64,000 nt of DNA from Sediminispirochaeta smaragdinae DSM 11293. GTDB taxonomy: Bacteria; Spirochaetota; Spirochaetia; DSM-16054; Sediminispirochaetaceae. The notes under the pieces are model-generated. The model did not search any database, was not told the origin of the DNA, and saw nothing but the letters and a program-made list of their open reading frames with translations. Both the position numbers and the translations under genes were made by a program. Numbering within the stretch: the first letter of the stretch is position 1; every line of letters begins with the position of its first letter. The DNA lies in assembly GCF_000143985.1 (NCBI RefSeq), contig NC_014364.1:1984001-2048000 (forward strand), written 5' to 3'. Of this stretch, positions 1 to 64,000 are shown one piece after another.

Positions 1-1
1 T

Positions 2-322
2 TTTTCTTTGCTTCTTCGTATAGTTCTCCCGCTCGTCGTTACTGGTATGATTGTCTCACTTTTGGAATTGGCTTGTACCGGCCAGGTTTATTTTCCGACC
101 ATCGCTTTCATGGTCCAGAGCAAAAACAAAGCGGCCTTGCCTCTCTTGCTGCTTTACAATGTCGCATTTATAGCGCCTCTTATTCTCTTGCTATTCCTTG
201 TGGTGGCGGGTGTCTCTCATCAGCGTATAGTCGGATGGTTCAACAGAAATCTATTTTGGGGTAAATTGGGTCTTGCTCTTCTATTTTTTGTCTTGGCGCT
301 TTTGCTTTTCCTTGCTCCATAA
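2..322 (+). CDS. C-terminal part of a CcdA/DsbD-like membrane protein (partial)
   Basis: The reading frame is open from the first bases of the window, so this is the 3' end of a gene that begins upstream; the first TTG (position 8) is probably internal. The roughly 106 visible residues contain three hydrophobic segments. The stretch LLELACTGQVYFPTI resembles the second cysteine-bearing membrane helix of the CcdA/DsbD cytochrome c biogenesis family, which passes reductant across the membrane to periplasmic thioredoxin-like proteins. The short, very hydrophobic C-terminus (LFFVLALLLFLAP) ends without a soluble domain. Family assignment rests on one motif and the membrane pattern; another small redox membrane protein is possible. 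Confidence 0.55.
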   Translation, partial: FSLLLRIVLPLVVTGMIVSLLELACTGQVYFPTIAFMVQSKNKAALPLLLLYNVAFIAPLILLLFLVVAGVSHQRIVGWFNRNLFWGKLGLALLFFVLALLLFLAP

Positions 323-439
323 TCTTCGTCGATTTTCGATCTTCTTTCATGAAAAATTTCCAATTCCCTTGCGTTTCGAAAATATATCAAAAGAATAGTA
401 AGAAAAGGCTATGTGCAGCATGCACGGGGAGGCTCTGGA

Positions 440-2551
440 ATGATAAAAAATCTCAAACTCGGAGTAAAGATGACCTTAGGGTTTGGTTTTATCATACTTC
501 TTGTGGCTATTGTCGGTGGTCTTTCAATCGTCAATATGTCAAGGATCACTGTTCTATCGGAAAGACTCAAGGATGCATATATTCCCGAAGTGCGAGTTGC
601 AAATGAACTTGAGCGAGAATCGTTAAGGACCATGCTCTACTTCTCTGAGTATTCGCTTAGCTTTGATCCCGATCTCTACAAAGAAGGGATGAACAATCAC
701 AGTGTAGTGGTTGGGGCCCTGGATGACGCGCTGGCATTGTCCGAGCAGTATTCCTATCTCTCATCCCTTAAGGCTGAGGTTGAAGCCGCTAACCAAAATG
801 TGAACGAATACGGCCGACAAATTGCTCTTCTAAAGAATTCCGTTGATGCCATAGAGGCCGCAAGGGAGCAGATGGATGCCGCAGCGGCAACGTTGCTTGA
901 TCAGGCAGAGGAGTATCTCGACGGCCAGGCAAGCATCCAAGGGGAGGAGTTTGCCGCTTCGGATGTCGGCGAGTCGGCCTTACTTCTTCGGGCCTGGAAA
1001 AGTAGGACCATGAATGAGGTGATTGATATGGTCAACGCTGCTCGCATTCTCAATTTTAAGGCTCAGGCAACAAAAGACTATTCATACATGAAAGACGCCG
1101 TGGATGCCTTGGATCAAACAGAAACGCTTGTTCAAAGCATTAGGGCAGAAACCAAACGAAGTTCGGATATTAATTTCCTGGGGGAGATTGAATCGTCCGC
1201 CAAGAGCTATCAGGATGCCGTTCATGAGGCTTACAATCGATTTTTAGAAGTAGAAGAAATCCGTAATGACAGTACGGAAGCCGGTAACAAAGTCCTTGAG
1301 GCTGCAAAAGCGACAGCATCTGCCGGGGTCGGAGCTGCCCAGGATATTGCAAATACTACCGCAGATAGTTTAATTGCCTCCATGTCTCTTATTCTGATTG
1401 GTGTGGTTGTTGCCCTTATCCTTGCTTTGATTATTGCCGTTCTATTGACAAGATCGATTGCCAATGGTCTGAAACAGGGGGTTGCCTTTGCCGAAGAGAT
1501 TGCTTTGGGAAATCTTGAGGTAGAACTTGATATCGATCAGAAGGACGAAATCGGTATCCTGGCGGATGCACTTCGTTCAATGCTTGTGTCATTACAGGAA
1601 AAGGGACGGGTGATAGAACGTATTGCGGAAGGCGATTTGACCGTTCAGTTTTCAAAAACATCGGAAAAAGACGGTTTGGGCGAATCTCTTACTATTATGA
1701 AGCGCTCACTGACCGATATTCTTTCCAATGTGAAAGGGGCAGTGGAACAGGTCGCTTCTGGAGCCGATCAAGTAAGTCAGGCCTCTCAGGAATTAAGCCA
1801 GGGGGCAACGGAACAGGCCTCCAGCCTGGAAGAGATAACATCTTCAATTAATGAGATTAATGCACAGGCAAAGCAAAATGCTGAGAATGCAATGGAGGCC
1901 AACGGTATCGCTAAGTCGGCCGTAACCACTGCGGGGGATGGCAACCGTGAGATGACATCGCTCCAGGATGCGATGGCGGCTATTAATACATCGAGTGATC
2001 AGATAAAGAAAGTTGTAAAGGTGATCGACGATATTGCATTTCAGATTAATTTGCTGGCCTTAAACGCCAACGTGGAAGCGGCCCGGGCAGGAAAATATGG
2101 AAAGGGTTTTGCCGTTGTTGCCGAAGAGGTGCGGAATCTCGCGGTCAAGAGTGGCGGGGCTGTTCAGGAAACAACCATGATGGTTGAGGAGTCCATAGGC
2201 AATATCGAACTTGGGAATAAATACGTGGAAAGTACCGCAGGTAAGTTGAAAGACATCGTTAACGGTGTTGAAAAGGTTGCACATTTTCTCGAAGAGATAT
2301 CGGTTGCCAGCAGAGAGCAAGCTCAGGGTATTGATCAGATTACCGAGGGCTTGGATCAAATCGATCAGGTGACCCAGAGCAATACGGCAAGTGCCGAAGA
2401 GAGTGCCTCGGCCAGCGAAGAACTTGCTGGTCAGGCCGATCAGCTGCAGTCACTGATTCAGCGTTTTCGTCTCGAGGACAAACATCTTGCTCTTGATGCA
2501 CCTCGTTCGGAGACGATGCCCTTTGAAGATGATGATTTCGATCGCCTTTGA
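440..2551 (+). CDS. Methyl-accepting chemotaxis protein
   Basis: A transmembrane chemoreceptor of 703 residues that would signal through CheW/CheA to the periplasmic flagella. The first membrane helix covers about residues 10-32, followed by a long helical periplasmic sensor region (about 33-308), a second helix (about 310-337), a HAMP-like linker and a long cytoplasmic coiled coil. The conserved hairpin tip is visible around residues 528-560 (INLLALNANVEAARAG, then GFAVVAEEVRNLA). The ATG at 440 is preferred over the upstream in-frame GTG at 413 because GGGGAGG lies just before it and the protein then starts MIKNLKLG, a usual receptor N-terminus. The C-terminus is acidic (FEDDDFDRL) and lacks an obvious CheR-docking pentapeptide. 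The ligand cannot be told. The gene converges on the methyltransferase gene with an 8-bp gap. Confidence 0.95.
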   Translation: MIKNLKLGVKMTLGFGFIILLVAIVGGLSIVNMSRITVLSERLKDAYIPEVRVANELERESLRTMLYFSEYSLSFDPDLYKEGMNNHSVVVGALDDALALSEQYSYLSSLKAEVEAANQNVNEYGRQIALLKNSVDAIEAAREQMDAAAATLLDQAEEYLDGQASIQGEEFAASDVGESALLLRAWKSRTMNEVIDMVNAARILNFKAQATKDYSYMKDAVDALDQTETLVQSIRAETKRSSDINFLGEIESSAKSYQDAVHEAYNRFLEVEEIRNDSTEAGNKVLEAAKATASAGVGAAQDIANTTADSLIASMSLILIGVVVALILALIIAVLLTRSIANGLKQGVAFAEEIALGNLEVELDIDQKDEIGILADALRSMLVSLQEKGRVIERIAEGDLTVQFSKTSEKDGLGESLTIMKRSLTDILSNVKGAVEQVASGADQVSQASQELSQGATEQASSLEEITSSINEINAQAKQNAENAMEANGIAKSAVTTAGDGNREMTSLQDAMAAINTSSDQIKKVVKVIDDIAFQINLLALNANVEAARAGKYGKGFAVVAEEVRNLAVKSGGAVQETTMMVEESIGNIELGNKYVESTAGKLKDIVNGVEKVAHFLEEISVASREQAQGIDQITEGLDQIDQVTQSNTASAEESASASEELAGQADQLQSLIQRFRLEDKHLALDAPRSETMPFEDDDFDRL

Positions 2552-2559
2552 TGATGTGC

Positions 2560-3618
2560 TTATAGCTCTGAAGCTTCGTAAAAATCGTGATCGCTGTGGT
2601 ATCGGAATCGGGAAGGCGATGGAGGAGGTGTTTGCTCGGTTGTTACGCTTCTCGTTCGCGGCAGGCGTAACGTCGTTTCCTGTGCGGTTACCACCGGAAA
2701 GCAATAGAAGCTGTTGCGATGCTGAAGTTCCTTATCTTCGACAAAATGGAGATGGTCCGACAGCCGTTTTGATTGACGCTTATTCCCGGCTTCGGTCGCG
2801 GCCGTGATGGTTTCTTTGATAAGTCCGCATAATCCACTATCTATTTCGACACCGACGGAATTCCGTGCCGAGGCAATGGCCGCAGCCGTAACGGTTCCGG
2901 TTCCGAGAAATGGGTCCAACACCGTATCGTTTTGGATTGAGAACATATTAATGAGGCGAAAGGCCAGCTCAAAGGGAAAGGCCGCGCTTCTTGATCGGCA
3001 TCCTTTCTGAGACAGCGGCTGGCGTATTCCTTTAAAATCCCATAGATCGGAAAACCAACTATTTCGTTCTTCCCAGAAAAGAGCGCTTCTCTTTCTGATT
3101 ATGCGTCCATCTTCGGAAAAACGACGATTTCCTCCTTTTCGAAATACAAGGATATACTCATGCTCAAGGGTGACATATGCTCCGGCCGGGAGCATACCTG
3201 AACCCATGAACTTGGTTGGACTATTGGTTTGCTTCCTCCACAGAAGTGGCGGGAGTGAGTGAAATCCCAAGGCCTCACAGCTTGAAATGATACGGGCATG
3301 ATTGGTGAAGAGACGAAAATGAGCACCTATTTTTCTTGTAGCATCTCCTATGTTGATGCATAGAAAACCTCCTGGCATGAGCACTCTTGAGCACTCACGC
3401 CAGACCTCGTCAAGAATGGAATGCATCGCTTCGAAGGCCTTATACCCATTCCCGTTTTCAAGAGCGACCTTGATGTCGGGGTTTTGAAGAGCAAAGAGAA
3501 GATCCCACATGCTAATCATCGGGTAGGGAGGGGAGGTAACCACCAAAGCGATAGTTTCCGCTTCAATTGTCCTCATGTTTCGAGCCGATCCAAACAAGAT
3601 GTCGTGAGTAGTCTGCAT
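2560..3618 (-). CDS. Orphan DNA methyltransferase, N4-cytosine/beta-class type
   Basis: A 352-residue AdoMet-dependent DNA methyltransferase. The catalytic motif IV TSPPY is at residues 28-32 and the AdoMet-binding motif I DPFLGTGT at 235-242. Motif IV ahead of motif I is the beta-class order, and SPPY rather than DPPY is typical of N4-cytosine enzymes. The middle (about 95-220) is the probable target-recognition region; the last 75 or so residues are polar and basic with no recognised domain. No restriction endonuclease gene lies next to it, so it looks solitary. It starts 14 bp after the stop of the histidine-kinase-like gene on the same strand, which suggests cotranscription. Recognition sequence unknown. 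Confidence 0.85.
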   Translation of the reverse strand: MQTTHDILFGSARNMRTIEAETIALVVTSPPYPMISMWDLLFALQNPDIKVALENGNGYKAFEAMHSILDEVWRECSRVLMPGGFLCINIGDATRKIGAHFRLFTNHARIISSCEALGFHSLPPLLWRKQTNSPTKFMGSGMLPAGAYVTLEHEYILVFRKGGNRRFSEDGRIIRKRSALFWEERNSWFSDLWDFKGIRQPLSQKGCRSRSAAFPFELAFRLINMFSIQNDTVLDPFLGTGTVTAAAIASARNSVGVEIDSGLCGLIKETITAATEAGNKRQSKRLSDHLHFVEDKELQHRNSFYCFPVVTAQETTLRLPRTRSVTTEQTPPPSPSRFRYHSDHDFYEASEL

Positions 3619-3632
3619 GGCTCATTGTATCC

Positions 3633-4481
3633 TCATTTCCTCGGATTAAACCAGAGTTCCGTCGGTAGTTCGTGAAAGTGGGGAGGATATGCTGTTCTTA
3701 TCGTATTTTCAAAATGTCTTATTCTTTTTTCAAATTGAATGTCGACATTCTCTTTTTCCCGTAAGGGGAAGGATAAGGAAATGTTTGAAAAGGTGTTTTC
3801 TGAAAAAGTGAGGATCCCGTTCAGCTCTCGAACGAGGATATCCTTCAAGCCTGCATCATCTTGGTAATCTATGGTTTCATGTGCCGATTCGAAGAGGCTT
3901 GAAATTGATACTTCGGCCCTCTCGTATTGTCTCCGAATTTCGATAGAGAGCATGACGCTCGTTTTTCGTTTCGACAGTAGGAACTTCACTGTTTTACTAA
4001 GTATTTCCGTGAAAAAAAGGGCAAGTGGTAATGCTTGACTGAGTGCAATTTCAGGGATTTTACTCTCGACCTGAATAGACATACGACGAGCGGAAGCGAG
4101 AAATTGATACTTGTGTTGCATAGCAATTTTTTCGAAAAGTAGTGGGAGTTTAACCGATATGTGCGAATGAGAAAATTTCGAGCATGACGATACCGCTGTA
4201 ATGGAATACAAACGCAATTCCGTTGCGGTTAATGCGGCTCTTAATTCTTCGTTGTCGGTATTGTTTTGCTCAATGGAGAGTAGACTGAACATGACTTGCA
4301 GGTTGGCATGGATATGTTTGTCGATGCTTTGCTTGATATTCAAAACTGCCGCTTCTGTTTTTTCTATGGTATGATTTCGTGATCGAAGGATAAGAGCAAG
4401 TATGAGGATGAGACCGGCCTGAAAAAAGATCAGCAGGCAGAGAAGCCTGTTTGCATCGGACAATAACAACTTCAGTGACAT
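3633..4481 (-). CDS. Membrane-anchored histidine-kinase-like protein (degenerate HisKA_2 type)
   Basis: About 282 residues from the ATG at 4481. One N-terminal membrane helix (LLCLLIFFQAGLILILALIL) is followed by a cytoplasmic part. The segment KHIHANLQVMFSLLSIEQNN resembles the dimerisation/phosphoacceptor helix of HisKA_2 kinases (H-R-V-K-N-N-L-Q type). The ATPase part is degenerate: where the family has an N-box such as NEL-x2-NA-x-KHAF, this protein has TEILSKTVKFLL, so both asparagines are gone, and I see no glycine-rich G boxes. It may be a pseudokinase or dimerising partner for the LuxR-type regulator upstream. The longer TTG start at 4541 is less likely, because a short ORF with a strong ribosome site ends 2 bp before the ATG at 4481 and could couple translation. 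Confidence 0.6.
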   Translation of the reverse strand: MSLKLLLSDANRLLCLLIFFQAGLILILALILRSRNHTIEKTEAAVLNIKQSIDKHIHANLQVMFSLLSIEQNNTDNEELRAALTATELRLYSITAVSSCSKFSHSHISVKLPLLFEKIAMQHKYQFLASARRMSIQVESKIPEIALSQALPLALFFTEILSKTVKFLLSKRKTSVMLSIEIRRQYERAEVSISSLFESAHETIDYQDDAGLKDILVRELNGILTFSENTFSNISLSFPLREKENVDIQFEKRIRHFENTIRTAYPPHFHELPTELWFNPRK

Positions 4482-4483
4482 CT

Positions 4484-4555
4484 TTATCGCTTTACAAGAA
4501 CACAAGAGCCGATTGTTGATGACAAGACGAAGAGAACACAATCATTCTGTACCAT
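4484..4555 (-). CDS. Possible 23-codon leader ORF upstream of the kinase-like gene
   Basis: ATG at 4555 follows a good ribosome site (AAGGAG, 7-9 bases upstream) and runs for 23 codons to TAA at 4484-4486. Only two bases separate this stop from the ATG of the histidine-kinase-like gene, which has no convincing ribosome site of its own. The peptide begins MVQNDCVLFVL and is hydrophobic in its first half. The arrangement fits translational coupling or a leader peptide. It could instead be chance, with the long gene starting at TTG 4541 in another frame. Confidence 0.35.
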   Translation of the reverse strand: MVQNDCVLFVLSSTIGSCVLVKR

Positions 4556-4633
4556 AAGAGAACTCCTTTTTGTATTCATATATAACGATGATGATGGTAG
4601 ATGGTATGAGGCCCTTCGGACAATGGAAAATAA

Positions 4634-4651
4634 TACCAGTATAATGCCAGT
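4634..4651. promoter_or_regulatory. Direct repeat TACCAGT/TGCCAGT, possible operator
   Basis: TACCAGT (4634-4640) and TGCCAGT (4645-4651) are repeated 11 bp apart, about 80 bp upstream of the leader ORF. The 21-bp block shares 15 positions with the block at 5918-5938 upstream of the PAS-LuxR regulator gene. Equal spacing of about one helical turn suggests binding of a dimeric or tandem HTH protein; the neighbouring PAS-LuxR protein is the obvious candidate. Confidence 0.4.
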
Positions 4652-4669
4652 TTATTGACAGATTTCGTA

Positions 4670-5797
4670 TCAGTCCTGATAGAAAAGCTCAAGAAGTCGT
4701 TCTCGCAGGTTTTCTTTTCGATTTTTGATGCCCAACTTTTCCCTTATCCGCTCTCTATGAAATTGAACGGTGCGAAGAGTAAGGCTCAAGGTCGAAGCAA
4801 TTTCTTTTGATGTCTTTCCCTTCAGAATGAAATCGATGATCTGGATTTCCCTGTGGGTGAATTGTTTCAACAAAGCAAGGGGGCTTGCCGTTTGTATTTC
4901 TGCTATAGCATTTTTACCTCCCCAGGTAGAATCGATTGATTCATTTTTTATCTCTCTGTTCGGTGTAAGATTGCTATAAAGTGCGGTTGATAAATCAAGC
5001 TGCTTTTTGTGGATAAATTCCTGTTGCTTTTCAAGTACAACCTGCAATGCGGTATTGAGTTCGTCTATTTTCTGCTCCTTTTCTTTGAGATCATGCTCAA
5101 ATTTTTTGTATACACTAACATCTTTACATATGCCTCTAATTCCTTTATACACTCCCATTATGTCTATTTGAGCAGCAAAGCGTATCAACGTTTCCCGCTG
5201 TGGAATTTGCTGGGTCTCTATAACTACCTCAATCTCCTCATGTCCGGAGGATTGTTGTTCTTTTAGCTTTTGAATAAGCAGCGAAATTTCTTTCCGGCTT
5301 TGTTGATGGATAATGGAAGCTATATGCTTACCAATGAGGGTAGCCGGGTGATACCCTGTGAAGGCTATTGCAGATTGTGAAACATAGCGAAAGTACCCCT
5401 TTGTATCGCATTCGAAAAACCAATCAAAGGAATGACTGGAGAGAAAAATGTTACGGCTTCGCAGGTTAAGCATTTCGGTAATATCTTGAAACGAGGAGAG
5501 GAAATACCCCCTTTTGTGTCCTTTTCTGTAAAAGAGGGAAAGGGTTGCATCAATTGCAAGTTCCCTATCGGCGTTGGTAAAGGCTCCCAGAAGTCCTTGC
5601 CATGTCCCCTGTTGCTTCACCCTGTCATAGGCTTGCTGTGCGTTCGACTTATCTTTCCAAAGGTTCAGGACACTTATTCCGATCACTTGTTCGATTCTGG
5701 AATATCCCCACAAGGTAAGGAAAGCATGATTGGCATAGACTATCTTTCCTGCCCAATCAGAAATGACTACGGGATTGTGGAAGTAGTCAAAAATCAT
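4670..5797 (-). CDS. PAS-PAS-LuxR transcriptional regulator
   Basis: A 375-residue soluble regulator. The first PAS domain is at about residues 1-110 (start FHNPVVISDWAGKIVYANHA, ending in FLSSFQDITEM), a second PAS/PAC at about 115-230, a short coiled linker at about 230-290, and a LuxR/GerE helix-turn-helix at about 305-370 (FTHREIQIIDFILKGKTSKE, then RTVQFHRERIREKLGI). There is no receiver domain, so a small molecule, redox state or a partner protein bound by the PAS domains probably controls activity. AAGGAG lies about 13 bases before the ATG, farther than usual, so the exact start is uncertain. It stands 5' of the kinase-like and methyltransferase genes on the same strand. Confidence 0.85.
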   Translation of the reverse strand: MIFDYFHNPVVISDWAGKIVYANHAFLTLWGYSRIEQVIGISVLNLWKDKSNAQQAYDRVKQQGTWQGLLGAFTNADRELAIDATLSLFYRKGHKRGYFLSSFQDITEMLNLRSRNIFLSSHSFDWFFECDTKGYFRYVSQSAIAFTGYHPATLIGKHIASIIHQQSRKEISLLIQKLKEQQSSGHEEIEVVIETQQIPQRETLIRFAAQIDIMGVYKGIRGICKDVSVYKKFEHDLKEKEQKIDELNTALQVVLEKQQEFIHKKQLDLSTALYSNLTPNREIKNESIDSTWGGKNAIAEIQTASPLALLKQFTHREIQIIDFILKGKTSKEIASTLSLTLRTVQFHRERIREKLGIKNRKENLRERLLELFYQD

Positions 5798-5918
5798 TGT
5801 GAAAATTGTGCTCCTTTGTTACATGCCCCTGCATATGACAATTATGAAGATATTCACTTTCCGAGGGAATTCATTGTGTAGCCTATCATGGATAAAAAAA
5901 ACTTAGGCTATAGAAAAG

Positions 5919-6023
5919 TACCAGTACAGTACCAGGAAAAACTATTGGTATTATTTTGTTTGCGTGATATTGGATATATTAGATGTTTTTGTGTTTTAAT
6001 TACTGGTGATCTTGCTTACCAGT
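5919..6023. promoter_or_regulatory. Cluster of TACCAGT boxes upstream of the PAS-LuxR gene
   Basis: TACCAGT (5919-5925) and TACCAGG (5930-5936) form a direct repeat with 11-bp period. A further inverted pair, ACTGGT (6002-6007) and ACCAGT (6018-6023), lies beyond it, and ATTGGTA occurs at 5944-5950 between them. The same direct repeat precedes the kinase-like gene at 4634. This is probably a regulatory region for the minus-strand gene. The rest of 5798-6041 shows no gene. Confidence 0.4.
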
Positions 6024-6041
6024 GGCGAAAGAGAGAGGAAA

Positions 6042-7136
6042 TCATTCTTGGCCTAACACTATTTTTGATTGGAGAATGATCTGTCGCGTTTGCTGGAGTT
6101 TTTCTTCTATTGTTTGCGTAAGAAGCCTTGCTGCCTCTTTTCCTACCTCGTAGTCGGGCTGGATGATTTGGTACACCCGTTCCTTACAGGGAAGATCGAC
6201 TACCAACTGATCATGGAGTGCAATGACGATATCGTTGTACCACTCTTCAGAGCGTACATTCATTGCAGTGATAAATCCTTTGAGTAATCGGTTGTTCAGG
6301 ACCACGATGGAATGGAATTTACCTATTCGCTTCAATGCCGATTTTAGTTTCTCAATCTCTTGCACATCTATGGATGTAAAGAGTCTGTTGTCATTTAGTC
6401 GGATTATCCATTCTTCGGGAACGGAGATTCCCGCCTCATGCATTGCATCGAGATATCCCTCCTCCCGTTCTTCCATACTTGAGCAAGGCAGGCCTTTTAA
6501 TAGGATATTTTTTCTATGCCCCCGGGAAATGAGCGCTTTTGTCAAATTATAGGTACTTTCACGGTGATTGGAAGAGACATAATTGGCATCAATGCCGGCA
6601 ACATTTCGATCAACGAGAACAAAAGGAACATTCTTTTCTTGGAGTAACTTGATGATGTTCCGGTTATGATCCTGGTAGGATTCCTCAGCTATGACAGGAG
6701 AAAGAATGACACCGTCGATGTTGTTCTGCAAGAGCGATTGAAAGTAATCCTCGACTTTCTTGAAATCTCGATCACCATTGCATATTACTGTATGAATTCT
6801 CTGATTCCATAAGAAGTCTTCAATCCCGCGTAAAAGGGTAGAACCAAAGCGATCGGAGACATCGTCGATGGCAACGCCGATGAGTTTCGCAGGTGATGGT
6901 CTTTCTTCGGCCTCTTCCTTTGCTGCGTGAACGAAGGTACCGCGACGCTGTGGGTAGCGCACCAATACTCCGCGTGATACCAATTCTTGTAGTGCTTTCT
7001 TTATCGTTATCCGGCTTACATCAAAGGAGACTACTAAATCCCTTTCCGAAGGAATTTGTGATCCGGGTCTCCAATTGTTCGATGTTATCTCGTTTTGGAT
7101 TTTTTCTATAATCTGCTCATATTTATACACTTGCAT
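6042..7136 (-). CDS. GntR-type regulator with LacI-like sensor domain (AraR-like)
   Basis: A 364-residue repressor-type protein. A winged helix at about residues 1-70 carries the GntR pattern (WRPGSQIPSERDLVVSFDVS, then RGVLVRYPQRRGTFV). From residue 84 (KLIGVAIDDVSDRFGSTLLR) to the end it has a LacI/periplasmic-binding-protein-like sensor domain, with VPFVLVDRNVAG and a C-terminal PDYEVGKEAARLL region. It is divergent from the system A transporter operon. The identical palindrome TGGATATATCCA lies before this gene and before the operon, so autoregulation and control of system A are likely. The inducer is unknown, probably the imported solute or a derivative. Confidence 0.9.
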   Translation of the reverse strand: MQVYKYEQIIEKIQNEITSNNWRPGSQIPSERDLVVSFDVSRITIKKALQELVSRGVLVRYPQRRGTFVHAAKEEAEERPSPAKLIGVAIDDVSDRFGSTLLRGIEDFLWNQRIHTVICNGDRDFKKVEDYFQSLLQNNIDGVILSPVIAEESYQDHNRNIIKLLQEKNVPFVLVDRNVAGIDANYVSSNHRESTYNLTKALISRGHRKNILLKGLPCSSMEEREEGYLDAMHEAGISVPEEWIIRLNDNRLFTSIDVQEIEKLKSALKRIGKFHSIVVLNNRLLKGFITAMNVRSEEWYNDIVIALHDQLVVDLPCKERVYQIIQPDYEVGKEAARLLTQTIEEKLQQTRQIILQSKIVLGQE

Positions 7137-7153
7137 CTACCTACTAAGGAAAA

Positions 7154-7165
7154 TGGATATATCCA
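7154..7165. promoter_or_regulatory. Operator TGGATATATCCA upstream of the GntR gene
   Basis: A perfect 12-bp palindrome. Read toward the GntR gene, the 18-bp context AATATATGGATATATCCA is identical to that at 7353-7370 in front of the transporter operon. On the minus strand TTGACA (complement of 7190-7195) lies about 17 bp upstream of an AT-rich -10 region overlapping this site, so a bound repressor would block the regulator's own promoter. Confidence 0.7.
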
Positions 7166-7309
7166 TATATTCACCAATCAGAAAATAAATGTCAATCCTT
7201 TTTTGGGTTTTGGGCATGAAAAAGGTACATTATGGAAAATAGCCTGTTTTGAGGTGAATGATGGACCCCGTTTTGCGCCTTTTACCCCGATTCTGCTCTG
7301 ACTTTCTTA

Positions 7310-7338
7310 TTGACAGTGTCATAAAGCTATTTTAAAAT
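7310..7338 (+). promoter_or_regulatory. Promoter TTGACA-17-TAAAAT of transporter system A
   Basis: TTGACA (7310-7315) and TAAAAT (7333-7338) are separated by 17 bp. Transcription would start at about 7345, 14 bp before the operator at 7359-7370. Confidence 0.75.
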
Positions 7339-7358
7339 GGTGATACCCAAAAAATATA

Positions 7359-7370
7359 TGGATATATCCA
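7359..7370. promoter_or_regulatory. Operator TGGATATATCCA before system A
   Basis: A perfect 12-bp palindrome just upstream of the ribosome site (AAGGAGG) of the binding-protein gene and just downstream of the predicted start point, matching the site at 7154-7165. The position fits repression by blocking transcription. Confidence 0.7.
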
Positions 7371-7382
7371 AAAGGAGGCCTT

Positions 7383-8369
7383 ATGAGAAAACCATTGATG
7401 TTCCTTATTGTGCTATTGGCAGCTGCGGGAGTGCTCTATGCCGGTGGACAAACGGAAGCTTCCTCACCGGAAGCTGCTTCAAGCTTAAGTGGAGTTGTCA
7501 CCGTGTATACACCCCATGGAGCCGAAATCACCGATCCCATCTTAGATGCGTTTCGTGCGAAATATCCTGATATTCGGATTCAAATTGTAAACGCCGGAAC
7601 CGGAGAACTTCTGTCGAGGCTTGAGGCCGAAAAAGATAATCCGACCGCCGATGTCATGTGGGGTGGCGATACGATTTCTTTTGAATCCTACTCACATCTA
7701 TTTGCTTCTTATGAATCTCCCGAAGATGCCTCTATGATGAAAAGCGATCCTGCTCATAAATGGCATCCCTTTTCCGTTCTTTGCCAGCCGATCCTTGTCA
7801 ATACTGATTTAGTGGCGGCAGATGCCTATCCCTCTACCGTTAAGCAGCTTGCCGATGCGGCGTGGAAGGATGGAAAGATTGCCCTTGCCGATCCGAATAA
7901 ATCGGGTACCGGCTATACCATAGTATCTGGACTTGTCAATGCCTATGGCTGGGATTTCATTGGAAAACTACTTGACAACTGTGTCGTCACTCCCGGTTCC
8001 GATGCCATGTTCAAGGCCATCAAAGACGGTGAAGTTGCCGTCGGTTTTATCAACGAGGATTTGGGGGCAAAATGGGAGCAGGAAGGCCTGCCTGTCAAGA
8101 TGATCTATGCGAAGGATGCGGTTACGGTTCAGATGGATGCTGTCGCGTTGGTTGCAAATTCCCCGAGCCCTGAGATTGGGAAGGTTGTTCTTGATTTTAT
8201 TTGTTCGGCAGATGCTCATACGATAGCAGTGGAGCAGATTTCTCGTCGTTCCGCACGAATCGATGTAGATCCCCCCTCCATTCTTCCTGCATTGGGCCAG
8301 CTCAATCTTTTTCCTGCAAATGAACCCCGACAGGTTGTTAATGCGAAGTTTGAAAAATTGGCGCAGTGA
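7383..8369 (+). CDS. ABC importer substrate-binding protein, Fe3+-type family (system A)
   Basis: A 328-residue periplasmic solute-binding protein. It has a signal peptide (MRKPLMFLIVLLAAAGVLYA) followed by GGQTEA and no lipobox cysteine. The mature part, with GVVTVYTPHGAEITDPILDA near the start and NPTADVMWGGDT, is typical of the extracellular solute-binding family that includes ferric-binding FbpA and the sugar-phosphate binder AfuA. The region where FbpA has two adjacent tyrosines reads GEVAVGFINEDLGAKWE, with no tyrosine pair, so iron is doubtful. First gene of an operon with a fused permease, an ATPase and a glycosidase. A strong ribosome site precedes the ATG. Confidence 0.9.
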   Translation: MRKPLMFLIVLLAAAGVLYAGGQTEASSPEAASSLSGVVTVYTPHGAEITDPILDAFRAKYPDIRIQIVNAGTGELLSRLEAEKDNPTADVMWGGDTISFESYSHLFASYESPEDASMMKSDPAHKWHPFSVLCQPILVNTDLVAADAYPSTVKQLADAAWKDGKIALADPNKSGTGYTIVSGLVNAYGWDFIGKLLDNCVVTPGSDAMFKAIKDGEVAVGFINEDLGAKWEQEGLPVKMIYAKDAVTVQMDAVALVANSPSPEIGKVVLDFICSADAHTIAVEQISRRSARIDVDPPSILPALGQLNLFPANEPRQVVNAKFEKLAQ

Positions 8370-8381
8370 TTTTTCTCATAA

Positions 8382-8410
8382 AGCACCCTGATCTATCAGG
8401 GTGCTTTTTT
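8382..8410 (+). terminator. Hairpin after the system A binding-protein gene
   Basis: A perfect 10-bp stem (AGCACCCTGA, 8382-8391, with TCAGGGTGCT, 8396-8405), tetraloop TCTA, then five more T. It begins 12 bp after the stop codon and 26 bp before the permease start. It could terminate part of transcription or protect the 3' end, giving more binding protein than permease. Confidence 0.75.
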
Positions 8411-8430
8411 CCTAAAAAAAGGAGTACATC

Positions 8431-10473
8431 TTGAGCCGTATTTTGATCTTCTTTAGGGACCCCTGGAAAATTTTTACTGCAATCGCTCTTGTTTTACTCA
8501 TTTCCCTTGTGATCTTCTCACAGGTATGGATATGTAAATCTTCCTTTCAAAGAAACGGCGGAGAATTTACCATCAGTACGTCGACCGACGGCGAGCTTTT
8601 ACTGGAAGATGAGACGGTGAAAGGATTTTCTTTGTCACAGATTTCCGACGGCCGTTATCGTGTAAACCAGAGACATACTCCGCTTTATATCATTACAAGC
8701 ATGGAGCCTGGTGTGCTTGGGATAGAAGCGGCCAATGGGAATATCGCGGACACGTCTCTCCAGGAAGGTACCGTCTCTCTATCAACCGGACCGGATACAC
8801 TCTGGATATCACAAAAGATTTTTACCGGATTATTTGATGACGGAAGTAATCATCGACAGTTGGCGCTGCAAAAAAGTAGCGAAAACATGGTACACCTGCA
8901 ATACAATCCTGGAGCCTTTCTTCTTTTTGCGGATAAGAAAACCCATTATACCCTGTCCAATTATGTGACCTTTTTCCGAAATTCAAAATATCTAAGTGCG
9001 GTAAAGAATAGTTTCCTGGTAATGATATTCTCCACACTTATTGCTTCATTTTTTGGTGTCGGACTTGCATACCTCTATGCCAGATATAAGGTTCCAGGTA
9101 CGAGCTCCGTCCTGACAATTATTACGATGGCCTCCGTTTCTCCTCCTTTTCTTGGTGCATATGCATGGCGAATGTTGTTGGGTAGTTCCGGGGTGATTAC
9201 CCGGCTTTTTCATCTCAATTGGACCATTGTCGGTTTGCACGGGGTCGTTTGGGTCATAAGCTGGTTGGTTTTTCCTATCATATTTTTACTGACCTATGAT
9301 GCTTTTATTTCTTTGGACCACTCGTTACGAGAGTGTTCGATGAGTTTGGGGGGGGATCGAAAAACAACCTTTTTTCGAATCGAACTGCCGATGGCCATGC
9401 CTGGAATCCTAAACGGGCTATACCTTGCGATGATGACTGCGTTTACCGATTTTGGTACTCCATATGTTATTTCGCTGAATTTAAATGTGCTTCCCGTCAT
9501 GATCTATAAGGAATACATGAGCGAGGTCGGTGGAAATCTTTCGATTGCCAGTACGGGAAGCATGCTCATGATTTTTTTCTCCTCGTTGATCCTTATGGCA
9601 CAGCGGATTTACCTTGCTCGACGCTCGTATGCATCGGTTAAGTCGCATCAGCCTTCCGCACGACAGGCAGGAAAGGGGAAAAAACGGGTGATTTATGCAT
9701 CGACCGCTATTGTCCTTGCTTTTGCGTTTCTTCCCCACATTACCGTGGCGATTTCTGCTTTTTTTAAGTGGAAGGTCGGGATCCTTACTTCCACCTTTAC
9801 CCTGGATAATTTTGCGAGACTATTCAGAAGCAACCTCAGTTCTGTCGGCGTGACCTTGTTCACGGGAGGTACGGCAACCCTCTTGGATTTTATCTTCGGG
9901 ATCGGTATTGCCTTTGTCGTGGTCAAAAAGCGTTACCCCGTTGTTGCAACTCTTCTTAATCAACTGGTGATGGTTCCTTATCTGATTCCAGGAACTGTAC
10001 TTGGTATCGGTTTTATCCTTTTATTCAACCAGCCTCCTATTCTCTTAACGGGGACATGGTTGATTTTGGTTCTCGCCTATTTTATCAGAAAGTTGCCGTA
10101 TTCGGTAAAGAGTGCAGAATCTGCTCTATACCAGGTCCACCCGGCCTTGGGAGAGGCTGCGGAAAGTCTTGGCGCAAAGCCTATGAGGAGTTTTTGGCAG
10201 ATTACCTTTCCGCTGATTATCGGTGGTGTTATCAGCGGGGCAACGCTTTCGTTTCTTCAGATAATGACGGAAATAAGTGCTTCTATTATTCTTTATCGTC
10301 CTCCCTGGAAGCCCATGACTGCCGTAATTTTTGAGAATACCATCGACGCCGGGGCCGACTTCGGGATTGCATCGGCCATGACTGTGCTGCTGATGGTGAT
10401 GCTCTATGTGCCCCTCTATATTGTAACCATCAAAGCTCGAAAACCTAAGGAGGTCCGCATTGAAAGTATCTGA
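8431..10473 (+). CDS. ABC importer permease, two fused BPD domains (system A)
   Basis: A 680-residue inner-membrane protein of the FbpB type with two permease halves in one chain. The ATPase-contacting EAA loops are ECSMSLGGDRKTTFFRIELP in the first half and EAAESLGAKPMRSFWQITFP in the second. Unusually, about 140 polar, beta-rich residues (about 31-175) lie between the first hydrophobic helix and the next, apparently a periplasmic insertion; the permeases of systems B and C have much shorter loops there. The start is TTG at 8431 after AAAAAAAGGAG. The next gene overlaps its 3' end by 14 bases. Confidence 0.9.
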   Translation: MSRILIFFRDPWKIFTAIALVLLISLVIFSQVWICKSSFQRNGGEFTISTSTDGELLLEDETVKGFSLSQISDGRYRVNQRHTPLYIITSMEPGVLGIEAANGNIADTSLQEGTVSLSTGPDTLWISQKIFTGLFDDGSNHRQLALQKSSENMVHLQYNPGAFLLFADKKTHYTLSNYVTFFRNSKYLSAVKNSFLVMIFSTLIASFFGVGLAYLYARYKVPGTSSVLTIITMASVSPPFLGAYAWRMLLGSSGVITRLFHLNWTIVGLHGVVWVISWLVFPIIFLLTYDAFISLDHSLRECSMSLGGDRKTTFFRIELPMAMPGILNGLYLAMMTAFTDFGTPYVISLNLNVLPVMIYKEYMSEVGGNLSIASTGSMLMIFFSSLILMAQRIYLARRSYASVKSHQPSARQAGKGKKRVIYASTAIVLAFAFLPHITVAISAFFKWKVGILTSTFTLDNFARLFRSNLSSVGVTLFTGGTATLLDFIFGIGIAFVVVKKRYPVVATLLNQLVMVPYLIPGTVLGIGFILLFNQPPILLTGTWLILVLAYFIRKLPYSVKSAESALYQVHPALGEAAESLGAKPMRSFWQITFPLIIGGVISGATLSFLQIMTEISASIILYRPPWKPMTAVIFENTIDAGADFGIASAMTVLLMVMLYVPLYIVTIKARKPKEVRIESI

Positions 10474-11512
10474 TACAAATCGGAAAACTACCTCGGTATC
10501 AATAAAAGAGGTCCAGAAAAATTTCGGCGCCATTCAGGCACTTCGTAATGTTTCACTGGAGATCCATGAAAAAGAGTTTTTTACTCTGTTGGGGCCTTCG
10601 GGGTGCGGGAAGACTACTCTTTTACGTAGCATTGCCGGTTTTGAAAAAACGACAAAGGGCGAAATCTTTTTTAACGAGGAAAATACGACAAATATTCCGC
10701 CGTGGAATAAGAATATAGGTTTTGTCTTTCAAAACTATGCTCTATGGCCGAATAAGAGTGTTTATCGAAATATTGCTTATGGATTGGAACTCAGGAAAAA
10801 AGATGCTTCATACATAAAAGAAAAGATCTCATGGGCTCTCGACATGGTTGAGCTTAGGGGAATAGAGAAAAAGTTTCCCGAAGAGTTGAGTGGGGGACAG
10901 CAGCAGCGTGTTGCAATCGCTCGTGCCTTGGTAATCGATCCTGATATCCTTCTTTTGGACGAGCCTTTATCCAACCTCGACGCAAAATTGCGCATATCGT
11001 TGCGGCAGCAGATAAGAAATATTCAACGTTCTCTTGAGATCACGGCCGTATATGTTACCCATGACCAGGAGGAAGCTCTCGAAATCTCCGATAGGATTGC
11101 CGTGATGAATAAGGGTGAAGTTCTGCAGGTCGGTCCGCCGGAAGAAATTTATCAGCGGCCCAGCGACCTCTTTGTAGCGGACTTTATCGGAAAAGCCAAT
11201 TTTCTTGAAGGCGAGTTACATGGATCGGACTTCAAGCTTCCTGGCAACTTGGTAATACCACTTCAGCCGAAAAACTGTAAGGCTGGTAAGGGAATTCTTT
11301 TTACAAGGCCAGAATCCTTCTCTCATTCAAAGGAGGAAGGCTTTGGTGGAATTCGCGGACGAATAATTCAGCGATACTATCTTGGTAACTTACATCGATA
11401 CCGAGTTGATATCGGTAATGAGATGTCTATTCTTCTGGAGACAGGAGAACAATATAACGAAGGTGATTTGATACAGCTAAAGGTAAGCAACTATGAAATC
11501 TTTAACCAATAA
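10460..11512 (+). CDS. ABC importer ATP-binding protein (system A)
   Basis: A 350-residue ATPase of the FbpC/MalK-like group. Walker [11 protein letters not shown]-loop [11 protein letters not shown], signature LSGGQQQR, Walker [13 protein letters not shown] and switch histidine VTHDQEEA are all present. The C-terminal part (from about 240) is an OB-type regulatory domain. TTG start with an excellent ribosome site (TAAGGAGGT) inside the end of the permease gene, so translation is probably coupled. Its own 3' end overlaps the glycosidase start by 20 bases. Confidence 0.93.
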
Positions 11513-13787
11513 AGAATTTTTTTTCTCATCCCTTCCCGAAATGAAAGCGTTATTTGGCAACCTTGTTACAGTAAAGGATAAGGAAGGTTGTAAGTGTCCC
11601 GGCATTCATCAGGGATTTATTGCATCGATCATACAGTTTCAGCCCTTGCTTGAAATAGCAGTTTTTACTTCCGATGGCACTGAGGTCGAGTTTACTCTCA
11701 AGGAAGCGATATCTACTCCAATAGAGATATGTAAAACCTTCACTTCTTCGCTTGGGCTCATTATGGACCAACGCTTTTCGGTATTAGGAAATCAGGTCTT
11801 TCTTCACGTTGAATTCTCAAGAACTCCAGATGCGGGAATACTGGATTTCTCTGTGGATTTTTCGGGAGCGTTACTTTTTTCACCGCAAGGTGTTCCCTAT
11901 CATTGGGAAGATGAAAAAATGGTGAATGCTTATATAAAAAGTCCTCAACAGCTCCATGGTATATGGAAAGAGACAAACTTTATACTTCGATTTTCTAGAA
12001 AACTAAACCAGCTTGCTTTGCATAAGATCAATGCCGATGAGATAAAAAGGGAACAGTACTTTTCCAGTCACAACCTGAAAAAGCGGTATACCTATTGGGT
12101 CGAGAGGCCTCAACGGGGAGGCTATGATGGAGCATCTTCTCTTTGTAGCAGAAATATGGGATATGCCGGAGCATGGATTCCGGACTTTTCCGACGGAAAA
12201 AAGGCAAGTATCGATATCAATTTTTCGGTTTTCTCAACAAATGAAGTTGCTGACTCTGATAGCCCAAAATCGATCGAAGAGGTAAGTTCTTTACTCAATA
12301 CTGAATGGGAAGAATATATCCAGAAAATTCCAAATTTTCGATGTCAGGAAAAAAATCTTGAGAAAATTTATTACACGAGTTGGTACATTCTAAAGTCCGG
12401 TAGAATTCACTTTCCGGAAAAGCGTTTTAGATACCCGTTCACTTCGGTAAATAAATTTCACTACTATAATCAATTTTTTTGGGATTCTGCATTTCAGGCG
12501 ATTGCCTGGCTTTGGTTTAACGATCCCGACCCTTCTGAAAGTGAGATGAAAAATTTTGTCGCTCACCAATGGCGGAACGGGATGATTCCCTACGAACTTT
12601 TTATGTATCCGGTAAATGGTCGGGAATGGATGGATGGGGATTCTCTCACCTCGGGGACAACGCAACCTCCCGTAATTGGCATCACCTTGAAGGAGGTTTT
12701 TACAAAATTCGGTAACAAGGCCTATCTCGATTTTTTCTATGATTCCCTGGTCGAGTATGAAAGGTGGTTAAGCCTTTACCGAGATTTGGGAAAAAGAGGA
12801 CTTTCTTCTTATGTAAATATCTGGGAAACGGGTTGGGACAATAGTCCTCGCTTTGATGCTGCGGCTCGGAATAGGGTCCTTGACCCCTTTATTGAGGGGG
12901 TTGATTTTAACGTTTATATCTACATCTTACGTGAGACCATTCTCCAGATCGCTTCTGTTCTTGGTAAGCCTGAACCGCTGGGAATCCGGGAACATCAGGC
13001 AATGACAAAACGTAGCATGAATGAGTTGATGTACAACCAGGAAGACCACTTTTATTATGATTTGGAAGCGGCAAGCGATCACAGAATTCCGGTCAAGACT
13101 GCGGCTGGGCTTCTCCCTCTGATGACTGATATTCCATCGGCGGCGCAACGTTCGGCTCTCATCGATCGCTATCTATGTTCTGAAAAGGAGTTTCTAACGA
13201 CCGCTCCCGTGCCCTCGGTAAGTCAAAGTGAAGAAAGTTATAGTTCTTACGATTTTTGGCGGGGAGCGAACTGGCCGCAAATAACCTGGTCCGTGTTGTA
13301 TGGGATCTGTGAAAGTGAGCCGGATGAAGCAGGGAAGGTACTCGATAGATTTCTCCATTCCACAAGTGCAAATGAAAACTGCTATGAATACTACGATTCG
13401 GCCACAGGGGAGGGGGCTGGATTACCTTTTCAGGGGTGGGGTGCACTATATACCGATTTTATTATTCGATTTGTTGTCGGTATACATCCGACGAAAAAAG
13501 GGTTCCGATTTAATCCAGTTTCCAAGAAATACAGAAATTTCCAGCTTGATAATCTTATCTTGAAGGGGAGGAAGCTTTCTATAGAGCGAAAAGGCCAGAC
13601 GTGGAATATAGGAATTGCAGGATATGGTGTCATTACATATGTCGAAACTCTTATATGTGATGTTGATCTTTCCGGCGTAGAGATCGCGATCTCTTTTGAC
13701 CAAGAAAAAGCCGATCTCTCTTCGATTTCTTTTTCTGGTGCCTCTTATTGGCGGGAAAACAAGCTTTTTCTAACAGCTGAATGTTAA
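11493..13787 (+). CDS. Cytoplasmic glycoside hydrolase, GH63/GH37-like (clan GH-G) fold
   Basis: A 764-residue protein without signal peptide. The N-terminal 300 or so residues look beta-rich; the rest fits an (alpha/alpha)6 barrel of the trehalase/GH63 kind. Visible motifs are YYNQFFWDSAFQAIAWLWF, RNGMIPYELFM, ETGWDNSPRFD (with a candidate catalytic acid aspartate), YDFWRGANWPQITWSVLYG and CYEYYDSATGEG (candidate base glutamate). Relatives hydrolyse alpha-glucosides, trehalose or mannosylglycerate. It is the last gene of transporter operon A and overlaps the ATPase gene, so it probably cleaves what the transporter brings in. Exact substrate unknown. Confidence 0.75.
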   Translation: MKSLTNKEFFFSSLPEMKALFGNLVTVKDKEGCKCPGIHQGFIASIIQFQPLLEIAVFTSDGTEVEFTLKEAISTPIEICKTFTSSLGLIMDQRFSVLGNQVFLHVEFSRTPDAGILDFSVDFSGALLFSPQGVPYHWEDEKMVNAYIKSPQQLHGIWKETNFILRFSRKLNQLALHKINADEIKREQYFSSHNLKKRYTYWVERPQRGGYDGASSLCSRNMGYAGAWIPDFSDGKKASIDINFSVFSTNEVADSDSPKSIEEVSSLLNTEWEEYIQKIPNFRCQEKNLEKIYYTSWYILKSGRIHFPEKRFRYPFTSVNKFHYYNQFFWDSAFQAIAWLWFNDPDPSESEMKNFVAHQWRNGMIPYELFMYPVNGREWMDGDSLTSGTTQPPVIGITLKEVFTKFGNKAYLDFFYDSLVEYERWLSLYRDLGKRGLSSYVNIWETGWDNSPRFDAAARNRVLDPFIEGVDFNVYIYILRETILQIASVLGKPEPLGIREHQAMTKRSMNELMYNQEDHFYYDLEAASDHRIPVKTAAGLLPLMTDIPSAAQRSALIDRYLCSEKEFLTTAPVPSVSQSEESYSSYDFWRGANWPQITWSVLYGICESEPDEAGKVLDRFLHSTSANENCYEYYDSATGEGAGLPFQGWGALYTDFIIRFVVGIHPTKKGFRFNPVSKKYRNFQLDNLILKGRKLSIERKGQTWNIGIAGYGVITYVETLICDVDLSGVEIAISFDQEKADLSSISFSGASYWRENKLFLTAEC

Positions 13788-13809
13788 AGCACGCAGTTAT
13801 TGCACCTTA

Positions 13810-13836
13810 GGGCCCCATGTTGTTGACATGGGGCCC
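13810..13836 (+). terminator. Strong hairpin after operon A
   Basis: A perfect 11-bp GC-rich stem (GGGCCCCATGT with ACATGGGGCCC) and 5-base loop, 22 bp after the glycosidase stop. No T-run follows, so it may be a transcript-end stabiliser or a factor-assisted terminator. Confidence 0.6.
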
Positions 13837-13922
13837 GACCTCTTGCATGGCAAGTTTCATTTCTTTATTCTTAATACATTGTTGCAGCATATCTAACGCC
13901 TTTTTCGATTAAGGATATATCT

Positions 13923-14933
13923 ATGGCCGTTACAATAAAGGATATTGCCAAGATTGCCGGTGTCACGCATTCAACCGTTTCGAGATGTTTAAATGATAAG
14001 CCGGGAGTTTCCGACGCCATGAGGGCGGAAATAAAACGTATAGCCCAAGATCTCGGCTTTGAATTTAATGCTAATGCGCGGAGTTTGCATACCAGCAAGA
14101 CGGAGACGATAGGGATTATTCTTAATGAGGCAAATGATGATAATCAACCTCATCTATTTACAAATAATTTTCTTCGGCATATTAGACATCAGTTGGAAGA
14201 AGAGGATTTGGATACGATCACGACCTTTCCCCACAATGATTATTCGGGAAAAGATAATATTCAAAAAATTGTCAACAGGCGAAAGGTTGATGGCCTTATA
14301 CTTCTTACTTCTTCGATCGAAAAAGAAACCGTTGATTTTCTTCGGGACGCTGAAATCCCGTTTGTTTTCTCCCACCAGATCCCTCCCGACGAATTTGGTA
14401 AGGTTAATGCCGTCTATTGTGACCATCGAAAGGGGGGGTATTTAGCGACTAAACACTTGATTGATTGCGGATACCGGAGGATTCTCTGTGTCACCCGACC
14501 CGATCAACGTTTGGAGTTTGCATTACGAACAGATGGTTATAGGCAGGCCTTGGAAGAGGCCGGAATAGCCGTTGATGAGACGATGATCCTAAAGGGGGGA
14601 TCCTCCTTTGATTTCTGTCCGGAGGATGTGGAACGGGAAATCTTGCAAGTTTCAAAATACGATGCCATCTTTGCCCATACCGATCTTATCGCTCTTGAGA
14701 TCATGAAAGAATTAGTCAAACATGGTATTTCTGTTCCTAAGGATATTGCCCTTATGGGCTATGATAATATTGAATTGTGTACCTTTTTTGAGCCTCATCT
14801 TTCGTCTGTTGCGCAACCCCTGGAAGACATATCGATAAAGACCTGTGAAATCCTGATTAAGCAGCTCGCCGGTGATAATACGGTAAAGCGGTTTGTTTTT
14901 CAGCCTCGTTTAATTCCTCGCGAAACGACCTAA
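13923..14933 (+). CDS. LacI-family transcriptional regulator (system B)
   Basis: A 336-residue repressor. The N-terminal helix-turn-helix (VTIKDIAKIAGVTHSTVSRC) and hinge (NANARSLHTSKTETIGIIL) are canonical, followed by a sugar-binding-like sensor domain ending in the usual LIPRETT. It lies directly upstream of the MINPP-like phosphatase gene and the system B transporter, both preceded by the palindrome CACACGTGTG. A CG-centred palindrome suits a LacI-family protein, so this is the likely cognate regulator (inference). The sensor domain suggests a polyol- or sugar-like effector. Confidence 0.92.
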   Translation: MAVTIKDIAKIAGVTHSTVSRCLNDKPGVSDAMRAEIKRIAQDLGFEFNANARSLHTSKTETIGIILNEANDDNQPHLFTNNFLRHIRHQLEEEDLDTITTFPHNDYSGKDNIQKIVNRRKVDGLILLTSSIEKETVDFLRDAEIPFVFSHQIPPDEFGKVNAVYCDHRKGGYLATKHLIDCGYRRILCVTRPDQRLEFALRTDGYRQALEEAGIAVDETMILKGGSSFDFCPEDVEREILQVSKYDAIFAHTDLIALEIMKELVKHGISVPKDIALMGYDNIELCTFFEPHLSSVAQPLEDISIKTCEILIKQLAGDNTVKRFVFQPRLIPRETT

Positions 14934-14954
14934 AGCGTAAGAAAAAGAAATTCC

Positions 14955-14983
14955 TTTACAAAGGGAGAATTCGGGAATACCAT
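14955..14983 (+). promoter_or_regulatory. Promoter TTTACA-17-TACCAT of the phosphatase gene
   Basis: TTTACA (14955-14960) and TACCAT (14978-14983) are 17 bp apart. The same two hexamers with the same spacer length recur at 16682-16710 before the system B binding-protein gene, which supports both. Confidence 0.7.
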
Positions 14984-14987
14984 AAAG

Positions 14988-14997
14988 CACACGTGTG
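14988..14997. promoter_or_regulatory. Operator CACACGTGTG (phosphatase gene)
   Basis: A perfect 10-bp palindrome starting 5 bp after the -10 box, over the expected transcription start. The same palindrome, 6 bp after the -10 box, occurs at 16717-16726. Confidence 0.7.
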
Positions 14998-15091
14998 AGT
15001 AGACATATTTATGGTGTGAAGGAGTAGTCTCTGGCTATACTGTATTGATTGTGTAAAAACGGCAGCTGCCTTATATGATTGTTAATGCTGT

Positions 15092-15116
15092 ACAAAGAAT
15101 AAGTTTTATTCTTTGT
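15092..15116 (+). other. Hairpin in the 5' leader of the phosphatase gene
   Basis: An 11-bp stem (ACAAAGAATAA with TTATTCTTTGT) and 3-base loop, about 100 bases into the predicted leader and 64 bases before the start codon. No T-run follows. It may affect mRNA stability or translation; no known riboswitch is recognised. Confidence 0.35.
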
Positions 15117-15179
15117 CGCATCTGTTTTGTGGGTACCCATTTGTATAGAACTCTTTTCAATTTCTAAGGAGATATACCC

Positions 15180-16610
15180 ATGAAAAAAAGATTCTTATGG
15201 GGCGTTCTTGCATCGGTTCTTTTGTTGTGCACTTCGGCTTGTAACACCACGGGGAATTATGCCGAGAGCGATAAGTCGGAAGTCGCCGGATCATTATTCC
15301 TTGGCTCAAAAAGTCCGTACCCGGTACCTACTAATCTTGTCTACACAGAAGCTCCTGCTGGTTATGAGGCCTCGTTTGTGTATGTACTACATCGACACGG
15401 ATCAAGAAATTTATCAAGTTTCAAATATGACAAGGCATGGCTTGAATTGTTGGATACTGCTGGAAAAGAGGGGCAATTAACAGAAGCCGGGACCATGCTT
15501 TATGGGGAAATAAAGCAGATTGCAGATTACGAGGTTGGTAAATACGGTCTTTTAACAAACCTCGGAAAAGATGAACTTTTTGGCATCGGAAAAAGGGTTG
15601 GAGAAAATTTCAGCGATCTCTTTCGTACGGGAAGCCCTCTTTTTGCCGATGCTACCTACAAAGAGCGGACTCAAGAGTCTCGGGACAGCTTCTTGGCGGG
15701 ACTTCAAGCTTCAGGTTATCATGGCGAAATACAGAAAACTTTCTATGAAAAGAAAAAAGATCCCTACCTGCGTCCCATGGATTTGGCTAAGAAGTACAGC
15801 GATTATTTCGATAATGGCGCCTGGCACGAGACGGTAAGAGCGTATGAAAATAGCGATACTGTGCGTTTGATGGCGAAAAGGGTCTGTTCTCAGTTTTTTG
15901 AAGCAAGCTTTCTTCAGAAATTGGACAGTGGTGAGATGGAATTTTGTGATGAGAAGGGAAAGGTCATAATTGATAGCGCTGCTACGGCAAGTTCCGCATT
16001 GTATGAACTTTATATCATCCTTCCTGCACTGCGTGAAGACGGATTCGCCGATATTAATGTAAAAAAGTACTTTCGTGATGACGAACTCCAAATGTTTGAA
16101 ACGATACAGAATGCAAAGTCCTTTTATAAATATGGTAGTGGAAGTCCTTCTTCACAGGCCCTCTCACTTAATATCATGGCACCCTTGGCCAAGCACATGA
16201 TCAACACCATTGATGCATCCTTGGATGAAAGTTCCCCGTACCTTGCGGTGTGTAGCTTTGCGCATGCAGAAACTCTGGTCCCTCTCGTCGGATTTCTTGA
16301 TATTGAGAATGCCGGTAAGGCTTATGATTCCGTTGAAGAAGCGGTAGAAAACTGGAACACCGCTTATTATGGACCGATGGGTGGAAATTTGCAATTGATT
16401 GTCTATAGATCACCCGGTAAAGAAGCTCTTATAAAAGTTCTTCTTAACGAAAGAGAAAGCCGATTTTCTGAAGAGATATCCCCTTTTCTTGGGCCTTACT
16501 ATCATTGGTCCGAAATCAGGCAGTATTATCTTAAAAAGGTAGAGGCTTTGGGCGTATTTCCCGACAGTACTGTTGAAGAGGATATTTCAAATCTGAAGAA
16601 CAATTTCTAA
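15180..16610 (+). CDS. MINPP-like histidine acid phosphatase lipoprotein (phytase-like)
   Basis: A 476-residue lipoprotein. The signal peptide ends in a lipobox (LLLCTSAC), so the mature protein should be lipid-anchored in the envelope. The catalytic RHG motif is LHRHGSRN at about residues 69-76; the distal motif is FAHAETLVPL. HAE instead of HD marks the MINPP (multiple inositol polyphosphate phosphatase) branch of histidine acid phosphatases, which dephosphorylates phytate and other inositol phosphates. It carries its own promoter and operator, shared in sequence with the transporter operon downstream, so it probably supplies that transporter with partly dephosphorylated product. The substrate in this organism is not proven. 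Ribosome site AAGGAGAT precedes the ATG. Confidence 0.82.
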   Translation: MKKRFLWGVLASVLLLCTSACNTTGNYAESDKSEVAGSLFLGSKSPYPVPTNLVYTEAPAGYEASFVYVLHRHGSRNLSSFKYDKAWLELLDTAGKEGQLTEAGTMLYGEIKQIADYEVGKYGLLTNLGKDELFGIGKRVGENFSDLFRTGSPLFADATYKERTQESRDSFLAGLQASGYHGEIQKTFYEKKKDPYLRPMDLAKKYSDYFDNGAWHETVRAYENSDTVRLMAKRVCSQFFEASFLQKLDSGEMEFCDEKGKVIIDSAATASSALYELYIILPALREDGFADINVKKYFRDDELQMFETIQNAKSFYKYGSGSPSSQALSLNIMAPLAKHMINTIDASLDESSPYLAVCSFAHAETLVPLVGFLDIENAGKAYDSVEEAVENWNTAYYGPMGGNLQLIVYRSPGKEALIKVLLNERESRFSEEISPFLGPYYHWSEIRQYYLKKVEALGVFPDSTVEEDISNLKNNF

Positions 16611-16632
16611 ACGGTGTACACGCGACTTGTTC

Positions 16633-16672
16633 GGGGGGACACATCCCAAAAGGATGTGCCCCCTTTTGTTTT
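16633..16672 (+). terminator. Terminator after the phosphatase gene
   Basis: A GC-rich stem (G-run plus ACACATCC pairing with GGATGTG plus a C-run, with one bulged A) followed by TTTTGTTTT. It separates the phosphatase transcript from the transporter operon. Confidence 0.75.
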
Positions 16673-16681
16673 AGATTTTTC

Positions 16682-16710
16682 TTTACAAATGCAAAAAACG
16701 AAGATACCAT
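16682..16710 (+). promoter_or_regulatory. Promoter TTTACA-17-TACCAT of transporter system B
   Basis: TTTACA (16682-16687) and TACCAT (16705-16710) repeat the promoter of the phosphatase gene with identical hexamers and spacer length. Confidence 0.7.
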
Positions 16711-16716
16711 ATAACA

Positions 16717-16750
16717 CACACGTGTGCGTTGCGTAAACAAACGTGTGTTT
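16717..16750. promoter_or_regulatory. Tandem operators before system B
   Basis: CACACGTGTG (16717-16726) is a perfect palindrome just after the -10 box. A second, imperfect palindrome AAACAAACGTGTGTTT (16735-16750) has the same ACGT centre. The centres are 21 bp apart, two helical turns, so two repressor dimers could bind the same DNA face. The second site touches the ribosome site. Confidence 0.6.
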
Positions 16751-16763
16751 TAGGAGGGAAACT

Positions 16764-17825
16764 ATGAAAAAACGAGTGATGCTTTTCTTAACGGCGATGA
16801 TTTTGGGGACAGCTCTTTTACTGAGTTGTGGTGGAGGTTCCGCAGAAAAAAGTGACGGAGAGGGGAAAGCGGAGTCGACACACCTTACTATGTATTGTGC
16901 TCTTCCAGAAACGGAAATTCCTTCATACCTTGAGGCCTTCAAGGAAGATACCGGGATTACCGTCGATTTTGTTCGCTTGTCGGCTGGGGAAGTATTATCA
17001 AAGGTTCAAGTTGAAAAGAATAATCCACAGGCAAGCATTTGGTATGGAGGCAATTGTGATACCTTTATTGCTGCTGCTGCCAATGACCTTCTCGAGCCCT
17101 ATAAGTCATCGGAGCTGATCAATATTCCTACCAGTTATCAGGATCCTGACGGTTATTGGTCTCCCGTCTATGTTGGAGCTCTGGCTTTTGCCGTCAACAA
17201 GGAATGGTTTGCCGACCATTCACTTTCCTATCCTACTTCCTGGAACGATCTCTTGAATCCGGAATACAAGGATCAAATTTCAATGGCTCATCCCGGATCT
17301 TCAGGTACGGCATATACCATTCTGGCCACAATGGTTCAGATGCTTGGGGAGGAAGAGGCAATGGCCTATATGGGGGAACTGGACAAGAATATTCGTCAAT
17401 ATACAAAATCAGGTTCTGCACCACCGAAGAATGTTGGTTTGGGAGAGGCAGCCATCGGTCTTGCTTTTTCTCATGATTGTTTAAAGCCTGCAGTTCAAGG
17501 ATATCCTGTGGAGACTGTCTTTCCGAAGGACGGTACCGGCTATGAGATTGGTGCCATTGCAATTATAAAGAATGGACCAAAAGAAGAACATGAGAATGCA
17601 AAAAAGTTTATTGATTGGGTCTTAAGTGAACGAGCCCAGGATATCTATTCACAAAACGATTCTTTTCGTCTACCTGTTAATATGCATGCGAAGGTTCCTT
17701 CCGGTGCCATCAGTATCGATAAGCTTCCGATAATCGAATACGATTTTATTTGGGCTGGAGAAAACCGTAAGCGGCTCATTGAGAAATTCAGCGATGTCGT
17801 TTCCAACGCAAATAATCTTAAATAG
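16764..17825 (+). CDS. ABC importer substrate-binding lipoprotein, Fe3+-type family (system B)
   Basis: About 353 residues from the ATG at 16764, chosen because TAGGAGGG precedes it and the product then starts MKKRVMLFL with a lipoprotein signal (ALLLSC). The GTG/ATG-type start 21 bases upstream would only add charged residues. The fold markers are those of the FbpA/FutA/AfuA family (LTMYCALPETEIPSYLEAF; NPQASIWYGGN). The place of the iron-ligand tyrosine pair reads AAIGLAFSHDCLKPAVQG, without tyrosines, so a non-iron ligand is likely. Control by the CACACGTGTG operators and the phytase-like neighbour point to inositol phosphates or another phosphorylated compound (inference). Confidence 0.9.
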   Translation: MKKRVMLFLTAMILGTALLLSCGGGSAEKSDGEGKAESTHLTMYCALPETEIPSYLEAFKEDTGITVDFVRLSAGEVLSKVQVEKNNPQASIWYGGNCDTFIAAAANDLLEPYKSSELINIPTSYQDPDGYWSPVYVGALAFAVNKEWFADHSLSYPTSWNDLLNPEYKDQISMAHPGSSGTAYTILATMVQMLGEEEAMAYMGELDKNIRQYTKSGSAPPKNVGLGEAAIGLAFSHDCLKPAVQGYPVETVFPKDGTGYEIGAIAIIKNGPKEEHENAKKFIDWVLSERAQDIYSQNDSFRLPVNMHAKVPSGAISIDKLPIIEYDFIWAGENRKRLIEKFSDVVSNANNLK

Positions 17826-17835
17826 ATGAACCTAT

Positions 17836-17866
17836 CCGGAAGCCTGAAAAGGCTTCCGGTATTTTG
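17836..17866 (+). terminator. Hairpin after the system B binding-protein gene
   Basis: A perfect 10-bp stem (CCGGAAGCCT with AGGCTTCCGG), GAAA tetraloop, then TATTTT. It begins 10 bp after the stop and 33 bp before the permease gene, the same layout as at 8382. Confidence 0.7.
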
Positions 17867-17877
17867 AAGGAAATATT

Positions 17878-19563
17878 ATGAGAAACGGCACAAACGATCT
17901 TATGTGGAAGATGAAAATGATATTAAAAGAGCCAATTTTGATTATTTTCATTCTTCTTTTGTTGTTACTTTTAACCGTTTTTGTTTTTTATCCATTATTA
18001 ATGCTGATAAAATACAGTATTACTGCGGATGGCGGTGAGCTTTCTCTTCAAACCATCTGGGCCGTGGTAAAAAACAGTTCGTATAGAATTATCTTTAGCA
18101 ACAGCATTAAACTCGGGCTTATCTCGGCATGTATAGCAACGATTATCGGATACATTTTTGCTTTTGCCATTACCCGAACAGAACTCCCCATGAAGGGATT
18201 CATGAAAACGATGGCGACTCTGCCAATTGTATCGCCGCCGTTTGTTCTCTCTCTTTCTATCATATTTCTTTTTGGAAGGAAGGGGTTGATTACAAACGGG
18301 CTGCTTGGGATTACGGATTTTAATGTATATGGCATGCATAGTTTGATTTTGGTCCAAACAATTTCTTTTTTTCCTGTTGCCTATCTGACGCTTTCTGGTA
18401 TTTTGCAGGCTATAGACTCTTCGGTGGAAGATGCTGCACTTAACCTTGGGGCATCACGATGGAAAATCTTCTGGACTGTGACCTTTCCTTTATCGCTCCC
18501 TGGTATCTTTAGTGCATTTCTCTTGGTATTCATACAATCTTTACAGGATTTTAGTAACCCTGCCGTTATAGGCGGAGGATTTCCTACATTGGGTGTTGAA
18601 GCGTATCGCGTAATTACCGGCATGTATGATCTAAGAACAGGTGCAATTCTCTCTATCATGTTGTTGATTCCCAGTTTGATGGCCTTTCTCCTTCAGCGAT
18701 ACTGGATAAGCGGAAAGGGATTTGTCACCGTGACTGGTAAACCCTCTCAGAACAGAACCAAATTGAATCAGAGGCACATTGTTATACCGCTTTTTGCGGT
18801 TTGCTTACTTTTTTGTGCCGTCATAGTGCTTTTCTATGGAACGGTCATTGTCGGGGCCTTTGTAAAAGTTTGGGGCGTAAATTATTCCTTTACCCTTGAT
18901 CATTTTCGGTATGTCTTTTCCATAGGTTTCAAACCACTGAGGAATGCGGTTACTCTGGCAATTATTGCGACACCCATTACCGGTCTAACGGGGATGGCGA
19001 TTGCTTTTTTAACGGTCAGAAAAAGTTTCTTTGGTAAACGCTATATGAGCCTTGCATCGTTGCTTACCTTTGCCCTTCCCGGGACCGTTGTTGGTATCAG
19101 TTATATTCTTGCGTTCAACGATCGTCCCTTTTTGCTGACAGGGACGGCGGTGATTCTTATCTGTGTATTTGTTTTCAGAAATCTTCCGGTAGGAATTGAG
19201 GGAGCTAGTTCCGCTCTTATGCAGATTGATCCTTCAATTGAAGAGGCCTCTATAAACATGGGCGCTGGTAGTTTTTATACCTTTTTCCACATAACCCTTC
19301 CGTTGATTCGGGGAGCCTTCTTTTCCGGGCTGGTGTATTCGTTTGTCAGAGCCATGACGGCGGTGAGTGCCATTATTTTTCTCGTTTCGGCGCGTTGGAA
19401 TGTTGTCACGACCAGGATTTTTTCACTTTTTGAGGTGAGCCAGTACAGTGATGCCGCAGCGTACATTGTGATAATGATCATCGTAATAGCATGTGCAATT
19501 TATGTTCTTAATTTTCTCGTAAGTAAAATGGATCCCGAAAAAAACGCTATGGTAAGGAAATAG
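17878..19563 (+). CDS. ABC importer permease, two fused BPD domains (system B)
   Basis: A 561-residue inner-membrane protein with about twelve hydrophobic segments in two homologous halves. EAA loops are DAALNLGASRWKIFWTVTFP and EASINMGAGSFYTFFHITLP. It matches the FbpB-type permeases and lacks the large N-terminal insertion of the system A permease. AAGGAAATATT precedes the ATG; the ATPase gene follows after 4 bp. Confidence 0.93.
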   Translation: MRNGTNDLMWKMKMILKEPILIIFILLLLLLLTVFVFYPLLMLIKYSITADGGELSLQTIWAVVKNSSYRIIFSNSIKLGLISACIATIIGYIFAFAITRTELPMKGFMKTMATLPIVSPPFVLSLSIIFLFGRKGLITNGLLGITDFNVYGMHSLILVQTISFFPVAYLTLSGILQAIDSSVEDAALNLGASRWKIFWTVTFPLSLPGIFSAFLLVFIQSLQDFSNPAVIGGGFPTLGVEAYRVITGMYDLRTGAILSIMLLIPSLMAFLLQRYWISGKGFVTVTGKPSQNRTKLNQRHIVIPLFAVCLLFCAVIVLFYGTVIVGAFVKVWGVNYSFTLDHFRYVFSIGFKPLRNAVTLAIIATPITGLTGMAIAFLTVRKSFFGKRYMSLASLLTFALPGTVVGISYILAFNDRPFLLTGTAVILICVFVFRNLPVGIEGASSALMQIDPSIEEASINMGAGSFYTFFHITLPLIRGAFFSGLVYSFVRAMTAVSAIIFLVSARWNVVTTRIFSLFEVSQYSDAAAYIVIMIIVIACAIYVLNFLVSKMDPEKNAMVRK

Positions 19564-19567
19564 AAAG

Positions 19568-20707
19568 ATGAGAAACCGAATTGAGGATGCAATTAAGGCA
19601 AAGAGCAGTAGCCTTCGTCTGGTAGATGTGACAAAAAAGTTTCGTCAAATAGGGGGATCAGGAGAGGTCATTGCTGTTGATAATGTTAATCTTTCGATTG
19701 AATCCGGCGAGCTTGTTACCCTTTTAGGTCCTTCCGGTTGTGGAAAAACTACAACGTTGAGAATGGTTGCTGGATTTGAGAGTGTGACCTCCGGTAAGCT
19801 TTTTCTCGGAGATGAAATGATAGAATCGGTTCCTCCGAATAAGCGTGATATGGCTATGATGTTTCAGAGCTATGCACTTTTTCCTCATATGACCGTATAT
19901 AACAATATACGCTATGGTTTGAAGATAAAGAAACTTCCCGAGGCCGAGATAACACAGCGGACAAATCAGATAATCGAGCTTATGCAAATCAAAGGGATGG
20001 AAAACAGACTTCCTTCGCAAATCTCCGGGGGACAACAGCAACGTGTTGCATTAGCGAGGGCGGTCGTCATTGAGCCCAAGGTCCTGCTGTTTGATGAGCC
20101 TCTTTCAAACCTTGATGCAAAACTTAGGGAATATATGCGTGATGAGCTTCGTGCACTTCAAAAACGATTAGGAATAACCAGCCTGTATGTTACGCACGAT
20201 CAATCCGAGGCCATGGCCATATCGGATAAAGTGGTACTTATGAATGCCGGGAGGATTGTTCAGGTTGGAACTCCCTTGGATTTGTATAATGAACCGGCCA
20301 CCCTTTTTGTTGCAGAGTTTATAGGAAAGTCTAATTTTCTCCCGTGCGAAATAAAGGAAAAAAATGACGACGGTATTGAGTCGGTTATTCTTGGTGCTAG
20401 AATTACCGTACCCTCTCCGGGAAAGAATTTTTCTTTTTTCAAAGGAGAGGCCACTGCCGTAATTCGGCCCGAATTTATTAGGGTATTAGAAAAAGAAGAT
20501 GGGCAGTTTACAGGAGTAGTACGAAAGACGGTTTTCTTCGGTAATTTTGTCGAATACGAAATAGAAATCAAAAATAGGATCATCAAAGTTGAATCATATT
20601 GTCCGCTTGAAAAGAAAATATATCAAGTAGAGGATGTCGTCGGCATAGCCGTGAATCTCGATGGTATACGTTTGCTGAAAAATAACGATGGGGAAGCGGA
20701 TGCTTGA
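19568..20707 (+). CDS. ABC importer ATP-binding protein (system B)
   Basis: A 379-residue ATPase with Walker [11 protein letters not shown]-loop MMFQSYALFPH, signature ISGGQQQR, Walker [13 protein letters not shown] and switch VTHDQSEAM. The C-terminal regulatory OB domain spans about 250-379. It sits between the permease and HAD phosphatase genes and overlaps the latter by 8 bases. Confidence 0.94.
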   Translation: MRNRIEDAIKAKSSSLRLVDVTKKFRQIGGSGEVIAVDNVNLSIESGELVTLLGPSGCGKTTTLRMVAGFESVTSGKLFLGDEMIESVPPNKRDMAMMFQSYALFPHMTVYNNIRYGLKIKKLPEAEITQRTNQIIELMQIKGMENRLPSQISGGQQQRVALARAVVIEPKVLLFDEPLSNLDAKLREYMRDELRALQKRLGITSLYVTHDQSEAMAISDKVVLMNAGRIVQVGTPLDLYNEPATLFVAEFIGKSNFLPCEIKEKNDDGIESVILGARITVPSPGKNFSFFKGEATAVIRPEFIRVLEKEDGQFTGVVRKTVFFGNFVEYEIEIKNRIIKVESYCPLEKKIYQVEDVVGIAVNLDGIRLLKNNDGEADA

Positions 20708-21506
20708 GTATACACTTGTAATATGTGACATCGATGGGACATTGGTAGATGCTGAGAAAAAGATTTCCCCATTTAATAAAAAGATGATAAAAGAGTTTTG
20801 CCGCTGTGGAGGAAGGATCTCTTTTGCAACGGGAAGAATCGAGAAATCGGCGATTCCCTATTATGAAGAATTGGAGATGCATATCCCGATTATTTTATAT
20901 AACGGGGCAAGAATTTATCACCCCGATACAAAAACGGCAATCTACGATTCTTTTCTTACCACGTGTGATGTCGATAGGGCCATAGATCTTTTACCACAAT
21001 TCCCCTTTGATTATGTTTTTTATTCGAATGGAGAGGCTTATACCCTGAAGAGGTCCGATAATGTACGCCGATACGAGGAGGGAGATAGAATTACTTGTGC
21101 CTTGATCGACAGTGTTGACGTGATAAAAGAAAGAGAGATAACAAAAATTCTGATGATCGGTGATAATAGTTCGTTTAAGGAATTTCGTGACCTCTTCTCT
21201 GATGATGCTGCTACCTCTGCCAGGCTTGTGCAATCTGAATTAACGTTCCTTGAAATTCTTCCAAGTGCTGTGAGCAAAGGAAGTTCGTTGTTGCATTTGG
21301 CCGACTACCTCGGGATTGATATGAAACGGATTGCCTGTTTTGGCGATGGCTTGAATGACATGGAGATGATACGTAATGCGGGATTGGGGGTTGCCATGGG
21401 GAATGCTCGCCAGGAATTGAAAGACGCTGCCGATATAGTTGCTCCTTCCAATACCGAAGATGGAGTTGGAAAGATCTTAGCAGCCATCATGGAGAAAAAA
21501 ATATGA
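20700..21506 (+). CDS. HAD-superfamily phosphatase, Cof type (system B)
   Basis: About 268 residues. Motif I is CDIDGTLVDAEKKISPFN (nucleophile and acid aspartates) and motif IV is FGDGLNDMEMIRNAGLGVAM, with a conserved lysine (VSKGSSLLHL) before it. This is the Cof/type IIB group of cytoplasmic sugar-phosphate and cofactor phosphatases. The ATG at 20700 is chosen because GGGGAAG lies before it; the in-frame ATG at 20688 is further inside the ATPase gene. Its position between transporter and kinase suggests it dephosphorylates an imported phosphate ester. Confidence 0.88.
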   Translation: MLEYTLVICDIDGTLVDAEKKISPFNKKMIKEFCRCGGRISFATGRIEKSAIPYYEELEMHIPIILYNGARIYHPDTKTAIYDSFLTTCDVDRAIDLLPQFPFDYVFYSNGEAYTLKRSDNVRRYEEGDRITCALIDSVDVIKEREITKILMIGDNSSFKEFRDLFSDDAATSARLVQSELTFLEILPSAVSKGSSLLHLADYLGIDMKRIACFGDGLNDMEMIRNAGLGVAMGNARQELKDAADIVAPSNTEDGVGKILAAIMEKKI

Positions 21507-22396
21507 CATACGATATAACAATGATCGGGCATATCTCAAAAGATGTCATGATTTACCCCGAAGATGAGCAAAGATTTATCGGAGGACCTGTCATCTATTC
21601 CTCAATCGCTGCTGCTCGTTCGGGAAAACGGATACATGTTATTACAAAATGTTCGGAGAAGGATAGAGCGGCGCTAAGCGGTATGGAAGCGGAGGGCGTG
21701 AAGGTTAGCTGGTTATCTTCACCCGATACAACCAGTATAGAGAATATATATCTTTCCGATGATCGCGAAAGGCGAAAGGTTCGGCTTTTAAGTAAAGCCT
21801 CTTCTTTTTCTCTCGAAGAGCTCCCGGAAGAAGGCAGCCTCATCTTCCATTTGGCAGGTTTGTTTAGGGGCGAGATACCTGATGCAATTATTCCGCATCT
21901 TGCGAAGAAAGGGAGTGTCGGTGTCGATGCCCAAGGCCTTCTTCGGTGTAACGAAAAAGGAGCGCTTTTTTTCAAGAACTGGGAAAACGCTCATCAGCTC
22001 ATGCCCCATATCAGCTACTTTAAGGCGGATGCAATGGAGGCTGAAATACTAACCGGAACCTCTGATAGAAAAGATGCCGCACGAATCCTTGCCGATATGG
22101 GGGCAAAAGAGATCGTCATTACCCATCATGACGGAGTTCTTGTTTTGGTAAACGGCGAATTCTGTTATGCTCCCTATACTGCTGCTAATCTGTCAGGTAG
22201 GACCGGCCGGGGTGATACCACCTTTGCCGCCTACATGGCTGTACGACTTGATTCCGATCCCTCTTGGGCAACGGCTTATGCCGCCGCCCTCTGTTCCATG
22301 AAAATGGAGGCCCCGGGCCCATTCTCGGGAACTGAGGAGATGGTATATGAACGAATGGAGCGTATGGGATTTTCTCGTAAAGGCCGAGAAAAATAG
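21503..22396 (+). CDS. PfkB-family carbohydrate/polyol kinase (system B)
   Basis: A 297-residue kinase. The N-terminal glycine motif is IGGPVIYSSIAAARSGK and the catalytic/anion-hole motif GRTGRGDTTFAAY, where the last aspartate should be the catalytic base. Two departures from ribokinase are visible: the usual Asn after the GG motif is Ser, and GAGD is GRGD. A close paralogue lies at 29285-30157 in system C. Ribokinases, fructokinases and inositol kinases belong here; the inositol-phosphatase context makes an inositol-type kinase worth testing, but the sequence alone does not decide. It overlaps the HAD gene by 4 bases (ATGA) and ends the operon. Confidence 0.85.
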   Translation: MTYDITMIGHISKDVMIYPEDEQRFIGGPVIYSSIAAARSGKRIHVITKCSEKDRAALSGMEAEGVKVSWLSSPDTTSIENIYLSDDRERRKVRLLSKASSFSLEELPEEGSLIFHLAGLFRGEIPDAIIPHLAKKGSVGVDAQGLLRCNEKGALFFKNWENAHQLMPHISYFKADAMEAEILTGTSDRKDAARILADMGAKEIVITHHDGVLVLVNGEFCYAPYTAANLSGRTGRGDTTFAAYMAVRLDSDPSWATAYAAALCSMKMEAPGPFSGTEEMVYERMERMGFSRKGREK

Positions 22397-22410
22397 TCGA
22401 ACGAAAAAAA

Positions 22411-22439
22411 TTGACCGCTGTACATATGCATGCTATAAT
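22411..22439 (+). promoter_or_regulatory. Promoter TTGACC-17-TATAAT of the second LacI gene
   Basis: TTGACC (22411-22416) and a perfect TATAAT (22434-22439) are 17 bp apart. An operator begins immediately after the -10 box. Confidence 0.85.
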
Positions 22440-22459
22440 TACTTAAACGTTTTAGTTGA
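22440..22459. promoter_or_regulatory. Operator ACTTAAACGTTTTAGT before the second LacI gene
   Basis: An imperfect palindrome centred on AAACGTTT, directly downstream of the -10 box. It resembles the perfect 20-bp palindrome at 23486-23505 and suggests autoregulation. Confidence 0.65.
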
Positions 22460-22468
22460 GGGATTGTC

Positions 22469-23473
22469 ATGCGAGTGACCATCAAAGATATTGCGAGAGA
22501 GGCGGGAGTCTCGACTGCTGCCGTGTCCAAGGCCTTGAATGGACAACCGGATATTGGTGAAACGACGAGGTTGCGAATTATCCGGATCAGTCGTGAATTG
22601 GGTTATACCCCGAATATGATTGCCCGCAATTTGGTAACAAAGGGGAATAAGACCATTGGTGTATTAATTCCCGATATATCCACGCCCATTTATCCTCGTA
22701 TCTATAAGGGGATAAATGAAACGGCCATGAAGTATGGATATACACTTTTGCTTGGCGACACAAAACGGAGCATAGAAAGCGAAAAGAAATATATCATGAC
22801 GATGATGGAGAATAGGGTGGCCGGGCTTCTTGTCAGTCCTGTTAGCAATGATATCTCTCATATTGTACAGGTCGTTCGGGGACAGATACCGATCATCTAT
22901 TTTGGTGGAAAGGTCAACGACGCAATGCAAAATTCCATAGGTATCGATAATTATCACGGCGCCATGCTCGCCGTTGATTATCTAACGGGGCTCGGACATA
23001 AGGATATCATCATGATCTGTGACGATCTTGATACGAAAACACGACATGATCGAGTCGATGGATATACGGAGGCAATGAAAAGAAAGGGATTAAAACCTCT
23101 TGTCGTTTTTAACAATGAAGGTCTAAAGGGACGTCAGTGTGGTGTTTCGGCCATACGCCATATCATTGCGGGGAGAACACTTCCTACGGCTGTTTTTGCC
23201 TTGAACGATTTGATGGCAATAGGGGCTATGGAGGCTCTCTCCGAGGCGGGGATACAGGTTCCCGAGGCTGTTTCCGTTATGGGCTATGATGATATTTCAT
23301 TTGCATCTCTCCCGATGATAGGACTTTCTACCATTTGGCAACCGAAGTTTAAAACAGGAGAGATGGCTCTCGAGCTATTACACAAAAAGTTGCAGGATGA
23401 TCCTGTAACAGAAGATCGCAAGATTGTCTTGCAGCCTGAACTGAGGATCAGGACATCGACCTGTCGAATTTAA
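22469..23473 (+). CDS. LacI-family transcriptional regulator (system C)
   Basis: A 334-residue repressor with a canonical helix-turn-helix (VTIKDIAREAGVSTAAVSKA), hinge (TPNMIARNLVTKGNKTIGVL) and sensor domain (YTLLLGDTKRSIESEKKY; VMGYDDISFASLPMIGLSTI). The AAACGTTT-type palindromes flanking it, one at its promoter and one before the next gene, make it the likely regulator of system C. Confidence 0.93.
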   Translation: MRVTIKDIAREAGVSTAAVSKALNGQPDIGETTRLRIIRISRELGYTPNMIARNLVTKGNKTIGVLIPDISTPIYPRIYKGINETAMKYGYTLLLGDTKRSIESEKKYIMTMMENRVAGLLVSPVSNDISHIVQVVRGQIPIIYFGGKVNDAMQNSIGIDNYHGAMLAVDYLTGLGHKDIIMICDDLDTKTRHDRVDGYTEAMKRKGLKPLVVFNNEGLKGRQCGVSAIRHIIAGRTLPTAVFALNDLMAIGAMEALSEAGIQVPEAVSVMGYDDISFASLPMIGLSTIWQPKFKTGEMALELLHKKLQDDPVTEDRKIVLQPELRIRTSTCRI

Positions 23474-23485
23474 ATTTTTTGTTAG

Positions 23486-23505
23486 ATACTTAAACGTTTA
23501 AGTAT
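23486..23505. promoter_or_regulatory. Operator ATACTTAAACGTTTAAGTAT before the PHP gene
   Basis: A perfect 20-bp palindrome that ends at the ribosome site (GGAGGAG) of the PHP gene. It lies between the LacI gene and the rest of the operon, so the bound repressor could act as a roadblock to read-through or on a second promoter. No convincing -35/-10 pair is visible here. Confidence 0.7.
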
Positions 23506-23521
23506 GGAGGAGTTCAGATAC

Positions 23522-24217
23522 ATGAAAAGATCGTATGCATATGAAACACATGCTCATACGACCGAAGTAAGCAGTTGTGGCCGAGTAAGGGCTGCCGATG
23601 CTCTTAGGATGTACAAGAGTGTCGGCTACCAGGGGATTATTTTTACCGACCATTTTCATGACGATTATGTTTCTTCTCTTGGAAACATGAGTTGGGAGGC
23701 CAAGATTGATTGCTACCTGACAGGCTACCGGGAAGCTGCCAAAGTGGCTGGCGAATTGGACATGGATGTTTTATGGGGAATGGAGCTGCGTTTTACCGAA
23801 AACGATAACGATTACCTTGTCTATGGAATAGATAGTGACTTCTTGAAGGGGTGGGTAGATCTTCATCGTTCATCGATCAGCGTATTTATGGAATCAATTA
23901 AGAGTAGGGCAGATATTTTGGTATATCAGGCTCATCCTTTTCGCGATGGCTGTCGGTTGGTAGATCCAGTGATCGTCCATGGTTTGGAAATCTATAACGG
24001 AAACCCACGACATGATTCAAGAAATAATCTTGCCGCACAGGCGGCTGCGGAAAACAGTACGCTTATCTTGTCCGGTTCTGATTTTCACAGACCCGGTGAT
24101 CTGGCAAGCGGCGGGGTGTTCCTGCCAGAACGTATCTCCTGTAATGCCGAACTTATTACCGCTTTGAAAGCTATTAGTTATGACGCTTTAATCGCAAAGG
24201 AACCCGTATGCAAATAG
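23522..24217 (+). CDS. PHP-domain phosphoesterase (system C)
   Basis: About 231 residues, starting at the ATG at 23522 because GGAGGAG precedes it; the ATG at 23504 lies inside the operator and overlaps the ribosome site. The metal-binding motifs of the PHP fold are all present: YETHAHTTEVSSCG, FTDHFHDDY, WGMELRF, YQAHPFRDGC, GLEIYNGNP and SGSDFHRPGD. Family members are metal-dependent phosphoesterases such as histidinol-phosphatase. No signal peptide, so cytoplasmic. Its place in a transporter operon fits hydrolysis of an imported phosphoester. Confidence 0.85.
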   Translation: MKRSYAYETHAHTTEVSSCGRVRAADALRMYKSVGYQGIIFTDHFHDDYVSSLGNMSWEAKIDCYLTGYREAAKVAGELDMDVLWGMELRFTENDNDYLVYGIDSDFLKGWVDLHRSSISVFMESIKSRADILVYQAHPFRDGCRLVDPVIVHGLEIYNGNPRHDSRNNLAAQAAAENSTLILSGSDFHRPGDLASGGVFLPERISCNAELITALKAISYDALIAKEPVCK

Positions 24218-24969
24218 ATACCGTACTCTTTGATATGGGGGGAACACTGGAAGAAATTTCCTATTCCTCTACTGTAGGCTCGATGATTGAAAAACGTTTT
24301 GAAAACATTTTAAAGGTTCCTTTCTCGTCGATTACGACAGAGGGAGGCGATGCCTTTTATACAACACTCCTTGAGCGATATAGCGAATACCGTTGTTTTA
24401 GGGAGAGAACCTATATAGAGGTTCATCCAGCCATGGTATGGAGGGATTGGATTCTGAAAGGGCTTTCGATTCCCGATAATGTTATTTTTGATCATTGTGA
24501 AGAGCTTGCCTATTTCTGGGAAACAGAAGTAATCAACCGCTGTTGCCGGAAAAACACCGCCATGATGCTTGAGGAATTACATTCTCGAGATATCAAGATG
24601 GGTATCATCAGTAATACTGGCAGCTTCACGCAGGTGTATAAATCACTGGACCGATACGGAATCCGTTCTTTTTTTGATAAGATCGCACTTTCCTGCGCCT
24701 ATGGCATTCGTAAGCCTCATGGATTTTTGTTCAGGGATATTCTGAATCAGATGGGTGCCGATGCGAAAAAAACACTCTTTGTGGGCGATACAATAACTCG
24801 AGATGTACTTGGAGCAAAAAATGCAGGCCTGTTCGGATCGATTCAAATTCAGTCCGATTTTACAAAGCTCAGTGACGGGACACTCTCAGAGGATAGCCGA
24901 CCGGATTATATCATCCAGGACCTCATGAGCATTCCATCGATCATCGACGAGATCAATCAACGTCAATAA
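24208..24969 (+). CDS. HAD-superfamily hydrolase (system C)
   Basis: A 253-residue HAD protein. Motif I is LFDMGGTLEEISYSS, motif II IISNTG, motif III the lysine in YGIRKPHGFLF, and motif IV FVGDTITRDVLGAKNAG. An alpha-helical cap lies at about 20-120. In motif I the second aspartate (the usual general acid, DxDGT) is replaced by glycine (DMGGT), which is common in some HAD phosphatases and dehalogenase-like members. It overlaps the PHP gene by 10 bases. Confidence 0.85.
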   Translation: MQIDTVLFDMGGTLEEISYSSTVGSMIEKRFENILKVPFSSITTEGGDAFYTTLLERYSEYRCFRERTYIEVHPAMVWRDWILKGLSIPDNVIFDHCEELAYFWETEVINRCCRKNTAMMLEELHSRDIKMGIISNTGSFTQVYKSLDRYGIRSFFDKIALSCAYGIRKPHGFLFRDILNQMGADAKKTLFVGDTITRDVLGAKNAGLFGSIQIQSDFTKLSDGTLSEDSRPDYIIQDLMSIPSIIDEINQRQ

Positions 24970-24999
24970 AAACATTATACCGAAAAAGGGGGGTATGTA

Positions 25000-26835
25000 A
25001 TGGTTTCTTCTGAAATTTCAGCGATGGGGAAATTTAGTAAAAAAATGCATTATAATAAAACCAGATTATTTAATTACCTGCGGAATCCCCCGAATCTGAT
25101 TACCATCGTCTCTATTATCGTTCTTTTATATTTGGTAGTCATTCCGTTGTGGGAGATTCTCAGTAATACGTTTCAACTACAATTTCGTGATGCAATGAAA
25201 ACCGGCCTCTCCGAAGGCTCGTTTACCTTACGTTATTGGATACAGACTTTTGCCAGTACCATAAGTAAGGCAATGTTTTATAAACCCCTGGTCAATTCGT
25301 TGCTCATCTCTCTGAATGTCTCTGTCTTCGGTATCCTCATCGGTGGAATCCTGGCATGGCTGGTTACCCGTACTGATCTACCTTTGAAGAACTTTTTTTC
25401 ATTTATTCTCGTTGTTGCGTATATGGTTCCCTCGTGGTGTAAGGCTCTGTCTTGGCAGATTATCTTTAAAAACGATAGGATCGGCGGATATCCTGGTATG
25501 TTTCAGTCTATCTTCAAGATCGCGCCACCCAACTGGATATCGTATGGTTTTTTTCCAATCGTCATTACTTTGTCCCTGCATTATTTTGTGTTTTCTTTCC
25601 TACTCATTTCTGCGGCGTTGTCCTCCATCGGAGGGGACCTTGAAGAGATGGCGGAGATAACCGGAGCAAAACGAAGTACCATTTTGCGGAGGATTACCTT
25701 TCCTCTCGTCATGCCGGCCATCCTGTCCTCGTTTATTTTGACCTTCTCAAAGGCAATAGGCTCTTTCGGTGCACCGGCGTTTCTGGGATTGAAGGTGAAC
25801 TATTACACCTTGTCGACCATGATCTATGCCAATATCCGTAACCGTATGACCACTCAGGCGTTTACTTTGTCGATTGTATTGATTCTTGTTGCCAGTTTTA
25901 CGGTTTACCTTAACCAGAAGGCCATTGGAAAACGTAAGAGTTTTACGACAATTGGCGGAAAGAGTACACGTCGGAATTTTATAAAGCTTAAGAAATTTAA
26001 ACCCCTGGTTACCATCGCGGTTTTCCTTTTTGTCGTTTTAGGCGTCATTATGCCGCTGGTCGTTTTGGTCCTTCAAAGTCTCATGTTGAAGAAAGGGGTC
26101 TACAGTCCGAGCAATTTGACGCTTCATTTCTGGATTGGGGAGAGTAATCCCGCTATAGCCGATGGAGAGGCAGGCATTTTCCATAATCCGAGAATCTGGC
26201 TTGCACTCGTCAATACGATGAAGCTTGTTATTATAACGTCTCTAATCGCAACTGTTGTCGGCCTTCTTCTGGGATACATCATCTCAAGGGGACGCAAGAA
26301 AATCAGTGGTCGGTTTATTGAACAAATTTCTTTTACCCCTATGCTGATTCCTTCTATTGCGTTGAGTACCATCTATCTTTCAATGTTTTCCAAACAGCAG
26401 CTCTTTCTGCCTGTCCTGTACGGCACCTTTTCGTTGCTCGTTCTAATCAGCATTGTTAAATACCTGCCCTTTGCGGTTCGATCGGGAACCAGCAGCATGA
26501 TGCAAATTAATAGTGAACTTGAAGAGGCCGCAAAGATCGAGGGAACACCATGGCACAAAATTTTTTCAAGGCTGATTCTCCCTCTCGCCAAAGGAGGAAT
26601 TTTCAGTGCCTTTTTATTGATCTTTATTAGTGGAATGAAAGAGTTGGCATTGATCATGCTTTTAGTCACGCCCGAAACCTCGACCCTGACGACCTTGACC
26701 TATTCGTATACGGAGTCAGGTTTTGAGCAGTTTTCCGATGCAATTACAACATTAATTATTTTTATCATCATCGTTGTTAATTTCATTGCCAGAAAAGTCA
26801 GTAAAGCGGACATTTCTCAAGGAATAGGAGGTTGA
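25000..26835 (+). CDS. ABC importer permease, two fused BPD domains (system C)
   Basis: A 611-residue inner-membrane protein with two permease halves. EAA loops are EMAEITGAKRSTILRRITFP and EAAKIEGTPWHKIFSRLILP. A cytoplasmic N-terminal extension of about 30 polar residues precedes the first helix, and about 100 residues separate the halves. Ribosome site AAGGGGGG. The ATPase gene follows after one base. Confidence 0.93.
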   Translation: MVSSEISAMGKFSKKMHYNKTRLFNYLRNPPNLITIVSIIVLLYLVVIPLWEILSNTFQLQFRDAMKTGLSEGSFTLRYWIQTFASTISKAMFYKPLVNSLLISLNVSVFGILIGGILAWLVTRTDLPLKNFFSFILVVAYMVPSWCKALSWQIIFKNDRIGGYPGMFQSIFKIAPPNWISYGFFPIVITLSLHYFVFSFLLISAALSSIGGDLEEMAEITGAKRSTILRRITFPLVMPAILSSFILTFSKAIGSFGAPAFLGLKVNYYTLSTMIYANIRNRMTTQAFTLSIVLILVASFTVYLNQKAIGKRKSFTTIGGKSTRRNFIKLKKFKPLVTIAVFLFVVLGVIMPLVVLVLQSLMLKKGVYSPSNLTLHFWIGESNPAIADGEAGIFHNPRIWLALVNTMKLVIITSLIATVVGLLLGYIISRGRKKISGRFIEQISFTPMLIPSIALSTIYLSMFSKQQLFLPVLYGTFSLLVLISIVKYLPFAVRSGTSSMMQINSELEEAAKIEGTPWHKIFSRLILPLAKGGIFSAFLLIFISGMKELALIMLLVTPETSTLTTLTYSYTESGFEQFSDAITTLIIFIIIVVNFIARKVSKADISQGIGG

Positions 26836-26836
26836 T

Positions 26837-27976
26837 ATGAGCCGGATAGAACTGAATAAGGTAAATAAATACTATGATAAAGCACTTATCCTGAAGGATG
26901 TTGACCTTGTAGTGGAGGAGGGGGATTTCATGACCCTTCTTGGTCCGTCGGGATGTGGAAAGACCACTACGCTGCGGGTTATTTCCGGCTTGGAGAATCC
27001 TCAAAGTGGCACGGTGTCTATCGATGGCAGGGTTGTGGCCGACCCGAAAAGTGGTAGGTTTGAGCCGCCCGCCAAAAGGGATCTCAACCTTGTTTTTCAA
27101 AGCTATGCTCTTTGGCCCCATATGACCGTTTTTGAAAATGTTGCCTTTGGCCTAACTGTAAAAAAAGTTCCCAAAAACGAGATTAAGACGAACGTAATGT
27201 CCGCATTGGAGAGGATGCAAATCGGTCAGTACGCCGATCGCTATCCTTCGGAATTATCAGGTGGGCAACAACAGCGGGTTGCCATAGCACGAGCCATTGT
27301 TTCCCAACCTAAAATTCTTCTTTTAGATGAACCGCTTTCCAATTTGGATGCAAAACTCCGTATAGACATGCGTGCCGAATTAAAGCGACTGCATAAAGAG
27401 TTGAAGACCACAATCATCTACGTGACCCACGACCAGGTCGAAGCGCTTACCCTTTCTTCCAAGATCGCCGTCTATTTTGAAGGGGTGCTTACACAATGCA
27501 ATACACCAAGTGAAATCTACAATAACCCTGCTACATTGCGGGTTGCAGAGTTTATTGGTAATCCGAAGATTAATTTCCTTTCGGGTATCCTCGCGGATAT
27601 AAGGGATAATCAATTAACTGTTCAATGCAGTTTCGGGCCCCTTACATGTAAGAATATCGACGAACGAGACAATGACTCCGTAGGCATTGTTTCCGAATCA
27701 TCTTCCGGGCTTGAGGTAACCGTTGCTATTCGTCCCGAAGATATCCTTATCGAAAAAAATGAGCAAGACGGATATATCCCATGTTGCGTTTCTTCTATTC
27801 TTCCTGCCGGATCGGAAACACTGCTGGAACTCGAATTGGCAAATAGTCTTCTCATGGTGAAAGAGGTTGGCCCCCAACGCTTCGATGTCGGCGATACGGT
27901 CTGGGTCCACATGAAGCAGGAACGAATGAATTTATATGAAAATGAAAACGGCACTTTGATTATGCGTGCCCAATGA
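26837..27976 (+). CDS. ABC importer ATP-binding protein (system C)
   Basis: A 379-residue ATPase with Walker [11 protein letters not shown]-loop LVFQSYALWPH, signature LSGGQQQR, Walker [13 protein letters not shown] and switch VTHDQVEAL. The C-terminal regulatory domain includes VAIRPEDILI, typical of the MalK/FbpC group. An excellent ribosome site (TAGGAGGT) precedes it. In this system the ATPase comes before the binding protein, the reverse of systems A and B. Confidence 0.94.
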   Translation: MSRIELNKVNKYYDKALILKDVDLVVEEGDFMTLLGPSGCGKTTTLRVISGLENPQSGTVSIDGRVVADPKSGRFEPPAKRDLNLVFQSYALWPHMTVFENVAFGLTVKKVPKNEIKTNVMSALERMQIGQYADRYPSELSGGQQQRVAIARAIVSQPKILLLDEPLSNLDAKLRIDMRAELKRLHKELKTTIIYVTHDQVEALTLSSKIAVYFEGVLTQCNTPSEIYNNPATLRVAEFIGNPKINFLSGILADIRDNQLTVQCSFGPLTCKNIDERDNDSVGIVSESSSGLEVTVAIRPEDILIEKNEQDGYIPCCVSSILPAGSETLLELELANSLLMVKEVGPQRFDVGDTVWVHMKQERMNLYENENGTLIMRAQ

Positions 27977-27984
27977 TGGAATCT

Positions 27985-28024
27985 ATCGGAACCAATACAT
28001 ACACGGTTCCGATTAATTTTTTTG
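27985..28024 (+). terminator. Hairpin with T-run between ATPase and binding-protein genes
   Basis: A 9-bp stem (ATCGGAACC with GGTTCCGAT) and 11-base loop, then TAATTTTTTT. It looks like an intrinsic terminator placed inside the operon, so either read-through or an unseen promoter must serve the downstream genes. Confidence 0.6.
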
Positions 28025-28039
28025 TAAAGGAGAAAATCG

Positions 28040-29218
28040 ATGAAGCATGTAAAACGATTAGGTATTCTGGCAGTTATCCTACTTTTGGTGTTTGCATTTT
28101 CTTCCTGCTCGAATAGTAAAAGCGAGGAGGGGACAGCCTCCATTTCGGATGGGAAAAGTTGGGAGGAAACTTCAGGATTTCATGACAAACTAAGTGTGGA
28201 AGAACTTTACGAAAAAGCCAAAGAAGAAAAAACCGTTACGATCTATTCTATGTCCAGCCGACTAAACGACGTTAAAGAGAGCTTTGAAGCGCAATATCCG
28301 GGGGTTGAAGTCGTCGTCTACGATATGAGAAATTCCGAAATCCTGGAAAAGTTCCAAAGAGAATACAATGCCGGTATCCATACTGCAGACGTGCTTTTTA
28401 TAAAGGACACCGACGGGGCTGTTTATAATGAGTTCGTTAAGATGGGACTTTTGAAAGAGTATATTCCCCAAAATATGATGAAAAGCGCTCTTCCCGAGTA
28501 CCAAAAAGGCGCCTATGTTCCTTACTTTGAGATGAAGCAAATTTTTTACAATTCGGAAGTGTACGATTCTTGCCCCATTGATAATTGGTGGGATCTGACA
28601 CGTCCTGAATATAACGGTAAGATTATTCTGAGGAGTCCAATAGAAAATTCCGAAATCATGGGGCTGTTTATTGCCTTTGTAAAGAATAGTGATGATATGG
28701 CTTCTGCTTATGAAAAAGAGTTTGGTGAAAAGCTGGTTTTAAACGGAACGGAACATGCCGGTTATGAATTTTTAAAACGTCTTATCAATAATGATTTGAT
28801 TATCATGACGTCAGATACCGATATCACTGAGGCTGTCGGGGCTCCTGGACAAAGTGATCCTCCTTTCGGGATTGCAACCTCCAGCAAGATGCGTAAAGCA
28901 GGTGATGATCTGCTGATTAATGTTGCCAATGATTTGTTGCCTCGTTTGGGCGTGCTTGATCCTGCATATCTCTATATTACCGATCAATCGGAACATGTGA
29001 ATGCCGCAAAGCTTCTACTTCGTTGGATAGGGGGTGAGGCCGACGGAACGGGTGAGGGATTTAAACCCTTTCATGTCAGAGGTTCCTGGCCTTCACGTAC
29101 GGATGTTGCTCCTATCGACACACCTCCCCTGAATTCCCTGAACCTATGGCCCTTGGATCTTAACTATAACTACATGATCCTTGATGATATGCGAAATTTC
29201 TGGCTTACCTTGCAATAA
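28040..29218 (+). CDS. ABC importer substrate-binding lipoprotein (system C)
   Basis: A 392-residue lipoprotein with signal peptide and lipobox (FAFSSC). The mature part reads KTVTIYSMSSRLNDVKESFE, then HTADVLFIKDTDGAVYNEF, which is the Fe3+-type/AfuA-like solute-binding fold. No adjacent tyrosine pair is present where ferric-binding proteins carry their ligands. It is longer than the other two binding proteins, with about 45 extra residues after the lipobox. AAAGGAG precedes the ATG. Confidence 0.88.
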   Translation: MKHVKRLGILAVILLLVFAFSSCSNSKSEEGTASISDGKSWEETSGFHDKLSVEELYEKAKEEKTVTIYSMSSRLNDVKESFEAQYPGVEVVVYDMRNSEILEKFQREYNAGIHTADVLFIKDTDGAVYNEFVKMGLLKEYIPQNMMKSALPEYQKGAYVPYFEMKQIFYNSEVYDSCPIDNWWDLTRPEYNGKIILRSPIENSEIMGLFIAFVKNSDDMASAYEKEFGEKLVLNGTEHAGYEFLKRLINNDLIIMTSDTDITEAVGAPGQSDPPFGIATSSKMRKAGDDLLINVANDLLPRLGVLDPAYLYITDQSEHVNAAKLLLRWIGGEADGTGEGFKPFHVRGSWPSRTDVAPIDTPPLNSLNLWPLDLNYNYMILDDMRNFWLTLQ

Positions 29219-29230
29219 TTCTTTTCGCTT

Positions 29231-29266
29231 CGCAACCGGGATGTACATAAGGCATCTCCGGTTGCG
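29231..29266 (+). terminator. Hairpin after the system C binding-protein gene
   Basis: A 9-bp outer stem (CGCAACCGG with CCGGTTGCG) and an inner GATG/CATC pairing, starting 12 bp after the stop codon. No T-run. The position mirrors the hairpins after the other three binding-protein genes in the window. Confidence 0.55.
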
Positions 29267-29284
29267 TGCTCCAAGGACAAAAAA

Positions 29285-30157
29285 ATGCTATACGATATAA
29301 CAATGATCGGTCATGTCTGCAAAGACACTGTATTTGATGGGGGAGTTCGCTCCGAAAGTCTGGGTGGGGCGGTCTACTTCTCTTCTGCCGCCGCGCTGCG
29401 CTCGGGAAAGCATGTTCATGTTATTACAAAGGCTGCAGAACAAGATGATCTCTTGCTTGATGAGATGAGACAAAATGGGATAGCGGTCACAAGGCAGGAT
29501 TCGCCTCAAACAACCTGTATGGCGCTGCATTATGATTCGGTTGATCGTGAGCGACGTGAGATTCTTTTGGCTGCTCAGGCATCGTCGTTTTCTATTGCCT
29601 CCTTTCCGCCTGTCGAAAGCCGAATTTTTCACTTGGCAGGATTGGTAAGAGGAGAGATTCCTGAAGATTTTATCCCCCACTTGGCTCAAAAGGGTGATCT
29701 TGCCGTGGATGTTCAGGGGTTTATCCGCTGCAATGAAGGAGAAAGGCTCCTATTCAAACCCTGGGAAAACGCTGATGACTTGCTTCCTTTTATTAGATTT
29801 TTAAAAACGGATGCTGCCGAGGCGGAAATTCTCACAGGAGAGAAGGATCGAGAGAAGGCTGCTATCTTGTTGAACAGAAAAGGGGCGAAAGAGGTCCTCA
29901 TCACGCATAACAGTGAGGCCCTTTTATGCGTTGATGGTAAGATCTATACGGCTCCATTTACTCCCTCTAATTTATCCGGCCGTACAGGGCGGGGAGACAC
30001 CACTTTTGCCGCTTATCTTGCAAGACGTGTGGAAGATGCACACCCGGCCGAGGCTCTGCGGTATGCCGCTGCGCTCTGCTCTATTAAGATGGAGCATCCC
30101 GGTCCCTTTGAGGGAAGTATCAGTGAAGTATATGCGCGGATGAAAGCAATGACATAA
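29285..30157 (+). CDS. PfkB-family carbohydrate/polyol kinase (system C)
   Basis: A 290-residue paralogue of the kinase at 21503-22396; by eye about half the residues match, including IFHLAGL, RGEIP, IPHLA, GAKE and the catalytic block NLSGRTGRGDTTFAAY. The same substitutions (GG motif followed by YFSS, and GRGD in place of GAGD) occur in both, so they belong to one subfamily and probably act on related substrates. Last gene of the operon before two hairpin/T-run terminators. Confidence 0.85.
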   Translation: MLYDITMIGHVCKDTVFDGGVRSESLGGAVYFSSAAALRSGKHVHVITKAAEQDDLLLDEMRQNGIAVTRQDSPQTTCMALHYDSVDRERREILLAAQASSFSIASFPPVESRIFHLAGLVRGEIPEDFIPHLAQKGDLAVDVQGFIRCNEGERLLFKPWENADDLLPFIRFLKTDAAEAEILTGEKDREKAAILLNRKGAKEVLITHNSEALLCVDGKIYTAPFTPSNLSGRTGRGDTTFAAYLARRVEDAHPAEALRYAAALCSIKMEHPGPFEGSISEVYARMKAMT

Positions 30158-30250
30158 TATCTCGAAAAATGATAGAATTTTCCTTAAAAAGAGGTGGAAT
30201 GTATAAAACACCATTGTATTTTTAAATATATAATGGTACACTTTCTCAAC

Positions 30251-30310
30251 GGTTCGTTGAGCCGTATCTTTTTTTTCGGCTGTGCCCCGGTTCCCGCCGG
30301 GGACTTTTTT
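30251..30310 (+). terminator. Tandem terminators after system C
   Basis: A weak stem (CGGTTC/GAGCCG with one G-T pair) is followed by eight T; then a strong stem CCCCGG/CCGGGG (30285-30302) is followed by ACTTTTTT. Together they close the system C operon about 95-150 bp after the kinase gene. Confidence 0.75.
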
Positions 30311-30322
30311 AACGTTGTCTAC

Positions 30323-30465
30323 TGTTCCGAATCCTGGTGATTGAAGGGACACAATTCTTTTCCTCGCAGTCAATTGAAGGCCAAACTATGGGAAAAAGTA
30401 AGCACCGACATAAAAACAAGGATTTTACCGGCAAAAGGGCATGCATACCACCAGGATTCGGAACA
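30323..30465. mobile_element. MITE-like element with 17-bp terminal inverted repeats
   Basis: TGTTCCGAATCCTGGTG (30323-30339) is repeated as its exact reverse complement at 30449-30465. Both ends are flanked by CTAC (30319-30322 and 30466-30469), consistent with a 4-bp target-site duplication. The 143-bp interior has no full transposase. A 28-codon ORF (30388-30474, starting MGKSKHRHKNKD) runs through the right repeat and may be a transposase remnant or nothing. It probably moved with the help of a transposase encoded elsewhere. Confidence 0.65.
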
Positions 30466-30549
30466 CTACATTAAAGTTGTGTAGTGTTTTGAGTCTTGGT
30501 AACTTCTTCACCTAATCTACTGTTTGCAACACTATTTTCAAGAGCTTAC

Positions 30550-30579
30550 TTGACTGTTAAATAAGTGATATGGGATACT
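30550..30579 (+). promoter_or_regulatory. Promoter TTGACT-18-GATACT of the GntR gene
   Basis: TTGACT (30550-30555) and GATACT (30574-30579) are 18 bp apart, about 50 bp before the start codon of the GntR-type gene. Confidence 0.55.
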
Positions 30580-30628
30580 GATTCTCAATACAAAGGACAC
30601 TTTTCGTTTTTTGGAGAGAATAGAGCCA

Positions 30629-31645
30629 ATGCCTCGAGGTAGAACCAAGAAAGTTGTATCTCTCAAAAACAAGCTGATAGAGCGTATTCAGTCGGACTAT
30701 TATAAACCAGGAGACCGATTTCTTTCAAATCGATATATCGAAGAGCGGTTTGGCGTTAGCTATCAGACCGCCTATCGGATTACAAAAGAGTTGGCAGAAG
30801 AGGGGTATCTTACTCTTGTCCCTTCCTCTGGTGCCTTTATTGCAGGTCCTCAAAATAAGCTGAAAGGTGTTTCGCTTTTTTTTCAGTCAAGAGCACAACA
30901 GAAAGGTAGCTTCGGGAATCGTTTGCTAAGGGGAATTGTTCAGGAGCTGAGGCGTGCGGATATTCTTACTCAGACCTTTTATCTTGAACAAGGAGAAAAA
31001 TTGGATATTGATCCAGCTTTCTTTCCTGTCCTGTGGGAAACCCCACAACTTCTTGAGGCTATTACTACACGAAGGCAGTATTGTCTTCTACTGAATGAGC
31101 GTCCAAAACCAGGTATCAGCAGTACCTTTGTAGACAGCATTACTATCGATGATTTTTCGGGAGGAGTTACCGCTGCTGAGTTATTCCTGCAAAAGGGGAC
31201 GATCCACGATCCTGTGATCATAGCAGGCCCCGATCGTGATCTCAGAAGCATTGCTAGAGTCCAGGGCTTTCTCTCCCTTTTCCCTGATGCAAGCGTGTTT
31301 AAAGCAGATAGCTGGTATTTTGAGCCCGGATATATTCAAGCTTCAGTCTTATTTCTCAATCCTGTCGATGCGGTATTTTGTTGTAATGACCGTTTGGCTT
31401 CTGCCGTTGTCAGTTATATTTATGATCACACAAAAAAGCATGTTCCCATTATTGGTTTTGATGATGCACCGATATCGGAGCAGATGAATATTGCGACCAT
31501 AGCAATTCCCTGGGATGATTTTATAAACCTGTCGGTTGATATAATAAAGGGCAGGTTATCAAACACCCTGAATTCTACTATTCATTATGTGCTTGTGACT
31601 CGCCCTATTCATAGAGGCAATCTTATTTCTTATCACATGCCTTGA
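30629..31645 (+). CDS. GntR-type regulator with LacI-like sensor domain
   Basis: About 338 residues from the ATG at 30629, chosen over the TTG at 30611 because GGAGAG lies in front of it. A GntR winged helix (KPGDRFLSNRYIEERFGVSY, then LAEEGYLTLVPSSGAFIAGP) is followed by a periplasmic-binding-protein-like sensor (VDAVFCCNDRLASAVVSYIY, PIIGFDDAPISEQM). It is convergent with the ROK gene and probably controls the sugar cluster at 31633-39239, although I could not find a matching operator pair. Confidence 0.85.
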   Translation: MPRGRTKKVVSLKNKLIERIQSDYYKPGDRFLSNRYIEERFGVSYQTAYRITKELAEEGYLTLVPSSGAFIAGPQNKLKGVSLFFQSRAQQKGSFGNRLLRGIVQELRRADILTQTFYLEQGEKLDIDPAFFPVLWETPQLLEAITTRRQYCLLLNERPKPGISSTFVDSITIDDFSGGVTAAELFLQKGTIHDPVIIAGPDRDLRSIARVQGFLSLFPDASVFKADSWYFEPGYIQASVLFLNPVDAVFCCNDRLASAVVSYIYDHTKKHVPIIGFDDAPISEQMNIATIAIPWDDFINLSVDIIKGRLSNTLNSTIHYVLVTRPIHRGNLISYHMP

Positions 31646-32550
31646 TGGCTATCCTTTGCAAAACAGGATGCGCCTATTGCCCCTGCATAATCTTTCAGAT
31701 TGGGTATGATGAGCGACACTCGTTCGCCGTTAGGTCTCCATTCAAACTGATCGAGGAAATTATGTAATGGTATAAATAAATCCTTACCAGCCTTTGCAAT
31801 TCCCCCGCCGATGATAATTGCTTCTGGATCAAGAATATTGATGAGTGAAGCAATTGCCGCCGCAAGAGCCCTGACTGATTCAAGCCAGATCGAAGTTGCA
31901 TACGGATCATTCTGTCGATAACGCTCGACGAGTATTTTTGTCGAGCTAATGCGTCCTTCTGTTCGTTCGGAAATAGAGTTATCTCCTATATAAGTATCGA
32001 TACTACCGGGAGTACCGCAAATATCGGGGCCTCCTTTGTAATTTACACTGAGGTGCCCAATATGGCCGGCTCTTCCCAACCTCCCTTGAAATAATTTCCC
32101 GTCGAGCATAATCGCTCCACCGACTCCAGTTCCAAGAGTGAGCATGATAACATCTTTTCGTCCTTTTGCAGCACCAAGCTGCACTTCCCCGTAAAGAGCA
32201 GCTTGTGCGTCGTTAAGGACAAAAATTTTCCCGGGAGAATCGAGGTAGACTTCCCAGTCTAAGTTTTCCAAACCAAGGAGACGGCCTGGCATCGCTGTAA
32301 TTCTTTTGTTGTTTGTATCTGCAAGCCCGGGAGATGAAATACCGATCCACGATGGATCACGACCCTGTTCGCTTTTAATTTTGCTTATCCCTTGGCGAAT
32401 ACGCTGTGCCCATATTGGGGCTCCTTGCTGAAGGCTCTCGAAATGATCGTTCGTCTCCCACAGATAGTTTTTCAGGATCACCCGATTTTCCTGCATTACT
32501 ACTGCCTTAATGAGCGTTCCTCCCAAATCAATGCCTATCCCGTAGTTCAT
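31633..32550 (-). CDS. ROK-family sugar kinase or regulator-type protein
   Basis: About 305 residues from the ATG at 32550 (CGGAG 8 bases upstream). The ATP-binding start GIGIDLGGTLIKAVVM and TLGTGVGGAIMLDG are typical of ROK kinases such as glucokinase or N-acetylmannosamine kinase. There is no DNA-binding domain. The zinc-binding cluster, normally C-x-C-G-x2-G-C-x-E, reads ICGTPGSIDTY here, with only one of the cysteines left, although the preceding GHIGH is kept. Last gene of a minus-strand operon with a transaldolase-like and a SIS-domain gene. Overlaps the GntR gene by 13 bases tail to tail. Confidence 0.88.
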   Translation of the reverse strand: MNYGIGIDLGGTLIKAVVMQENRVILKNYLWETNDHFESLQQGAPIWAQRIRQGISKIKSEQGRDPSWIGISSPGLADTNNKRITAMPGRLLGLENLDWEVYLDSPGKIFVLNDAQAALYGEVQLGAAKGRKDVIMLTLGTGVGGAIMLDGKLFQGRLGRAGHIGHLSVNYKGGPDICGTPGSIDTYIGDNSISERTEGRISSTKILVERYRQNDPYATSIWLESVRALAAAIASLINILDPEAIIIGGGIAKAGKDLFIPLHNFLDQFEWRPNGERVSLIIPNLKDYAGAIGASCFAKDSHQGM

Positions 32551-32574
32551 CTTTCTTGCTCCGATATATTCCAC

Positions 32575-33222
32575 TCAGTAATTTTCAATATTCTGCCAGT
32601 CGGCATGAAAAGCTTCTATTGCTTCATCGACGAGATCTTGGCGGAGAAAGGATTCGACATCTTTTTCCCAAATAAAACCTGATTTGATGCCCTGTTCGGC
32701 ATACGTTTCAATTTCCGTTGCATGATAAATTCCTGTACAAATTTCAATATTAAGTTGTTGTCGGTCAATTATTTTCTGCATCTTTATAACGCCTTCCATT
32801 TTACTCATGATATTGCGTTTCTGCAGCATTCCTGAGTATGGGGCAATTTGTTTCGCACCGGCTGCGGAAGCCAGTAACATCCAAGAACTTGTAGGAACCA
32901 CTGTTGCCATAGTAGGGATATTCCGATCAGCAAGCCTTCGAATTACCTCTATACCCTCAAGGCTTGCAGGAACCTTGATTCGAATTTTCTCCGGGTTAAT
33001 AGAAAGCATTCGTTCCGCCTCTTCCAGCATTTCTTTTGTGCTTCCGTCCTTGAGTTGGAAATAGGCGATATCTGCGATAGAAATAATATCTCGAAACAGT
33101 TCTACTTTGTTTTTGTTTTCAAGTGAAACAACATGTGGATTGGTAATGACTCCTTTAAAGAATCCATATCGAAGACAAGTCTCGATTCGCCGCATATTCG
33201 CTGTTGCCAACCAAAAATCCAT
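32575..33222 (-). CDS. Transaldolase/fructose-6-phosphate-aldolase-like protein
   Basis: A 215-residue TIM-barrel protein, the length of the short transaldolase/FSA group. Motifs are FKGVITNPHVV, the Schiff-base lysine in RIKVPASLEGIEVI (about residue 83), and LASAAGAKQIAPYSGML. Family members make or break C3 aldol adducts of sugar phosphates. The usual aromatic and serine positions around PTSSW differ from E. coli FsaA, so the substrate may differ. It lies between the SIS-domain and ROK genes, spaced 12 and 24 bp. Confidence 0.87.
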   Translation of the reverse strand: MDFWLATANMRRIETCLRYGFFKGVITNPHVVSLENKNKVELFRDIISIADIAYFQLKDGSTKEMLEEAERMLSINPEKIRIKVPASLEGIEVIRRLADRNIPTMATVVPTSSWMLLASAAGAKQIAPYSGMLQKRNIMSKMEGVIKMQKIIDRQQLNIEICTGIYHATEIETYAEQGIKSGFIWEKDVESFLRQDLVDEAIEAFHADWQNIENY

Positions 33223-33234
33223 ACTACTACCTCC

Positions 33235-33990
33235 TTAAAGCGATGAAAGAAACTGCTTATGTGCTGTAAAGATTGCTTTTTCCAGTATAGCCACCTTGTG
33301 TTCAGATTCCGAAACATTGTGGCTTGGGTAGACCAGCGGATGATAACCTTCCATTTCCAAGATCCTGGTCGTTTCCACAACAATGCTGTTTATGATTAAC
33401 ATATTTGCAATTGTAGAACTCCCGCCTGATTTGTGCGTTTCCAAAATTGGAATCAAGGCATCTCCCTCCGGAGTACAATTGTCAATGGCAATGTCGGAAA
33501 GTTCATGAAGCCGTTGTGTGATGTTCGTATGCTTTGGTCTATTGGCCGAGGCATGGAGAAAGGAGGAAAGGCTTATTGTCGTTACGCCTCTTTGTGACGC
33601 AGCGAGACAGAGCTCCAAGGGAAGTGCATTGATGCCCGAGTTTGAAACGATAATGAGGCAATCCCCTTTTTGTAAGGCATAGTTGGAAAGGATGACTTCG
33701 GCAAACCCTTCTGTCTGCTCAAGAAAAGACATTTGCTTTTGGCCTCCTTTTCCGGTGACAAAGCCGTTGAAGCCGAATACAGGCTCGGTTATCTGGATAA
33801 AACCGGGAATAGAACCGATTCGGGGAAAGGCTTCCTGGCAGGGGAGCGAACTGTGACCTGCTCCGAAAAGTAATACTGGACGTTTTTTTGCGATGACCCC
33901 CGCACAAATCTTTGAAGCTGAAGTGAGGCTATCTTTTTGAGTGATCTGAATTTTCTGGGCTATTTCGATAATCGCATCAATGTATTTCAT
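33235..33990 (-). CDS. SIS-domain sugar isomerase-like protein (UPF0309-like)
   Basis: About 251 residues from the ATG at 33990 (AAGGAT upstream). The long upstream extension of the open frame is rejected: it crosses the divergent promoter region and is low in coding character. The SIS fold shows in PVLLFGAGHSSLPCQEAFPR, DCLIIVSNSGINALPLEL and HKSGGSSTIANMLIINSIVV. Such proteins bind phosphosugars and act as isomerases or sensors. First gene of the minus-strand operon that is divergent from the URO-D-like gene. Confidence 0.82.
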   Translation of the reverse strand: MKYIDAIIEIAQKIQITQKDSLTSASKICAGVIAKKRPVLLFGAGHSSLPCQEAFPRIGSIPGFIQITEPVFGFNGFVTGKGGQKQMSFLEQTEGFAEVILSNYALQKGDCLIIVSNSGINALPLELCLAASQRGVTTISLSSFLHASANRPKHTNITQRLHELSDIAIDNCTPEGDALIPILETHKSGGSSTIANMLIINSIVVETTRILEMEGYHPLVYPSHNVSESEHKVAILEKAIFTAHKQFLSSL

Positions 33991-34105
33991 ATAATAATTA
34001 TCCTTATCTATATGATTTATTACACATAATACATGGTATTTATTGGTATGGGTAGCATTTATTTTTATATCATATCGGTTTTGTGTATTTATTATAAAAA
34101 ATAAC

Positions 34106-34133
34106 TTGCAAATTTTTTGATCAATGGTACTAT
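34106..34133 (+). promoter_or_regulatory. Promoter TTGCAA-16-TACTAT of the URO-D-like gene
   Basis: TTGCAA (34106-34111) and TACTAT (34128-34133) are 16 bp apart, about 30 bp before the start codon. A small palindrome AATAC-ATG-GTATT (34028-34040) lies in the same divergent region and could be an operator, but no second copy was found. Confidence 0.5.
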
Positions 34134-34165
34134 TTTTAGCTGTAGACTTATTTTTGGAGTATGCG

Positions 34166-35344
34166 ATGACAAAACAAGAACGCGTTAAAGCAGTTTTTGC
34201 ATTTAAAGAACCTGACCTTGTACCAATCGACTTTGGCGCTACCAATAACTCCGGTATAGCACTTCATGCTTATAAGGACCTTATTCATTATATGGACCTT
34301 AACGACCAGACAATCAGGGCATCTGACATGATTCAACAATTGGCGGAGCCTTCGGAAGAACTTCTCCTTCGCTTCGAAACGGAATTCAGAGGAGGACTTC
34401 CGAAATATTATGCAACTATTCCTCTTCCTGTTGAGAGTGCGAACTGGAAAGCTGCGCATATAAAAAAGAATGGAATCCTGCAATATCAAGATGAATGGGA
34501 TGTTGTCTATCGTTTTGATCCGAAGCATGATTTTTACTATTCACGTATTTCAGGACCTCTTGAAGGAACTACAGTAGAAATAGATGATATCCGTCATCTT
34601 TCCATGCCGTCGGGAGACGAGTCTTGGCGTTTCCCGGAAGTCGAACAAAAAATGGTCACGTACAGAAAGACCGGAAATGTTACTGTGCTGCGTTCCGTTT
34701 GCTCGGGACTTGTGGAGATGGCGTCTAAGTTACGCGGCATGGACAATTTTCTCGTTGATGCCATGATGACACCCAAAACGGCGGAATATCTTTTACATAG
34801 AATTTTCGATGTAAAAATGCGTTTCTGGGATGCTGTCCTGGATAAAATGGGAACCAGCCTTGATATTGCCGTGGAAGCGGATGATTATGGTACACAAGAA
34901 TCCCTTTTGATTTCACCGCTTCTGTTTAAAAAACTTCTAAAACCGCTTTGGAGCGAACTTTTTTCGCATATAAAGAGAAAAGCACCTCATATCAAAATTT
35001 TATTTCATTCGTGTGGGGCTGTAAGAGCCTTGATTCCCGATTTTATCGAAATGGGAGCTGACGCTTTGAATCCCATTCATATCACGGCACGAGGTATGGA
35101 ACCCGAAGGTCTTAAACACGATTTCGGAAAGGAAATTGTTTTTTGGGGTGGGGGAATCGATACCCAGCGGGTCTTGCCCATGGGAACCGCCCAAGAAATT
35201 CAGGATGACGTCAAGCGTAATTTCGACGCCCTTGCACCGGGCGGCGGCTGGGTCTTTGCTCCTGTACATAATATTCAAGCAGATGTTTCTCCCAAAAGGA
35301 TATTAATGATGATGAACACATTCAGGCAGCTTCGAGAAAAGTGA
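34166..35344 (+). CDS. Uroporphyrinogen-decarboxylase-like (URO-D family) protein
   Basis: About 392 residues from the ATG at 34166 (GGAG 7-9 bases upstream); the upstream open frame lies in the promoter. The C-terminal half has the URO-D/methyltransferase pattern: ILFHSCGAVRALIPDFIEMG (His and Cys of a zinc site), ADALNPIHITARGMEPEGL, FWGGGIDTQRVLPMG and PGGGWVFAPVHNIQADV. True HemE arginine-rich N-terminal motifs are not visible, so it belongs to the corrinoid-methyltransferase-like or unknown branch. It is the first gene before a xylFGH-type sugar importer, so a role in demethylating or otherwise processing an imported sugar derivative is possible. Confidence 0.82.
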   Translation: MTKQERVKAVFAFKEPDLVPIDFGATNNSGIALHAYKDLIHYMDLNDQTIRASDMIQQLAEPSEELLLRFETEFRGGLPKYYATIPLPVESANWKAAHIKKNGILQYQDEWDVVYRFDPKHDFYYSRISGPLEGTTVEIDDIRHLSMPSGDESWRFPEVEQKMVTYRKTGNVTVLRSVCSGLVEMASKLRGMDNFLVDAMMTPKTAEYLLHRIFDVKMRFWDAVLDKMGTSLDIAVEADDYGTQESLLISPLLFKKLLKPLWSELFSHIKRKAPHIKILFHSCGAVRALIPDFIEMGADALNPIHITARGMEPEGLKHDFGKEIVFWGGGIDTQRVLPMGTAQEIQDDVKRNFDALAPGGGWVFAPVHNIQADVSPKRILMMMNTFRQLREK

Positions 35345-35419
35345 ACGCCCAAATGGGCAATATCAAATTATTGCGTTGAAAGCTTTTGCTTTTCAATAAC
35401 TATTTTATAGGAGGCCATT

Positions 35420-36445
35420 GTGAAAAAGCTAACCAAGGTACTTAGTGTTTTGTTGATGATCTGTACAGGACTTAATGTTTTTGCAGCAGGAAACCAGGAA
35501 ACGAGTGACGGGATTGTCATCGGTGTCTCTCTTCCGACGCAGAGAGAGGCTCGTTGGGTGCGCGACAAAGAGACAATGGAAGCCTATGCCGAAGAGCTCG
35601 GCATAGATCTACGTATGGCTGTTGCCGATGCGGATATGGCCCAGCAGGCTTCTCAGGTTGAAAACTTGCTTGCGCAACAGGTTGATGTACTCATTCTTGC
35701 CCCGCATGATGCCTCGGCCAGTGCCAGTCTTGTGAAAAGGAGCGTTGCGGAAGGTGTTCCTGTTATTTCCTATGCGAGATTAATTCGGGACACTTCTGAT
35801 ATCTCCCTCTTTATGGCAATTGATCCCGAAGAAGTAGGCCGTTTACAGGGGAAATTCCTTGTCGATACCGTCGGCCCTGGAAACTACATTCTTATGGCAG
35901 GAGCTCCTACCGATTATAATGCCACGCTTTTTTTCAATGGGGCGATGGAGTATATAAAGCCGATGGTTGACTCTGGGGAAATCAATGTTGTTGCCGAACA
36001 AGCGGTCGAGAACTGGCTTCCCGCGAATGCGCTCGCAATTGTCGAAAATGCTTTAACTGCTGCGAATAATAAGGTAGATGCCATTCTCGCCCCTAACGAC
36101 GGTACCGCAGGTGGGGCAATCGTTGCTCTGGAAGCCCAAGGGCTTGTCGGCCAAGTTGTGATTACAGGACAAGATGCTGAAGTGGCCGCAATGAAGCGCA
36201 TTGTTGCGGGGACTCAGACAATGTCGGTTCTGAAAGATACCAGAATTCTTGGAAAGGCGGCCATTGATGCTGCAGTAAAAATCGCACAGGGAGAAACTCC
36301 TGATACCCATGGTTCTACCATTGACAACGGCGCAGGCGAGATTCCTGCGCTTCTGATTCCCCCAATTGTTATTACAAAGGATAATCTTGATGAAGTAGTT
36401 ATCAACAGCGGTTATCTGGAGCGATCGCAGGTATACGGAGAGTAG
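35420..36445 (+). CDS. Sugar ABC importer substrate-binding protein (XylF-like)
   Basis: A 341-residue periplasmic protein: signal peptide MKKLTKVLSVLLMICTGLNV ending in FAAGNQET, with no lipobox. The mature part belongs to the ribose/xylose-binding group (GIVIGVSLPTQREARWVRDK; VLILAPHDASASASLVKRSV; DAILAPNDGTAGGAIVALEA; ITGQDAE). Closest in style to D-xylose-binding XylF. GTG start with a strong ribosome site (TAGGAGG). First of three transporter genes. Confidence 0.9.
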   Translation: MKKLTKVLSVLLMICTGLNVFAAGNQETSDGIVIGVSLPTQREARWVRDKETMEAYAEELGIDLRMAVADADMAQQASQVENLLAQQVDVLILAPHDASASASLVKRSVAEGVPVISYARLIRDTSDISLFMAIDPEEVGRLQGKFLVDTVGPGNYILMAGAPTDYNATLFFNGAMEYIKPMVDSGEINVVAEQAVENWLPANALAIVENALTAANNKVDAILAPNDGTAGGAIVALEAQGLVGQVVITGQDAEVAAMKRIVAGTQTMSVLKDTRILGKAAIDAAVKIAQGETPDTHGSTIDNGAGEIPALLIPPIVITKDNLDEVVINSGYLERSQVYGE

Positions 36446-36460
36446 GAAATCGATTCCTTG

Positions 36461-36492
36461 AACCAAACGTGGGTCAAGGCCCGCGTTTGGTT
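36461..36492 (+). terminator. Hairpin after the XylF-like gene
   Basis: A 13-bp stem (AACCAAACGTGGG with CCCGCGTTTGGTT, one T-G pair) and 6-base loop, beginning 15 bp after the stop and 16 bp before the next gene. It fits the pattern seen after the other three binding-protein genes. Confidence 0.65.
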
Positions 36493-36508
36493 TTACCAGG
36501 AGATGTGA

Positions 36509-38071
36509 ATGCAGGAACAACAGACAAAGATAGTTCTTGAATTACAAGACATTACCAAGAGGTTCCCCGGTGTTCTTGCGCTTGATAATGTAAGTTTCAA
36601 GCTTCGTGCCGGAGAAATTCATGCCTTGGTTGGGGAAAACGGGGCAGGCAAGTCTACTTTGATGAAGGTTCTTAGCGGTATATATCCAAAAGGTAGCTAT
36701 TCGGGAACGATTCTGCTTCATGGAACACCGGTGGAATTTTCCGATATCAAAGAGAGCGAACAGCATGGGATTGCCGTTATTTATCAGGAATTGGCACTTG
36801 TTCCCTATCTAACTGTTCGGCAAAATCTTTTTCTTGGAAATGAAAGAAGAAAAGGATTGCGAATAAACGATATTGAGGAATATAAACTTGCCCAAAAGGT
36901 TCTTGAACGTGTAGGCATTAATGTTTCCCCAGATGCACATGTCATCGACCTGGGGATTGGGCAGCAGCAGTTAATCGAAATAGCAAAGGCTCTGCTCAAG
37001 CAGGCAAAAATTTTGATATTGGATGAACCGACTGCAGCCCTGAATGAGCAGGAAAGTGAAAATCTTTTGGAGATTATACGTGAGCTTAGTAAAGAAGGAG
37101 TGAGCCTCGTTTTTATCAGTCATAAGCTTGAAGAAGTATTATCCATTGCCGATTCGATAACGATCCTTCGAGATGGTAGGAGCATTGTGTCTACCGTAGA
37201 CGATGATAAAACTGTCAACCTCTGGTCGGAAAAAAACATCATAAAATATATGGTCGGGCGTCCAATGGAGCAACGATTTCCTCGTGAACCCCATAACAGG
37301 GGAGATCATATTCTTTCATTGCGAAATTGGACGCTCTACCATAGTGAACGGAAGGATCGGACAATCATCAACAATCTTTCTCTTGATGTCTTTACCGGAG
37401 AAGTCCTCGGAATCGCAGGTCTTATGGGATCGGGACGGACAGAGCTTGCAACAAGTATTTTTGGTACCTACAACGGAATTGTTACAGGAGAGATTGAAAT
37501 AGACGGCCACAGCAGCGGTCCGTTAACAACAGAGGCTTGCATTGCCAAAGGAATAGTATACCTCACGGAAGATCGAAAGAATTTGGGGCTTGTACTAAAC
37601 ATGAGTGTGCAAGAAAATTCGACCCTTGCCGTTCTCGGCAGGCTTACTCGTCATGGTCTTGTAGTCGACTCGTTTGAAGAAAAAAAGGCCGCTCGAAAAT
37701 ATTGTGAAGAACTAACGATCAAAACTCCATCCTTGGAACAACGGGCTATGAACTTAAGTGGAGGCAATCAGCAAAAGTTGGTCTTAGCTAAATGGATTAT
37801 GGTCGAGCCGAGAGTGTTAATCCTCGACGAACCGACACGAGGGATTGATGTCGGCGCGAAATTTGAAATTTACAAAATTATCAATCGCCTCATCGAACGT
37901 GGCATGGCGGTTATCATGATTTCTTCGGAATTGCCGGAAATTCTTGGAATGAGTGACAGGATCATTGTATTCCACGAAGGACAAATCAGAGCAGATCTGC
38001 GGCATGAAGAAGCTGACCCTGAAAAAGTTATGTTTTATGCAACCGGAGGTATTGAAAATGGAAAAGCCTGA
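36509..38071 (+). CDS. Sugar ABC importer ATP-binding protein, duplicated (XylG-like)
   Basis: A 520-residue ATPase with two ABC domains in tandem, as in RbsA/XylG. Domain 1 has GENGAGKSTLMKVLSG, an IGQQQLIEIAKAL signature region and ILDEPTAALN; domain 2 has the reduced Walker region GIAGLMGSGRTELATSIFG, signature LSGGNQQKLVLAKW and ILDEPTRGIDVGAK. The second site is expected to be degenerate in this family. CAGGAGATG precedes the ATG. Confidence 0.94.
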   Translation: MQEQQTKIVLELQDITKRFPGVLALDNVSFKLRAGEIHALVGENGAGKSTLMKVLSGIYPKGSYSGTILLHGTPVEFSDIKESEQHGIAVIYQELALVPYLTVRQNLFLGNERRKGLRINDIEEYKLAQKVLERVGINVSPDAHVIDLGIGQQQLIEIAKALLKQAKILILDEPTAALNEQESENLLEIIRELSKEGVSLVFISHKLEEVLSIADSITILRDGRSIVSTVDDDKTVNLWSEKNIIKYMVGRPMEQRFPREPHNRGDHILSLRNWTLYHSERKDRTIINNLSLDVFTGEVLGIAGLMGSGRTELATSIFGTYNGIVTGEIEIDGHSSGPLTTEACIAKGIVYLTEDRKNLGLVLNMSVQENSTLAVLGRLTRHGLVVDSFEEKKAARKYCEELTIKTPSLEQRAMNLSGGNQQKLVLAKWIMVEPRVLILDEPTRGIDVGAKFEIYKIINRLIERGMAVIMISSELPEILGMSDRIIVFHEGQIRADLRHEEADPEKVMFYATGGIENGKA

Positions 38072-39239
38072 TTCGGTCCTTCTTCTTGTTCGAGAGCAGA
38101 TCGAACGAAATTTGAAGCAATATATGATGGTGTTGATACTCGGAGGAATCTGGTTGATTTTTACTATCCTAACCGGAGGCCTCTTTTTCACTGCCAGAAA
38201 CTATACAAATCTGCTCCAGCAGACGGCCTATACTGCCATAGCAGCTATGGGAGTTGTTTTGGTCATTGTCGCAGGGCATATCGATCTCTCCATCGGGTCC
38301 GTTGTAGGCCTTGCGGGTGCTGTGGCCGCATATTTGCAAGTGTACCATGGTATGCCTACCTTCATAGCTATTTTGGCTGCTCTCCTGGTCGGTGCCCTTA
38401 TCGGAGCCTGGCAGGGATATTGGATTTCATATCGGAATATCCCTGCCTTTATTGTTACCCTTGCCGGAATGACGTTGTTCCGTGGTATTCTCATCTATAT
38501 AACCCAGGGACAGACAATTTCTCCAATTTGGGATAGTTTTAGCGCCATTGGACAGGGATACCTTCCCAAGATAAATAACGCTTGTAGGATACATGATTCA
38601 ACCCTTTATCTAACAGTTGTTGTCGTGTTCCTTTACAACATACTCCAAGTTTCTTTTTATCTTCGCAAGCAACGTAATCTTCTTATTACCCTTCCAGGTG
38701 CACTACAGTTTATCAAACAGTTGCTGGTAAGCATCGCAATTATTTTCTTTTCAGGTTTTCTTATCTTGTATCGTGGCATACCATATTCTATTATTTTAGT
38801 TTTTTTTGTGGCGCTCCTTTATTCTTTCATAGCAACGAAGACACCATTCGGGAGATATGTTTATGCCATCGGTGGAAACCGTGAGGCCGCTCGATATTCC
38901 GGAATTAATATACGCAAAGTAAACTTTTCTATTTTTGTAAGTATGGGAATATTGGCTAGTCTCTCAGGGGTTGTGTTTACCGCTCGGCTGAGCTCTGCCG
39001 CAGCAAGCACCGGCCAAGGCTTTGAACTTGATGTTATTGCCTCTGCGATAATAGGGGGAGCAAATCCCCTTGGGGGCGAAGGTACGATTATCGGTGCGTT
39101 GCTCGGTGCCTTAATAATGTCTAGTATCAATAATGGAATGAGCTTGATGAATATGTCTGCAGATATACAGATGATCTGTAAAGGACTCGTCTTGCTTATT
39201 GCTGTTTGGTTTGATCTTTCTACAAAGAATAGAAAATAG
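38058..39239 (+). CDS. Sugar ABC importer permease (XylH-like)
   Basis: About 393 residues from the ATG at 38058, chosen because GGAGG lies 9 bases before it; the longer frame would overlap the ATPase gene by 119 bases. About ten membrane helices and the branched-chain/ribose permease motifs (IDLSIGSVVGLAGAVAAYLQ; GGNREAARYSGINIRKVNFS; GGANPLGGEGTIIGALLGAL). Length and the extra central region (about 190-250) match XylH rather than RbsC. It overlaps the ATPase gene by 14 bases. Confidence 0.93.
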   Translation: MEKPDSVLLLVREQIERNLKQYMMVLILGGIWLIFTILTGGLFFTARNYTNLLQQTAYTAIAAMGVVLVIVAGHIDLSIGSVVGLAGAVAAYLQVYHGMPTFIAILAALLVGALIGAWQGYWISYRNIPAFIVTLAGMTLFRGILIYITQGQTISPIWDSFSAIGQGYLPKINNACRIHDSTLYLTVVVVFLYNILQVSFYLRKQRNLLITLPGALQFIKQLLVSIAIIFFSGFLILYRGIPYSIILVFFVALLYSFIATKTPFGRYVYAIGGNREAARYSGINIRKVNFSIFVSMGILASLSGVVFTARLSSAAASTGQGFELDVIASAIIGGANPLGGEGTIIGALLGALIMSSINNGMSLMNMSADIQMICKGLVLLIAVWFDLSTKNRK

Positions 39240-39259
39240 TAGACTCATACATTGTCGGA

Positions 39260-39284
39260 GGAGAGAGAATCCCATTCTCTCTCC
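39260..39284 (+). terminator. Hairpin after the XylFGH-like operon
   Basis: An 11-bp stem (GGAGAGAGAAT with ATTCTCTCTCC) with a 3-base loop, 20 bp after the permease stop. No T-run; a terminator or transcript-end stabiliser. Confidence 0.6.
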
Positions 39285-39378
39285 CTAAATTACCTGGTAC
39301 TTGTCAATTTTAAAAGCATCTCCAGTATGCCAAAATCGAATCCCTATCGATCAGCTTTGATGCTGTCAACGGCATTGC

Positions 39379-40512
39379 TCATTTCATTATAACAAGCTCA
39401 TAATCCCGGGTGCCCAGGCCGATTTTCTCTGCATGCGCTAAGCAGGTACGCCATTCGGATTCGGGAGTGGAGTTGATGAAATGATCATGATGATCAACGA
39501 AGCCCGGTTTTGCTATATTCTCAGATAGCTGACTGCCAGGAAGCGGTTCAGCTTTCAGACAGGCATCTGCACAGGCCTGGTCCAGAGCCAGGGGATCAAA
39601 GGATGCGAACATGCCTAAATTGGGCAGAATGGGTGCATCATTTTCTCCGTGACAATCACAGTTGGGCGAGACATCCACTACCAAAGAAATGTGAAAGTTA
39701 GGCCGACCATCAAGCACTGCCTTTGTATATTCGGCCATGCGGCGGTTCAACAGTTCAACGGCATTATCGCCACTGAAAACAATGGCATCAAAATTACATG
39801 CACCCAGACAGCGTCCGCAGCCAACACAATGTTCCTGATTAACATGCATCTTTTTTGCGGCCGCATCAAACTCCAGACCGTTGTTGGCGCACTCCCGTTC
39901 GCATCTGCGGCAGCCACGGCAAAGAGCCTGGTCGATGTGTGGCTTACCACTGCTGTGCTGATCGGTTTTTCCTGCACGGGAGCCGCAGCCCATGCCGATG
40001 TTTTTGATGGTACCGCCGAAGCCCGTCATCTCATGCCCCTTAAAATGGGTCAGACTGATAAACACATCGGCGTCCATAATGGTTCGTCCAATTCGGGCTT
40101 CTTTTACATATTCCCCTCCGGACACAGGCACTGCGATATCGTCGGTCCCTTTTAACCCGTCTCCTATCAGGACAGGACAGCCCACGGTCAGAGGTGTAAA
40201 TCCGTTTTCCCATGCACATTCCAAATGCTCTATCGCATTTTTTCGACTACCGGGGTACATAGTGTTACAGTCTGTCAAAAAGGGCTTACCGCCAAGCTCC
40301 TTCACGAGGTCGACCACGGCTTTAGCATAATTGGGGCGGAGGTAGCTGATATTTCCCAGCTCTCCGAAATGCATCTTAATGGCTGCAAACTTGCCATCCA
40401 TATCGATTTGGCCGATACCGGCTCGTTTTAGTAACTTTTTCAGTTTGGTGGGAAGTCCGTCTCCGAAAGCTATCGTGCGAAAATCCGTAAAATAGACCTT
40501 TGCTTTTTCCAT
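39379..40512 (-). CDS. DUF362 family protein with two 4Fe-4S clusters
   Basis: A 377-residue cytoplasmic protein. The N-terminal DUF362 domain (about 1-185) includes KMHFGELGNISYLRP, FLTDCNTMYPGSR and HFKGHEMTGFGGTIKNIGMG. Two ferredoxin motifs follow at about 190-250: CRGCRRCERECANNG and CVGCGRCLGACNFDA, each able to bind a 4Fe-4S cluster. The C-terminal part returns to the DUF362 fold. Such proteins are presumed electron-transfer or metal-cofactor proteins; no reaction is established. It stands alone between the sugar operon and a tRNA gene. Confidence 0.85.
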   Translation of the reverse strand: MEKAKVYFTDFRTIAFGDGLPTKLKKLLKRAGIGQIDMDGKFAAIKMHFGELGNISYLRPNYAKAVVDLVKELGGKPFLTDCNTMYPGSRKNAIEHLECAWENGFTPLTVGCPVLIGDGLKGTDDIAVPVSGGEYVKEARIGRTIMDADVFISLTHFKGHEMTGFGGTIKNIGMGCGSRAGKTDQHSSGKPHIDQALCRGCRRCERECANNGLEFDAAAKKMHVNQEHCVGCGRCLGACNFDAIVFSGDNAVELLNRRMAEYTKAVLDGRPNFHISLVVDVSPNCDCHGENDAPILPNLGMFASFDPLALDQACADACLKAEPLPGSQLSENIAKPGFVDHHDHFINSTPESEWRTCLAHAEKIGLGTRDYELVIMK

Positions 40513-40768
40513 TCCTCATTCACTCCTGTTTTGAAAACGTGTCTATCCACTTGATATATCATAGGCTTTATATTCCCTATAGAAAAAATAGCAGTTGTAG
40601 TTTACTCCATGTCAATAGTGCGATCGTGGCATGTGTAAAAATAGAAAGACATGAAGCAATTTTATGATATCATTCCTGCATAAAAAGAAAAGATGAGTGA
40701 AACTCAGACTTTGGAGACTTCATAACTCACCTTTATGCAATTTTCACCGTTAAGATAAAAGACAAAAA

Positions 40769-40791
40769 AAGTCCTTGCATTGCAAGGACTT
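40769..40791 (-). terminator. Terminator of the tRNA-Gly gene
   Basis: A 9-bp stem (AAGTCCTTG with CAAGGACTT) and 5-base loop; on the minus strand it is followed by a run of T (complement of 40764-40768). It lies 6 bp beyond the tRNA 3' end. Confidence 0.8.
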
Positions 40792-40797
40792 AAAAAG

Positions 40798-40869
<72 letters not shown>

Positions 40870-40967
40870 ATATTGGAATATACTACATTCCTCTGTGGCA
40901 ATGTTTTTACGTGAAAACAGGAAAAAAGTCAAGGCCCCCCTTTTAGACAATTGTGGGGTGATGTGTC

Positions 40968-40996
40968 TTGAAAGGTTTTTTTTGATGCGGTAGTAT
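40968..40996 (+). promoter_or_regulatory. Promoter TTGAAA-17-TAGTAT of the PUR-domain gene
   Basis: TTGAAA (40968-40973) and TAGTAT (40991-40996) are 17 bp apart. The -10 is preceded by ATGCGG, as in the ffh and rpmF promoters. Confidence 0.65.
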
Positions 40997-41040
40997 CGGC
41001 GAACCAGAAAATCATGTCAGATATAGAGAAGGAATGAGTT

Positions 41041-41274
41041 ATGGGATTACGAGGGGAAGTCTTTTCAACCAGGTTCAGCACGGAAAAGCGTACCTACTTT
41101 TTCAATGTAAAAGAGAATAGAAAGGGTGATCTGTTTCTCAATATCGTGGAAAGCAAAAAGCATGGCGATATCGGTGGGTACGAACGTCAGTCGGTAATTG
41201 TTTTCGACGATGAGCTGGAGGATTTTACCAGAGAACTTAACAAAGCAATCGATTTCATGAAGAAAAAATCCTGA
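41041..41274 (+). CDS. PUR-domain (DUF3276) nucleic-acid-binding protein
   Basis: A 77-residue protein of the PUR-alpha-like/DUF3276 family: GEVFSTRFSTEKRTYFFNVK, DLFLNIVESKK, then an acidic helix (VFDDELEDFTRELNKAIDFM). Single PUR repeats dimerise into a full nucleic-acid-binding fold. The Borrelia homologue BpuR binds DNA and RNA and regulates genes. Ribosome site GAAGGA. Its last 20 bases overlap the 3' end of rnhB on the other strand, an arrangement that keeps the two genes together. Confidence 0.88.
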   Translation: MGLRGEVFSTRFSTEKRTYFFNVKENRKGDLFLNIVESKKHGDIGGYERQSVIVFDDELEDFTRELNKAIDFMKKKS

Positions 41275-41827
41275 AGCTTTTGCGATGGATCTCACTCAGG
41301 CCGTACTGGCGGCAGAGTTCTCTGTGTAATTTTGTTGGGTAGCCTTTGTGGCGTTCAAAGTGCCATGCCGGTTCGATCCAGCTGTAGCGAATCATCCAGC
41401 GGTCTCGCGCCTCCTTAGCGAGGATTGAGGCCGCTTGTATGTGGGGGTGGGTTTGGTCGCCCCTGATGATGGCTTCTATTCGCGGGTGGTCGAGTTTCGG
41501 AGGAAATTTCCCATCGACCTGAACGATTTGTACGAGCGTACGGGCCTTCTGATCTATGGCTTCGAAAGCACGTTTCATGGCAAGGAGAGAGGCGTTGTGG
41601 ATATTAATTCTGTCGATCTCTTCCGGCCACACCCAGCCCACACCATAGCTGCAGGAGGAAAGAATCTCCTTCAGGGCGATGTTTCGTTTGGCCGGTGAGA
41701 GTTTCTTCGAATCGTCGAGTAGCCCGACAGGAAAAGCTGCAGGTAGAATAACAGCTGCAGCGGTTACCGGGCCCGCAAGAGGACCCCTGCCGGCTTCGTC
41801 GATGCCGCAGTATTCAATTGTTGTCAT
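41255..41827 (-). CDS. rnhB: Ribonuclease HII
   Basis: A 190-residue RNase HII, which cuts RNA in RNA-DNA hybrids and single ribonucleotides in DNA. The start YCGIDEAGRGPLAGPVTAAA carries the catalytic DE and the GRG ribonucleotide-sensing motif; further acids are in VQVDGKFPP and EARDRWM. Normal family length. Its 3' end overlaps the PUR-domain gene. Confidence 0.96.
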   Translation of the reverse strand: MTTIEYCGIDEAGRGPLAGPVTAAAVILPAAFPVGLLDDSKKLSPAKRNIALKEILSSCSYGVGWVWPEEIDRINIHNASLLAMKRAFEAIDQKARTLVQIVQVDGKFPPKLDHPRIEAIIRGDQTHPHIQAASILAKEARDRWMIRYSWIEPAWHFERHKGYPTKLHRELCRQYGLSEIHRKSFRIFSS

Positions 41828-41846
41828 ACCGGGTATACTACGATAG

Positions 41847-41875
41847 TTGGAGTGTAGTTGTATACGTGGTATAGT
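41847..41875 (+). promoter_or_regulatory. Promoter TTGGAG-17-TATAGT of the SMC gene
   Basis: TTGGAG (41847-41852) and TATAGT (41870-41875) are 17 bp apart, about 40 bp before the GTG start. Confidence 0.55.
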
Positions 41876-41916
41876 ATCAAAAGGAACAGGTAAGCTTTAA
41901 GTATACGGGAGCATCG

Positions 41917-44742
41917 GTGTTTTTAAAAAGCATTCAAATATTCGGCTTTAAATCCTTTGCCGATAGGAGCGTCATCGAATTTCGTGACGGTATCAGTGCC
42001 TTACTCGGGCCAAACGGTTGCGGTAAGAGCAACGTCGTGGATTCTATCAAATGGGTTCTCGGAGAACAGTCGACCAAGACCCTGCGAGCCGAAAAAATGG
42101 AAGATGTCATCTTCAACGGGACGGAAAATCGAAAGGCACTTAATGTTGCTGAGGTGACCCTCACATTAAGCAACGATGATGGTGTCCTTCCCATAGAGAT
42201 ACCCGAAATCGAGGTGAAACGGCGCCTCCACCGTTCCGGTGAATCGGAATACTTTATCAATTCTGCTCCGGTAAAGCTTCGTGAGGTTCGTGAGCTGTTC
42301 TTCGATACCGGGATAGGAAAATCATCTTATTCCATCATGGAACAGGGGAAGATCGATCAGATCCTTTCAAACAAGCCCGAAGAGCGGCGCTATATCTTTG
42401 AAGAGGCTGCTGGCATCACCAAGTATAAACTCAAGGGCGCGGAGGCCGAACGGAAGCTCCAACGGACCGAAGAAAATATGCGTCAGGTGGAGGGTATCCT
42501 TCGGGAGGTTAAGCGCTCCTACGACACCCTCAAGGTACAGTCGGAAAAGACTTTTTCCTATCGTGATTTGAAAGAACGTATTTTTGACCTTGAACTTGAT
42601 ATTCAGCTGTTAAAATTAAAGGGAATTCTCGACGATCAGCATCAGAAAGAGGAAAAGTTAAAGGAAAAGAGCCAAAAGCGGGATGAACTGCGATCCGCCA
42701 TCGATACCATCAATAACCTGCTCGAAGAGAACCTTGATCAGGTTAATAGTATGGAGTCGAGTCTCATAGAGGCTCAGAAAAAGCTTTACGGTATTGATAT
42801 CGAGAAGAGCAATAGGGAGAGCCGCAGGCAGATATTGACCGAGCGCTCGTCCGAGCTCGAACAGCAGGCAAAGACTGCCGTAGAACGCCAATCTTCCATC
42901 CGGGAAAAGATTGCAAGTACGGGAGAGGGCATTAGTGCCAGGGAGGCCTCCTTGGCTGAGTTCGATAAGCGTATCGGCGAGATCGAGGAACACATAGCCT
43001 CCTTTACCCGGAATATCGAATCTGCCAACGGTAGAATCGGTGAAAATGAGAAGCACATCGCCCAGAATGAGAAAACGGTCCTCTCTCTTGAAAGACAGCG
43101 GGAGGATTTGCAGGTCAAACTCAGGGAAATTACCGACGATATTGTGACGCAACTCGACAGTAAACTGAAGGAGACCGGTTATTCCCGCCAGGAACGGGCG
43201 GACATGGAAGAAGAGATTCTCAATACCATTGAGTCTCTCTCGATCCAATTGAAGGGAAAGCAGTCGTTGGTCGAGGATGCCCTTAAGCTTGACGAGAGTG
43301 AAAAGCAGAAGACTCTTTCACTGGTGCGGGATGCTTTTGAGGCCACCGGCTTGGCGACGAAAAAGCTTTCTGAGCTTTTTACCCGTTATCGCAGCGCCGT
43401 TCCTTCCTTTATCGATGAATTTCTTGCGCCCGAGGGAATTATCACCATAAAACGTGAGATCGACCGTAATATCGAGGAAGCCGGAACGGAAATGACCCGC
43501 CGGAGGGAAGAAATCGCGGCCCTTCGCGAGGAAAACAAGAACCTTTCTTCGAAAATCGAGGAGTATCGTCGTACCCTGGAGGAGCTTCGCATCAGTCGTG
43601 CCCAGATGGACACCCAAAAAGAGGCCATGAAGGAGAGCCTTGCGGGCCTGAAACGGGAATTGAACGATCTGGAAAAGCAGCTTGCCGCGGCAGAGGCGGA
43701 GGCCCAACGCTGCAAGCTTAACATTGAGGAAAACAGTGCCAAGATCAAGGCTCTTGACAGGGAGCGGGTGGAGCTCGACCAGCAGGAGGCCAAACTTAAG
43801 AAGGAACTGACTAACCTTGAGGCAGGGATCAACGACCGTAATAAAGAACTGCTGAAAAAAGAGGATAACCTCAAACAGCAGATGGACCAACTCGGAAAGA
43901 TCCAGAGTCAGGTCGAACAACTCCAGGTGAATCTTGCCGGTCTCAACGCCGAGGTTCGCAATATCTACGACAATTTTCGTGATCGTCATTCAAGGGATTT
44001 AAACGAGTATGACTCTCGTATGTTCGAAATACGCGAGGATGCAAAGGACCTACGGGATAAGCTTTCCAAGGCCAAAGAGGAGCTCAAAGCCCTGGGCCAG
44101 GTGAATTTGATGGCCCCTGAGGAGTTTTCCGAGGTTAAGGAGCGCTACGACTTTCTTAATGGTCAACTTGATGATCTCTACAAGGCCAGAGAGGATCTTA
44201 CCCGCATTACCAAACAGATCAGGGTTGAGTCTACCGAACTTTTCCTCGACACCTACGAAAAGATAAAGAAAAACTTTCATTCGATGTTTCGCCGTCTTTT
44301 CGGAGGAGGAAGAGGAGAGCTTCAGCTTACAGAGCCCAATGAGGTTCTTACCAGCGGTATTGAGATATACGCTCAGCCTCCGGGAAAGAAACTTGAGAAT
44401 ATCTCCCTGCTTTCCGGTGGAGAAAGGAGCCTGACAGCCGTCGGACTGCTGTTCGCCACCTATATGGTGAAACCTTCTCCTTTTTGTATTCTTGATGAGA
44501 TCGATGCTGCCCTTGACGAATCGAACGTCGGCCGTTTTGTCAATGTATTGATGGAATTCGGTAACAAGAGCCAGTTTATCGTTATTACTCATAACAAGAA
44601 GACGGTCGCCGGTGCGAAAACCCTTCTCGGTGTAACCATGGAGGAGTCCGGTGTTTCGAAGATCATCGCCGTCAGACTGGCCGACGATGGAAATGTTGTT
44701 GAAGAGGAAGTCGATGAGCCGGATGGAGTTCCTACAGAGTAG
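41917..44742 (+). CDS. smc: SMC-like chromosome segregation ATPase, short, hinge not recognisable
   Basis: A 941-residue SMC family protein. The N-terminal head has GFKSFADRSVIEFRDGISAL, Walker A GPNGCGKSN and SSYSIMEQGKIDQILSNKPE; the C-terminal head has the ABC signature SLLSGGERSLTAVGLLFA and Walker B FCILDEIDAALDESN. The two coiled-coil arms occupy about 170-460 and 520-765. Bacterial SMC proteins are usually about 1150-1200 residues with a glycine-rich hinge of about 150 residues in the middle; here only about 60 residues separate the arms (including SAVPSFIDEFLAPEGIITIK) and no conserved hinge glycines are seen. The short P115 proteins of Borrelia and Treponema are similar. GTG start after GGGAG. 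Confidence 0.92.
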   Translation: MFLKSIQIFGFKSFADRSVIEFRDGISALLGPNGCGKSNVVDSIKWVLGEQSTKTLRAEKMEDVIFNGTENRKALNVAEVTLTLSNDDGVLPIEIPEIEVKRRLHRSGESEYFINSAPVKLREVRELFFDTGIGKSSYSIMEQGKIDQILSNKPEERRYIFEEAAGITKYKLKGAEAERKLQRTEENMRQVEGILREVKRSYDTLKVQSEKTFSYRDLKERIFDLELDIQLLKLKGILDDQHQKEEKLKEKSQKRDELRSAIDTINNLLEENLDQVNSMESSLIEAQKKLYGIDIEKSNRESRRQILTERSSELEQQAKTAVERQSSIREKIASTGEGISAREASLAEFDKRIGEIEEHIASFTRNIESANGRIGENEKHIAQNEKTVLSLERQREDLQVKLREITDDIVTQLDSKLKETGYSRQERADMEEEILNTIESLSIQLKGKQSLVEDALKLDESEKQKTLSLVRDAFEATGLATKKLSELFTRYRSAVPSFIDEFLAPEGIITIKREIDRNIEEAGTEMTRRREEIAALREENKNLSSKIEEYRRTLEELRISRAQMDTQKEAMKESLAGLKRELNDLEKQLAAAEAEAQRCKLNIEENSAKIKALDRERVELDQQEAKLKKELTNLEAGINDRNKELLKKEDNLKQQMDQLGKIQSQVEQLQVNLAGLNAEVRNIYDNFRDRHSRDLNEYDSRMFEIREDAKDLRDKLSKAKEELKALGQVNLMAPEEFSEVKERYDFLNGQLDDLYKAREDLTRITKQIRVESTELFLDTYEKIKKNFHSMFRRLFGGGRGELQLTEPNEVLTSGIEIYAQPPGKKLENISLLSGGERSLTAVGLLFATYMVKPSPFCILDEIDAALDESNVGRFVNVLMEFGNKSQFIVITHNKKTVAGAKTLLGVTMEESGVSKIIAVRLADDGNVVEEEVDEPDGVPTE

Positions 44743-45097
44743 GGCCTTTCGTATTTATCTTACGGTGACCCTCTCGGTTGCCGTTCTCGCTCTTTTGGTG
44801 ACCATTGTCGTTGCCCTGGCCTCTTCTGCCCATGCTCCGCAGAGAAGTAGGATAACTTCTCCTCAACCGCAATCTGTGACAGGGAAGAAAACGCAGATTG
44901 CTCCCGAATCCATGCTTCTGCCCCAAAGCTGGAAAAGCCCTGATACGGTCGAGCTGATTCCTTACCACCAATCCTCCGGAACCTGGGATGATGAGCGAAT
45001 CAGGCCCTTTTGGGTTGCTCCTGGTCAGGTAGAGCAGGAGTCCCTGCAGAAGAAAAGCGATGAGGCGGTAGAGCAATTTCTGGGGACATTGCCGTGA
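44714..45097 (+). CDS. Unknown single-pass membrane protein
   Basis: 127 residues from the ATG at 44714 (GAGGAAG upstream), overlapping the SMC gene by 29 bases. One membrane helix lies near the N-terminus (FRIYLTVTLSVAVLALLVTI), followed by a roughly 80-residue exported, proline- and serine-rich tail (PYHQSSGTWDDERIRPFWVA). No family recognised. The gene is translationally coupled to smc and to the lipoprotein gene that follows, so it may be an envelope protein of the same operon. Confidence 0.7.
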   Translation: MSRMEFLQSRAFRIYLTVTLSVAVLALLVTIVVALASSAHAPQRSRITSPQPQSVTGKKTQIAPESMLLPQSWKSPDTVELIPYHQSSGTWDDERIRPFWVAPGQVEQESLQKKSDEAVEQFLGTLP

Positions 45098-46500
45098 TCG
45101 TACGATCCCTCGGGTTGGGCTTTGTATTCTTGTTGACCCTTGCCTCGTGCGCATCTGGTCCCGCTACGCGGCAGTCTACCGATCTGAGGATCGACACCGG
45201 GGGGCAGGAGGCGGATACTGCCCCTATAAACGCTTCTGTAATGGATCCGGCGCCCATCTTGATTTCCGATCTGCTAAGGCCGGCGGGCGGGGAAGATGAG
45301 TCATATTCGGTCGATTTACCACTTCCCGAGCCTCCTGCTCCGCCCCTTCCCGAATGTATTTCGGTCTCCATGCTTCCGGCTTCTTCCGAATATGATTTTT
45401 CCCAATTGGAGGGTATCGATGAGCCTGTTCCTCCTTCCGTACCGGACACCCCGAAGCTAAGCGAGTCCGAAATTGAGGCAGTTCCCCGCCCCAAGGCGAT
45501 TCCCAAACCAATGGCTGCCGTGGAAGCGGATTCTGAACCGAGCAGCGAATCCGGGGCTTCTGCCGTGGAAGGATCTGCGGCGGTGAAAGCTCCGGCCGTC
45601 GTTCCGGCATCCTCTTCTTCCGTTTCTTCCGTCGTTACTCCTCCTTCTGCAAGCCTGGATTCGCAGGAGAATCCCATCGTCTCGGAGCTTACTGCGGCGG
45701 TAGGCGAAAATGTGACCATTATCCTCGATGGAAGGGGGTGGATCTATCTGGGAGCAAAATCCCAATCGTCTGTCGGAGCCTCGGGCGAAAGTCCGGTGGA
45801 ATTTATGGAACGCAGCTTTGGAGAAAACAACAGCCGCTTTCTTTTCCTTACCGTAGCCGAGGGAAATGTGCTCCTCAGCTTCCAAAAACAGGAGGCGGCA
45901 ACGGGGAAAAGCCTATCCCAACGCTATCTCGTGATAGTTACCGGCTCCGAAGAGGCAGCCGCTTCCCAGGGGCAGGGACACCCGGCATCTGCAGGAAATA
46001 GCTCCGAGGGCTTTGAAAAACAGGATGGGACACTTGTTCCTTCTTTCAGTATAGACGAGTTGGCCACGGCCTACCGAGAGGGGCGGCAAACAGAGGCCCT
46101 TTCCCATCTTTTAGAGCTTCTTGATGCCGAAAAAGAGAAAAAGGATTCGCCCCTTGGTCTTTCCCAATTTGCCATACTTGAGAAGCCCGGAGCCGACGCT
46201 GTTTCGATGCTTCAGGCCTCTTCGCTTCTCGAGCTCCTTGATAGCCAGGTTGAACGGGGTGGGGGAAAGGAGGTGCTTGACTTTTTGCTTTGGTTTGTAC
46301 CTTCGCTTCCGTCCTCTCAGCGGGATGAATTCTACTATCGTATCGGCCGTCTTTATGAGGAGACACTGCGTCCGCAAAACCCCGAACAGGCGGTTGAATA
46401 CTACCGAAAAATCAGGGAAGCTTATCCGTGGAGTCGCTACTGGAATGATGCAGTAAAACGGGAACGCTACCTGCGCCGTCACTTTTTAGAACTACGTTAG
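45094..46500 (+). CDS. Unknown lipoprotein with proline-rich linker and TPR-like C-terminus
   Basis: A 468-residue lipoprotein: signal peptide with lipobox FLLTLASC, then a long low-complexity region rich in Pro, Ala, Ser and Glu (about 25-195). A compact beta-rich domain at about 200-295 includes NVTIILDGRGWIYLGAK and RFLFLTVAEGNVLLSF. The C-terminal helices (about 320-468) end in a TPR-like unit (YYRIGRLYEETLRPQNPEQA, then VEYYRKIREAYPWSRYWNDA). The layout resembles envelope scaffold or outer-membrane-associated tetratricopeptide proteins. Start GTG overlaps the preceding stop (GTGA). Function unknown. Confidence 0.75.
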   Translation: MIVRSLGLGFVFLLTLASCASGPATRQSTDLRIDTGGQEADTAPINASVMDPAPILISDLLRPAGGEDESYSVDLPLPEPPAPPLPECISVSMLPASSEYDFSQLEGIDEPVPPSVPDTPKLSESEIEAVPRPKAIPKPMAAVEADSEPSSESGASAVEGSAAVKAPAVVPASSSSVSSVVTPPSASLDSQENPIVSELTAAVGENVTIILDGRGWIYLGAKSQSSVGASGESPVEFMERSFGENNSRFLFLTVAEGNVLLSFQKQEAATGKSLSQRYLVIVTGSEEAAASQGQGHPASAGNSSEGFEKQDGTLVPSFSIDELATAYREGRQTEALSHLLELLDAEKEKKDSPLGLSQFAILEKPGADAVSMLQASSLLELLDSQVERGGGKEVLDFLLWFVPSLPSSQRDEFYYRIGRLYEETLRPQNPEQAVEYYRKIREAYPWSRYWNDAVKRERYLRRHFLELR

Positions 46501-46503
46501 GCG

Positions 46504-46533
46504 TTGACACGGCTTTGCAAAATGCGGTATAAA
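46504..46533 (+). promoter_or_regulatory. Promoter TTGACA-18-TATAAA of ffh
   Basis: A perfect TTGACA (46504-46509) and TATAAA (46528-46533) are 18 bp apart, with ATGCGG just before the -10. It lies 28 bp before the start codon and probably drives the whole ribosomal/tRNA-modification operon. Confidence 0.8.
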
Positions 46534-46561
46534 ACCTAGAACTGCGGACGATGGGATTGGT

Positions 46562-47893
46562 ATGTTAGAAAGAATTTCCGATAAGTTTTCAGATATTTTT
46601 AGGCAACTCTCGGGTAAGGCAACCATTTCTGAGAAAAATATTCAGGATGCCGTCGAAGAGATCAAGGTTGCGTTGCTCGAGGCTGATGTAAACCTTCGGG
46701 TTGTTCGACGATTTGTGAATCGAACCATCGAAGAGGCTAAAGGTGAGGCCGTTCTCAAAGCGGTAAACCCCGGCCAGCAGTTTGTGAAGATTGTAAACGA
46801 TAAAATCGTGCAACTGCTTGGCGACGAGCATCAGGATCTTGAGCTTAAAGGGCCGGATGCCCTCTCTTCCATTTTGATGATGGGACTTCAAGGTTCCGGA
46901 AAGACGACCACTTCTGCGAAGCTGGGGCTTCGCCTTAAAAAAGAGGGACGAAGGGTTCTTTTGGTTGCCGCCGACTTGGTTCGTCCTGCCGCTGTCGATC
47001 AGCTCAAGGTCCTTGGTAAGCAGGTCGATCTTGAGGTCTTCTCCCTTGAAAAAGAGAAAGATCCGGTAAAGCTTGTCGGCGAAGCCAAAAAATATGCGAT
47101 CAAGTCGAGTTTCAACACTATGATTGTAGATACGTCGGGACGTCTTCATCTTGATGAAGAGATGATGAAGCAGATTGTCGATATCAAGAGGGTCCTTGAT
47201 CCTCAGGAACAGCTTTTCGTTGCCGATTCAATGACCGGGCAGGAAGCGGTTACCATAGCAAAGTCGTTTGACGAACAGGTCGGTATCAGCGGTGTTGTGC
47301 TGACCAAGTTCGATTCCGATACACGCGGAGGCGCCGCCCTTTCCCTTAAGAGCGTCACCGGTAAGCCGATCAAGTATGTCGGTGTGGGAGAAAAACCCGA
47401 GGACCTTGACCCCTTTTATCCCGAGCGGATCGCTTCCCGTATCCTCGGCATGGGAGATGTCGTCAGTCTGGTGGAAAAGGCTCAGGAAACCATCGATCTT
47501 GAAGAGGCTGCGGCCCTGCAGGAGAAAATGATTTCCGCCACCTTTACCCTGGAGGACTATCTCGAATCCTTTGCACGGATGCGAAAGATGGGAAGTGTTC
47601 AGTCGCTTCTTGAGATGATCCCCGGTGCCAAGGGGGCCATCAGCGAGGACGACATCGACGAAAAGGAGATGAAAAAGGAAGAGGCAATCATCCTCTCCAT
47701 GACCATTGTAGAGCGTCGCAATCACCGGATCATCGGTCCCTCTCGCAGGAAGAGGATAGCAAAAGGAAGCGGTTCCTCTGTCGCCGAGGTAAACCGTCTG
47801 ATCAAACGTTTCGAAAAGATGCGACTTATGATGAAAAAGGTTTCGAAGAATAAAAAATACCAAGCTAAGTTGATGCAAAATCTTGGTGTATAA
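46562..47893 (+). CDS. ffh: Signal recognition particle protein Ffh
   Basis: A 443-residue SRP54 GTPase that targets membrane and secreted proteins co-translationally with 4.5S RNA and FtsY. N domain at about 1-85; G domain with MGLQGSGKTTTSAKLG, VDTSGRLHLDE and TKFDSDTRGGAALS; methionine-containing M domain from about 300 (RRKRIAKGSGSSVAEVNRLI). The C-terminus is short, without the Met-rich tail of E. coli. It is 28 bp before rpsP and starts the operon. Confidence 0.97.
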   Translation: MLERISDKFSDIFRQLSGKATISEKNIQDAVEEIKVALLEADVNLRVVRRFVNRTIEEAKGEAVLKAVNPGQQFVKIVNDKIVQLLGDEHQDLELKGPDALSSILMMGLQGSGKTTTSAKLGLRLKKEGRRVLLVAADLVRPAAVDQLKVLGKQVDLEVFSLEKEKDPVKLVGEAKKYAIKSSFNTMIVDTSGRLHLDEEMMKQIVDIKRVLDPQEQLFVADSMTGQEAVTIAKSFDEQVGISGVVLTKFDSDTRGGAALSLKSVTGKPIKYVGVGEKPEDLDPFYPERIASRILGMGDVVSLVEKAQETIDLEEAAALQEKMISATFTLEDYLESFARMRKMGSVQSLLEMIPGAKGAISEDDIDEKEMKKEEAIILSMTIVERRNHRIIGPSRRKRIAKGSGSSVAEVNRLIKRFEKMRLMMKKVSKNKKYQAKLMQNLGV

Positions 47894-47921
47894 TTTTCAA
47901 GAACGCGTTAGGAGGTTCTAG

Positions 47922-48176
47922 TTGAGTGTTAAAATAAGACTGAAGCGGTTCGGGACCAAGAAACGGCCCTACTATCGAATTGTCGTTATGGATTCCAGGG
48001 CTCCCCGCGACGGCCGGACCCTGGATGAGGTTGGTCTTTATCATCCCATCGAAAATGCTGACCGTCAGCTTCGACTCGATGAGGAAAAGATCAAGGGATG
48101 GATTTCCAAAGGCGCGCAGCCGACCGATACGGTCAGAAAGCTGCTCAACAGCCGAGAAATCCGTATCGAACGTTAA
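47922..48176 (+). CDS. rpsP: 30S ribosomal protein S16
   Basis: An 84-residue S16, with the usual start ([20 protein letters not shown]) and [21 protein letters not shown] start with a strong ribosome site (TAGGAGGT). It sits in the conserved order ffh-rpsP-khpA-rimM-trmD-rplS. Confidence 0.97.
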
Positions 48177-48205
48177 ACGGCGCCGTCGCCCTGGGAGTTA
48201 GAAAC

Positions 48206-48439
48206 GTGGAAAAAGATCTTGTTGAGTATATTGCAAAGTCCCTTGTTGACGATCCCGACGGGGTGGAAGTGAATTTGATTGAGGGTGAGAAATCCACTAT
48301 TCTCGAACTACGGGTTTCTCAGGATGATATCGGAAAGGTGATCGGAAAACACGGCCGGATTGCAAAAGCGGTACGAACGATACTTAGTGCTTCGGCTACC
48401 AAAACCGGTAAAAGGGTTGTGCTCGAGATCCTCGATTGA
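48206..48439 (+). CDS. khpA: KH-domain RNA-binding protein KhpA
   Basis: 77 residues from the GTG at 48206 (GGGAG 8 bases upstream); a longer open frame begins inside rpsP and is unlikely. The KH fold shows the GxxG loop in [20 protein letters not shown]. In other bacteria KhpA works with KhpB on mRNA and small RNAs. Its stop overlaps the rimM start (TGATG). Confidence 0.93.
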
Positions 48440-48936
48440 TGGATACGGTTGTTATTGGTAAGGTGCGGACCTCACATGGGGTCCGCGGCTTATTGAAGGT
48501 ACGAAGTCTTTCCGGAGAGACCGGCCACTTTCTTGCTCTTAAGGAAGTGGTATTGAAACGTGAGCGTGGTGAGCGCTCTTTTGTCGTTGAATCTGTTCGG
48601 GTCGCCGGCAGTGATCTGTTGATGAAGCTTCGGGGAATCGATTCCCCTGAAGAAGGAAAGCTCTGGGCAGGTGCCGATATGATTGTGTCAAAAGAGCTTG
48701 GAGCGGCCTTGCGCGAAGATGAATATTACTATTCCGATCTTATAGGCTGCGCTGTGGTGTGCCGTGGATCGGAGGTGGGAACGATTGTTTCGATCGTTGA
48801 AAACGGTGTTTCTGACCTTTTAGAGGTCAAGACCGATGGGGGAAAATGGATTGTTCCCTTTCAGAAGCACTTCGTCGGTTCCGTGGATCTTGTTTCCCGG
48901 ACTGTCGAGCTTCTGGAACCGGGATTGTTGGAATGA
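48439..48936 (+). CDS. rimM: Ribosome maturation factor RimM
   Basis: 165 residues with VVIGKVRTSHGVRGLLKVRS at the N-terminus and the PRC-barrel C-terminal half (YYYSDLIGCAVVCRGSEVGT; WIVPFQKHFVGSVDLVSRTV). It assists 30S head assembly. The ATG at 48439 overlaps the khpA stop; its own stop overlaps trmD (ATGA). Confidence 0.95.
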   Translation: MDTVVIGKVRTSHGVRGLLKVRSLSGETGHFLALKEVVLKRERGERSFVVESVRVAGSDLLMKLRGIDSPEEGKLWAGADMIVSKELGAALREDEYYYSDLIGCAVVCRGSEVGTIVSIVENGVSDLLEVKTDGGKWIVPFQKHFVGSVDLVSRTVELLEPGLLE

Positions 48937-49631
48937 AATTTACCATTCTGACGCTTTTTCCCGAGATTATTGAAGGGTTTTTCTCTTCGTCGATCATGGC
49001 AAAGGCTGTTGAACGAGGGTTGATTGATCTTCGTCTGGTTGATGTGAGAGATTTTGCCTTTGATCGTCACAGAACCTGCGATGATGCGCCCTACGGCGGC
49101 GGGGCCGGAATGGTCCTAAAGGCCGAACCTCTTGCCGGTGCTCTGGATTCGGTGGATGCAGCGGACAAGCGGGTCGTGTTTCCGACGCCTTCGGGAAGGC
49201 CCTTTACGCAGGAAAAGGCTTGCGAACTCTCCAGAGAGGGAGAGCTTGTCTTTATCTGCGGAAGATACGAGGGGATCGATCAGCGGATAATCGATCTCTA
49301 TGTCGATGACGAGCTCTCTATCGGCGATTATGTGATTTCTTCCGGTGAAGTTGCAAGTTTGGTTATGATCGATGCGATCTATCGGCTTGTCGACGGGGTT
49401 ATCAGCGGCGAATCACTCGAGGAAGAGAGTTTTACCGATGATTTGCTGGAATATCCGCATTATACGCGACCGCAGGTATTCCGCGGTCTTGTGGTTCCGG
49501 ATATACTGCTATCCGGCCACCATGCCGAGATTGCTCGATGGCGTCACCAGCGACGTATCGAAAAGACGGCGGCAAATAGACCCGAACTGCTGAAACGCAG
49601 TGGGGACGAGGACAGAACGAATACGTATTGA
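48933..49631 (+). CDS. trmD: tRNA (guanine-37-N1)-methyltransferase
   Basis: 232 residues from the ATG at 48933. TrmD motifs: [58 protein letters not shown], and [20 protein letters not shown] forming the trefoil-knot AdoMet site. Methylates G37 of tRNAs to prevent frameshifting. Confidence 0.97.
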
Positions 49632-49656
49632 AAAGGAAATACGAAAGGGGACGGCA

Positions 49657-50034
49657 ATGGATGTGATAAAAACGATCGAAGCAGAGCAGCTTACCGAAGG
49701 ACGCGAGAATTTCCGCATCGGTGATACGGTGAAGGTCCACTACAAGATTGTTGAGGGACAGACCGAGCGGATTCAGGTCTATGAAGGCTTGGTGATCGCT
49801 ATGAACAACGGCGGTGTCAGAAAAACCGTTACCGTGCGCAAGATGTCGTACGGAGTGGGAGTGGAAAGGGTATTTCCTCTTCATAGCCCGAAGATCGAAA
49901 AGATTGAGTTGGTACGCCATGGGCGGGTTCGCCGTGCAAAGCTTTACTATATACGGGATCGTGTGGGAAAGGCTTCAAAGGTACGCGAGCTGATCAAAAA
50001 GAAGGGACAAAAGGCAAGCGAGGCTGCCAGATAA
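49657..50034 (+). CDS. rplS: 50S ribosomal protein L19
   Basis: 125 residues from the ATG at 49657, preceded by GAAAGGGG. L19 motifs: [40 protein letters not shown] and [20 protein letters not shown]. An upstream in-frame GTG/ATG would extend into trmD and is unlikely. Confidence 0.97.
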
Positions 50035-50043
50035 GCCTGGCTC

Positions 50044-51048
50044 ATGTCCTCACTTGTTATCCCTCAGTCTGTATTAACACAAGCCGGATTGTACCCGATG
50101 GTGCGGTCCGGTCTTTTTGTCTCCTTTGAGGTTCTTGATACAGATGGGAAGGGTAAGTGGACCATTCTTTTGGAAGGAAAACGGTTGCAAGTCTCTTCTG
50201 ATGTAATCCTTGAAAAGGGACGTCGATATGGGGCTTCTCTGCATGTTTCCAATGGTCAGGTACGATTGAAACTTGATGCCCTTTCCCGCTCCGGTAGTGT
50301 GACTGATATGTTTAACAATGCTGCGGGGAGTAAGCTTTCGATGGACGTGGTGCGAATCCTCACGGCCGCGGCTCTTCCGCTTCGAGGGGCGTTGGTGGAT
50401 GAGGTTGTGAGCCTGCTTCGCCGCTTCCAAAGCGATCGTTTTGGTATCCGACTCATCTCTTTGTTACTTGGAAAGGACATTGATCCCGGGGCAGGGAATG
50501 CCTATCATACGCTTCTGCCTCTGTTCGATTTCGGTGGCGATGGGGGACAAGAGAAACGAAGGCAACACCGTCGGCGTCGCGAGAGGGCTTTCTCTCCGGA
50601 GCTTTTGAAAGAGGTGATCACTGATTCCTGTAAGGAGGGCTCTCTCCTTACCCTCTTTAATCAGCTGAAAGGACGCGGGGATGATCACTGGATGCTTTTT
50701 CCCCTTCCCGAACTCCGTGAGGGGAAAGATAATCTTTCAGGTGTTTTACGAATTCGTTTTAAGGGCATGCCTCCTGCAGTGAATTTTAGCCGTGCTGTTC
50801 TCGACCTTCGTCTTTGTGAGGCGGAACGGTTTTTCTTTATTGTGGAACCTGCCGACGGTAGCTTGAGACTTTCGGCTTTATTGCCGGAGGATCGTTTGAA
50901 TCGCTTGGATCATCGTCTGCTTGCAGATTTTCAGAAAAAATTGGATAACCTTGGGATTCGTTTTGACGATATTAAAAGTATGGAAGGGTTCGACGGTTGT
51001 GATTTCCCTGATGAAAAGGGTCCGAGAGGTTTTGATGCTTTGGTGTGA
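50044..51048 (+). CDS. Unknown protein between rplS and flhX
   Basis: A 334-residue soluble protein with no signal peptide and no family I can name. The N-terminal 90 residues look beta-rich (MVRSGLFVSFEVLDTDGKGK; WTILLEGKRLQVSSDVILEK); the C-terminal half alternates strands and helices (LRIRFKGMPPAVNFSRAVLD; LSALLPEDRLNRLDHRLLAD). The beta-rich C-terminus with FFIVEPADGSLRLS is reminiscent of FliK-type flagellar proteins, and the next gene is a detached FlhB C-terminal domain, but the link is only suggestive. The ribosome site is weak; the stop overlaps flhX (GTGTGA). Confidence 0.75.
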   Translation: MSSLVIPQSVLTQAGLYPMVRSGLFVSFEVLDTDGKGKWTILLEGKRLQVSSDVILEKGRRYGASLHVSNGQVRLKLDALSRSGSVTDMFNNAAGSKLSMDVVRILTAAALPLRGALVDEVVSLLRRFQSDRFGIRLISLLLGKDIDPGAGNAYHTLLPLFDFGGDGGQEKRRQHRRRRERAFSPELLKEVITDSCKEGSLLTLFNQLKGRGDDHWMLFPLPELREGKDNLSGVLRIRFKGMPPAVNFSRAVLDLRLCEAERFFFIVEPADGSLRLSALLPEDRLNRLDHRLLADFQKKLDNLGIRFDDIKSMEGFDGCDFPDEKGPRGFDALV

Positions 51049-51311
51049 AGAAAAGGATGCTTGAAAAAGCCATAGCTCTTGCATATGATAGAGACACATA
51101 TTCTGCACCGCGGATTACCGCCAAGGGAAGTGGTGAAGCGGCAAAACGGCTTATTGCCCTTGCCAAAAAACATGGTGTGCCTGTAATGGGTGACGAGGAA
51201 CTTGTACAGCGGCTTTATCTCTTTGATCTTGAAGCGGTCATTCCGGAAGACCTCTATGAAGTTGTTGCGGAAATCTACAGTTTTGTTTGGAATTTACGGG
51301 AAGGCGCATGA
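51045..51311 (+). CDS. Detached FlhB C-terminal domain protein (FlhX-like)
   Basis: 88 residues homologous to the cytoplasmic export-switch domain of FlhB/YscU: KAIALAYDRDTYSAPRITAK, then KKHGVPVMGDEELVQRLYLF and VIPEDLYEVVAEIYSFVWNL. The membrane part and the NPTH autocleavage site are absent; the protein begins where the cleaved C-terminal fragment of FlhB would. It could replace or assist that fragment in flagellar export substrate switching. GTG start overlaps the previous stop; ATG at 51057 is an alternative. Confidence 0.85.
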   Translation: MKKRMLEKAIALAYDRDTYSAPRITAKGSGEAAKRLIALAKKHGVPVMGDEELVQRLYLFDLEAVIPEDLYEVVAEIYSFVWNLREGA

Positions 51312-52432
51312 AAAAATATAAAGTCAGTGAGCTTCAGGACGGTATGCAGTTTTCTGCCCCCGTTTATATTGATGAAGAGAGTCTCCTGGTTCCTGAAGGG
51401 GTGGCAATCCGCGAGAAAGATATTGAACGATTAAAACGTTGGGAGGTCGAGGTTGTCACCAGCGAGGGTTCTCCCATCATTGAGCAGGATTTCCAGCAGC
51501 AGATATCTTCGATCGACGGTAATATCGGGAAGAAGTTACTTCAACTCTATTCCGATGCCTTGACCATTGCAGATCAATTCTATGTTGATGCGGAACAGGG
51601 AAGCGGCCTTGATACAGGAGCCGTCGATGAATTGATGGGCAGTTATTATCCTGCTCTCCGCGATGCTGTTGACGATGCCATGGGATTGACCTTTCGTCAA
51701 AGTAAAACCGAAAGCCGTTATGCCGGTGGGGCCATCAATTGTATGATTCTTTCCATGGCCATAGGGCAACGCATTAATCTTCCCGGGCACCGCTTGATGA
51801 ATCTTGCTTTGGCAGCTTTTCTTCACGATATTGGCATGACAAGAATACCTCGTGCCATTGTCGAAAAGAAAGAGCGTTTGACAGAAGATGAGATGAAAGC
51901 GGTTATGGCCCATCCTATTCACTCCTACAGAATCATTACAAAAGAGCTTGGACTTTCCGAAGAAGTGGGAAGAATTGTCCTTCTTCATCATGAGCGCTGG
52001 GATGGTAAGGGGTATCCAAAGGGCTTAACCGGAAAAGAAATCCCTGTAGCATCCAGAATTATCTCTGTTGCAGATGCTTATGAGGCAATGATTCGCGATC
52101 GCCCCTATCGGGGCTCGATGATAGGCTATAAAGCGGTCCGCCAGGTCTTAAATGATAATGGGCGAAGGTATGATTCAGATATTCTGAAGGTCTTCATCAA
52201 AAGTATGGGGGTATATCCTCCCGGAAGTGTGGTTATTCTGCAGGACGGAAGCGTCGGTAAGGTTATACGAAATCACAGGGATGTTCCTTTGCGCCCCGTG
52301 GTGCGTGTTTTGGTTAACAGCGATGGCGAGAGGCTTGCTTCTGGAAAACAGCGTGAGGTCGATCTCCTGGTAACTCCCGATGCTTTTATTGCCCGCGCCG
52401 TGCATCCCCGTGAGCTTGAGAACGCTTCGTGA
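51308..52432 (+). CDS. HD-GYP domain protein (putative c-di-GMP phosphodiesterase)
   Basis: 374 residues from the ATG at 51308, overlapping the flhX stop (ATGA). An N-terminal region (about 1-130) with VSELQDGMQFSAPVYIDEES is followed by an HD-GYP domain with FLHDIGMTRIPRAIVEK, MAHPIHSYRII, LLHHERWDGKGYPKGL and ADAYEAMIRDRPYRGSM. The usual HDIGK is HDIGM here; the metal ligands are kept. Such proteins hydrolyse cyclic di-GMP and often control motility, in line with the flagellar neighbour. Confidence 0.9.
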   Translation: MKKYKVSELQDGMQFSAPVYIDEESLLVPEGVAIREKDIERLKRWEVEVVTSEGSPIIEQDFQQQISSIDGNIGKKLLQLYSDALTIADQFYVDAEQGSGLDTGAVDELMGSYYPALRDAVDDAMGLTFRQSKTESRYAGGAINCMILSMAIGQRINLPGHRLMNLALAAFLHDIGMTRIPRAIVEKKERLTEDEMKAVMAHPIHSYRIITKELGLSEEVGRIVLLHHERWDGKGYPKGLTGKEIPVASRIISVADAYEAMIRDRPYRGSMIGYKAVRQVLNDNGRRYDSDILKVFIKSMGVYPPGSVVILQDGSVGKVIRNHRDVPLRPVVRVLVNSDGERLASGKQREVDLLVTPDAFIARAVHPRELENAS

Positions 52433-52791
52433 ATAGTGTCGCCCTGGGCCGGAAGGGGGAGGACCATGCGGTGCGGTTCCTTCTGGATAATGGGTATGAA
52501 ATTCTTGCGAGGAACTACCGTTTCGGTGGTGGAGAGGTTGATATTATAGCCGGAAAGGATGATCGTATCCATTTCGTTGAGGTGAAAAGCTGGAAGGTAT
52601 ATGGTATGGAAAATCTGGAGTATGCGCTTAATGCGAAAAAACGAGCACGGATTATTGCAGCTTCCAGGGGATATCTTGCCAAACATGCAAGCTTTGATAA
52701 AGACCGGATTTCTTTCGATTTTTTATTTCTTGATGCTTCAGGAATAATAACACACCTGACGGATGTTTTTAGTGAAACGGGGATGGTATGA
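52429..52791 (+). CDS. YraN-like endonuclease-fold protein (UPF0102)
   Basis: A 120-residue protein. The restriction-endonuclease-like core is visible: LGRKGEDHAVRFLLDNGYEI, GGGEVDIIAGKDDRIHFVEV (E-x-D and V-E-V-K positions) and NAKKRARIIAASRGYL. Predicted nuclease of unknown role, often near rnhB or ribosomal genes. The GTG start overlaps the previous stop; its stop overlaps the next small gene. Confidence 0.9.
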   Translation: MNSVALGRKGEDHAVRFLLDNGYEILARNYRFGGGEVDIIAGKDDRIHFVEVKSWKVYGMENLEYALNAKKRARIIAASRGYLAKHASFDKDRISFDFLFLDASGIITHLTDVFSETGMV

Positions 52792-52931
52792 GCCGTAAAC
52801 AGAGAAAAATCGATCCGCGTAAGATCGAAGAGCTGAAACGGAAGATCAATGATCAGCGGTATATCAATGGTGCCATCGAGTCTCTTGCACTTGTCATTAC
52901 GAAAGAATTGCTTCATTTAAACGGAGAATAG
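52788..52931 (+). CDS. Small unknown protein (47 residues)
   Basis: ATG at 52788 overlaps the yraN-like stop (ATGA), and the stop TAG at 52929-52931 is followed after two bases by the next gene, so it fits the tightly packed operon. The product is charged and helical (MSRKQRKIDPRKIEELKRKI, ending LLHLNGE). No family recognised. GGGGATG upstream may serve as ribosome site. Confidence 0.65.
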   Translation: MSRKQRKIDPRKIEELKRKINDQRYINGAIESLALVITKELLHLNGE

Positions 52932-52933
52932 CC

Positions 52934-53323
52934 TTGGAAGAACAACAGAAACGCCAGAATAAGAGTACAGGCAAAAGAAGGCGCGGCAGACGGGGAAATC
53001 GAAGTCGTAAACCGCAGCGGCCGAAGCTCGACCTGGTATGCTCGATTTGCGGTAAGCCGATAAAGTATGTATACACCGCCATAGAGTATGGCGAAAAGCG
53101 GGAGCCCATACACTTTGATTGCATTCTCAAGAAGTTGGGAGAAGAAGAGGAGTTGGGCCCTAACGAGAAAATTTGCTATCTCGGTCAGGGAACCTTTGGT
53201 ATAATACGATATCATAATGGTTCTGGTGGTAAGCGATTTTCTATTCGGAAGAAAATTGCGGTGGAAGAGCAAAATGGGATCGCCGAATGGCGAAAGGAGC
53301 TGGGTAAGGCGGTTCGCAGGTAG
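52934..53323 (+). CDS. Unknown basic zinc-ribbon-like protein
   Basis: A 129-residue protein. The N-terminal 30 residues are strongly basic (KRRRGRRGNRSRKPQRPK), then LDLVCSICGKPIKYVYTAIE and PIHFDCILKKLG supply C-x2-C and H-x2-D-C that could bind zinc. The C-terminal part is beta-strand-like (ICYLGQGTFGIIRYHN). The basic tail suggests nucleic-acid or ribosome contact. TTG start, GGAG ahead of it. No named family. Confidence 0.75.
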   Translation: MEEQQKRQNKSTGKRRRGRRGNRSRKPQRPKLDLVCSICGKPIKYVYTAIEYGEKREPIHFDCILKKLGEEEELGPNEKICYLGQGTFGIIRYHNGSGGKRFSIRKKIAVEEQNGIAEWRKELGKAVRR

Positions 53324-53338
53324 GATGCCGGTTGCTAT

Positions 53339-53857
53339 ATGTCATTGAAGTACGCGATTTTGGGCCTTCTTGATGAAGAGCCCTGTTATGGTTATGAAAT
53401 CAAGCATCGGTTTGAAGAAACAATGGGTGATCTCTGGCCCATTTCTTATGGACAGCTTTATCCCACGCTCCGCCGTTTGACTGGTGATAACCTTGTGACG
53501 GTGCAAGTTGTTCAGGGTAAGAAAGCGGTCGACAAACGCGTCTATTCGATAACCGAAAAAGGGAAGGCTCTCTTTAATCGCTGGCTTTTCGGTGAGGATA
53601 AAAAGATACAAACCTCCATCAAAGATGAATTTTCTCTTAGCCTCTTTTTTGCCGAACGAATGAAACGGGATGAGCTTGTCTCTGCCATTCGTAAGTTGCA
53701 TAAAAAAACGATAAAGCGTCTTTCTTTGCTCCGTGGTTCTGCGAAGAGTCAGGGACTTGATTCGCTCCATTATAAGAAGTTTCTCGTCAGGAAAATGGAG
53801 TTGATGATGGAGGCCGAGGAGATGTGGCTTCGTGAGTTACTCGAGGATTTGACGTAA
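53339..53857 (+). CDS. PadR-family transcriptional regulator
   Basis: A 172-residue regulator: winged helix with LKYAILGLLDEEPCYGYEIK, ISYGQLYPTLRRLTGDNLVT and KRVYSITEKGKALFNRWLF, then a helical dimerisation domain at about 95-172. PadR proteins respond to small aromatic compounds, drugs or stress. No divergent partner is adjacent; it is the last gene of the plus-strand group. Confidence 0.92.
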   Translation: MSLKYAILGLLDEEPCYGYEIKHRFEETMGDLWPISYGQLYPTLRRLTGDNLVTVQVVQGKKAVDKRVYSITEKGKALFNRWLFGEDKKIQTSIKDEFSLSLFFAERMKRDELVSAIRKLHKKTIKRLSLLRGSAKSQGLDSLHYKKFLVRKMELMMEAEEMWLRELLEDLT

Positions 53858-53894
53858 CATTGGACCCCTTGGATCCCCATTGGATCGATCATAA

Positions 53895-53925
53895 AAAACT
53901 CCGCCGATTTCGACGGAGTTTTTTA
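53895..53925. terminator. Bidirectional terminator between convergent genes
   Basis: A stem AAAACTCCG/CGGAGTTTT with a short inner CG pair, flanked by an A-run on one side and a T-run on the other, so it can end transcripts from both the PadR gene and the HEAT-repeat gene. Confidence 0.85.
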
Positions 53926-53954
53926 TGTATCGTGAAAGAAAGGAGTAGATGGCT

Positions 53955-54695
53955 TTATAATTGCTGAAGCTTTTTAATGACTTCCTGTGCCTTTTGTTTG
54001 ACTGGTCTGATGTAATTCCCAGAAGAGATGCGGACCAAGGCTCGATAGACAGAGGCGTCGTTCAAAGTATCATTGCTGCCCAAGAGCTTTTCAAACGCAA
54101 GCAGCGAAGCAAAGGCAAAGTTATTATCCGGGGTCATGATATCGTCATTCAGGATGGAAAATGCAAGGGCTTCGGTTACCTGGTTGTTCTCGTTATAACC
54201 GATTGAACCGAGAGCATAGGCAGCCTCCGCCTTGACCATTGGCTCTTCATCATTGAGAAGTATGTTGATCAAAGAATCCTTTGATTTTATACCACCCATT
54301 TTCCCCAACAGTTCACAAGCGCGGCGTCGAATCTCCGGAAAATTGTTAACCATCCGGCCGTTTTCCCGATACTGAGCCCCTGTCCCTTCAAGAGAGAGAG
54401 AATCAAGTATGTAGTGAACCTCTTCGTCTCCCTCTTGTACCCTTCCGTCGTTGATCATCTCTTCGAGACTGTCCAAGGCCTCAACCTTCATATCCCGGTC
54501 GGAGCTGAAGGCAAGCTCGCCGATGATTTTCAGTTCGACACTCTGCAGAAAGATATCCTCGACCGTTTTCTCTTTCTCCTCCCCAGTCTCAGCTTTACTC
54601 TTATCCTGCTCCTGCTGCTGGGAAAAGAGGCTTATCGGGGCAAACAGAACCATTGCCGAAACGATTAAGCCCCAAAATGCCATACTCTTCTTCAT
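53955..54695 (-). CDS. Exported HEAT-repeat-like protein
   Basis: 246 residues from the ATG at 54695 (CGGAG 8 bases upstream; the longer frame overlaps the upstream gene region without a ribosome site). Signal peptide MKKSMAFWGLIVSAMVLFAP ending LFSQQQ. The mature part has HEAT/armadillo-like helical repeats (VEALDSLEEMINDG; NFPEIRRRACELLGKMGG; EPMVKAEAAYALGSIGYNEN). Probably a periplasmic protein-interaction scaffold. It lies 23 bp downstream of a lipoprotein gene. Confidence 0.82.
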   Translation of the reverse strand: MKKSMAFWGLIVSAMVLFAPISLFSQQQEQDKSKAETGEEKEKTVEDIFLQSVELKIIGELAFSSDRDMKVEALDSLEEMINDGRVQEGDEEVHYILDSLSLEGTGAQYRENGRMVNNFPEIRRRACELLGKMGGIKSKDSLINILLNDEEPMVKAEAAYALGSIGYNENNQVTEALAFSILNDDIMTPDNNFAFASLLAFEKLLGSNDTLNDASVYRALVRISSGNYIRPVKQKAQEVIKKLQQL

Positions 54696-54718
54696 ACCAT
54701 ACTCCGTTTTTCCGTGGT

Positions 54719-55327
54719 TTATTCGATGATGCCGATCTTCCATTGGTTGTCGACCTTTTGCAGTTCATAAATAATTACCGGCGTGTTGTCTACGTACATA
54801 TAAGCCCGTACACGATTTTCATCCAGCGCCTTTATCTCATCAAGTCGTACATTCTGCCTGCTCCCTACGACTACATAATGAAAATAGTCCTTTAAAGAGC
54901 GTAAAACAACACTATACTTCTTAAGAAGGGGAGCTTCGGATTGTGCGCGTAGAACGGCGGGATCACTGTAATAGGCTCTATACTCCTTCGTCAGATACGT
55001 CAGCCACTTTTCATAGTCTTTTGCTGCAATAATTTTATTCAATTCCTGAACAAGATCGGATAAATCTCGCTTTGTTTCCTTGTAGGCCGTCTCGGAGAGA
55101 ACAAATTCTGATTCTGCTTGGCCATGTGTCGGTGTCGCTTCAGCCGGTGCCTTTGGCGGCTCCTGTACGGGAGGCTGTTCCTGAACGACCGAAGCCTTGG
55201 GAAGTTCCTGTACCTCGGTTACTGCTTTGTTACCAGCACAGGAAGCGACTATCAATAGCACCAGCGTCAGTATGGCCAACAGCCACAATGTATGAAAAGG
55301 CCTTTCCATACGTATCATCGTTTTCAT
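54719..55327 (-). CDS. Unknown lipoprotein, NTF2-like C-terminal domain
   Basis: 202 residues from the ATG at 55327 (GAGG five bases upstream; the adjacent ATG at 55330 is also possible). Signal peptide with lipobox LIVASC, then a proline- and glutamate-rich linker (VQEQPPVQEPPKAPAEA). The C-terminal 130 residues (DLSDLVQELNKIIAAKDYEK; LKDYFHYVVVGSRQ; IIYELQKVDNQWKIGIIE) look like an NTF2-like cone fold. Ligand unknown. It appears to be cotranscribed with the HEAT-repeat gene. Confidence 0.78.
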   Translation of the reverse strand: MKTMIRMERPFHTLWLLAILTLVLLIVASCAGNKAVTEVQELPKASVVQEQPPVQEPPKAPAEATPTHGQAESEFVLSETAYKETKRDLSDLVQELNKIIAAKDYEKWLTYLTKEYRAYYSDPAVLRAQSEAPLLKKYSVVLRSLKDYFHYVVVGSRQNVRLDEIKALDENRVRAYMYVDNTPVIIYELQKVDNQWKIGIIE

Positions 55328-55386
55328 CATTACCTCAAGTGTACCGAGCTGGGCCCTGTTTGTCAAAACCCTTTTTCGCTATCTTA

Positions 55387-55415
55387 TTGACGGGCGCTGG
55401 CTGATATCATAGACT
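55387..55415 (+). promoter_or_regulatory. Promoter TTGACG-17-TAGACT of coaD
   Basis: TTGACG (55387-55392) and TAGACT (55410-55415) are 17 bp apart and end only 8 bp before the coaD ATG, so the transcript would be leaderless or nearly so. Confidence 0.55.
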
Positions 55416-55423
55416 TTGTTATC

Positions 55424-55903
55424 ATGTTGAAAGCAATGTTTCCAGGGACCTTCGATCCCCCTACAAACGGACATTTGAACCTCATCACCAGAGCGGCAGC
55501 GATTTTTGAAAAGGTCTATGTTGTTATAGCGGTGAATAGAGGAAAAAGCTGTTTTTTCAGTGAACAGGAGCGTTTTTTGATGATGCAGGAACTCCTGGCT
55601 CCCTATGGCAACGTCGAGGTGGTCCTCTGGGATCGGCTTGTTGTTGAATTTGCGGCCGCACACGATGTAAAGGTCATGCTCAGAGGCGTAAGAGCCCTCG
55701 CCGACTTCGGTTATGAATTTGAACTGGCCATGACCAACAAAGGGCTTGCCCCGGATCTTGAGATCATGTTTATGCCCACCGACCCGAAATACTTTGTCCT
55801 GCGATCATCCGCTATCAAGGAGATTGCCGATTTCGGTGGTGATGTTTCATCGATGGTTCCTCCTTTGGTCGTAAAGGCTTTAAAGGAGCGTCATCAGCGG
55901 TGA
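55424..55903 (+). CDS. coaD: Phosphopantetheine adenylyltransferase
   Basis: A 159-residue CoaD, the fourth step of coenzyme A synthesis (4'-phosphopantetheine plus ATP to dephospho-CoA). Motifs: FPGTFDPPTNGHLNLITRAA, MLRGVRALADFGYEFELAMT, and FVLRSSAIKEIADFGGDVSS with the nucleotidyltransferase SS. No ribosome site is visible before the ATG, and the promoter lies directly upstream. Confidence 0.96.
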   Translation: MLKAMFPGTFDPPTNGHLNLITRAAAIFEKVYVVIAVNRGKSCFFSEQERFLMMQELLAPYGNVEVVLWDRLVVEFAAAHDVKVMLRGVRALADFGYEFELAMTNKGLAPDLEIMFMPTDPKYFVLRSSAIKEIADFGGDVSSMVPPLVVKALKERHQR

Positions 55904-55915
55904 TGTGCGGAGTAG

Positions 55916-55945
55916 TTGACATGGGGGGCTTATATGCGGTAGGCT
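55916..55945 (+). promoter_or_regulatory. Promoter TTGACA-18-TAGGCT of rpmF-acpP-rnc
   Basis: TTGACA (55916-55921) and TAGGCT (55940-55945) are 18 bp apart, with ATGCGG before the -10 as in the ffh promoter. About 50 bp before rpmF. Confidence 0.55.
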
Positions 55946-55993
55946 CTTTTGACTGTTGTAACACGATAATTCTTACCGGAAGGAGAGGATATA

Positions 55994-56182
55994 ATGGCAG
56001 TACCCAAATATAAGACTTCCAAAGCTCGATCCAGATCCCGGCGATCGGCTAACATGAAGCTGAAGGCCCCGGGGCTTATTGAGTGCACAACCTGCGGAAA
56101 TATGGTACTTCCCCACCACGTTTGTCCCAAGTGCGGACATTATCGGGGTAAGCAAGTTCTTGAACTGCAGGATATGGCGTAA
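55994..56182 (+). CDS. rpmF: 50S ribosomal protein L32
   Basis: 62 residues with the usual N-terminus (AVPKYKTSKARSRSRRSANM) and two zinc-binding pairs, CTTCGN and CPKCGH. All four cysteines are kept, so this is the zinc-dependent form. GGAAGGAGAGG precedes the ATG. Confidence 0.96.
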   Translation: MAVPKYKTSKARSRSRRSANMKLKAPGLIECTTCGNMVLPHHVCPKCGHYRGKQVLELQDMA

Positions 56183-56196
56183 GTAAGGAGAAGCAT

Positions 56197-56433
56197 ATGG
56201 ACGAATTGTTTGAGAAAGTAAAAAAGCTTATTTCCGAAAAGCTTGAAGTGGAGCCCGAAAAGGTTACCATGGAGGCTTCTTTTCGACAGGATCTTGGTGC
56301 CGACAGCCTCGATACCTATGAGTTGGTTTATGCCATAGAGGAAGAGATGAAAATTACTATTCCCGATGAGAAGGCAAATGAGTTCGAAACTGTCGGCGAT
56401 GCAGTGGAGTTCCTGCGAAGCCAGTCGAAGTAA
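56197..56433 (+). CDS. acpP: Acyl carrier protein
   Basis: 78 residues with the phosphopantetheine site GADSLDTYELVYAIEEEM (serine in DSLD). It carries acyl chains in fatty-acid synthesis. Located between rpmF and rnc; GTAAGGAGA ribosome site. Confidence 0.97.
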   Translation: MDELFEKVKKLISEKLEVEPEKVTMEASFRQDLGADSLDTYELVYAIEEEMKITIPDEKANEFETVGDAVEFLRSQSK

Positions 56434-56439
56434 AGGGCC

Positions 56440-57192
56440 GTGAGTCTTCTTCCGAAGATGCAGCCGCTCGATGCGCCTCCGATCACTGCGGAGCGTAAGA
56501 GGGAGTTGCAGCTATTTGAAAAACATGTTGGTATCAGGTTCAGGAAGCTCGAATTCCTGAACCTTGCTTTTTCCCATCGTTCTTTTGCAAACGAGCAGGG
56601 GACTAATGTCGATAACAACGAAAAACTCGAATTTCTTGGCGACAGTGTTTTAGGGCTGGTCGTCAGTGAATATCTTTTTGCACTTCTTCCCGATAAGGCT
56701 GAAGGTGATCTTGCACGGGTAAAGTCTTTTGTTGTAAGTGAAGACAGCCTGGCCGAAATCGCCCGTAAAATTAAGGTTGATAATTATATTCTGATTGGTA
56801 AAGGGGAAGAATATTCGGGAGGTCGTAACAAAAAAGCGATTCTCGCCGATTGTATGGAAGCTATCATCGGTTCTTTTTATCTTGATTCCGGTTTCAAGGC
56901 CGCACGTTCTTTTGTTTTGAAATACCTGATTCCTGAAATCAATAAGGTTCTTGAGAACCGTCACAAAAAGGACTATAAGACGCTTCTGCAGGAATATGTG
57001 CAAAAGCAGTTTAAAAGTTATCCTCGTTACTCACTGGTGAAAAAGACGGGACCGGATCATGATAGGACCTTCTGGATCGAAGTAAAGATCGATGGAAAGG
57101 TCTATGGTCCGGGAAAGGGAAAAAACAAGAAAGAGGCAGAGCAACATGCCGCCGGCTTGGCATATCGCAAGCTAACCGGCGAAGAAGGTTAG
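56440..57192 (+). CDS. rnc: Ribonuclease III
   Basis: A 250-residue double-strand-specific RNase that matures rRNA and some mRNAs. The signature NNEKLEFLGDSVLGLVVSEY, second acidic cluster KAILADCMEAIIGSFYLDSG, and a C-terminal double-stranded-RNA-binding domain (DYKTLLQEYVQKQFKSYPRY; GKNKKEAEQHAAGLAYRKL). GTG start six bases after acpP. Confidence 0.96.
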   Translation: MSLLPKMQPLDAPPITAERKRELQLFEKHVGIRFRKLEFLNLAFSHRSFANEQGTNVDNNEKLEFLGDSVLGLVVSEYLFALLPDKAEGDLARVKSFVVSEDSLAEIARKIKVDNYILIGKGEEYSGGRNKKAILADCMEAIIGSFYLDSGFKAARSFVLKYLIPEINKVLENRHKKDYKTLLQEYVQKQFKSYPRYSLVKKTGPDHDRTFWIEVKIDGKVYGPGKGKNKKEAEQHAAGLAYRKLTGEEG

Positions 57193-57213
57193 GACGTCTG
57201 TCGGATCGTTCCT

Positions 57214-58569
57214 TTAATCAATTTGTTGATGGAGGCTCTTTGCTATGGCGAGGAGCCTCTCTTTTTTGTTCATTTCCGGGTCATCGAGAACGGCTTCCAG
57301 AAGCTGATCCAAAATGGTTCCCAACAGTGGACCCGCAGGAATTCCCACTTTCATCAAATCTTTTCCATTGACAGCAAGGTCTCGGAGCGTAAGTGCCATA
57401 TCCTTGTCCAAAACCGCTTCAATCCGTTTAGCGAAGGACGTAAGATTGGTCGCTTCCATTGTTCGTGCCGTCATGCCGTACTGATCGGCCAGTCGCAAAG
57501 CAAAGAGATCGCTGATATGCTCCCTTCCAACCCGGGAGATGAAACGGCGTACTGCGGCATCGCTCCAGTCGTCGGTATAGTGGAACATGTGATGCTTTAC
57601 GAGGTGACACACCGCATCGGTTTGGGCGTTGGAAAATCGAAGCCTCTGCATCACCTCTCGTGCAATCTTTTCCGATTCGATTTCATGACGATGAAAGGTT
57701 GGAAAGCCATCTTCATCGGTCGATAGCGTGACAGCCTTGCCTGTATCGTGGAAAAGTGCCGCAAGGCGAATGAGGAGTCTATCGGCCGGAGCTCCGTCAC
57801 AGGCGTAGAGGCTGTGATCGAGAACATCGAAGCTATGAAATCCCTTTTGGTTGATTCCGCGGCAGCGTGAGAGTTCCGGTAGAATATCGGACAAGATACC
57901 GCTCTTTTCCATTACCAGGAACCCTATGGAAGGTTTTTCAGCATCGAGCATTTTGACAATCTCATCGCGTATCCGTTCCAGTGAAACGTTGGAAAGCTGG
58001 AAGCGGCAGGTGCTGAGCGCTTTTTCTGTCTGCTCCTCAAGCCGAAAACCAAGTTGGGCGGTAAATCGACAGGCTCGTAAAAGACGTAGACCGTCTTCGG
58101 CAAAACGAATTTGGGGATCCCCTATGGCCCGTATCAGCTTGCGTTTGATATCGGCTCGGCCGTCATGGGGATCGATAAGTTTTCCGGTATTCAGGTTGAT
58201 GGCCATCGCATTGATGGTAAAATCCCGTCGGGATAAATCTTCATAAATGTCACCGGTATAGGTCACCGCATCAGGACGCCTACCGTCGCTGTAATCCGCA
58301 TCGATTCTGAAGGTGGTTACCTCGTATTTTTCCTGTTTGAAAAGAACCGTTACCGTCCCATGTTTTATTCCGGTGGGAATGACACGGCGAAACATCGAAA
58401 TTACCTCTGAGGGAGGGGCATCGGTGGCGAAATCCCAATCGCTGGGTTTCCAGCCGGCAACCATATTGCGAACGGCACCGCCGACAAGATAGCATTCACG
58501 ACCCCGTTGAAAAAAGATCTCACCAAATAAGCGTATATTCGTGGGTAAAGCAAAGTTTTTCCGAATCAT
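57214..58569 (-). CDS. cca: CCA-adding tRNA nucleotidyltransferase with HD domain
   Basis: A 451-residue class II nucleotidyltransferase. Catalytic head: ECYLVGGAVRNMVAGWKPSD with DWDFATDAPP, then RRDFTINAMAINL and RFAEDGLRLLRACRFTAQLG. From about residue 250 there is an HD domain (LIRLAALFHDTGKAVTLSTD; VCHLVKHHMFHY), as in bacterial CCA enzymes with repair/phosphatase activity. The tRNA-Gly gene in this window lacks an encoded CCA, consistent with need for the enzyme. Poly(A) polymerase is a less likely alternative. Confidence 0.9.
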   Translation of the reverse strand: MIRKNFALPTNIRLFGEIFFQRGRECYLVGGAVRNMVAGWKPSDWDFATDAPPSEVISMFRRVIPTGIKHGTVTVLFKQEKYEVTTFRIDADYSDGRRPDAVTYTGDIYEDLSRRDFTINAMAINLNTGKLIDPHDGRADIKRKLIRAIGDPQIRFAEDGLRLLRACRFTAQLGFRLEEQTEKALSTCRFQLSNVSLERIRDEIVKMLDAEKPSIGFLVMEKSGILSDILPELSRCRGINQKGFHSFDVLDHSLYACDGAPADRLLIRLAALFHDTGKAVTLSTDEDGFPTFHRHEIESEKIAREVMQRLRFSNAQTDAVCHLVKHHMFHYTDDWSDAAVRRFISRVGREHISDLFALRLADQYGMTARTMEATNLTSFAKRIEAVLDKDMALTLRDLAVNGKDLMKVGIPAGPLLGTILDQLLEAVLDDPEMNKKERLLAIAKSLHQQID

Positions 58570-58613
58570 CTCTATTCTCTTACCAGCCAGCCTTGTTTTG
58601 TGTCAAGCGAAAA

Positions 58614-58640
58614 AAAGGACCGGCAGTATGCCGGTCCTTT
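58614..58640 (-). terminator. Terminator of flaB
   Basis: A perfect 12-bp stem (AAAGGACCGGCA with TGCCGGTCCTTT) and 3-base loop; on the minus strand a T-run follows (complement of 58610-58616). Confidence 0.88.
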
Positions 58641-58660
58641 GATTAGTGTTCCACTTTGTG

Positions 58661-59533
58661 CTACTGGAGCAGCTGGAGAACCGACTGGGTTTTCGTATTT
58701 GCCTGGGCAAGCATGGCAGTTGAGGACTGAACGAGAATCTGGTTCTTTGTGTACCTAACCATCTCATCGGCCATATCGGTGTCCCTGATTCTGCTTTCTG
58801 CCGCCTGCAGGTTTTCTGAGCCTACGGCCAGACCTCTGGTCGCATGCTCGAGACGGTTCTGATAGGCTCCGAGATCCGCACGCTGCTTGTTGACCTTCCG
58901 AAGGGCCGAATCAATTACGGAGATCGAAATGTTGGCGCTGTCGGGGGTCGACATGGAGATGAAGGTCGCGGCGTGAGCCATGGCTCCGAGTCCCTGAATC
59001 CCAAGTCCCTGGGCGGTCATGGTGCCGATGAAAATGCGTTCCCGCTGATCCATGTTGGCACCGATGTGGAGCCACATGCTTGCGGTTACCGAATTTTCTC
59101 CGGTTTCCCGGGCGAAACGGCCGGTAAGCATGTTCATGCCATTGAACTGTGCATGACTTGCGATTCTGTTGACTTCGTCGACCAGCTGGCTGATTTCGAC
59201 CTGAATCTGCATGCGGTCTTCATCGGTGTATACACCGTTGGAACTCTGGACAGCCAATTCTCTCATCCTCTGAAGAATGTCCTGAGTTTCCTGCAAATAC
59301 CCTTCTGTGCTCTGTATAAAAGAGATACCGTTCTGGGCATTCCGTTCCGCCTGGACCAGGCCTCTGATCTGGCTACGCATTTTCTCGCTTACGGCAAGTC
59401 CCGATGCATCATCGCCGGCACGGTTTATACGAAGCCCTGAAGAGAGCTTTTCCATGTTTTTGTCGACGCTGAGGTTGTTGAACTTGTTCTGGCGCTGAGC
59501 GAAGATGGCGCTCATGTTGTGATTGATAATCAT
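58661..59533 (-). CDS. flaB: Flagellin FlaB (periplasmic flagellar filament core)
   Basis: A 290-residue flagellin with the spirochaetal FlaB start [19 protein letters not shown], conserved [20 protein letters not shown] and C-terminal [20 protein letters not shown], ending VLQLLQ. The short variable centre (about 140-200) is usual for FlaB, which lies under the outer sheath in the periplasm. Strong ribosome site (AAGGAGGAT) and a sigma-28-like promoter upstream. Confidence 0.96.
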
Positions 59534-59582
59534 GCAATCCTCCTTGAAATGGTGAGACGGACATCCTTGTCCTTCATTTTAG

Positions 59583-59609
59583 ATATCGGTAGTGTGGGGT
59601 GGAAGTTTA
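59583..59609 (-). promoter_or_regulatory. Sigma-28-like promoter of flaB
   Basis: On the minus strand TAAA (complement of 59606-59609) is followed after 15 bases by ACCGATAT (complement of 59583-59590), six of eight matches to the FliA consensus GCCGATAA. Confidence 0.75.
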
Positions 59610-59679
59610 CCTTTTTTTCAAGATACTTGCTTGAGGCAGGCGATACTGTTAGAAATCCGTTAGTTGGGAATGGCTCCCG

Positions 59680-59708
59680 TTGAGAGGCAGAGCTGGATCG
59701 GATACACT
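59680..59708 (+). promoter_or_regulatory. Promoter TTGAGA-17-TACACT of the phosphofructokinase gene
   Basis: TTGAGA (59680-59685) and TACACT (59703-59708) are 17 bp apart, about 20 bp before the start codon. Confidence 0.5.
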
Positions 59709-59728
59709 ATAGAAAGGAGAGGTGGGGA

Positions 59729-60769
59729 ATGAAGATTGGAATCCTTACGGCCGGTGGCGACTGTCCCGGTCTAAATGCGGCGATTCGCGGAGTGGGGAAG
59801 GCAGCGGTGCTGACCTACGGCATGGATGTGTATGGTATTTCATCCGGTTTCCTCGGCATGATTGAGCTTGAGTATAGGAGTTTGAGTGAGCTGGACCTTT
59901 CAGGCATTCTGACCCTCGGTGGGACCATTCTTGGTACAAGCAGAGAAAAACCCTTCAAGGATCAATCCTACGGCGAATATATTCGAAGTAAACCCGATAT
60001 TATTTTGGACAACTACAAAAAGCTCGGTCTTGATTGTTTGGTCTGTATCGGTGGCAACGGGACCATGAAAACGGCGTCGAAACTTTCCGACTACGGCTTG
60101 AATATCATCGGCATCCCAAAAACAATTGACAACGATGTGTGGGGGACCGAACTCTCCTTCGGCTTTGATTCAGCCATGATGGTTGCGACCGAAGCCCTTG
60201 ATCGGATCCATACCACCGCGAACAGCCACAAGCGGATCATGGTGATCGAAGTAATGGGACACCATGCGGGCTGGCTCGCCCTTTATTCAGGGATTGCCGG
60301 GGGAGGGGATCTTATTCTTATTCCGGAGATCCCCTACGATGAATCGGTCATGTGCGACTACCTAACCGAGCGTAATCGTCAGGGGAAACCCTATTCGATT
60401 GTTGTTGTTGCAGAAGGAATAGATTTCCCCAAAAAGAAGAAGAAGAAAAAAAGTGCCGCGAACTACATTGCAAAGATGATTCAGGAGGAGACCGGCATGC
60501 CGACGAGAGAGACTATCCTCGGTTATATCCAACGAGGAGGCTCTCCCACCGCGGCCGATCGTATTCTTGCAACCCGTTTCGGAGCTCAGGCCGCCGATTT
60601 TGCCTCACGTGGGGAGTTCGGCGTGATGGTTGCCCTCCATGATCAGCATGTGGAAGCTGTCCCTCTTTCCGAAGTAGCGGGGAAGTTAAAACTTGTTCCC
60701 GGTGATCTTCCTCTTTTGAGGAAGGCACGCGCGCTGGGTACCTGCTTTGGCGATACACTTTCTACTTGA
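59729..60769 (+). CDS. pfkA: 6-phosphofructokinase
   Basis: A 346-residue PfkA-family enzyme phosphorylating fructose 6-phosphate. Motifs: ILTAGGDCPGLNAAIRG, GIPKTIDNDVWGTE (catalytic aspartate), MGHHAGWLALYSG and LGYIQRGGSPTAADR. The phosphoryl-donor motif is IGGNGTM: glycine at the position that selects ATP over pyrophosphate, but asparagine where E. coli has aspartate (GGDG), so donor use deserves a test. A run of seven lysines (PKKKKKKKSA, near residue 232) is odd for the family. GGAGAGG precedes the ATG. Confidence 0.92.
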   Translation: MKIGILTAGGDCPGLNAAIRGVGKAAVLTYGMDVYGISSGFLGMIELEYRSLSELDLSGILTLGGTILGTSREKPFKDQSYGEYIRSKPDIILDNYKKLGLDCLVCIGGNGTMKTASKLSDYGLNIIGIPKTIDNDVWGTELSFGFDSAMMVATEALDRIHTTANSHKRIMVIEVMGHHAGWLALYSGIAGGGDLILIPEIPYDESVMCDYLTERNRQGKPYSIVVVAEGIDFPKKKKKKKSAANYIAKMIQEETGMPTRETILGYIQRGGSPTAADRILATRFGAQAADFASRGEFGVMVALHDQHVEAVPLSEVAGKLKLVPGDLPLLRKARALGTCFGDTLST

Positions 60770-60799
60770 TGTGGCTTGGTAACGATAAGGAGCGGTACC

Positions 60800-62866
60800 A
60801 TGAATGTTGAGTTTCTCAATAAAGAGATAAGTTGGCTCTCGTTTAATAATCGGGTTTTGGAAGAAGCTCAGGACCCGTCCGTTCCTCTTGCCATGCGTCT
60901 CAAATTCCTTGGAATCTACTCTAATAATCTTGATGAATTCTTTCGGGTTCGGGTTGCGACCCTGAAACGACTTGCGAAGCTGGGAAAAAAGAGCATCGAA
61001 TCGATTGGTGACGACCCCAAAATGATTCTCGACCAGATCCAGGATATCGTTATCCGGCAGCATGCCAAATTTGATTATATTTTCGATGAGCTTCGGAAGA
61101 AGATGGAAGAGGCGAATATCTTTTTTTTAAGAGAAACGGACCTTGTGCGTGAGGAGCATAAGGCCATCGTGAAGGAGTATTTTATACGAGAGGTTCGTCC
61201 TCAAATCTTTCCGGTCATGGTCAATAGCCGTTACCGTTTTCCGGAATTAAGCGATACCGATCTTTATCTTCTGGTTAAGCTAAGTAAACAGGGCTCTTCC
61301 CGGGAAACCTACAGCATCATCGAGATTCCGTCGAAAAGTTGTCCCCGTTTTTTGCTTCTACCCAAGGAAGGGGAGAGGCAGTATGTCATCCTGTTGGAGG
61401 ATATTGTTAGATCCGGGCTTGACTATATCTTCCATTCCCTTAACTTTGATACCTTCCAGGCCTATGATATAAAGATCACTCGCGATGCCGAACTGGATAT
61501 CGATGATGATTTTGAGGTGAGCTACCTCAATAAAATTCATAAGAGTCTTGAGCAGCGTAAAAACGCAAACCCCGTACGGCTTACCTATGATACGGCTATG
61601 CCGGCGGAGATGGTACGGTTCATCGAACGAAAACTGAAACTCAACGCCCTTGATACCATCTTGCCGGGAAGGCGATATCACAATTCAAAAGATTATATGA
61701 ACTTTCCAGATATCCTTCCGGACGAACAGTGTCATGTCCCCACCGGTATCATTCACCGTGATCTTCGTCGTACATCTGGAATCATCGAGGTGGTTAGGAA
61801 AAAGGAGCTCCTTCTTCATTTTCCCTATCTCGGTTTTGAGACCATCATCGACCTCCTCCGTGAGGCCTCCCTTGACCCGAAGGTCACCAGTATCAGGGTT
61901 ACACTCTACAGGCTGGCTCGTTACTCTTCGGTCATCAATGCTCTCATCAATGCTAAGAAAAACAGGAAGGAAGTAGTCGTTCTTCTTGAATTGCAGGCCC
62001 GCTTCGATGAAAAGGCGAATATACGGTGGGCCAATAAGCTGAAATCCGAGGGAGTAAAGGTACTTTTCGGGGTTCCCGGCCTGAAGGTTCATTCGAAACT
62101 TTGCATCATTACCAGGAAGGGGCACAAGGGAAGCGAGGAACATGTTTGTGCCATCGGTACCGGAAACCTCAACGAGGATACCGCCAGGCTCTATACCGAT
62201 ACCTATCTCCTCACTTCTCATCCCGAGATTTGCAGTGAGGTCGATCAACTTTTTGGTTTTTTTGAGCGTAACTATCGGATTAGCCGTTTCAACCACCTTA
62301 TCGTAAGCCCCTTTCAGAGCCGTCAGGCTTTTATCGCTCTCATTGAGGAACAAATAGGGCGGGTCAAAAAGGGGAAACAGGGACTCATTCGCCTGCAGCT
62401 CAATAATTTGGCGGATAGGGACCTGATTCAGAGCCTCTACCGGGCAAGTGAGAAGGGGGTCTCGATCCAATTGATTGTTCGGGGGATGCTTAGCCTTATA
62501 CCCGGTCGGAAAAAGATGAGCGAGAATATCGAGGTGATCAGTATCGTAGATTCTTATCTCGAGCATGCCCGTTTTTTCATCTTCGGTCCCGACGAGAAGG
62601 TTAAAGTCTGGATCTCTTCCGCCGATTGGCTTCCCCGCAATATCGATCGTCGCGTGGAGGTTACGTGTCCCATCTACGATACCAATTTGAAGCGGGAACT
62701 CATTGATCTTTTTTCCATTGAGTGGAAAGATAACGTGAAGGCAAGGAGAATTGTCGACGGCAAAGAGTTCCGCAATCAGAACGGTCTGCCTCCATGGCGT
62801 TCCCAGTTAGAGAAGGGCCTCTACCTGAAGCGGCTTCATGAAGAAAGGGAAGCCGACCGCTCTTGA
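60800..62866 (+). CDS. ppk: Polyphosphate kinase 1
   Basis: 688 residues from the ATG at 60800 (ATAAGGAGCGG upstream). Reversibly transfers the ATP gamma-phosphate to polyphosphate. N-terminal domain with NKEISWLSFNNRVLEEAQDP and IYSNNLDEFFRVRVATLKRL; the autophosphorylated histidine lies in PGLKVHSKLCIITRKG and the second in YLEHARFFIFG; arginines for ATP are in FDEKANIRWANKL. Normal length. Confidence 0.95.
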   Translation: MNVEFLNKEISWLSFNNRVLEEAQDPSVPLAMRLKFLGIYSNNLDEFFRVRVATLKRLAKLGKKSIESIGDDPKMILDQIQDIVIRQHAKFDYIFDELRKKMEEANIFFLRETDLVREEHKAIVKEYFIREVRPQIFPVMVNSRYRFPELSDTDLYLLVKLSKQGSSRETYSIIEIPSKSCPRFLLLPKEGERQYVILLEDIVRSGLDYIFHSLNFDTFQAYDIKITRDAELDIDDDFEVSYLNKIHKSLEQRKNANPVRLTYDTAMPAEMVRFIERKLKLNALDTILPGRRYHNSKDYMNFPDILPDEQCHVPTGIIHRDLRRTSGIIEVVRKKELLLHFPYLGFETIIDLLREASLDPKVTSIRVTLYRLARYSSVINALINAKKNRKEVVVLLELQARFDEKANIRWANKLKSEGVKVLFGVPGLKVHSKLCIITRKGHKGSEEHVCAIGTGNLNEDTARLYTDTYLLTSHPEICSEVDQLFGFFERNYRISRFNHLIVSPFQSRQAFIALIEEQIGRVKKGKQGLIRLQLNNLADRDLIQSLYRASEKGVSIQLIVRGMLSLIPGRKKMSENIEVISIVDSYLEHARFFIFGPDEKVKVWISSADWLPRNIDRRVEVTCPIYDTNLKRELIDLFSIEWKDNVKARRIVDGKEFRNQNGLPPWRSQLEKGLYLKRLHEEREADRS

Positions 62867-62892
62867 CATCACTGTTCCCTTTTCCCTAGAAT
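62863..62892 (+). promoter_or_regulatory. Promoter TTGACA-18-TAGAAT of ileS
   Basis: TTGACA (62863-62868, overlapping the ppk stop) and TAGAAT (62887-62892) are 18 bp apart. The leader is only about 42 bases and holds no T-box. Confidence 0.7.
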
Positions 62893-62941
62893 GCTTTCCG
62901 TGTTTTCTATACTCTTGTTTTGAATCCGTGAGGAGGAAACT

Positions 62942-64000
62942 TTGTTCAACCCGGTCGACCCAAAAGTAAATTTTCCCAAGATGGAAGAGGATATTCTTAA
63001 ATTTTGGGAGAATAACAATATTTTCCAAAAATCCATTGATCAGCGTGAGGGCAAGGATGAGTTTGTCTTTTATGATGGTCCTCCCTTTGCTACCGGTCTT
63101 CCTCATTTCGGCCACTTCGTACCAGGGACCATAAAGGATATTATCCCCCGTTATCAGACTATGAAGGGGAAAAAGGTTCTCCGGCGTTTCGGTTGGGACT
63201 GCCATGGTCTTCCCGTCGAGTACGAGATGGAAAAAGAGCTCGGGATTTCAGGCAAAAGTGAAATTGAAGCCTTTGGCGTGGCAAAATTCAATGAATCCTG
63301 CCGTTCTATTGTGTTGAGATATACCTCCGAATGGCGTCAGATCGTGACGAGAATGGGACGGTGGGTCGATTTTGACCACGATTACAAAACCATGGATCCC
63401 GATTATATGGAATCGATCTGGTGGGTCTTAAGCCAACTTTGGAAGAAGGGGTACCTCTACGAGGGGTACAATATTCTTCCCTACAGTCCCGCACTTTCGA
63501 CCCCTCTTTCAAACTTTGAGGTGAATCTCGGTGGCTACCAGGAGGTTGTGGACCCCGCAGTCACCATTCGCTTCAAGGTACGGGGAACCGAGTCGACCTA
63601 TATTCTGGCATGGACCACCACGCCTTGGACCCTGCCCAGTAACCTCGGCCTTGCATTTGGTCCCGATATCGATTATGTCAAGGTGAAAGACGGCGACGAG
63701 TATTACATCATGGCAAAGGAACGCCTTTCCGCGTATTACAAGGATCCGTCGGAATATGAGGTTCTGGAAGAGAAAAAAGGTACGGCTTATGCCGGAGTCG
63801 AATATGAACCGCTGTTTCCCTATTTTGCCCATTTACGGGAGCAAAATGCCTTTAGAGCCTTTACTGCAGACTATGTAACCACCGAAGATGGAACGGGTAT
63901 CGTACATACGGCCCCCGGTTTTGGTGAGGAAGATTATGCGGCCATGAAAGGAACAGGTGTCCCGGTCGTCTGTCCTATCGACGCAGAATGCCGCTTCACC
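62942..64000 (+). CDS. ileS: Isoleucyl-tRNA synthetase, eukaryote-like type (5' part)
   Basis: TTG at 62942 after GTGAGGAGGAAAC opens a frame that runs off the window end, giving 353 residues. It starts [20 protein letters not shown]. The ATP-binding HIGH motif reads [20 protein letters not shown], followed by [20 protein letters not shown]; the editing domain starts with [15 protein letters not shown]. The GLPHxGH form and the YEMEKELG stretch are those of the eukaryote-like IleS2 group, known in spirochaetes and linked with natural mupirocin tolerance. The KMSKS part lies beyond the window. Confidence 0.94.

Follow-up and report, generated by a model that had tools for sequence, protein, structure and literature searches.

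The locus described here raises the question of what a short sequence with long inverted ends is doing between two open reading frames, and from what it was derived. In the window, that is, the whole 64,000-nucleotide stretch of DNA that was analysed, this sequence lies 3′ of the ORF at 29285–30157 and its terminator-like hairpins and 5′ of the ORF at 30611–31645. A sequence-only reading had described it as a 143-bp MITE-like, non-autonomous element that was inserted recently and is marked by a CTAC duplication. The features at the locus are as follows.

30318..30470, no strand assigned: whole MITE, 153 bp (an interior enclosed by two 17-bp inverted repeats, each with 5 bp outside it)
30323..30339, plus strand: left terminal inverted repeat, 17-bp core, perfect
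30449..30465, minus strand: right terminal inverted repeat, 17-bp core, perfect
30309..30317, no strand assigned: left copy of the 9-bp target duplication, TTAACGTTG
30471..30479, no strand assigned: right copy of the 9-bp target duplication, TTAAAGTTG, 8/9 identical to the left copy
30245..30312, plus strand: terminator-like hairpins with T tails, 3′ of the ORF at 29285–30157
30480..30501, plus strand: decayed end of another element, oriented toward the MITE, 5/20 mismatches over 30482–30501

The perfect 17-bp terminal inverted repeats were borne out, with 17 of 17 positions paired, and within the window the 17-mer is found only at the two MITE ends when up to 3 mismatches are allowed (2 matches against a shuffle mean of 0.14, with 1 of 100 shuffles reaching 2). 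CTAC does stand beside both repeats (30319–30322 and 30466–30469), but it is part of the element and not the target duplication. In the catalogued class of 142–144-bp elements, TA adjoins both repeats in 50 of 51 members, whereas the 4-base flanks are identical in only 13 of 51, and thus the constant TA and the adjoining C/G are element sequence. Likewise, the position separating TA from the repeat is occupied by C in 25 of 30 aligned copies at each end and looks inherited with the element.

The true duplication emerged when the left flank of each element was compared with its right flank, and with wrong pairings. Agreement peaks 5 bp outside the repeats, where a 9-bp frame gives a mean of 4.73 matches versus 3.46 expected (z 6.8; reached by 0 of 200 shuffles) and an 11-bp frame, one base wider per side, gives z 7.2. 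Between positions −14 to −6 and +6 to +14, at least 7 of 9 bases match in 19 of the 51 MITEs, compared with 2.5% of wrong pairings (n = 2550); four of the 9-mers are perfect and eight have one mismatch. The 9-mer is weak (6/9 or fewer) in 32 of the 51 MITEs and in 12 of 13 copies of the related insertion sequence (IS) described below, the remaining IS copy being perfect; we put this weakness down to age and exchange between copies. Taken together, the IS copies do not exceed shuffles in agreement, their level being attained by 26 of 200, and the 9-mers of six short forms match at 4 positions at most.

Empty sites lead to the same length. The flanks of seven elements, one of them an IS copy (L078), were joined under each duplication model and aligned to a same-genus genome, G001. 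Under the 9-bp model, L001 and L058 gave gap-free empty sites (110 of 128 and 122 of 129 positions matching, respectively), and L212 and the L078 IS gave sites with a single gap base, i.e., two gap-free and two near-clean sites of seven; the G001 sites of L049, L059, and L067 are rearranged. Models with no duplication or a 2-bp duplication leave 15–20 bases unaligned at these four usable sites (15–16 under the 2-bp model). Together with the flank agreement, these sites establish a target duplication of 9 bp and an element of 153 bp with CTAC internal to it, so that the earlier 143-bp extent holds for the inner portion (30323–30465) and falls short of the full element (30318–30470). The same two lines of evidence rule out a TA duplication with a CTAG-like target.

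Directly behind the right 9-mer, at position 30480, begins the decayed end of a second element, counted with its outer 5 bp; the sequence TAGTGTTTTGAGTCTTGGTA occupies 30482–30501, and the best of the chance matches elsewhere in the window carry 6 mismatches. Accordingly, the MITE and this older element share one 9-mer, as if the MITE had inserted using the target beside its predecessor. A further hairpin at the right end of the MITE, noted previously, is real (pair I2, 81%) and is formed with the decayed end: the AACACTAC/GTAGTGTT hairpin is the right MITE end facing the decayed one, and no regulatory structure need be invoked. A 53-bp relic at 30482–30534 was considered and rejected, since the micro-element pattern occurs at 4 places in loci of the same genome versus 3 for the reversed control and the closing end is not above chance.

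The search of the genome (4,653,970 bp, a single contig) that had been proposed for this element revealed a multicopy family in a free-living spirochaete. Allowing up to 2 mismatches, the 17-bp end was matched 93 + 93 times, compared with 0 + 0 for the reversed pattern. BLAST with the MITE returned 40 matches, of which 35 are full length, at 70–100% identity (40 of 127 candidates scored), and a sequence model built from 30 copies returned 114 rows, including second-strand duplicates and IS ends, which correspond to at least about 64 distinct full-length places (150 of 2392 model candidates scored). About 30 full-length places were found with this model in G001, the sole match among 12 genomes with the transposase; the remaining 11, all of spirochaetes, gave no match. 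The inverted repeats are perfect in 25 of the 51 catalogued elements and carry one mismatch in 10. Coding capacity is lacking, as every frame is interrupted by a stop in some of the 30 aligned copies (the best is open in 15 of 30).

Besides full-length MITEs, the genome holds shorter forms of 35–81 bp and many apparently single ends. Comparison with G001 identifies some single ends as deletion products: the element at L086 is truncated here and whole in G001, and the G001 counterpart of L083 is cut down to one end. Many single ends (among L093–L104, L107, and L108) keep TAS-TGTTCCGAATCCTGGTG-RT almost unchanged with unrelated sequence beyond it, those of L107 and L108 having the variant TGTTACG..., and some of this set are short elements with a decayed partner. 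L338 has three ends with 142-bp spacing (at 2547, 2689, and 2831; one forward and two reverse), resembling a partial tandem duplication of the MITE, and G001 has the same layout. In G001 (L193, 18522 onward), about 1.3 kb of extra sequence extends from the outer end of an orthologous MITE.

A search for a transposase with these ends, also suggested beforehand, led to an IS of 1.22–1.23 kb present in 13 copies in the same genome, whose ends are similar to those of the MITE. Ten copies measure 1,223–1,233 bp and three measure 2,516–2,517 bp; the one long copy checked (L076, 2830–5350) is interrupted by an IS3-family element, and L072 and L075, likewise IS copies, are similar to it in overall length (about 2.5 kb). 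Identity to the reference copy L069 is 96–98% for ten copies and about 77% for two. Further long end pairs of 1124, 1987, and 2353 bp look like chance pairings and were not counted. Thirteen matches of the MITE sequence model itself cover its first ~80 positions, and these prove to be IS ends. The usual IS end is TGTCCGGAATCGTGGTG, typically in the form nSTAS-TGTCCGGAATCGTGGTG, versus TGTTCCGAATCCTGGTG in the MITE, and the end reads ...ATCGTGGTG in the IS versus ...ATCCTGGTG in the MITE; no autonomous copy with the exact MITE end ...ATCCTGGTG was found in the genome. The left half of the MITE resembles the leader of the IS, that is, the IS end preceding its gene: MITE nucleotides 20–85 align with the leader before the start codon at scores of 44–50.5, compared with a shuffle mean of about 25, and 0 of 1000 mononucleotide shuffles reach the score for each of 10 IS copies. 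The likeness of the right interior to the IS is only suggestive, given that 52–440 of 1000 shuffles reach its score.

The two classes also share a flank preference, seen in 101 ends of MITEs and 28 of the long class (3 of the 16 long pairs not being real IS): TA at −3/−2, T at −7/−8, A at −12/−13, and T at −14. Read with the 9-bp duplication, this preference describes a target of about G-TAAnnnTTA-C. The IS is thus the likely parent of the MITE. With a multicopy family, a likely parent, 9-bp duplications, clean empty sites, and no conserved ORF, the description of the window sequence as an inserted, non-autonomous, MITE-like element is well founded, and the opposing picture of a single-copy conserved RNA with no related transposase fails against the copy number, the likely parent, and the evidence of insertion.

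The IS encodes a product of 372 aa in one continuous ORF. This protein has no Pfam match at 0.01, and it scores 29.9 bits against the NCBIfam IS1 model, for which the cut-off is 100; all 15 transposases aligned match NCBIfam transpos_IS1 (E up to 0.01), and 8 match ISL3. Since this transposase group lacks a Pfam match and its NCBIfam matches are sub-threshold, automatic annotation is likely to miss these elements. Residues C7, C12, C42, C45, D124, and D214 are invariant in the 15 sequences, and position 258 is D or E. A structure model (pLDDT 82.8) has an RNase-H-like core, and its residues 115–319 align with retroviral integrases and the DDE transposases TnsB and IstA (Z 11–12.7), the IS1 family being absent among the structures compared. 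Foldseek's own matches to the model are weak, with one at E below 0.001, and the single transposase match to the PDB by sequence (E 0.78) was not useful. A DDE fold is predicted, in which D124, D214, and D/E258 are the inferred catalytic triad. The transposase was matched in 18 of 60 close genomes and, across the phylum, in 7 of 198 (own genome included in both; three of the seven are short and weak), and a plasmid collection contained no relative. In a pattern scan of named genomes, 79 of the best 80 of 82 loci have spirochaete titles and one is from a short Bacteroidetes MAG contig; TA-G-TGTCCC ends are present in G008 as well, with similar ends in some others and different ones in G049 and G029. 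The protein is a remote IS1 relative with a zinc-ribbon/HTH/DDE arrangement, confined almost entirely to spirochaetes among the genomes scanned.

It might be asked whether the MITE is instead moved by some other transposase, with a resemblance to the IS that is ancient or incomplete. The ends of the two differ at a few bases, clear IS homology is confined to the left half of the MITE, and the MITE is missing from the 11 other spirochaete genomes that carry the transposase, all of which would suit such a scenario. Yet the MITE and the IS have the same flank preference, one IS copy has a perfect 9-bp duplication and another a near-clean empty site of 9–10 bp, and DDE_3 and DDE_Tnp_1, the two other transposase families searched, have no match in the genome; we consider a separate transposase highly improbable. 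The IS1-related enzyme is the better candidate.

Taking ORFs as a mechanical proxy for genes, an ORF of at least 150 aa is interrupted by 1 of 57 elements, versus 815 of 1140 random points; under a looser cut of 100 aa, 10 of 57 elements interrupt an ORF. Where the stop side of a gene faces the element, it lies within 25 bp in 29 of 56 cases (547 of 1600 for random non-ORF points), and where the start side does so, in 3 of 38 (509 of 1748). The elements are thus located mostly between genes, often just behind stop codons. Because the target contains TAA on both strands, target preference and selection are indistinguishable here. It is conceivable, although we regard it as rather doubtful, that the G-TAAnnnTTA-C preference of this spirochaete IS1-related lineage steers both the IS and the MITEs behind genes, allowing tens of copies at little harm; if so, a palindromic target with a stop trinucleotide on each strand would let a MITE family spread with little damage to its host, and through the flank preference it can be tested whether target choice by itself suffices to place elements behind stop codons. 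The window copy follows the upstream gene's terminators and probably has no effect on the genes around it; the hairpins at 30245–30312 are host sequence, matched in G001 up to 30311.

The claim of a recent insertion can be upheld in part. The closest relatives of the window copy are 96.5, 95.8, and 95.1% identical to it, and its 9-bp duplication has a single mismatch, but 22 of the 31 placeable short elements are common to G001, so most placeable insertions are older than the split of the two species (flanking divergence about 4–5%). In full, 57 short elements compared with G001 comprise 22 at the same place, 9 with both flanks and a changed site, 6 with one flank, and 20 unplaceable; among the 16 long-class pairs, some of which arise by chance, 1 is shared and 11 are unplaceable. 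G001 is 96% identical to the window upstream, up to 30311, where synteny stops inside the left 9-mer, and what follows the MITE on its right is absent from that place in G001. The empty-site comparison that had been envisaged therefore succeeded for other copies, as given above, and not for the window copy itself. Any present-day activity of the MITE family is putative.

These same observations could be read differently, with the family as a structured RNA or regulatory DNA element (a terminator, an operator, or something riboswitch-like) that has spread and been kept for its function. The 17-bp stem gives a strong fold (z −3.9 and −4.8), the length is 142–144 bp in all 51 members of the main class even though some are only about 64–76% like their nearest relative, many copies lie close behind stop codons, and 22 are kept at the same place in two species. 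In the RNAalifold consensus, however, nothing but the terminal stem survives (1 of its 17 pairs covaries), the pattern that inverted ends would produce, and the interior hairpin of the MITE is lost; two Rfam matches within 29000–32000 are far below their gathering scores. Insertion is evident from the duplications and empty sites, and copies are truncated differently in the two species. Function as the origin and cause of the spread is thus quite unlikely, though a function may have been acquired after insertion.

We conclude that the MITE is very probably an internally deleted, gene-less derivative of the IS1-related IS, moved by a transposase acting in trans. The observed basis for this view consists of the copy number, the ends, the 9-bp duplication with its empty sites, the shared flank preference, and the leader homology, and both the mobilization in trans and the catalytic roles of the transposase are inferred. 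In the proposed mechanism, an internal deletion of the IS would remove the gene and yield the MITE, which transposase supplied in trans would then move around the chromosome. The N-terminal zinc ribbon and HTH are taken to bind the element ends, and the RNase-H-like core, with D124, D214, and D/E258, is taken to perform cutting and strand transfer; the target, AT-rich and approximately palindromic (about G-TAAnnnTTA-C), would be cut with a stagger, leading to duplication of its 9 inner bases. A spirochaete MITE family with a candidate transposase source and a defined 9-bp duplication makes mobilization in trans directly testable.

Several known systems invite comparison. IS630/Tc1-mariner MITEs also have TA beside both inverted repeats, but here the TA is internal, the duplication is 9 bp, and no DDE_3 protein occurs in the genome; with 0 DDE_3 matches and the bases left unaligned by the 2-bp model, this identity was rejected. 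Members of the IS1 family generate target duplications of 8–9 bp in AT-rich targets, their ends differ from those of the parent IS, and their transposase is encoded in two overlapping frames joined by a frameshift. The present IS resembles them in its N-terminal zinc-binding domain, its DDE core with a putative triad, and its 9-bp duplication, seen in the MITEs, in the one perfect IS copy of 13, and at one near-clean site; it differs in its single continuous frame, and its score stays below the curated NCBIfam cut-off. The parent IS may already have a name in ISfinder. IS605/IS200 elements constitute a transposon class different from that of the present family. Stem loops reportedly tied to such elements on Borrelia plasmids are likewise small, transposon-derived structured repeats in a spirochaete (PMC2775950). 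They were the one case near the subject in our literature search, which returned no paper pairing Spirochaeta smaragdinae with a MITE and, among the matches listed, none on the present family, in keeping with the earlier remark that small elements of this kind are little documented in spirochaetes. The closest likeness is to bacterial MITEs such as MITEAba12, which are reported to be short, lack a conserved ORF, have inverted ends and a target duplication, and lie between genes in many copies alongside a related full-length IS in the same genome (PMC6382973). The present family differs from these in that its related IS is of a remote IS1 type and that, among the genomes searched, it is seen only in two of one genus.
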